DNA of 20,232 bases, from IMG/VR virus record IMGVR_UViG_3300042509_001520, positions 1 to 20,232 of that record; one strand, 5' to 3'. The translations under genes and the position numbers were made by a program. The stretch's first letter is position 1, and each line of letters starts with the position of its first letter. Below are positions 1-20,232 of the stretch, in pieces. Under the pieces are notes generated by a model. That model did no database searches and was not told the origin of the DNA. It saw only the letters and a program-made list of their open reading frames with translations. This DNA comes from a virus.

Positions 1-282
1 ATGGTGAAACGTCGCGTCGTCTCGACTGCGGTAAAAGCGCTCCATATCCGGGTACACGTTCACCCACCGCGTCACCGTTACCGGCGGATCGGGGGTGTTG
101 ATGATGTCCAAGTTAGAGGTAGCGACATTCGCGGCATACACCCCGCCAATCGTCCACGTCTCCAAGCCGCCCCCATCGATCAGACCGATAACCGGGTACT
201 GCGAGTCCGGCCCATCAGTGCAAAGCACCCGCACCTTTTGCCCGTCGCGCGTTTGAACGGGCTTCGTCCAGTCGATAGCCAT
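1..282 (-). CDS. Hypothetical phage protein, cut by the left edge
   Basis: An open frame of 94 codons begins at ATG 282 and runs off the window, so the C-terminus is missing. The product starts MAIDWTKPVQTRDGQKVRVL and continues with a beta-rich stretch that includes a GGG run and a VTVTRWVNVYPD segment. Short proteins opening with DWTKPLQTRDG-type sequence are common hypothetical proteins in alphaproteobacterial phages; their function is not known to me. The start lies 2 bases beyond the stop of the annealing-protein gene, and a GGGGG purine run just upstream can act as ribosome binding site. It is the most distal gene seen of the leftward operon. No signal peptide or membrane segment is visible. 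Confidence 0.7.
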   Translation of the reverse strand, partial: MAIDWTKPVQTRDGQKVRVLCTDGPDSQYPVIGLIDGGGLETWTIGGVYAANVATSNLDIINTPDPPVTVTRWVNVYPDMERFYRSRDDATFHH

Positions 283-284
283 GC

Positions 285-1025
285 TCAATCCCCCGCGTCA
301 AGAATGGTGGCGTCGGCCGCGCCCTCGGTCGGGGCGGGCATCTCGGCCAGCGCGATGCGCCGCCGGTCGATCAGGTTCGCAAGCCGGGCGTGCGCCTTCG
401 GGTTCGCCTTGGACACTCCCCCCATCGCAACAGCGTTGTGACGCACCCACGCCTCTAGGACGGCGGCATCCGTCGCCCCGTTGATGGCGACGGCGTAACG
501 CTGTCCCCACGCGATCCAGTCGGACCCTTCGCCGTCCGCCAGAACCGGCACGTCGATGCGGTGCGGGTCCTGCTTCGGCGCGGGCTCGGACTTCACGATG
601 CGCGGCGGCGGGGCCTGAGGCTTGGGCGCATCGCCCCGGCCCGACGCGGCGTTCCCGTCGTCGTCCTCGGGTGCAACGCCGACCATCGCCATGAGCGAAT
701 ACCGACGGCTGTATGTGTATGCGCTGCCCAGCCCTTGGGGGTCGTGCTTAACCGGGTTGACGGGATACGTGGAGGCGATCCACTGCCCCGACGAATGCAA
801 GATCATGGTCCGCAGAATGGCGCCCTCGGGCGTCGTCATCGGCGCCTGCACCACGGACAGGCCGTTTTCTGTCAGCGGGCCGCGAATGGCGTCCCAAACT
901 TGGGCGAGGTCCGCGTACCTCGACTTAAAGTGTGGGTTCACCTTGCCCTTGGTCGCGCCCTCGATCTTGGCCTGCGCCTTCGCAAGCGCGGTCGCGAGGT
1001 CCGCGATGTTCTCGCTCATATCCAT
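285..1025 (-). CDS. ERF-family single-strand annealing protein
   Basis: The 246-aa product matches the ERF superfamily of phage recombinases. These bind single-stranded DNA and anneal complementary strands in phage recombination, working with a partner exonuclease. Visible family features are the N-terminal helical segment with KAQAKIEGATKGKVNPHFKS, the 'YADLAQVWDAIRGPLTENGL' block, and the central LGSAYTYSRRYSLMAMVGVAPEDDDGN block, which is diagnostic. A proline- and lysine-rich linker (about residues 130-160) leads to a less conserved C-terminal domain. ATG 1025 overlaps the exonuclease stop as TGATG; an in-frame GTG at 1028 is an alternative, and GAAGGA lies upstream of both. The direct neighbour is the exonuclease, as expected for a Red-like annealing/exonuclease pair. 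The family call is firm; the exact start is less so. Confidence 0.93.
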   Translation of the reverse strand: MDMSENIADLATALAKAQAKIEGATKGKVNPHFKSRYADLAQVWDAIRGPLTENGLSVVQAPMTTPEGAILRTMILHSSGQWIASTYPVNPVKHDPQGLGSAYTYSRRYSLMAMVGVAPEDDDGNAASGRGDAPKPQAPPPRIVKSEPAPKQDPHRIDVPVLADGEGSDWIAWGQRYAVAINGATDAAVLEAWVRHNAVAMGGVSKANPKAHARLANLIDRRRIALAEMPAPTEGAADATILDAGD

Positions 1026-1855
1026 CACGCGGCATCCTTCAGCTTGATGTGGACCGCGCTGTTCTTCGCGCGGCTGACCACGATATCAGACCAGATTAGC
1101 TTACCAACGTCGTCGGGCAGCAGGTCCTTGACGTTCTTGGCGGCGTTCTTGTTGGCGCGCGCGGCGGCTTCCGTATCCGCCCATCCGGTGAGGTGGGTCT
1201 GCATCGCGCCGGCCCAATTCGGCATGGGCTCGCCATGCTCGCGCATCGAGTTGAAGTTCAACGTGCGCCATTTCTCTTGGGGCACGGGCGGCGCGATGGG
1301 GGATGGCGGCGCCGGGTGCGTGAATGTCTCGACGCACGACCAGAACCAATCAATGCGCCCCCAGACCTGGGCCTCGTACTCGGCCGTCCATTCGAGGGTG
1401 TGCAGCTCGGGCTCATCCCCACCCGACGATACCAGCAACGCCGCCGCCTCGGCACCGACGCAAGCCCGCTGTACGACCATTTGAGGCGTGTAGTAGGCCA
1501 GCACGTCGGGCACCTTGCGCCACCGGCCGGGAGCCTTGGCGTCGATGACCAGCGATAGCCCGACCTGCATCCCGTCCAGCGTCGCGCTGACATAGGGACG
1601 GGTCGGGTGCGTTACGCTTTCGCCCCGGCGGGTGATCGCGTGGCCGCTCTTGCGCTGATGCCAGTCGAGGATGGCGGGCTCTAGGGCTACGCCCCGTTGC
1701 ACGTCCCACACGTCGGACAGGTCCACGACGACCGTCTCGCCGACGCACACAAGCCACTGTTCCGTGATGCGCTTCTCGTCCCCTGCCATGAGCGCGGGGA
1801 CGAAGGACGCCGGCACCTCACGGCGGGCGGCGGCCTGTTCGGGGGTGAGGGTCAT
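1025..1855 (-). CDS. YqaJ/lambda-exonuclease-like PD-(D/E)XK nuclease
   Basis: The 276-aa product resembles YqaJ-type viral exonucleases, which resect double-stranded DNA ends to make single strands for the annealing protein. The N-terminal part has the family block RGVALEPAILDWHQRKSGH, followed by the active-site core SATLDGMQVG and LVIDAKAPGRW. The conserved D (in LDG) and D-A-K form the metal-binding D...(D/E)XK motif, with Asp in the place usually held by Glu. The next block, LAYYTPQMVVQRACVGAEAAAL, is the typical downstream helix with Q. The C-terminal 90 residues are alpha-helical and less conserved. ATG 1855 overlaps the previous stop as ATGA, and GAGGAC lies upstream. Its pairing with ERF gives a two-component recombination module. 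Confidence 0.9.
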   Translation of the reverse strand: MTLTPEQAAARREVPASFVPALMAGDEKRITEQWLVCVGETVVVDLSDVWDVQRGVALEPAILDWHQRKSGHAITRRGESVTHPTRPYVSATLDGMQVGLSLVIDAKAPGRWRKVPDVLAYYTPQMVVQRACVGAEAAALLVSSGGDEPELHTLEWTAEYEAQVWGRIDWFWSCVETFTHPAPPSPIAPPVPQEKWRTLNFNSMREHGEPMPNWAGAMQTHLTGWADTEAAARANKNAAKNVKDLLPDDVGKLIWSDIVVSRAKNSAVHIKLKDAA

Positions 1856-1977
1856 CGCATCGTCCTCGCGGGGCTGGCATCGGCCATGTGGACGGCCAGA
1901 CGCGCGGTGTTAAGCGGGGGATGGTTCGCCCACGGCGACGACCGGCGGCGAAACAGCGCGAGAAAGCGGCGGATCAC
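1852..1977 (-). CDS. Small hypothetical ORF (41 aa), translationally coupled
   Basis: The ORF opens with GTG 1977, which overlaps the previous stop as GTGA, and ends with TGA inside the ATGA that starts the exonuclease gene. The predicted product is basic at the N-terminus (IRRFLALFRRRSS) and has no recognised domain. The same frame stays open upstream to 2109, but the coupled GTG fits the overlap pattern used by the whole operon. I cannot tell a real peptide from a frame that merely carries ribosomes across the junction. Confidence rests only on the two exact stop-start overlaps. Confidence 0.45.
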   Translation of the reverse strand: MIRRFLALFRRRSSPWANHPPLNTARLAVHMADASPARTMR

Positions 1978-2063
1978 GACAGGGCCTCCACGAAAAACCA
2001 CGCGGCGTAAAGGACGGCAAACAGCGCGCTCATCGCCACGAACTCGATTGTCGCGCGGATCAT
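1974..2063 (-). CDS. Tiny single-pass membrane peptide (29 aa)
   Basis: ATG 2063 overlaps the HTH-gene stop as ATGA, and its own TGA (1976-1974) overlaps the next GTG as GTGA. The product begins MIRATIEFVAMSALFAVLYA and ends AWFFVEALS: one hydrophobic segment of about 20 residues with a single early Arg, so a one-pass inner-membrane peptide is likely. Small phage membrane peptides of this kind are known, but none can be named here. Exact coupling on both sides makes it more credible than its length suggests. Confidence 0.55.
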   Translation of the reverse strand: MIRATIEFVAMSALFAVLYAAWFFVEALS

Positions 2064-2389
2064 CGCGGCATCCTTTTCCGGCGCATGGGCACCCCAGCCA
2101 TCTTGACAAGCCGGGTCACCGTGTTGGCGCTAACCATGAGCCTCTCGGTAATGGACGCCAACGCCTCGCCATTAGCGTATGCGTCAACGACCGCGCGCAC
2201 CACTTCCGGCTTGATCCGAGGGCCACCGCCCGCCGGCCGGGGCGCGTGCCCCGCAGCTTGCGCCAGGATGGAGACATAGCGCGGGTGCGTGCCGTGCGTC
2301 ATGGCGATGACGACCAGCTTCTCGCCGGCCACGTAGTCGCGGATGATCGCGGCTTTCGTGTCGGCGGGGATAGGCGTGCCGGCTGGCAT
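2060..2389 (-). CDS. Double helix-turn-helix DNA-binding protein
   Basis: The 109-aa product contains two homeodomain-like HTH units. The first (about residues 9-45) reads TKAAIIRDYVAGEKLVVIAM followed by a recognition helix, and the second (about residues 55-97) reads EVVRAVVDAYANGEALASIT followed by a recognition helix. The spacing resembles the HTH pair of transposase-like and small phage regulators, but there is no catalytic domain. The frame is open upstream to 2491, but ATG 2389 overlaps the pentapeptide stop as TGATG and the upstream extension is low-complexity G/R sequence, so I chose the internal start. The C-terminus is basic (MRRKRMPR), which fits nucleic-acid binding. A regulator of this operon or an accessory DNA-binding protein is possible; the target is unknown. 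Confidence 0.72.
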   Translation of the reverse strand: MPAGTPIPADTKAAIIRDYVAGEKLVVIAMTHGTHPRYVSILAQAAGHAPRPAGGGPRIKPEVVRAVVDAYANGEALASITERLMVSANTVTRLVKMAGVPMRRKRMPR

Positions 2390-3105
2390 CAGGCTACCTC
2401 CCCGCCATTCACCCACCCGCGCGAACGGGCCGTAGCCTCGATGTAATCCAGCGCCGCCAGCACCTCGCGCCGGTCGGGCTTCCCGGACCAATACTCACGG
2501 CCTTCGGGGATCGTCATGTCCCGGCAGCCGGCGCGGACCCGAAGAACGCCGTCTCGGACCCATCCGACGCAGCGCCAGCCGTCAGGCGTGCCAGCGTTGA
2601 TCACGCCCTTGGCGCCGGACAGATTGGCGCGGGCCAGATAGGCGCCGGCCAGATTGGCGCCGGCCAGATTGGCGTCGGCCAGATAGGCGCGGGCCAGATA
2701 GGCGCCGGCCAGATTGGCGCCGGACAGATCGGCGCGGGCCAGATAGGCGCGGGCCAGATAGGCGCCGGCCAGATTGGCGCCGGCCAGATTGGCGTCGGCC
2801 AGATAGGCGCGGGCCAGATAGGCGCCGGCCAGATTGGCGCCGGCCAGATTGGCGTCGGCCAGATAGGCGCCGGCCAGATAGGCGCCGGCCAGATTGGCGC
2901 CGGCCAGATTGGCGTCGGCCAGATAGGCGCCGGCCAGATTGGCGCGGGCCAGATAGGCGCCGGTCAGATCGGCGCGGGCCTTGACCGCCAGCTTCACGGC
3001 GACGCCGAGGCGCACGCCGCCGGTCGCCCCGTCGTGCTCCGCCGGCAGGTCGGCGCTAAACAGGACTGCGCCCGTCTCGCGATGCTTGATTTCCATCGTA
3101 CTCAT
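2389..3105 (-). CDS. Pentapeptide-repeat protein
   Basis: The product (238 aa) has an N-terminal domain of about 44 residues (MSTMEIKHRETGAVLFSADL and onwards), then 24 consecutive A(D/N/Y)Lxx pentapeptides at about residues 45-164, which would fold as a right-handed quadrilateral beta-helix. The C-terminal domain has Trp/Cys-containing VRAGCRDMTIPEGREYW and a helical tail. This last domain recurs in phage pentapeptide proteins. Some family members (Qnr, MfpA) mimic DNA and bind gyrase; whether this one does is inference. ATG 3105 overlaps the upstream stop as TGATG; GTG 3108 is an alternative. The repeats are nearly identical at DNA level, including exact 60-base copies, so copy number could change by recombination. 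Confidence 0.93.
   Translation of the reverse strand: MSTMEIKHRETGAVLFSADLPAEHDGATGGVRLGVAVKLAVKARADLTGAYLARANLAGAYLADANLAGANLAGAYLAGAYLADANLAGANLAGAYLARAYLADANLAGANLAGAYLARAYLARADLSGANLAGAYLARAYLADANLAGANLAGAYLARANLSGAKGVINAGTPDGWRCVGWVRDGVLRVRAGCRDMTIPEGREYWSGKPDRREVLAALDYIEATARSRGWVNGGEVA
2611..2970 (-). repeat. 15-bp coding tandem repeat with 60-bp higher-order unit
   Basis: Twenty-four units of 15 bases lie head to tail, each encoding one pentapeptide of the gene around them. On the plus strand the unit resembles GGCGCSGGCCAGATW. A 60-base (four-unit) period is visible: 2641-2700 and 2761-2820 are identical, and 2821-2880 and 2881-2940 differ from them at only one or two positions. The repeats have no spacers, so this is not a CRISPR array. 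Confidence 0.95.
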
Positions 3106-3317
3106 CACGCGGACTCCGTCTCTGGATAGGCTTTGCGGATAGCCGCTTGTGCGGCAATCGTATCATCGCCGTGGTAGATGACCCTGACCGGAACGATGGC
3201 ATCCAGCGGGGTCGCGTAGACCGTCACGCCGAACCAGTCGAACGTGACGGTGATACCGGCCGGGCCGATGCGTCTAGACACGGCGCGGGCATGGGTGATT
3301 AGAGCGTCGGCGCTCAT
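3105..3317 (-). CDS. Hypothetical protein (70 aa)
   Basis: The small product begins MSADALITHARAVSRRIGPA and continues with a beta-rich segment (ITVTFDWFGVTVYATPLDAI) and a short helical end with many Ala. No family is recognised, and there is no membrane segment. ATG 3317 overlaps the upstream stop as ATGA, and its stop overlaps the pentapeptide-protein start as TGATG. Position and coupling support a real gene of the leftward early operon; function unknown. Confidence 0.7.
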   Translation of the reverse strand: MSADALITHARAVSRRIGPAGITVTFDWFGVTVYATPLDAIVPVRVIYHGDDTIAAQAAIRKAYPETESA

Positions 3318-3571
3318 CGCACGGCCTCCAAAGCACGCTCGACGTTGGTCGCGACGTAGCCCGGAAGCGGGTTGACGATGCTCCCGATCAGGTCGTCGCG
3401 CATGTCGCTGAGACCGGCGTCAATCATCGCGACCCCGGCGGGATACGCGGCATCAATCGCGGCGCGGAAAGCCCGGATGGCGCGCTCGACCGCAATGGCG
3501 GTATCGACCGCTGCATCGTCCCGCTCGTCAAGCGAGGCGCGGACCCGAGCCATGTAGTCAACGGAGTACAT
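3314..3571 (-). CDS. Hypothetical protein (85 aa), first gene of leftward operon
   Basis: The product starts MYSVDYMARVRASLDERDDA and is largely helical and Ala/Asp-rich. No family is recognised. The frame is open further upstream to 3739, but that extension would run through the promoter and operator region. ATG 3571 has a clear GGAGGA ribosome site about nine bases upstream, which decides the start. It is the first gene after the leftward promoter, with a leader of roughly 95 bases. Its stop overlaps the next ATG as ATGA. First genes of phage leftward operons are often host-takeover or antitermination factors, but nothing in the sequence shows that here. Confidence 0.72.
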   Translation of the reverse strand: MYSVDYMARVRASLDERDDAAVDTAIAVERAIRAFRAAIDAAYPAGVAMIDAGLSDMRDDLIGSIVNPLPGYVATNVERALEAVR

Positions 3572-3602
3572 TATCGCTGGTCCTCCATTTGCCCCGAAAG
3601 TC

Positions 3603-3632
3603 CCCCGCCGCATCCGGTGAGGCGCGGCGGGG
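3603..3632 (-). other. Hairpin in the leader of the leftward transcript
   Basis: The arms CCCCGCCGC (3603-3611) and GCGGCGGGG (3624-3632) pair perfectly around a 12-base loop. The hairpin lies between the predicted leftward start (about 3666) and the first start codon (3571). No T-run follows in the leftward direction, so it is not a simple terminator. An antitermination (nut-like) or mRNA-stability element is possible but unproven. Confidence 0.5.
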
Positions 3633-3672
3633 TAGTTCGGAGGAACATCGGCGGGAGGTGCCGACAAGGAAG

Positions 3673-3701
3673 ATGGTACGCGGCGTACTAACTCCGCGCA
3701 A
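3673..3701 (-). promoter_or_regulatory. Leftward early promoter (PL-like)
   Basis: On the minus strand a TTGCGC -35 (3701-3696) is separated by exactly 17 bases from a TACCAT -10 (3678-3673). Transcription would start near 3666 and serve the recombination operon. The first three bases of the -10 (TAC) are the end of operator 3676-3688, the same geometry seen at the rightward promoter. That mirror symmetry is the main support; each hexamer alone is only a moderate match to consensus. Confidence 0.6.
3676..3688. promoter_or_regulatory. Operator dyad O1
   Basis: Perfect dyad GTACG-CGG-CGTAC with a 3-base spacer. It lies in the spacer of the leftward promoter and shares TAC with the -10, so a bound regulator would block polymerase. 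The likely ligand is the Cro-like protein encoded at 3780-3998. Confidence 0.7.
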
Positions 3702-3710
3702 GCAAAATAA

Positions 3711-3723
3711 GTGCGGAACGTAC
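3711..3723. promoter_or_regulatory. Operator dyad O2 (one mismatch)
   Basis: GTGCG-GAA-CGTAC has the same 5-3-5 layout as the other two dyads, with one mismatch in the left arm. It lies between the two divergent promoters, overlapping neither hexamer pair. The centre is 35 bases from O1 and 47 from O3, so it could set cooperativity or order of occupation. Confidence 0.55.
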
Positions 3724-3744
3724 CGAAAAAATTTCGCATCCGGC

Positions 3745-3773
3745 TTGACCGGGCCGGGTACGGCGCGTACTAT
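3745..3773 (+). promoter_or_regulatory. Rightward early promoter (PR-like), leaderless transcript
   Basis: TTGACC (3745-3750), a 17-base spacer, then TACTAT (3768-3773). The expected start, about seven bases after the -10, coincides with the A of ATG 3780, and no purine ribosome site precedes that ATG. This predicts a leaderless mRNA, as known for lambda cI from PRM. Operator O3 fills the spacer end and shares TAC with the -10. Confidence 0.65.
3758..3770. promoter_or_regulatory. Operator dyad O3
   Basis: Perfect dyad GTACG-GCG-CGTAC, ending ten bases before the regulator start codon. It overlaps the rightward -10, which points to autoregulation of the regulator and control of the whole rightward operon. 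Confidence 0.7.
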
Positions 3774-3779
3774 CTCGAT

Positions 3780-3998
3780 ATGCAGCACGCAACCATCATC
3801 AATCTGTGGCCGACCATCGCCGAGTGCTCGCGGGACGTCGGCCAGCCGTATGAGACCGTGAAACAGTGGCGCCGCCGGAACAGCATCCCGGCGGAGCACT
3901 GGCGCGCGGTCATCGCAGCCGCAGACGCCAAGCAGTTTCAAGGCGTTACGCTTGACGCTTTAGTGAGCGGCCTCGCGTCGGCTCGCGAGGCGGCGTAA
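3780..3998 (+). CDS. Cro-like HTH regulator (carph-isopro type)
   Basis: The 72-aa product begins MQHATIINLWPTIAECSRDV and continues with an HTH, GQPYETVKQWRRRNSIPAEHW. This matches the small phage Cro/CI-like 'carph-isopro' proteins, with the conserved V-x-x-W-x-x-R...IP-x-x-HW pattern (about residues 27-43). It has only a DNA-binding domain, with no protease or dimer domain of the CI type, so it behaves like Cro. The frame extends upstream to 3711, but ATG 3780 coincides with the predicted transcription start and the extension would cross two operators. It heads the rightward early operon; its stop overlaps the next ATG as TAATG. It is the best candidate for binding the three GTRCG-N3-CGTAC dyads. 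I infer repression of both early promoters. Confidence 0.82.
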   Translation: MQHATIINLWPTIAECSRDVGQPYETVKQWRRRNSIPAEHWRAVIAAADAKQFQGVTLDALVSGLASAREAA

Positions 3999-4186
3999 TG
4001 CCCACAATGAGTTTCGGGCGCCTCAGTAACTCCAACGGGCGGCCCCGCGCCCGAGTGTACCAAGCTGGCTTGGCCAGTCCGCACCTGCCCGGAGAGACAT
4101 TGGGGCGCGGACGTCGGCGTAATCCCACTGAGGCGCGGCTTCGGCCGTCATGCATGGGCAAGGCTGGCGCCGGGGGTCACCCATGA
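3998..4186 (+). CDS. Hypothetical basic ORF (62 aa)
   Basis: The frame lies exactly between two stop-start overlaps: TAATG with the regulator and ATGA with the membrane peptide downstream. The product is rich in Arg, Gly and Pro, with no recognisable domain or clear secondary structure, and could be disordered. No strong ribosome site is needed if it is coupled to the regulator. The composition is close to what a random frame in GC-rich DNA would give, so I rate it as possible rather than certain. Confidence 0.45.
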   Translation: MPTMSFGRLSNSNGRPRARVYQAGLASPHLPGETLGRGRRRNPTEARLRPSCMGKAGAGGHP

Positions 4187-4311
4187 TCGGTGACCACATC
4201 ATCCTTTTCGGCCTTGCGGCCCTGGCGGCGTTTTCCGTCGTCGGCGTGTTCGCCCTGCTTTTGCGGGCGGTCGAGGAGATAGTTGAGAAGGCGATGGATG
4301 GAAGCGAATAA
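4183..4311 (+). CDS. Small single-pass membrane protein (42 aa)
   Basis: The product starts MIGDHIILFGLAALAAFSVV and continues into LLL, then a charged helix with RAVEEIVEKAMDGSE. One hydrophobic stretch of about 24 residues is followed by an amphipathic tail, so a one-pass inner-membrane protein with a cytoplasmic C-terminal helix is likely. ATG 4183 overlaps the preceding stop as ATGA. Its place right after the regulator is where many temperate phages carry small host-interaction or exclusion proteins, but no family can be named. Confidence 0.65.
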   Translation: MIGDHIILFGLAALAAFSVVGVFALLLRAVEEIVEKAMDGSE

Positions 4312-4363
4312 CCCCGGCCGCATGGGGCGACCGGGGCATCGGCGGACGTTGACGGACGTCCGT
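4312..4363. other. Stem-loop and 12-bp perfect palindrome before the ParB-like genes
   Basis: CCCCGG (4312-4317) pairs with CCGGGG (4331-4336), with an inner CGC/GCG extension across one mismatch and a 5-base loop. Just after it, ACGGACGTCCGT (4352-4363) is a perfect 12-base palindrome. No T-run follows, so it is not an intrinsic terminator. It could be an RNA structure, a protein site, or a site for the ParB-fold proteins encoded immediately downstream. Confidence 0.4.
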
Positions 4364-4387
4364 GAACACAAGGGGACGAAACGAAAT

Positions 4388-5338
4388 ATGACATTGGACC
4401 TTCTGAATGGCAACGCCACAGTTCACGACCGCGCCCGTGCGGTGGTGACTGAGGACCGCAAGGTGTTCTCCGCGTCGAACGCGACGGACGTGCGGCGCGC
4501 GCGCGAGTTCCTTCGGACCCGCATTGCCCAAGGCACCAAGGGCATGTTCAGCGAGGTCGGCACGCTGACGCCGGCCTTGGCCGAAATCATCCTTGCCGAG
4601 CACAATGGCGGCAATCGGCCGTTGCGGGCTACGGCTGCTGAGAAGTGGGCCAATGAAATCCGCGAGGGCCGTTGGAAGCTGACGGCGCAGGGCATCAGCT
4701 TCTCGCCCGAAGGAATGCTTAACAACGGTCAGCACCGGTGCGTCGGCGTTGTGTCTGCGGGCCGGCCCGTCCCAATGAACTTTACTTTTGGGGAGCCGCG
4801 CGACGCATTCCTCGTCCATGACACCGGATCGCTCAGGTCAGCGAGCGACGTACTGTCAGTGATGGGAGAGGTGCAGACATCGGCGTTGGCCGGGGCCGCT
4901 CGCACCCTTTACATTGTTGAGCGCGGCGGCCGAGGCAATTACAGCATCACCAATGAGGTAGTCGCCTCAATCGTGGACGCGAACCCTAGTTTGCGACACG
5001 CGGCTAGCGTCGGGCACACAATTGCGTGTCGGCTGAAGGCGAGCCCGTCTGGTATCGCTGTCGCATACTTTCTGATTAAGCGAGATAGCGAGCGGAAGAA
5101 CCGGGCGGAGGCATTTTTTGATGCGCTAAGGACCGGGGCCGATCTTGCTGGGGAACGGAACCCGATCCTCATTCTCCGCAACAGCCTCCTGAGCCGGCAA
5201 ATTAGGTCGCCGCCTGGGCAGAACACTGGGGCGTGGGTCGCGGCGTCTACGGTTATCGCGTGGAACGCTTGGGTTCGGGCAAAGAAGACGGTCAGCGTCA
5301 AGTGGCCTGACGGCGTTAACTTCCCGGCGGTGGTCTGA
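4388..5338 (+). CDS. GQHR-motif ParB/Srx-like fold phage protein
   Basis: The 316-aa product belongs to a phage protein type often labelled ParB-like nuclease domain. The key stretch runs from about residue 60 to 140: TLTPALAEIILAEHNGGNRP, then WANEIREGRWKLTAQGISFS, then the GQHR signature (residues 114-117). In ParB-like folds this Arg-containing motif binds nucleotide. The rest (residues 150-316) is helical and is not recognised. The frame is open to 4283, but ATG 4388 is preceded by AGGGGA and follows a 76-base leader with a stem-loop and a palindrome, so I chose it. Its stop overlaps the second ParB gene as TGATG. Two tandem proteins of this fold suggest a joint DNA-binding or nucleotide-dependent role; partition is only one possibility. 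Confidence 0.72.
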   Translation: MTLDLLNGNATVHDRARAVVTEDRKVFSASNATDVRRAREFLRTRIAQGTKGMFSEVGTLTPALAEIILAEHNGGNRPLRATAAEKWANEIREGRWKLTAQGISFSPEGMLNNGQHRCVGVVSAGRPVPMNFTFGEPRDAFLVHDTGSLRSASDVLSVMGEVQTSALAGAARTLYIVERGGRGNYSITNEVVASIVDANPSLRHAASVGHTIACRLKASPSGIAVAYFLIKRDSERKNRAEAFFDALRTGADLAGERNPILILRNSLLSRQIRSPPGQNTGAWVAASTVIAWNAWVRAKKTVSVKWPDGVNFPAVV

Positions 5339-6120
5339 TGTCGCGCCCGGCGATGATCGTGCAGACGGTGGGCTTAGACGAAATAGTCGTCGGGCACCGC
5401 CTGCGGGCTGGCGTGAACCAAGAGGCCGTCAGCCGTCTCGTGGACAGCATAGAGCGCGTTGGCCTGCGGACGCCGATCAGCGTTCGGCACGTCGATGAGT
5501 GGACTGACCCCGAGACGGGCGAGCAGATCAGCGGCGCGCTTGAACTGGTAGCCGGTCGGCATCGGCTAGAGGCATTGCGGCGCATGGGGGCGACGTCCGC
5601 CCCCGTGGTCATGGTGCAGGACGAGACGGAGGCCCGCCTTTGGGAGATTTCCGAAAACCTGCACCGGGCCGAACTGTCGCCGGTCGAGCGCGCCGAACAC
5701 ATTGATGAGTGGCGCAGGCTGACGGTGGAGAAGGTGCGGAATGTTTCCGCACCTTTGCCCGGCGGCGAACAGCCAAAAGACCGTGGACATCGAAAGACTG
5801 CGGAAACTCTTGGCGTTCACGAGAAAACCGTTCGGAACGCCGAGAAGATCGCCGCTCTCCCCAAAGACGTCCGAGACACCGCGCGCACCGAGGGCTGGAC
5901 CCAAGATCGACTGCTTCGCGAGGCCGCCCCGACGCGCGTAGAGCCGGCGCGTCCGGTCAAGCCGGCGCCCGCCATCCTCAACGACTTTGAAACCGAGGAA
6001 GCGTGGCGCGGCGCAATGAACCGCGTGTGGAACCGCGGCTCCGCTGAATGGCGCGAGCGGTGGCTTGACGGGGCCGAGCGATCGGTCTTCGACACTACGG
6101 GTGCGGGGGGTGCCGTCTGA
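5338..6120 (+). CDS. ParB N-terminal-domain protein
   Basis: The 260-aa product has a ParB/Srx N-terminal domain: a VVGHRLRAGVNQEAVSRLVD segment, then SIERVGLRTPISVR, the nucleotide-binding GRHRLEA motif (residues 73-79), and the ENLHRAELSPVERAEHI block (about residues 107-122). A ParB-type HTH follows near residues 150-175 (AETLGVHEKTVRNAEKI). The C-terminal part is proline-rich with a helical end. Canonical ParB proteins are CTPases that slide on DNA from parS; phage relatives also serve as transcription or replication factors. No parA partner is present in the window, so segregation is uncertain. ATG 5338 overlaps the preceding stop, and its own stop overlaps the next ATG, both as TGATG. 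Confidence 0.88.
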   Translation: MSRPAMIVQTVGLDEIVVGHRLRAGVNQEAVSRLVDSIERVGLRTPISVRHVDEWTDPETGEQISGALELVAGRHRLEALRRMGATSAPVVMVQDETEARLWEISENLHRAELSPVERAEHIDEWRRLTVEKVRNVSAPLPGGEQPKDRGHRKTAETLGVHEKTVRNAEKIAALPKDVRDTARTEGWTQDRLLREAAPTRVEPARPVKPAPAILNDFETEEAWRGAMNRVWNRGSAEWRERWLDGAERSVFDTTGAGGAV

Positions 6121-6533
6121 TGGCACACCCACCCGGAAGCATCGTATTCGGCCGGCCGTGGTCGGATGAAGAAGACCGCATCCTCACCCGCATGAGCCTT
6201 GACGGAGCGCGGGACGTCGAGATTTCAAGCCGGCTCGATCGGTCTGCCGCGTCGGTCTACCGACGGAGAAACCGCCTCGGTTTGACGGTGGACAGTGGCC
6301 GCGCCAACATCATGCGAACGAAGGCCGCCAGCGAGGCGCGCAGGCGCAGGATCGAAGGCCCGGACGCCGTGTTGCGCGAAATCACGGCCCTAGTTCGCGT
6401 TATGGACATCGCCGAACACTACGCCGGGCAGCGTTACGACGACTGCCCGCGCGCTCGTCGCGCCGGCCATAACCAGAGGCCCAAGCGCACGCCAGACGTC
6501 GTGTCGGTCGCTTCAAGCGCGATGGCGTGGTGA
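6120..6533 (+). CDS. SANT/Myb-like HTH protein
   Basis: The 137-aa product has a Trp-led HTH near its N-terminus: RPWSDEEDRILTRMSLDGAR followed by DVEISSRLDRSAASVYRRRNRLGL. The PWSDEED opening and the R-x-x-x-S-V-x-x-R-x-x-x-L-G-L recognition helix are typical of the small SANT/GcrA-like proteins found in alphaproteobacteria and their phages. The C-terminal half is basic (RARRAGHNQRPKRTP) and probably flexible. It may regulate transcription from GcrA-type or phage promoters; target unknown. The start overlaps the ParB stop as TGATG and its stop overlaps the next gene as GTGA. Confidence 0.72.
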   Translation: MAHPPGSIVFGRPWSDEEDRILTRMSLDGARDVEISSRLDRSAASVYRRRNRLGLTVDSGRANIMRTKAASEARRRRIEGPDAVLREITALVRVMDIAEHYAGQRYDDCPRARRAGHNQRPKRTPDVVSVASSAMAW

Positions 6534-6730
6534 GGATGTTGGAGGACATGGCCCTTGACGTCCGACGGACCATAGCCCTTTGGGTGACCGAGGGCCTGTC
6601 CGTCCCTCAAATGTGTGACGTCCTCGGCGTGGCGCGGCCTGATCTGGACACCAATCAGCTTCGCTACGTCCAGCAGCGGGCGCTTTCCCGGTGGCTGGCG
6701 ATGGGCGCGGCGGACATGGAGGCCGGGTGA
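6530..6730 (+). CDS. Hypothetical helical protein (66 aa)
   Basis: The product contains DVRRTIALWVTEGLSVPQMC and then DVLGVARPDLDTNQLRYVQQRALSRWLAMG: three helices, with an HTH-like middle part. GTG 6530 overlaps the upstream stop as GTGA; GTG 6527 and ATG 6536 are alternatives in the same frame. Its stop overlaps the initiator start as TGATG. No family is recognised; a small DNA-binding partner of replication is possible because of its position. Confidence 0.6.
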   Translation: MRMLEDMALDVRRTIALWVTEGLSVPQMCDVLGVARPDLDTNQLRYVQQRALSRWLAMGAADMEAG

Positions 6731-7626
6731 TGGCTCGCATCCGATCGATACACCCAGGATGGTTCACGGATGAGGCGTGGGTGTCGGTATCGATGCCGGC
6801 GCGCATCCTTGGGATTGGCCTATTGACCGAGAGCGATGATTGCGGCGCCTTTGAGTGGAAGCCGCTGACGCTCAAAATGAGGCTATTCCCCGCCGATAGC
6901 GTAGACGTGCCTGATCTTCTTGCGGAGTTGGAAGGCGCTGGATTGATCAAAAGGTACGAACACGGCGCCCGTCATTACGGGCTTGTTCGGAACTTCATGC
7001 GGTTTCAGCGCCCGAAAAAGCCGAAATCAGTCCACTTCATCCCCGAGGCGTTACGCCATTTTGTCGGCATCGCGCCCGACGATGCGGAACCGAACGTCGA
7101 ACATCGCGACCCAGTTCCGACTTTTTCGGAACCGACGCGAGTTGATGCGCCTGCGGTTCCCCGATCGTCGGAAATCGTCCCGCAGATGGAGGATGGAGGA
7201 TGGAGGATGGAGGGTGAAGATATAGAGGCTGGCGCCTCTATATCTCGAAAGCGAGCGCGCCAGTCGGTTGCGGATGAGCGGTTTTCAGAGTTCTGGGCCG
7301 CGTATCCTCGCAAGGCTGACAAGCGCAAGGCCGAGAAGGCTTGGGGCGCGGCGATCAAGCGAGCCGACCCGGATGTCATCATTCGCGGCGCGGCTGCCTA
7401 CGCCGGGGAGCGGAGCGGAAAAGACCCGGCTTACACCAAACACCCGACAACGTGGCTTAACGCGGATGCGTGGGCCAATGAACCGGAGCCCGATCATGTC
7501 AGGATTACCGATCACGACCCGCACTCCCGTCGCTCAGACCGGCGCGGGGCCGGTGGCATCTTGGCAGCCGTCGCAGACCTTGAAGCGGCTGATCGAAGAC
7601 ATGCCGATTTCGGTGATGGGGTCTGA
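6730..7626 (+). CDS. O-like replication initiator / replisome organiser
   Basis: The 298-aa product matches phage replication proteins. The N-terminal winged-helix domain begins MARIRSIHPGWFTDEAWVSV and continues with a LLTESDDCGAFEW core (about residues 1-110). A variable linker (about 115-180) contains the repeats described separately. The C-terminal domain begins FSEFWAAYPRKADKRKAEKA and ends with the YTKHPTTWLNADAWAN signature typical of these proteins. Such proteins bind the origin through one domain and recruit the helicase loader through the other. The frame opens earlier, but ATG 6730 overlaps the preceding stop as TGATG and begins the conserved sequence. The last 131 bases overlap the next gene. 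Its function as an initiator is inferred from domain layout, the linker repeats and the P-like neighbour. Confidence 0.82.
   Translation: MARIRSIHPGWFTDEAWVSVSMPARILGIGLLTESDDCGAFEWKPLTLKMRLFPADSVDVPDLLAELEGAGLIKRYEHGARHYGLVRNFMRFQRPKKPKSVHFIPEALRHFVGIAPDDAEPNVEHRDPVPTFSEPTRVDAPAVPRSSEIVPQMEDGGWRMEGEDIEAGASISRKRARQSVADERFSEFWAAYPRKADKRKAEKAWGAAIKRADPDVIIRGAAAYAGERSGKDPAYTKHPTTWLNADAWANEPEPDHVRITDHDPHSRRSDRRGAGGILAAVADLEAADRRHADFGDGV
7085..7244 (+). other. Origin-like repeat cluster inside the initiator gene
   Basis: In the linker-coding part of the initiator gene are: CGGAACCGA at 7085-7093 and 7127-7135, with an inverted CGGTTCC at 7154-7160; a 7-base inverted repeat GTTCCGA/TCGGAAC around CTTTT (7114-7132); four exact tandem ATGGAGG units (7186-7213); and a perfect 11-base inverted repeat GATATAGAGGC/GCCTCTATATC with a 4-base loop (7219-7244). 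The last is AT-richer than its surroundings. Lambda-type phages place their origin at this spot in gene O, so this is a good origin candidate by analogy. Confidence 0.5.
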
Positions 7627-8206
7627 CGGCCAGTTCGAGACGCGCAAGGGCTGGATCGCGCCGCGATGGGTGGACCCTCGCGATGCGGCCGAGGCCCGGC
7701 GGTACGTGGTGGCGCTGACGCAGGAACTGGACCGACGGGCCGATGATCCGGTGGTGCGGCGGTGGCTGGCATCGCTGGCGCTGGCGGTCGCGGGGTCCAT
7801 GAACGCCGAGGACGCCAAGGCGAAGTTGCAGGTTATGACGCTGATCTTCGCGAAGCGGTATCCGGCGATCATGTGGACGGACGATCGGCTGGCCGAAGTG
7901 GCGTGCGCCTGTAAATGGTTTCCCAGCGCGGCCGAGCTATCGGCTATCTTGGACGGGCATGTTGATCGGATGGCAGACGAACGCGATCGGGCCGAAAGGG
8001 TGGCGAGCGCCTCGACCGTCGGAACGGATGCGCCTGACACGTCGTCCGGCGATGCCGATGAGCAACGCGCGGCACGGGCGGCAATGGAGCGGGTGCGCGA
8101 GCGGATTAAGCCGCGCGGCCCTTGGGGCGAGGGCCTTCGGTCGTGGGCGGATGTGGCTGAGAACACGATCAAGGCGAAGTGGACGGTTTACGGAGGCGAG
8201 CGGTGA
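7496..8206 (+). CDS. P-like helicase-loader candidate
   Basis: The 236-aa product contains QTLKRLIEDMPISVMGSDGQ, a helical middle part, then WTDDRLAEVACACKWFPSAA and a C-terminal domain with many charged residues. The W(F)PS-A-EL pattern recurs in phage replication proteins encoded after the initiator, which in the lambda P role deliver the replicative helicase. That role is inferred from position and this motif. ATG 7496 has GGAG about nine bases upstream; ATG 7601 and 7616 are shorter alternatives. In the 131-base overlap with the initiator, third-position GC is higher in this frame (my count about 77% against 58%), which supports the long form. Its stop overlaps the resolvase start as GTGA. 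Confidence 0.65.
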   Translation: MSGLPITTRTPVAQTGAGPVASWQPSQTLKRLIEDMPISVMGSDGQFETRKGWIAPRWVDPRDAAEARRYVVALTQELDRRADDPVVRRWLASLALAVAGSMNAEDAKAKLQVMTLIFAKRYPAIMWTDDRLAEVACACKWFPSAAELSAILDGHVDRMADERDRAERVASASTVGTDAPDTSSGDADEQRAARAAMERVRERIKPRGPWGEGLRSWADVAENTIKAKWTVYGGER

Positions 8207-8649
8207 TCCTCGGACTTGACCCCGGACTGCGAACGGGCTGGGCACTGTCAGCCGGCCGGTGCGGGACGCTTGACCTTCGGAGCGAATACGCCGAAGATCA
8301 GGGCAAGGCGGGGGCCTTGTTCGGGCGATGGCTGGCGGATTTGATCGTGGAACACGGCGTCTGGACGGTGGTGATCGAGCGCCCGTTCGGCCGGCACCCC
8401 AGCACTGAGTTTGCCGTCTACCTCGCCCGCCGGGCGCATGAGGTCGCGTGGGTCCACCACGTTCGCCGCCACGAGTTCACGCCGAGCGGCATGAAGAAGC
8501 TGGTCGCGGGCGACGGGCGCGCGGCGAAAGCGGGCGTCATGGCGGCAGTTGAGCGAGCGGGCCGATGGGCGTTCACATCGGACCACGAAGCCGACGCCGC
8601 CGCCCTAGTCCTCGCATTCGAGCGCATGAGCGCGAAGGAGGCCGCGTGA
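8203..8649 (+). CDS. RuvC-like Holliday junction resolvase
   Basis: The 148-aa product has the RuvC/RNase H-fold pattern: ILGLDPGLRTGWAL with catalytic Asp6, then TVVIERPFG with Glu59, a helical segment GMKKLVAGDGRAAKAGVM, and the C-terminal DHEADAAALVLA with Asp127 and Asp131. These acidic residues bind metal ions and cut branched DNA. In phages such enzymes resolve recombination or replication junctions before packaging, and this one would complement the ERF and exonuclease genes. The frame is open upstream to 8179, but GTG 8203 overlaps the previous stop as GTGA, has GGAGG upstream and begins the first beta strand. The length is close to that of compact phage RuvC proteins. Confidence 0.9.
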   Translation: MILGLDPGLRTGWALSAGRCGTLDLRSEYAEDQGKAGALFGRWLADLIVEHGVWTVVIERPFGRHPSTEFAVYLARRAHEVAWVHHVRRHEFTPSGMKKLVAGDGRAAKAGVMAAVERAGRWAFTSDHEADAAALVLAFERMSAKEAA

Positions 8650-9851
8650 TTTACGGATCAGTGTGCAGCGGCATCGAAGCCGCGTCCGTCGCTTGGGAGC
8701 CGCTGGGCTGGACGCCGTCGTTCTTCAGCGAGATTGAGCCGTTCCCGCGCTCGGTTCTCGCGCACCGTTTCCCCGTCGTCCCGTTGCACGGCGACTTCAC
8801 CACGATAGAGGCGGGCGGCTATGAGCCAATTGACCTTCTTGTCGGCGGAACCCCATGCCAGTCGTTCAGCGTCGCCGGCCTCCGAGGCGGCTTGGCAGAC
8901 GACCGCGGCAACCTGGCCCTTGAGTATCTTAGGCTGGCTTCACGCCTCCGGCCCCGATGGCTGGTATGGGAGAACGTGCCCGGCGTCCTGTCGTCAAATG
9001 GAGGACGGGACTTTGGTTCCATTCTCGGGGGCTTGGTTGAACTCGGGTATGGGTTCGCTTACCGAGTGCTTGACGCTCAGTTCTTCGGAGTTCCACAGCG
9101 CCGCCGTCGCGTCTTCGTTGTCGGATGTGCTGGAGACTGGCGACGTGCCGCAGCGGTACTTTTTGAGCGCCACAGCTTGCAGGGGCATCCTGCGCCGCGC
9201 CGAGAAGCGGGGCAAAGAGTTGCCGACAGCCTTACGGTCGGCGCTAACCAATGCAGCGGCTTTCCGGGCGACTTCGTAGAGGCCAGCACCGGCGACATCT
9301 CGCACTGCCTCAACGCAGGCGGGATGGGGCGGCAGGACTACGAGACGGAAACGCTCGTCACCCACACCCTGCGCGGCGACGGGTTTGACGCCAGCGAGGA
9401 CGGGACCGGTCGCGGCACGCCGTTGGTGCCGGTGGCGTTCGGGTGGAACAAAAGCGCTCATCAGACTATGCGCGTTGCGGAAACAACAGACGCCCTTCAA
9501 GCGTCCCCGCAAAGCAACCCAGCGGTCGCGTTCAACATGCACAAAAGCGGAAACAACGCATCAACTTTGGGCGTGTCCGTAGACCGCACGGATTGCTTGC
9601 GGGCTTTTGAGAAAGCCCCCTTCGCGGTGATGCAGCCGGCATCCGCCGTCCGACGCCTCACGCCGACGGAAGCGGAGCGCCTACAGGGGTTCCCCGACGG
9701 GTGGACGGACGTGCCGCACCGAGGCAAGCCCGCCGCTGATGGGCCTCGCTACAAGGCTTTGGGCAACTCAATGGCCGTCCCTTGTATGCGCTGGATCGGG
9801 GATCGCATCGCCGCTGTGGAGGCCATCACCGCAAACAGGAGGGCAGCATGA
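8646..9851 (+). CDS. C5-cytosine DNA methyltransferase (Dcm type)
   Basis: The 401-aa product shows the ordered motifs of 5-methylcytosine enzymes: motif I GSVCSGIEAASVAW (residues 4-17), the catalytic motif IV GGTPCQSF with Cys71, motif VI WENVPG (108-113), motif VIII QRRRRVFVVG (151-160), a long variable target region, and the C-terminal LTPTEAERLQGFPDGW and KALGNSMAVP motifs. It would methylate phage DNA, and no restriction enzyme is nearby, so protection from host restriction is the likely benefit. GTG 8646 overlaps the resolvase stop as GTGA. Codons 8646-8822 and those after 9252 have high GC third positions (about 83-85% by hand count), but 8994-9251 has only about 55%, exactly where another gene lies in a second frame. 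Confidence 0.95.
   Translation: MIYGSVCSGIEAASVAWEPLGWTPSFFSEIEPFPRSVLAHRFPVVPLHGDFTTIEAGGYEPIDLLVGGTPCQSFSVAGLRGGLADDRGNLALEYLRLASRLRPRWLVWENVPGVLSSNGGRDFGSILGGLVELGYGFAYRVLDAQFFGVPQRRRRVFVVGCAGDWRRAAAVLFERHSLQGHPAPRREAGQRVADSLTVGANQCSGFPGDFVEASTGDISHCLNAGGMGRQDYETETLVTHTLRGDGFDASEDGTGRGTPLVPVAFGWNKSAHQTMRVAETTDALQASPQSNPAVAFNMHKSGNNASTLGVSVDRTDCLRAFEKAPFAVMQPASAVRRLTPTEAERLQGFPDGWTDVPHRGKPAADGPRYKALGNSMAVPCMRWIGDRIAAVEAITANRRAA
8821..9279 (+). CDS. Overprinted ORF inside the methyltransferase gene
   Basis: This 152-aa frame lies entirely within the methyltransferase gene, shifted by one base. It starts MSQLTFLSAEPHASRSASPA, has the middle part SGPDGWYGRTCPASCRQMED and FSGAWLNSGMGSLTECLTLS, and ends with LETGDVPQRYFLSATACRGI followed by LRRAEKRGKELP. 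I recall this pattern as a recurrent phage hypothetical protein type ('RYFLS..ACxGILRRAEKRGK'); I cannot confirm it by search here. Third positions of the host frame lose their GC bias across this ORF and recover after it, as expected if both frames are constrained. The ORF begins after catalytic-loop-preceding codons and ends at 9279 (TAG). A start at ATG 8821 has only a weak GGCGG upstream. The alternative is an open frame without product. Confidence 0.55.
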   Translation: MSQLTFLSAEPHASRSASPASEAAWQTTAATWPLSILGWLHASGPDGWYGRTCPASCRQMEDGTLVPFSGAWLNSGMGSLTECLTLSSSEFHSAAVASSLSDVLETGDVPQRYFLSATACRGILRRAEKRGKELPTALRSALTNAAAFRATS

Positions 9852-10354
9852 CCTACCTCTCCGACCGCGAGCGCATCGAACGCGCTCTCCCCGCTCGCCT
9901 TGTCTGGCACGTCGCCATGACGATCAGCGACGCAAGCCGTGACGCGACCGACGACGCAGGCCGTGCGGAACTGGCGTCCATCGTCTCGGGACTGGAGGCG
10001 TCGTTTAACGCGACGCTGGCGGGCCTGTCCGACGCCGACCGCTACAAGCTGGCCCGCCGGCTCTACCGCGTGTGCCAACTCGTGACGTCCGACTTGGAGG
10101 ACCGCCCGGTCGCAACGGCGCTCGTCGCCGCCCGCGAACTGGTGGCGCAGCTGATCACCCTTGACCTTTGGGAAATGGACCCTGCGTTTGATCGGGCATG
10201 GGACCGGCTTGCGGAAGCCGTGTACGGCACCGAGAGCAACGGCGCCCTGCTGGATCAGGTGGACAGATCCGGCACCCGCTACGGGCGCAAGGCCCTACAA
10301 CGGCTACATGCCGAGGGCTACTACCGGCGCGCTGCGGTGGGGGTGGCGGCATGA
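9848..10354 (+). CDS. Hypothetical helical protein (168 aa)
   Basis: The product begins MTYLSDRERIERALPARLVW and appears helical throughout, with many Ala and Arg and two Trp residues in TLDLWEMDPAFDRAWDRLAE. No motif or family is recognised, and there is no membrane segment. ATG 9848 overlaps the methyltransferase stop as ATGA, and an AGGAGGG run just upstream is a good ribosome site. Its stop overlaps the helicase start as ATGA. It sits between one methyltransferase and the helicase-methyltransferase pair, so an accessory role in DNA modification is possible but only by position. Confidence 0.75.
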   Translation: MTYLSDRERIERALPARLVWHVAMTISDASRDATDDAGRAELASIVSGLEASFNATLAGLSDADRYKLARRLYRVCQLVTSDLEDRPVATALVAARELVAQLITLDLWEMDPAFDRAWDRLAEAVYGTESNGALLDQVDRSGTRYGRKALQRLHAEGYYRRAAVGVAA

Positions 10355-11742
10355 CCGACTACCAGTCCTTCCTCGCCGGAAAGGTCGTCGCGGACGTGCC
10401 GACCGGCATGTCGGCCATCCCCGAACTGCCGAGCGTCATGTTCCCGCATCAGCGCGATATCGTGCGATGGGCGCTGCGTCGCGGGCGGGCGGCCGTGTTC
10501 GCCGGCACGGGCCTCGGCAAAACACTGATGGAATTGGCATGGGCGCAGGCCGTGGCGTCGCACACGGGGCGCCCGGTCATCATCTTCGCCCCGCTGGCCG
10601 TCGCCGCGCAGATCATCCGCGAGGCTGATCGGTTCGGCATTCCCGCCCGGCAAGCCGCGACCCATGCCGACGTCGGGCCGGGCGTCAACGTCACGAACTA
10701 CCAGAAGATCGGTCATTTTGATCTGGCTGCGTTCGGCGGCGTGGTGCTGGACGAGAGCAGCATCCTTAAAAACGTGGACGGGCATTATCGCACCCGCCTC
10801 GTGACGGAGTGCGCTGCGATCCCGTTCCGGCTTGCGGCGACCGCCACGCCGGCCCCCAACGACTTCATGGAATTGGGCAACCACGCCGAGTTCTTGGGGG
10901 TCATGTCCTACACGGATATGCTGGCGTGCTTCTTCACGCACGACAGCGGCGAAACGCAGAAGTGGCGCCTCAAAGGCCACGCCGAAGGCCCGTTCTGGCG
11001 ATGGATGTGTTCGTGGTCGGTCATGCTCCGCAAGCCGTCCGATCTGGGATATGACGACGGCGCCTATACGCTTCCGCCGATGCACCAGCATCAACACACG
11101 GTCGCGGTGGACTACGCCCCGAGCGCCGGCACCGGCTTCCTGTTCCCCATGGAGGCGGTGACGATGCAGGAACGTCAGCAGGCCCGGCGCGACACGGTTG
11201 CGGATCGCGTCGCCATGGCCGCGCGCATCACGCCTGCCGACCGCCCGTTCGTGTGGTGGTGTCACCTGAATTCGGAGGGCGAGGCGCTTGCTCGTGCGAT
11301 TCCCGGCGCTGTCGAGGTTCGCGGGTCCGATCCCGAGGATGTGAAAGAGCGCCGGCTAGTCGAATTCAGCGAAGGGCGCATCCGAGTGCTGGTCACGAAG
11401 GCGTCGATCGCCGGATTCGGGATGAACTGGCAGCACTGTGCCGACACCGGCTTTGTCGGCCTCAACGACAGTTTTGAGCAAGTCTATCAGGCCGTGCGCC
11501 GGTTCTGGAGGTTCGGCCAAACGCAGCCGGTCAACGTCCATTTCATCGCGGCCGAAACCGAGGGCGCCGTCGTCGCCAACCTTCGCCGGAAGGAGGCCGA
11601 CGCCGATCGGATGGCTGCTGCCATGGTCGCGCACATGGCCGACCTTTCGTCCGAAACCATCCGCGGCGCCACGCGCGACCGCGCCGACTACAACCCGACG
11701 CAGCCCGTGCGGCTGCCGTCCTTCCTGACGAGGTCAGCATGA
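10351..11742 (+). CDS. SNF2/DEAD-like DNA helicase
   Basis: The 463-aa product is a superfamily 2 ATPase. The Q-like FPHQRDIVRWAL precedes Walker A GTGLGKT (residues 52-58). The DEAD-box equivalent is VVLDESS (residues 131-137), motif III is AATATP (162-167), and the C-terminal half carries the second RecA fold with LVTKASIAGFGMNWQ and motif VI QAVRRFWRFGQ (380-390). The insert PNDFMELGNHAEFLGVM is typical of a phage subfamily. These proteins use ATP to move on or remodel DNA; the exact role in phages is unknown. ATG 10351 overlaps the previous stop as ATGA and the stop overlaps the methyltransferase start as ATGA, which suggests joint expression and perhaps a complex. Confidence 0.92.
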   Translation: MTDYQSFLAGKVVADVPTGMSAIPELPSVMFPHQRDIVRWALRRGRAAVFAGTGLGKTLMELAWAQAVASHTGRPVIIFAPLAVAAQIIREADRFGIPARQAATHADVGPGVNVTNYQKIGHFDLAAFGGVVLDESSILKNVDGHYRTRLVTECAAIPFRLAATATPAPNDFMELGNHAEFLGVMSYTDMLACFFTHDSGETQKWRLKGHAEGPFWRWMCSWSVMLRKPSDLGYDDGAYTLPPMHQHQHTVAVDYAPSAGTGFLFPMEAVTMQERQQARRDTVADRVAMAARITPADRPFVWWCHLNSEGEALARAIPGAVEVRGSDPEDVKERRLVEFSEGRIRVLVTKASIAGFGMNWQHCADTGFVGLNDSFEQVYQAVRRFWRFGQTQPVNVHFIAAETEGAVVANLRRKEADADRMAAAMVAHMADLSSETIRGATRDRADYNPTQPVRLPSFLTRSA

Positions 11743-12683
11743 TCGGAGCAATCGAGCAGGTCATCACGGATGACTATGCGATCTACCAGGGCGACGCCTG
11801 CGAACTCATCCGCGCCGTGCCCACGGACAGCATCCATTTCGGCGTTCACTCCCCGCCGTTTGAGGGGTTGTACAAGTTCTCAAACAGCGAGCGAGATATC
11901 AGCAACAACGAGGGCGCTTCGTTCTGGGCGCACTATGGGTTCCTCATCACGGAACTGTATCGCGTGACCATGCCGGGCCGTTTGCACTCGGTCTACTGTA
12001 TGCAACTTCCGACGAGCAAGATCAGGCATGGGTATATTGGGATGCGGGACTTTCGGGGTGACGTCATCCGCGCCTACGAGGCCGCCGGCTGGATTTTCCA
12101 TTCCGAGGTTTGCATCTGGAAAGACCCGGTTGTCGCTCAGCAGCGCACCAAGTCCATTCGCCTTCTGCACAAGCAGGTCGTAAAGGACAGCACCATCAGC
12201 GCGCAGGGCCTTGCGGACTACATTGTCACGTTTCGCAAGCCGGGCGACAACCCGGAGCCCGTGGCGGGGTGCTTCGATCAGTACGTCGGGCCGGCAACCA
12301 ATGAGCCCGACCGCAGCAAGTACACGTCTCACATGGACGGGCGGAACTGGTACTCGATTGAGGTCTGGCAGCGGTACGCTTCGCCGGTCTGGATGGACAT
12401 CGATCAGACGCGGACCTTGCAGTACCGCAACGCTCGTGACGAGCGCGACGAAGTCCACATTTCGCCGCTGCAACTCGACGTGATTGAGCGCTGCATTGAC
12501 TTGTGGTCGAACCCCGGCGACGTGGTGCTAACGCCGTTCCTCGGCATCGGGTCGGAGGTTTATGGCGCGATTGAAATGGGGCGCAAGGGCATCGGATTCG
12601 AGTTGAAGGACAGCTACTTTCGGCAGGCGGTGAGGAACCTTGCCGAAGCGACGCGGCGCCAAAATGGGTTGTTCGCAACATGA
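11739..12683 (+). CDS. Beta-class DNA amino-methyltransferase (N4-C or N6-A)
   Basis: The 314-aa product carries the catalytic motif IV as SPPF (residues 38-41) near the N-terminus and the AdoMet-binding motif I as TPFLGIGSE (residues 265-273) near the C-terminus. This order is that of beta-class methyltransferases. Between them lies the target region, with FRGDVIRAYEAAGWIFHSEV and WKDPVVAQQRTKSIRLLHKQ blocks. SPPF-type motifs favour N4-cytosine methylation, but N6-adenine cannot be excluded. It follows the helicase with ATGA overlap; this pair recurs in phages. With the Dcm-type enzyme the phage has two methyltransferases and no restriction enzyme, so protection or marking of phage DNA is likely. 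Confidence 0.9.
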   Translation: MIGAIEQVITDDYAIYQGDACELIRAVPTDSIHFGVHSPPFEGLYKFSNSERDISNNEGASFWAHYGFLITELYRVTMPGRLHSVYCMQLPTSKIRHGYIGMRDFRGDVIRAYEAAGWIFHSEVCIWKDPVVAQQRTKSIRLLHKQVVKDSTISAQGLADYIVTFRKPGDNPEPVAGCFDQYVGPATNEPDRSKYTSHMDGRNWYSIEVWQRYASPVWMDIDQTRTLQYRNARDERDEVHISPLQLDVIERCIDLWSNPGDVVLTPFLGIGSEVYGAIEMGRKGIGFELKDSYFRQAVRNLAEATRRQNGLFAT

Positions 12684-12898
12684 CCGGCCGCACATGGGAA
12701 ATCCGCCACATCCGTCCCGGCGACGTCGTGGCGCATGACGAGACGTTCTCCCCGTTTGATTGCCACCACGGGCGATATCGCGTGGGCATGGCGGCGCGGG
12801 AGATTACCGAGTTCACGGCCGAGGAGCGCGCGGAAATCGAGCGCATCGGCAACGACGCAATCCGCAAGGCGGAAGGAGGCGAGCGTGACGGGCGTTAG
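12680..12898 (+). CDS. Hypothetical protein (72 aa)
   Basis: The product begins MTGRTWEIRHIRPGDVVAHD, continues with CHHGRYRVG, and ends in an acidic helix (FTAEERAEIERIGNDAIRKA). No family is recognised. ATG 12680 overlaps the methyltransferase stop as ATGA, and its final 14 bases overlap the next gene. The HH and D residues in the first half could bind metal but form no known motif. Coupling to the methyltransferase suggests shared expression only. Confidence 0.68.
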   Translation: MTGRTWEIRHIRPGDVVAHDETFSPFDCHHGRYRVGMAAREITEFTAEERAEIERIGNDAIRKAEGGERDGR

Positions 12899-13091
12899 AT
12901 CGTATTTGGGCCGCTATCAGCCCGTATCGCACATGTCCGACGAAGATATACGCCGCGCGGCTCACAAGGCATGGCATGATCGTGGCATGGTCTGCATCAC
13001 CGCGCACGACTTGGCCCGAATCCCTGAAATGACGCGAGCGACCATCATCAGCGAGGCGTCCCGCCTCTACGGACGGAGGGCCAACACGTGA
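12885..13091 (+). CDS. Hypothetical HTH-like protein (68 aa)
   Basis: The product starts at GTG 12885 (V-T-G-V-R-S-Y-L-G-R), and contains SDEDIRRAAHKAWHDRGMVC and a helix-turn-helix-like tail, ITAHDLARIPEMTRATIISE. A GGAGG site lies about seven bases before the GTG and decides this start over the longer open frame from 12735. It overlaps the preceding gene by 14 bases and its stop overlaps the next GTG as GTGA. A small DNA-binding protein is plausible, but no family is recognised. Confidence 0.65.
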   Translation: MTGVRSYLGRYQPVSHMSDEDIRRAAHKAWHDRGMVCITAHDLARIPEMTRATIISEASRLYGRRANT

Positions 13092-13822
13092 GCGATCAGA
13101 CGAAGTGCCCGGCGTGCCGGGTGAGGTCCATCGAATACCCCACGGCTGGCGGCATCGTGGATGATCGGTCCTGCACCGGCCGGGCGGGGTGCGTGCGGGC
13201 CGATATGGGAAATCCCATAACGGAACAAAATCAAGGGACTGAGACCCAGGCCGTCGTGGAGCATCCCAATCGGGAAAATCCCGCGCCCGAGAGCGCCCCG
13301 GCGGGGGCGGATGTCCCGGACGGGAAAACGGGGCTGACGAGGGCCGAGGCGCTGATCCTCGAAGCGGTGCGCGGGATCGAGCGAGGCGAGTGGATGGCGC
13401 ACCTCGGCCCGCGCGTCGTGGTGCTGCCGAGGGAGGAGCACGACCGACAGCACGAGGTCATCCTGAAACTGCGGGCCAAGATCGCCCGCCTCCGGGCCGA
13501 GGTGGAGCGGCTGAAGGGCGAGCGGGACGCGGCCCGTGAAGCTGGCGGTGAGGCCCGCATCGCCGAGAACAAGGCGGAGCACGCGCGCGTGTCGATGTCG
13601 CTCCGCGTCACGAAGATGGATGCCGCCCGCGCCGCCCTCGCCCTGCGCGTCGCTGAGGCGGTGCGGGAGGCGATCCGAGAGTGTCAGCCGAGCGTGTCGC
13701 GGCATCAGTGGATGAGTGACGAGGCATGTACGCGGGCAGAGGCCATCGAAGAGTGGCGCAAGGACATCGACGCCATCGACATCGCCGCCATCGTGGCCAC
13801 CGCGATCAAGGAGGGGGAGTGA
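13088..13822 (+). CDS. Zinc-ribbon and coiled-coil protein
   Basis: The 244-aa product begins with Cys-rich MSDQTKCPACRVRSIEYPTA and a second Cys pair (SC-x6-C), consistent with a small zinc site. A linker rich in Pro, Glu and Gln (about residues 40-75) follows. Residues 110-185 form a long charged heptad region (ILKLRAKIARLRAEVERLKG and onwards) typical of a coiled coil, and the C-terminus is helical with QWMSDEACTRAEAIEEW. Similar composite proteins occur in phage accessory regions without known function. GTG 13088 overlaps the previous stop as GTGA. Two GGGA-TCCC palindromes lie in its linker-coding DNA. Confidence 0.72.
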   Translation: MSDQTKCPACRVRSIEYPTAGGIVDDRSCTGRAGCVRADMGNPITEQNQGTETQAVVEHPNRENPAPESAPAGADVPDGKTGLTRAEALILEAVRGIERGEWMAHLGPRVVVLPREEHDRQHEVILKLRAKIARLRAEVERLKGERDAAREAGGEARIAENKAEHARVSMSLRVTKMDAARAALALRVAEAVREAIRECQPSVSRHQWMSDEACTRAEAIEEWRKDIDAIDIAAIVATAIKEGE

Positions 13823-14052
13823 TGAAGTGCAACTGTTGTGGCCGCTTCTTCGAAGCGTCCCCGCGCGCGATGTGGCAGATGGTCTATAGCGGCTTCCCGC
13901 AGGCCCCCGATCGCGAAATTCACCGCTGCGAAACGTGCGTTGATCGTTTCGGAGAATTGCAGCCGCAGATGGGCATAGTCCCGGAGTTCAGCGTGGGGTT
14001 TCTGCGGCTCGGCAGCCGGCTGGCCACCGCGCTAAAGGAGAGTGCGCCATGA
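13822..14052 (+). CDS. Small zinc-finger-like protein (76 aa)
   Basis: The product starts MKCNCCGRFFEASPRAMWQM and has a second cysteine pair in CETCVDRFGEL, giving a C-x-C-C/C-x2-C arrangement about 35 residues apart that could bind one zinc ion. The remainder is short and helical at the C-terminus. ATG 13822 overlaps the preceding stop as TGATG, with a GGGGGAG site directly upstream. Its stop overlaps the next gene as ATGA. Function unknown; nucleic-acid or protein binding is possible. Confidence 0.7.
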   Translation: MKCNCCGRFFEASPRAMWQMVYSGFPQAPDREIHRCETCVDRFGELQPQMGIVPEFSVGFLRLGSRLATALKESAP

Positions 14053-14600
14053 CCAAGCGATACCGGCAGGCGAACCGTCGCGGCGGCCGGCGGCCCTCGC
14101 ACGCCCCCGCACCGGGGCGCTCATCGCACGACCCCGTGATCCCGCCGGAAGCCTTGGCTCAACGCGCTCGGATCGTGGGAGAGGCCGCGCAGCTCGATCA
14201 TCGCAGCGGGACGGCCCTCGGTCAGCTTCTTCACGGCAGGTACATCGACGAGCGATTGCACGACGCGGGGGTCAAGGCGGGCATGGTGTGGGCAAAATGG
14301 CAACGGCTGGCCGCATGTCCCCCCATTTCGATCACCGGCCGATCCCAGGGTCAATCCGCCACGGATGACACCGACGAATGGAGGCGCGCGAAGGAGGACT
14401 TTAACGCGATGGCGACGGTGATCCGCGCGCAACCGGCCGGGAAACTCGCATGGGACGCGGTGGAGACCGTGTGCCTTGGGGCGGTGGACTTTCGGGAAAA
14501 CCCCGTCATGCTTCAGCGGTGGCCGGTGTGGGGCGATCACTTCAAGGGCGCGCTGGGCGACCTGGCGCGGTTGTGGAAAATCAGCGGGAAGGGGGCGTGA
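14049..14600 (+). CDS. Hypothetical protein, candidate late regulator (183 aa)
   Basis: The product has a basic, disordered start (MTKRYRQANRRGGRRPSHAP), a helical middle (ALAQRARIVGEAAQLDHRSG), and a C-terminal part with AWDAVETVCLGAVDFRENPV and GDHFKGALGDLARLWKISGK. The W-D-A-(V/L)-E-T-V-C pattern resembles small proteins found just before late genes in alphaproteobacterial prophages. It is the last gene of the early operon and lies directly upstream of the promoter-terminator pair at 14604-14687, the place of Q in lambda. I infer a possible antitermination role; no Q family match is visible. ATG 14049 overlaps the previous stop as ATGA. Confidence 0.7.
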   Translation: MTKRYRQANRRGGRRPSHAPAPGRSSHDPVIPPEALAQRARIVGEAAQLDHRSGTALGQLLHGRYIDERLHDAGVKAGMVWAKWQRLAACPPISITGRSQGQSATDDTDEWRRAKEDFNAMATVIRAQPAGKLAWDAVETVCLGAVDFRENPVMLQRWPVWGDHFKGALGDLARLWKISGKGA

Positions 14601-14603
14601 CAG

Positions 14604-14632
14604 TTGCCGCTCGCGATCGGTTGTGCTAGGGT
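14604..14632 (+). promoter_or_regulatory. Late-type promoter candidate
   Basis: TTGCCG (14604-14609), a 17-base spacer, then TAGGGT (14627-14632), preceded by TG in TGTGC. Transcription would start near 14639, only about 17 bases before a strong intrinsic terminator. It is the first good promoter after the early operon and faces the packaging genes. Confidence 0.55.
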
Positions 14633-14655
14633 CAAATCAGATAATCGACTTCGTA

Positions 14656-14687
14656 GGCGCTGGGGCAACCCGGCGCCTTTTCGTTTT
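14656..14687 (+). terminator. Intrinsic terminator with GCAA tetraloop
   Basis: GGCGCTGGG (14656-14664) pairs with CCCGGCGCC (14669-14677) through nine pairs, one of them T-G, around a GCAA loop, and is followed by TTTTCGTTTT. It ends early-operon transcripts and would also stop transcripts from the promoter at 14604 unless antitermination occurs. Confidence 0.85.
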
Positions 14688-14696
14688 GGGCATCGG

Positions 14697-14969
14697 ATGC
14701 AGCCGGAAACCCGTCTCTGGCGCTGCGTCATCGCCCGTGCGCTCGCTGACGCATCGGCTCCCGAGCGCCCCGTCACCGCAACGGGCGACAGCGCGCCGAC
14801 GGATGCGGAACGCGACCGCGCACGGCGATGGCTCCTAGGGAATAGCCGGAATATCCGCGATGTGTGCATGATGGCAGACTTGGACCCGGACGCCCTCCGA
14901 TCGGCGGCGGAACGACACCTTGCGACAAGGGGCGAAACATGCGCGTTGAGACGACCGTTGGCGACGTGA
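14697..14969 (+). CDS. Hypothetical phage protein upstream of packaging genes (90 aa)
   Basis: The product starts MQPETRLWRCVIARALADAS and continues with AERDRARRWLLGNSRNIRDV and CMMADLDPDALRSAAERHL. The ETRLWR opening and the DARRWLL-x-N-S-R-N-I-R-D-V-C block recur in small alphaproteobacterial phage proteins encoded shortly before the terminase; function unknown. ATG 14697 was chosen because conservation begins there; the frame is open upstream but crosses the terminator. The ribosome site is weak. The last 31 bases overlap the next gene. Confidence 0.68.
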   Translation: MQPETRLWRCVIARALADASAPERPVTATGDSAPTDAERDRARRWLLGNSRNIRDVCMMADLDPDALRSAAERHLATRGETCALRRPLAT

Positions 14970-15226
14970 GCGTGTCTTTTGACACGGAAGCCGAAACCCT
15001 GGCATTGACGATCGGGCGCATTCACATCGCGCTCACGACCGAGGAGAGCGCGGATTTGGTCGAGGCGCTGGCCGATATCCTTGACGAGACCGACGAAGAC
15101 GAAGATGGCGACGAGGAGGGCGACTACGTGACGATTGACTTCGAGGCGCTGTCGCTTCTCGACGTGGACCAGCTTGACGAAGTGGCCGAGGTGCTTTCGA
15201 TCATCCGGGCGTCCAAGGTCTCGTAA
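14939..15226 (+). CDS. Hypothetical acidic protein (95 aa)
   Basis: The product begins MRVETTVGDVSVSFDTEAET, contains a beta-rich first half and a strongly acidic stretch (DETDEDEDGDEEGD, about residues 49-62), then a helical end (VDQLDEVAEVLSIIRAS). ATG 14939 has AAGGGG about eight bases upstream and decides the start over the longer frame from 14864. The acidic run could mimic DNA or bind a basic partner, but this is only composition. Its stop overlaps the next gene as TAATG. Confidence 0.7.
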   Translation: MRVETTVGDVSVSFDTEAETLALTIGRIHIALTTEESADLVEALADILDETDEDEDGDEEGDYVTIDFEALSLLDVDQLDEVAEVLSIIRASKVS

Positions 15227-15408
15227 TGGACCGCGTGGACCTTACCCAGCGCCCCACGGATGGAGCGTATGAGGTCCACGCATTGATCCGCCATCGGGGC
15301 ACGGACGATCCGTCTCCCAGGTGGACCACCGTCGGGGTTTTCGGCCGACGTGATGACGCAGATCGGTGCCGCGCCACATGGGAGCGCCGCACGGGAGGCA
15401 GGAAATGA
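15226..15408 (+). CDS. Hypothetical protein (60 aa)
   Basis: The product begins MDRVDLTQRPTDGAYEVHAL and has a short beta/alpha pattern with WTTVGVFGRRDDADRCRATW. No family is recognised. ATG 15226 overlaps the upstream stop as TAATG, and its own stop overlaps the next ATG as ATGA. Coupling on both sides supports a real gene. Confidence 0.62.
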   Translation: MDRVDLTQRPTDGAYEVHALIRHRGTDDPSPRWTTVGVFGRRDDADRCRATWERRTGGRK

Positions 15409-15647
15409 CCCGATACACGAACGTGAACGCCCCGGATATCGAACAGTGGGGCGGCAAGCGCACGGTCGAGAGCGCAGCCCGGCCCGGTGACGGCTACCGT
15501 GGGCGCAAGGTCTACGCCAGCAAGAGCGACGCCCGGATGGACAGCTACGGCATGTACGCCGAGGACGCCAAGATCAAGGCCGGCGTGGCTGCAAAGCCCG
15601 TCCAGTCGCGCACGATCAACATGATGGACGGCGAGCGGGATTGCTGA
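15405..15647 (+). CDS. Hypothetical protein (80 aa)
   Basis: The product starts MTRYTNVNAPDIEQWGGKRT and contains DGYRGRKVYASKSDARMDSY; it is polar and charged, with no membrane segment and no recognised family. ATG 15405 overlaps the previous stop as ATGA, with a GGGAGGCAGGA ribosome site directly upstream. It is the last sizeable rightward gene before the inverted unit. Confidence 0.65.
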   Translation: MTRYTNVNAPDIEQWGGKRTVESAARPGDGYRGRKVYASKSDARMDSYGMYAEDAKIKAGVAAKPVQSRTINMMDGERDC

Positions 15648-15648
15648 A

Positions 15649-15699
15649 ATGAAGTCCACCAAGCGCAAGCCCAAGGGCAAGGGCGGCAAGGGCTGCTAA
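15649..15699 (+). CDS. Lys/Gly-rich micropeptide ORF (16 aa)
   Basis: ATG 15649 follows the previous stop by one base and encodes MKSTKRKPKGKGGKGC, seven lysines in sixteen residues, ending just before a hairpin that terminates the opposite strand. Upstream purines are weak. It could be a real basic peptide or a chance frame; only position and clean end support it. Confidence 0.3.
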   Translation: MKSTKRKPKGKGGKGC

Positions 15700-15702
15700 A
15701 CG

Positions 15703-15726
15703 AAAAACCCCCGCGCTAGGCGGGGG
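15703..15726 (-). terminator. Intrinsic terminator of the leftward three-gene unit
   Basis: Read on the minus strand, CCCCCGC (15726-15720) pairs with GCGGGGG (15714-15708) around a 5-base loop and is followed by TTTTT (15707-15703). The HTH gene's stop codon lies in the loop. On the plus strand no T-run follows, so it acts mainly leftward. Confidence 0.8.
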
Positions 15727-15934
15727 TGTCTCCGTAGGGGGGGAGGTTCATCGCGACGGCGCTACACGCAAGCGCCACGACTTTAGGGACTTCGACGGGC
15801 GTTTCGTTGGCATCCCGTCGCTTCCCCGCCTCATACAGAATTACCGATGAGGCGCTGATACCGAGGGCTTCGGCGGCGGCGCGCTGCGATTTGAAGAACC
15901 GCTTGCGCCAGTCTTTGAACTGGCCGGGCGTCAT
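15716..15934 (-). CDS. XRE/Cro-like HTH repressor (72 aa)
   Basis: The product begins MTPGQFKDWRKRFFKSQRAA, followed by the HTH continuation ALGISASSVILYEAGKRRD. The order (helix with Q-x-x-A, then LGIS-x-x-S-V, then YE-x-G) is typical of XRE-family regulators, about residues 15-40. The tail (VEVPKVVALACSAVAMNLPP) is a short helical end. It is the last gene of a leftward unit, and ATG 15934 overlaps the preceding stop as ATGA. It is the likely ligand of the two GCAC-N3-GTGC dyads at the unit's promoter, giving autoregulation. Confidence 0.85.
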   Translation of the reverse strand: MTPGQFKDWRKRFFKSQRAAAEALGISASSVILYEAGKRRDANETPVEVPKVVALACSAVAMNLPPYGDTPA

Positions 15935-16281
15935 GCGTCCTTCTCCTCAATGCGCGACACGACAAGCACACTGACGGTAGGGGTAGTCCAGTACTGACGC
16001 CCGCCGGGGTGACGACCCGGCTTTTCGACGCGCATTTGTGAGCGCGAAAACGGGGCGATCCACGTTGCGCCGACCGAAGGCGCCTCCATCGTCTTGATCC
16101 AGCAGTCGCCGAACGACCCCGGCTCCACGATCGCGCTCGCGCGGTCCCACCATTTCGGGTCGTAGGAGCCCATCAGGTAAGCGACGGCGGCGGCGCGATC
16201 GTTGAACGCGACGATGGTGGCGTTCTCGGCGATGTAGAGGCCGTCACTGTCGTGCGTGGCGTAAAACTTGGGCTTCGTCAT
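15931..16281 (-). CDS. Hypothetical protein (116 aa)
   Basis: The product starts MTKPKFYATHDSDGLYIAEN and contains AVAYLMGSYDPKWWDRASAI and a C-terminal beta-rich part with WTTPTVSVLVVSRIEEKDA. No family is recognised and no membrane segment is visible. The frame is open to 16341, but ATG 16281 is preceded by GAGGGGGAC and begins the ordered sequence. Its stop overlaps the repressor start as ATGA. As the partner of an autoregulated HTH protein it might be a lysogenic-conversion or antagonist factor, but nothing in the sequence shows activity. Confidence 0.65.
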   Translation of the reverse strand: MTKPKFYATHDSDGLYIAENATIVAFNDRAAAVAYLMGSYDPKWWDRASAIVEPGSFGDCWIKTMEAPSVGATWIAPFSRSQMRVEKPGRHPGGRQYWTTPTVSVLVVSRIEEKDA

Positions 16282-16319
16282 TGGTCGTCCCCCTCGGGAT
16301 GTCGTGGATAGGAGCGGGG

Positions 16320-16577
16320 TCAGGCGGCCACCCAAGCGCATGTACGGTCGCTGTTGACGCTGTAAGCAATGCCGGATGCGTCAAGGGCGGCCAGCGCGGG
16401 AGCGAGGTCAACGTCGTGGGCGTTGATTAGTATGCAACACGTTGCCGGGCGCGGCGCGATTTGATACCCCGTGGTTCGGGACACGAAGCCGCTGACCCGC
16501 CCGCTGCGGTGCGTGACCCGCGACAGCGGCAGACCGGCGGCGGTGAATGCAGCGCGGATGTGAGCGGTCTTGGCCAT
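16320..16577 (-). CDS. Hypothetical protein (85 aa), first gene of the leftward unit
   Basis: The product begins MAKTAHIRAAFTAAGLPLSR and contains TGYQIAPRPATCCILINAHD and ALAALDASGIAYSVNSDRTC, an alternating alpha/beta pattern. No family is recognised. ATG 16577 has GGGAGACAG about ten bases upstream and lies about 40 bases after the predicted start of transcription. A 38-base gap separates it from the next gene, unlike the tight overlaps elsewhere. Confidence 0.68.
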   Translation of the reverse strand: MAKTAHIRAAFTAAGLPLSRVTHRSGRVSGFVSRTTGYQIAPRPATCCILINAHDVDLAPALAALDASGIAYSVNSDRTCAWVAA

Positions 16578-16621
16578 CGTCTGTCTCCCGGTTAGTGGGG
16601 CATCGCCCCGTTGACAAAGCG

Positions 16622-16650
16622 AATGTAGCGCACTGAGTGCAGGCTGTCAA
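16622..16650 (-). promoter_or_regulatory. Strong leftward promoter of the inverted unit
   Basis: On the minus strand a consensus TTGACA (16650-16645), a 17-base spacer and TACATT (16627-16622). It is the closest match to sigma70 consensus in the window and would transcribe the three leftward genes to the terminator at 15703. Confidence 0.8.
16630..16640. promoter_or_regulatory. Operator dyad A (GCAC-TGA-GTGC)
   Basis: A perfect 4-3-4 dyad that lies wholly inside the spacer of the TTGACA/TACATT promoter. With dyad B, 22 bases away, it suggests two repressor dimers on one face of the DNA. Confidence 0.65.
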
Positions 16651-16651
16651 T

Positions 16652-16662
16652 GCACCATGTGC
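16652..16662. promoter_or_regulatory. Operator dyad B (GCAC-CAT-GTGC)
   Basis: Same 4-3-4 layout as dyad A, extended by one more pair (TGCAC/GTGCA). It lies just upstream of the -35. The 22-base centre distance is two helical turns. Confidence 0.6.
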
Positions 16663-16708
16663 AGATTTTATCGACGTTCTACCCGCTGTAGTGCGAAACC
16701 AGGTGAGG

Positions 16709-16739
16709 GGCGCCACCCGAAAGGGCGCGCCGCAAGGCG
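16709..16739 (+). other. Two adjoining hairpins before the GIY-YIG start
   Basis: GGCGC (16709-16713) pairs with GCGCC (16727-16731), with inner CCC/GGG and a GAAA loop. CGCC (16728-16731) instead pairs with GGCG (16736-16739) around GCAA. The two share 16728-16731, so they exclude each other, and the second hides the AAGGCGG purines just before ATG 16743. Translation control is possible. No clear rightward promoter is seen in 16664-16742. Confidence 0.4.
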
Positions 16740-16742
16740 GCC

Positions 16743-17315
16743 ATGTCCAAATTTTACGTCTACCAGTTGGTCGACCCCAGATCCGATGAGGTGTTTTACG
16801 TCGGCAAGGGATGCGGTCGTCGCAGCAACGACCATGAGAGAGACGCGCGGCGCGGGGTCGAGTCAGACAAGTGCGAGCGCATTCGCGACATCCTCGCGGC
16901 TGGGCACAAGGTCGCGATCGTCGTTGTAAGCCGGCACGCTGACGAGCAATCGGCCTACGCTGCCGAGCGCGCGTTGATTGAAAAGATTGGCTTGGAGAAC
17001 CTGACCAACGTTCTGCCCGGCGGGTCGTGGTCTGATGCGCTCAGAAGCCTTGCTGACGGTCGCGCGACGCGAGCTAAGTTGGATGGCGCGTTGTTCGGGC
17101 TGGCGTGGTGGCACAAGACCGGGTGCGCGACCAAAGCCAACCTTGGCCCAATTGGGACGGTCGATCTTAGGCGCGTGGCGCGCGGGTGGGTGGAGCAAGT
17201 TCGCGATCTCTCGTCGCAGGTCGGCAAGAAAGACGCGCGGAAAATTGCTGTGCGGCACGGCGCAACGGCGTGGCTTGATGCAATAGACGGGGCGCCACAT
17301 GCCCAGGCCGTCTAA
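16743..17315 (+). CDS. GIY-YIG nuclease family protein (LEM-3-like)
   Basis: The 190-aa product has an N-terminal GIY-YIG domain of the variant found in LEM-3-like proteins: FYVYQL (residues 4-9) and FYVGKGCGRR (18-27), followed by charged helices and Glu80 in ALIEKIG, then NLTNVLPGG with Asn89. The C-terminal half (about residues 100-190) is not recognised and may bind DNA. GIY-YIG enzymes cut one strand of DNA; in phages they act as homing or accessory nucleases, and free-standing ones often sit near packaging genes. The start has AAGGCGG nearby, partly inside a hairpin. The last 17 bases overlap the small terminase gene. Confidence 0.85.
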   Translation: MSKFYVYQLVDPRSDEVFYVGKGCGRRSNDHERDARRGVESDKCERIRDILAAGHKVAIVVVSRHADEQSAYAAERALIEKIGLENLTNVLPGGSWSDALRSLADGRATRAKLDGALFGLAWWHKTGCATKANLGPIGTVDLRRVARGWVEQVRDLSSQVGKKDARKIAVRHGATAWLDAIDGAPHAQAV

Positions 17316-17682
17316 GTTCACCGACCAGATCGTTGCAACGATTTGCGACCGCATCGTTGAAGGCGAGAGCCTTCGTCGCATCTGCGCCGACGACAAGATG
17401 CCAGCGATGAGCACCGTCATGGAGTGGCTAAGGTCAAACGACGATTTCCGGGGCAGGTACGCGCGCGCGAGAGAGGCGCAGGCCGAGGTCATGGACGACA
17501 TGATTTTGGAGGTGGCGGCTGGCGCGGAGGACAATCCGGCGGCGGCTCGCGTCAAGATCGAGGCGTACAAATGGCGCGCTTCAAAGTTGGCGCCGAAGGT
17601 TTACGGCGAGCGCCAGCACATCGTTGCGCAGGTCACGGCCACAGTCACGCATGAGGACAGGCTTCGGGAACTGGAGTCGTGA
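17299..17682 (+). CDS. terS: Terminase small subunit
   Basis: The 127-aa product matches the Sf6/HK620-like small terminase type: MPRPSKFTDQIVATICDRIV, then the HTH part GESLRRICADDKMPAMSTVM, then YARAREAQAEVMDDMILEVA, and the C-terminal KIEAYKWRASKLAPKVYGER block, which is conserved. The small subunit recognises the packaging site on phage DNA and stimulates the large subunit. ATG 17299 lies inside the end of the GIY-YIG gene, with GGGGCG upstream. Its stop overlaps the large-subunit start as GTGA, as expected for the pair. Confidence 0.92.
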   Translation: MPRPSKFTDQIVATICDRIVEGESLRRICADDKMPAMSTVMEWLRSNDDFRGRYARAREAQAEVMDDMILEVAAGAEDNPAAARVKIEAYKWRASKLAPKVYGERQHIVAQVTATVTHEDRLRELES

Positions 17683-19196
17683 CGGGGGAAATGACGGAGC
17701 GCGAGCGCGCGCTTCGGCTTCGGTTCAAGCAGGACTTTGAAGCCTACGCATCCAAGTGCCTAAAGATCCGCACGAAAGAGGGTAAGGTCGAGGCGCTTGC
17801 GCTGAACACCGCGCAGCGGCTGATCCATGATAAGATCGAAGCCCAGCGCGCAAGCACCGGGAAGGTACGCGCAATCATTTTGAAAGGGCGGCAGCAAGGG
17901 TGTTCGACGTATGTTGAAGGGCGCTTTTATTGGCGCGTGACACATCGCCATGGTGTGCGAGCGTTCATCCTCACCCATCAACAGGACGCCACGAACAACC
18001 TGTTTGAGATGGCCTCGCGGTTCCACGAGAACTGCCACGAATGGTTCCGCCCGAGCACTGGCGCATCGAACGCGAAGGAACTGATCTTCGACCGCTTGGA
18101 CAGCGGTTACAAAGTCGGAACCGCTGGCGCCAAGGGGACGGGCCGGTCGCAGACGATCCAATACTTTCACGGAAGCGAGGTGGCCTTTTGGCCCCACGCC
18201 CACGAACACGCGGCCGGCGTGATGCAGGCCATCCCGGATGCGCCGGATACCGAAATCATCCTTGAAAGCACGGCCAACGGGGTCGGGAACTTTTACCACG
18301 AACAATGGACCAAGGCGGTCGGTGGCGAAAGCGAGTTTATCGCGATCTTCGTCCCGTGGTTTCTACAGCCTGAGTACCGGACGCCGCCCTCGAAGGACAT
18401 CGTGCTTGACGATGGGGAGGCGGAACTCGTCGGGGCCTACGGTCTGGATCTAGACCAGATCGCATGGCGGCGGAAGAAGGTCGCGGAACTCGGCTCGGTC
18501 GAGATGTTCCGCCAGGAGTACCCGTGTTCGCCTGATGAGGCGTTCCAAACTAGCATCGAACATGCGGTCGTGCCGATCGAGTTGGTGCGCGCGGCAGTGC
18601 ATCGGGACGTGGCGCAGACGGGTTATCGGCGCATCTGGGGCTTGGACGTCGCGCGCTCGCTCACGGGTGATCGGACTGCGCTGGCGAAGCGGTGCGGCAA
18701 TCACATGCTTGAGCCCGTCCAATGGTGGCGCTTGCCGGACTTGATGCAGATCGCGGGCACGGTCTATCAAGAGTATGTCGCGGCCGAAGAGAAGCCCGAC
18801 GAGATTTGCGTGGACGTGATCGGCTTTGGCGCGGGCGTCGTGGATCGGCTGCGAGAAATGGGCCTGCCGGTGACGGGCATCAACGTGGCGGAAAGCCCGA
18901 GCGTCGATGGTGCCAAATACATGCGCCTGCGCGACGAACTGTGGTTCAAGGCGCGCGGGTGGTTCGAGGGCCGGGACGTGAAGATGCCTGCGGATGAGGC
19001 GCTGATCGGTGAACTGACCGGCGTGAAGTACCACATCACGTCGTCGGGTAAGTTGCAGGTCGAGGGCAAGGACGAAATGAAGAAGCGCGGCCTGCGGTCG
19101 CCTGATCTAGCAGATGCGTTCAACCTCACCTTTGCCGCGTCGGACTTCGCGCCGATGACGACGAGTTATCAGCCCCCCGTTTACTTCGACAGCTAA
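17679..19196 (+). CDS. terL: Terminase large subunit (packaging ATPase and nuclease)
   Basis: The 505-aa product has the two domains of TerL. The N-terminal ATPase has a Walker A variant GRQQGCST (residues 70-77), Walker B QYFHGSEVAFW with Ser166-Glu167, and coupling motif LESTANG (195-201). The C-terminal RNase H-like nuclease has WGLDVARS with Asp323, ICVDVIGFGAG with Asp379, and PDLADAFNLTF with Asp476/Asp479. It powers DNA translocation into proheads and cuts concatemers. GTG 17679 overlaps the small-subunit stop as GTGA; ATG 17691 is an alternative start, but its purine run is only two bases away. No frameshift or missing catalytic residue is seen. Confidence 0.96.
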   Translation: MTGEMTERERALRLRFKQDFEAYASKCLKIRTKEGKVEALALNTAQRLIHDKIEAQRASTGKVRAIILKGRQQGCSTYVEGRFYWRVTHRHGVRAFILTHQQDATNNLFEMASRFHENCHEWFRPSTGASNAKELIFDRLDSGYKVGTAGAKGTGRSQTIQYFHGSEVAFWPHAHEHAAGVMQAIPDAPDTEIILESTANGVGNFYHEQWTKAVGGESEFIAIFVPWFLQPEYRTPPSKDIVLDDGEAELVGAYGLDLDQIAWRRKKVAELGSVEMFRQEYPCSPDEAFQTSIEHAVVPIELVRAAVHRDVAQTGYRRIWGLDVARSLTGDRTALAKRCGNHMLEPVQWWRLPDLMQIAGTVYQEYVAAEEKPDEICVDVIGFGAGVVDRLREMGLPVTGINVAESPSVDGAKYMRLRDELWFKARGWFEGRDVKMPADEALIGELTGVKYHITSSGKLQVEGKDEMKKRGLRSPDLADAFNLTFAASDFAPMTTSYQPPVYFDS

Positions 19197-19229
19197 CCGG
19201 CCACCTTCGGACGCCGGGAGGAGATAATC

Positions 19230-19754
19230 GTGCGGCTTATTCTAGTGCGGCACGCCCGCACGATCCTGCAAGATAAGAAGATCATCGCGGGGTCCAACGT
19301 GGACGCCGGGCTTAGTCACCCTGGCAAGGGCCAAGCCAAGGCCCTCGGGCCGATGATCGCGGGCGTTCCGTTGTGGTTCGTGAGCCCGATGCAGCGCGCG
19401 CAGGAAACGGCGACCATCGCGTCGGAAGCGGCCGGGACCAAGCCGAAGCTCGTCACCGTGCCGGCGCTGATCGAGCGCGACTATGGCGAGGCCGATGGGA
19501 AGACGATCCCGTGGGTCATGGAGCGCTACGGCTATTACGCGCACGACGATTGGGACACCCAGCACGACCAAGCCCCGCCGGGGGGTGAGACGCTGGCGCA
19601 GGTTCGGCTTCGGGTGCTCGATTGGTGGCGCGGACAGGACGTCGAGGAAGCGGTGGTGATCGCGCACAAGCACGTCCTTCGGATGCTTCATCACGGGCTA
19701 ACGGGGGAGGACTACGAGCCCCGCAACGCCGAGCCGCTGGAGGTGGTGCTTTGA
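19230..19754 (+). CDS. Histidine phosphatase (phosphoglycerate-mutase-like)
   Basis: The 174-aa product carries the core of the histidine phosphatase family: LVRHART with Arg7 and catalytic His8 (the usual RHG is RHA here), SPMQRAQETA with Arg55, the acidic IERDYGEADG with Glu82, and VVIAHKHVLRML with the second catalytic His146. Length is close to that of small single-domain members. They remove phosphate from small molecules or proteins, or act on phosphorylated metabolites; the substrate is unknown. It lies between the large terminase and a membrane protein, with a GGGAGGAG ribosome site seven bases before GTG 19230. Such an enzyme is unusual in a packaging operon and could be a metabolic moron gene. 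Confidence 0.9.
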   Translation: MRLILVRHARTILQDKKIIAGSNVDAGLSHPGKGQAKALGPMIAGVPLWFVSPMQRAQETATIASEAAGTKPKLVTVPALIERDYGEADGKTIPWVMERYGYYAHDDWDTQHDQAPPGGETLAQVRLRVLDWWRGQDVEEAVVIAHKHVLRMLHHGLTGEDYEPRNAEPLEVVL

Positions 19755-19906
19755 CCACGCAGACGTGGCGCACGCTGATCCAGCGCGCCGACCGGGACTG
19801 GACGAAGCAGTCGGTTCGCCCGGTGGCCTACGAGTTTAGCAACGGGCGCGAATTCAAGGTGCTTGAACGGCCCGGCGTGGCTTACGGCACGGGGACGGCG
19901 ACATGA
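19751..19906 (+). CDS. Hypothetical protein (51 aa), TTG start
   Basis: TTG 19751 overlaps the phosphatase stop as TTGA, with GGAGG seven bases upstream, and the product reads (M)TTQTWRTLIQRADRDWTKQS, then VRPVAYEFSNGREFKVLERP. It is short and beta-like, with no family recognised. The frame is open upstream, but that part lies inside the phosphatase gene. Its stop overlaps the next ATG as ATGA. The coupled TTG is the best start. Confidence 0.55.
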   Translation: MTTQTWRTLIQRADRDWTKQSVRPVAYEFSNGREFKVLERPGVAYGTGTAT

Positions 19907-20232
19907 TCGCGGCCATCGTCCTTTGGCTTGCGGCGGCCTATCGCATTCGCGGCCACCGGCCCGATGCGGGGCTCCTGCGCGCGGTCATGCACCCGGTCTT
20001 TACCTTGCGCCCCTTGTGGGCGGCGTCATGCTTCGGCGTGGTCTACACCCTCACGGGGGATGTGTGGGTCGCGGGCGCCGTCGCCATTGGGGAGTGGGCC
20101 GGCCTGCACATCCGCCATGCGCCCGGTCAGGACATGGGGACGTGGGAGGGCAGCGTTTACGACGATGCCGGATACATGGCTGCGATCGGGGCGATGCGCG
20201 GCGGCATCGTCGGCGCGCTCGTTGGCGCCGTC
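19903..20232 (+). CDS. Membrane protein, cut by the right edge
   Basis: The first 110 residues start MIAAIVLWLAAAYRIRGHRP and include two or three further hydrophobic segments (PLWAASCFGVVYTLTGDVWV, AVAIGEWAGLHI and a Gly/Ala-rich one at the edge). The repeated motif GQDMGTWEGS between segments recurs in hypothetical membrane proteins encoded near phage terminases. ATG 19903 overlaps the preceding stop as ATGA. The C-terminus lies outside the window. A holin-like or structural role cannot be decided. Confidence 0.7.
   Translation, partial: MIAAIVLWLAAAYRIRGHRPDAGLLRAVMHPVFTLRPLWAASCFGVVYTLTGDVWVAGAVAIGEWAGLHIRHAPGQDMGTWEGSVYDDAGYMAAIGAMRGGIVGALVGAV

Follow-up and report, generated by a model that had tools for sequence, protein, structure and literature searches.

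A Back-to-Back pL/pR-Like Promoter Pair with Putative Cro Operators and No Adjacent CI Gene in a Phage Contig

Known Early Control Systems

In phage lambda, pL/OL and pR/OR, together with Cro, form divergent early promoters with the same operators lying over promoter elements. The same arrangement is found in the window, i.e., the whole 20,232-base stretch of viral DNA analyzed here. The gene order is also alike: recombination genes on the left, and a cro-like gene followed by replication genes on the right. Lambda-like operator sets (OR1, OR2, and OR3, plus OL1 and OL2) are present in relatives of the window. The cro mRNA of lambda has a leader, whereas its counterpart in the window is predicted to be leaderless. 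Some virulent phages, such as Streptococcus thermophilus DT1 (cro-ori region), reportedly keep Cro-like control without a working lysogeny module; their host group, regulator, and layout differ from those of the window phage.

In the telomere phage PY54, experiments have shown the cI and cro mRNAs to be leaderless (PMC4488713), which is an experimental precedent for the predicted leaderless regulator mRNA of the window. PY54 differs in that its Cro recognizes just one 16-bp site, OR3, without repressing its own gene, and in that CI is present. Switch sites had been missed in related host groups: among phiLM21-like prophages, no operator matched that of lambda or 16-3 exactly (PMC12429752), and the operators of the Brucella phage BiPBO1 could not be predicted (PMC4729917); BiPBO1 was not recovered here as a member of the carph-isopro regulator family. 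The literature searched contains neither a mention of carph-isopro nor a description of GTAC-N5-GTAC operators, and within it, this operator consensus appears to be unreported so far.

Operators and Promoters of the Divergent Gap

A scan of the window for GTRCGNNNCGTAC (GTRCG-N3-CGTAC) gave three places, or five strand-matches, all in the divergent gap (Table 1), as a preliminary description of the locus had claimed. Only 0.10 is expected in the window, and no shuffle reached the observed count. The full virus record is the window itself; a record-wide scan therefore has the same scope and returns the same three places. The middle dyad lies off the mirror axis: its center is 35 bp from that of the left operator and 47 bp from that of the right one. 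A terminator-like match at 3688-3676 was discarded, as it is the operator dyad itself.

Both promoters have the 17-base spacers described earlier, and each -10 indeed opens with the last TAC of an operator. The promoters are arranged back to back at a distance of 82 bp, and the space separating them contains no gene. The complete unit, TTG-N10-GTAC-N5-GTAC, is present twice in the window and never in 300 dinucleotide shuffles. A consensus promoter scan also lists the rightward promoter. It omits the leftward one because the -35 of the latter, TTGCGC, matches only three of the six consensus bases.

This omission, the 3/6 match, and the left -10 of the near-identical relative L004 (TACCGT, with one half of the left operator lost) could suggest that the rightward promoter alone is real, in which case the left site would be an auxiliary operator and another promoter would serve the leftward genes. 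Such an arrangement is improbable: on the minus strand, the full unit occurs in 0 of 300 shuffles, relatives carry exactly such an opposite-strand promoter, and several of them (e.g., L005/L139, L061, and L067) have TTGCGC, again with this 17-nt register, in the promoter of the cro-like gene itself.

Table 1. Operators, promoters, and flanking genes of the early region of the window.
Feature	Positions	Strand	Remarks
Erf-like single-strand annealing protein, leftward operon	285..1028	-	PHROG 2324, E 1.5e-42
RecE-like/lambda-exonuclease-type nuclease, leftward operon	1025..1855	-	PHROG 434, E 3.5e-19
First leftward ORF, 85 aa	3314..3571	-	Without family match; GGAGGA at 3586-3581 resembles a Shine-Dalgarno motif
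G+C-rich hairpin, presumed pL leader RNA	3603..3632	-	Kept in L004, sequence beyond diverges
Leftward early promoter (pL-like)	3673..3701	-	TTGCGC 3701-3696, 17 nt, TACCAT 3678-3673
Left operator (OL1-like), GTACGCGGCGTAC	3676..3688	.	Overlaps pL -10
Middle operator, GTGCGGAACGTAC	3711..3723	.	Halves as in OR2 of relatives: GT[GTC]C on the left, GTAC on the right
Rightward early promoter (pR-like)	3745..3773	+	TTGACC 3745-3750, 17 nt, TACTAT 3768-3773
Right operator (OR1-like), GTACGGCGCGTAC	3758..3770	.	Overlaps pR spacer and -10
72-aa Cro-like regulator (carph-isopro domain)	3780..3998	+	First gene of rightward operon, predicted leaderless
PHROG 5931 protein, rightward operon	4283..5338	+	E 5.7e-50
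ParB-like protein, rightward operon	5338..6120	+	PHROG 3264, E 3.4e-26
Replication-initiation-like protein (lambda O position), rightward operon	6691..7626	+	PHROG 270, E 8.7e-31

The 72-aa Regulator

The 72-aa protein matches the NCBIfam carph-isopro domain model NF046037 with an E-value of 3.4e-10 and 39.9 bits, just above the cut-off of 38. Of 38 aligned relatives, 26 also match this model, with E-values of at most 0.01. No Pfam family was matched by the window protein. Its confident AlphaFold2 model (pLDDT 91) has five helices; the best matches in the PDB are phage Cro and CI domains (Xfaso1 Cro, the 434 repressor, N15 Cro, and P22 C2), whose TM scores of 0.5-0.6, with no E-value below 0.4, point to a possible Cro/CI-like fold. 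Searching the PDB by sequence gave no meaningful match, and the protein tree of the family is built on so few columns that the lineage of the window takes no definite place in it.

The position of the gene is that of cro. It opens the rightward early operon, and its relatives, from Rhizobium, Caulobacter, and other phages, stand in the cro position, divergent from an S24/CI-type repressor gene. In the window itself, this divergent repressor is missing beside the Cro-like gene. The 72-aa protein is best regarded as a putative Cro-like regulator that would bind the GTAC dyads and repress both pL and pR. With 6 nt between the end of the rightward -10 and the ATG at 3780, and with no Shine-Dalgarno motif, transcription is predicted to begin at the AUG and to yield a leaderless regulator mRNA.

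A second 72-aa protein, of the HTH_3/XRE type (15716-15934, minus strand), ends a short minus-strand gene group. At 16622-16650 on the same strand lies a strong promoter, TTGACA-17-TACATT, whose spacer holds a separate dyad, GCACTGAGTGC (16630-16640); together, they may form a separate autoregulated unit. This HTH protein was rejected as the regulator meant in the preliminary description, having no GTAC dyads nearby and not being at the divergent gap.

A Fixed Register among the Relatives

About 100 family loci (105 scored) were collected by scanning genomes and viral contigs with peptide patterns, and they are not a random sample. In 94 of the 105, GTAC-N5-GTAC lies 18-32 nt (typically 22-25) before an in-frame ATG. 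A second site, most often GTGC-N5-GTAC, follows 34-36 bp further upstream in many of them. In the 35 non-redundant loci, whose promoter sequences differ by at least 15%, TTG is placed 13 nt ahead of the dyad in 97-100%, the -10 begins with the last TAC of the dyad, and the ATG comes 5-9 nt after the -10 in all but one (34/35). None of the 35 has a Shine-Dalgarno-like motif before the regulator start. From this fixed register, it follows that the operator/promoter geometry first noticed in the window is a family trait.

The OR2 of the relatives nearly always combines an imperfect left half (GT[GTC]C) with an intact right half, the exception being the perfect site of L020. The middle site of the window (GTGC...GTAC) obeys this rule, but it is 47 bp, not 35, from OR1. 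Its 35-bp distance to the left operator is a spacing also found for OL2 in relatives. The middle operator may therefore be read as an OR2 now common to both promoters.

The dyads could also be sites for a host factor or for phage DNA methyltransferases rather than operators of the regulator; in favor of this, GTAC is short and palindromic, and DNA methyltransferase genes are present in the phage. This is highly improbable: the dyads of the window are confined to the divergent gap, the relatives come from many hosts and have the unit almost only at the two early promoters, and L051, whose recognition helix differs, keeps the register with GTGC-N5-GCAC in place of the usual dyad. The earlier proposal was that one regulator acts through identical geometry in both directions. 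Its geometric part is borne out, the same operator/-35/-10 register recurring in nearly all regulator relatives, and the family-wide sequence comparison makes a strong case for the operator/promoter assignment.

Promoter Pairs and the CI Repressor

In 36 whole phage records, a scan for TTG-N10-GTAC-N5-GTAC found one copy per strand, diverging, in 27. Two records have 2 + 1 copies, three have a single copy, and four have none; the reversed pattern, used as a control, gave zero matches. The opposite-strand copy points away from the cro-like gene and is accompanied by a further operator (OL2) at -26 or -35. In Rhizobium phage RHph_TM3_3_3, for example, it lies in front of a leftward operon that includes a RecT-like gene. 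The two copies correspond to a lambda-like pL and pR. All 20 pairs examined are 689-4265 bp apart, with a CI-type repressor between them.

A CI profile built from the relatives detected a divergent repressor upstream in 99 of the 105 loci. The six others comprise the lineage of the window and L004, another lineage made up of L096-L098, and L027, which is counted as CI-less with just 1.1 kb of upstream sequence present. Erf as bait yielded L115-L118, of use for the CI test only. The CI profile has no match in the window, L004, L115-L118, or L098. Between or beside the promoters of the window there is no CI-type repressor gene, and bistable immunity of the lambda type does not fit what is present on these fragments. 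Models for S24 and tyrosine integrase likewise have no match in the seven CI-less records, again fragments, while an integrase is found in 25 of the 33 remaining ones. The window (20 kb) and its CI-less relatives being incomplete, a repressor or integrase may lie in their unsequenced parts; in the window, a terminase gene is near one end, and structural genes are absent beyond. On balance, the window phage is likely lytic and may have lost lysogeny.

An exact search of IMG/VR for other back-to-back fused pL/pR units found none. A relaxed search returned 47 stretches with zero fused units, and those few that contain a member of the regulator family represent ordinary pL regions. The motif, its register, the pL/pR pair of the relatives, and the missing repressor at the window site all emerge from comparing sequences.

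The Near-Identical Relative L004

The regulator of L004 is 99% identical to that of the window, with one substitution. Over 3669-3779, the two differ only at 3674, 3687-3693, 3713, and 3759, the sequence between the operators being otherwise identical. The change at 3674 produces the altered pL -10 mentioned above; those at 3687-3693 fall in the left operator's right half and on neighboring bases, and those at 3713 and 3759 affect the left halves of the middle and right operators, respectively. OL1 and OR1 are both imperfect in L004, which means that the window lineage does not strictly maintain dyad symmetry. Upstream of the left gene, the leader and its hairpin are kept, and the stretch beside the start codon differs.

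The lambda vir mutant carries changes in OL1, OR2, and OR1. It is tempting to read the changes of L004 in the same way, as an escape from repression by resident prophages. Relaxed constraint is a rival explanation, and L004 is a single case whose OR2-type change falls within the normal family range. A wider scenario, in which a lambda-organized lineage excised its immunity interval to leave an 82-bp bidirectional Cro-only element and L004-like members, as a natural analog of lambda vir, altered all three operators simultaneously and so escape resident prophages with GTAC-N5-GTAC sites, is tentative and somewhat doubtful.

Flanking Genes and Side Elements

The whole presumed pL leader has a z of -2.8, and its strong hairpin is a possible attenuation or antitermination element. 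Rfam and tRNA scans gave no matches. At 2389-3108 (minus strand), short DNA repeats form a near-perfect array that encodes a pentapeptide-repeat protein; the array is far shorter in the aligned L004 sequence, so copy number varies. A C5-cytosine DNA methyltransferase gene and a second DNA-methyltransferase-like gene lie at 8565-9851 and 11739-12683 (plus strand), and a GIY-YIG nuclease-like gene at 16743-17315. The PHROG 5931 protein as bait retrieved no relatives. In L117 (7839-10621), an exonuclease/Erf operon diverges from a non-carph regulator-like ORF (8192-8755, minus strand), followed by a PHROG 5931 relative, possibly a regulator swap within the same layout.

A Model for Early Control

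The preferred reading, with a probability of roughly 0.7, is that the gap is a fused pL/pR, the repressor interval being absent and Cro-like feedback being the sole early control. Leftward, pL would drive the small ORFs, the exonuclease, and Erf; rightward, pR would drive the Cro-like regulator, the ParB-like protein, and the replication-initiation-like protein. After infection, the Cro-like protein, made from an mRNA starting at its AUG, would accumulate, fill OR1, OL1, and the middle site, and hinder RNA polymerase at both -10s, so that both early operons would be turned down together. Because the CI-type repressor of the relatives is absent here, the element would act as a one-regulator negative-feedback timer and not as a lysis/lysogeny switch. 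The ancestor was presumably temperate, loss of the repressor gene having brought pL and pR together.

The preliminary description likened the gap to OR/OL of lambda packed into about 100 bases. The likeness is supported by an opposite-strand promoter copy in nearly every complete relative, and the compaction is now read as fusion of pL and pR without the repressor interval; a two-state switch is not supported, as no CI antagonist turns up at the site or elsewhere on the contig. Some observations speak against fused promoters under Cro alone: the incompleteness of the contigs, the second 72-aa protein, of the XRE type, the leftward -35, weak by consensus, the imperfect operators of L004, and the relatives' operators, which may be read by CI too. 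For this last reason, motif conservation alone does not name the binding protein.

The phage might still be temperate, a relocated repressor gene acting in trans on the fused pL/pR. The contig is incomplete, and the XRE-type protein, with its own dyad-bearing promoter, could be a candidate. However, CI adjoins the Cro-like gene in the 99 loci mentioned above, the seven CI-less contigs give no match to S24 or tyrosine integrase, and the XRE protein has no S24 domain and no GTAC dyad nearby. A repressor in trans is therefore considered unlikely.

Comparison with Known Systems

Regulator family, operator core, and register are shared with the carph-isopro Cro/CI prophage regions of rhizobia and other alphaproteobacteria (e.g., Rhizobium phages RHph_TM3_3_3 and RHph_N28_2), as are the start-codon spacing and the divergent pL/pR pair. 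These regions differ in having a CI-type repressor between pL and pR and an OR2-OR1 distance of 34-36 bp instead of 47. For this large family of alphaproteobacterial prophages, the comparison provides a testable operator consensus and promoter geometry, and carph-isopro proteins, mostly annotated as hypothetical, gain a likely role as Cro. The second CI-less lineage (metagenomic contigs L096-L098; 930-3198 in L098) resembles the window in that a carph-family regulator stands head to head with the exonuclease and Erf, with no CI between or nearby. It differs by its lack of clear GTAC operators, by a GAGG Shine-Dalgarno motif before the regulator, and by its distant sequence. Compared with lambda, the window has pL and pR only 82 bp apart, no cI, a carph-isopro regulator, and GTAC-N5-GTAC operators. 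It may be seen as nature's own test of which parts of a lambda-type circuit are retained without CI: two promoters and the operators of Cro.
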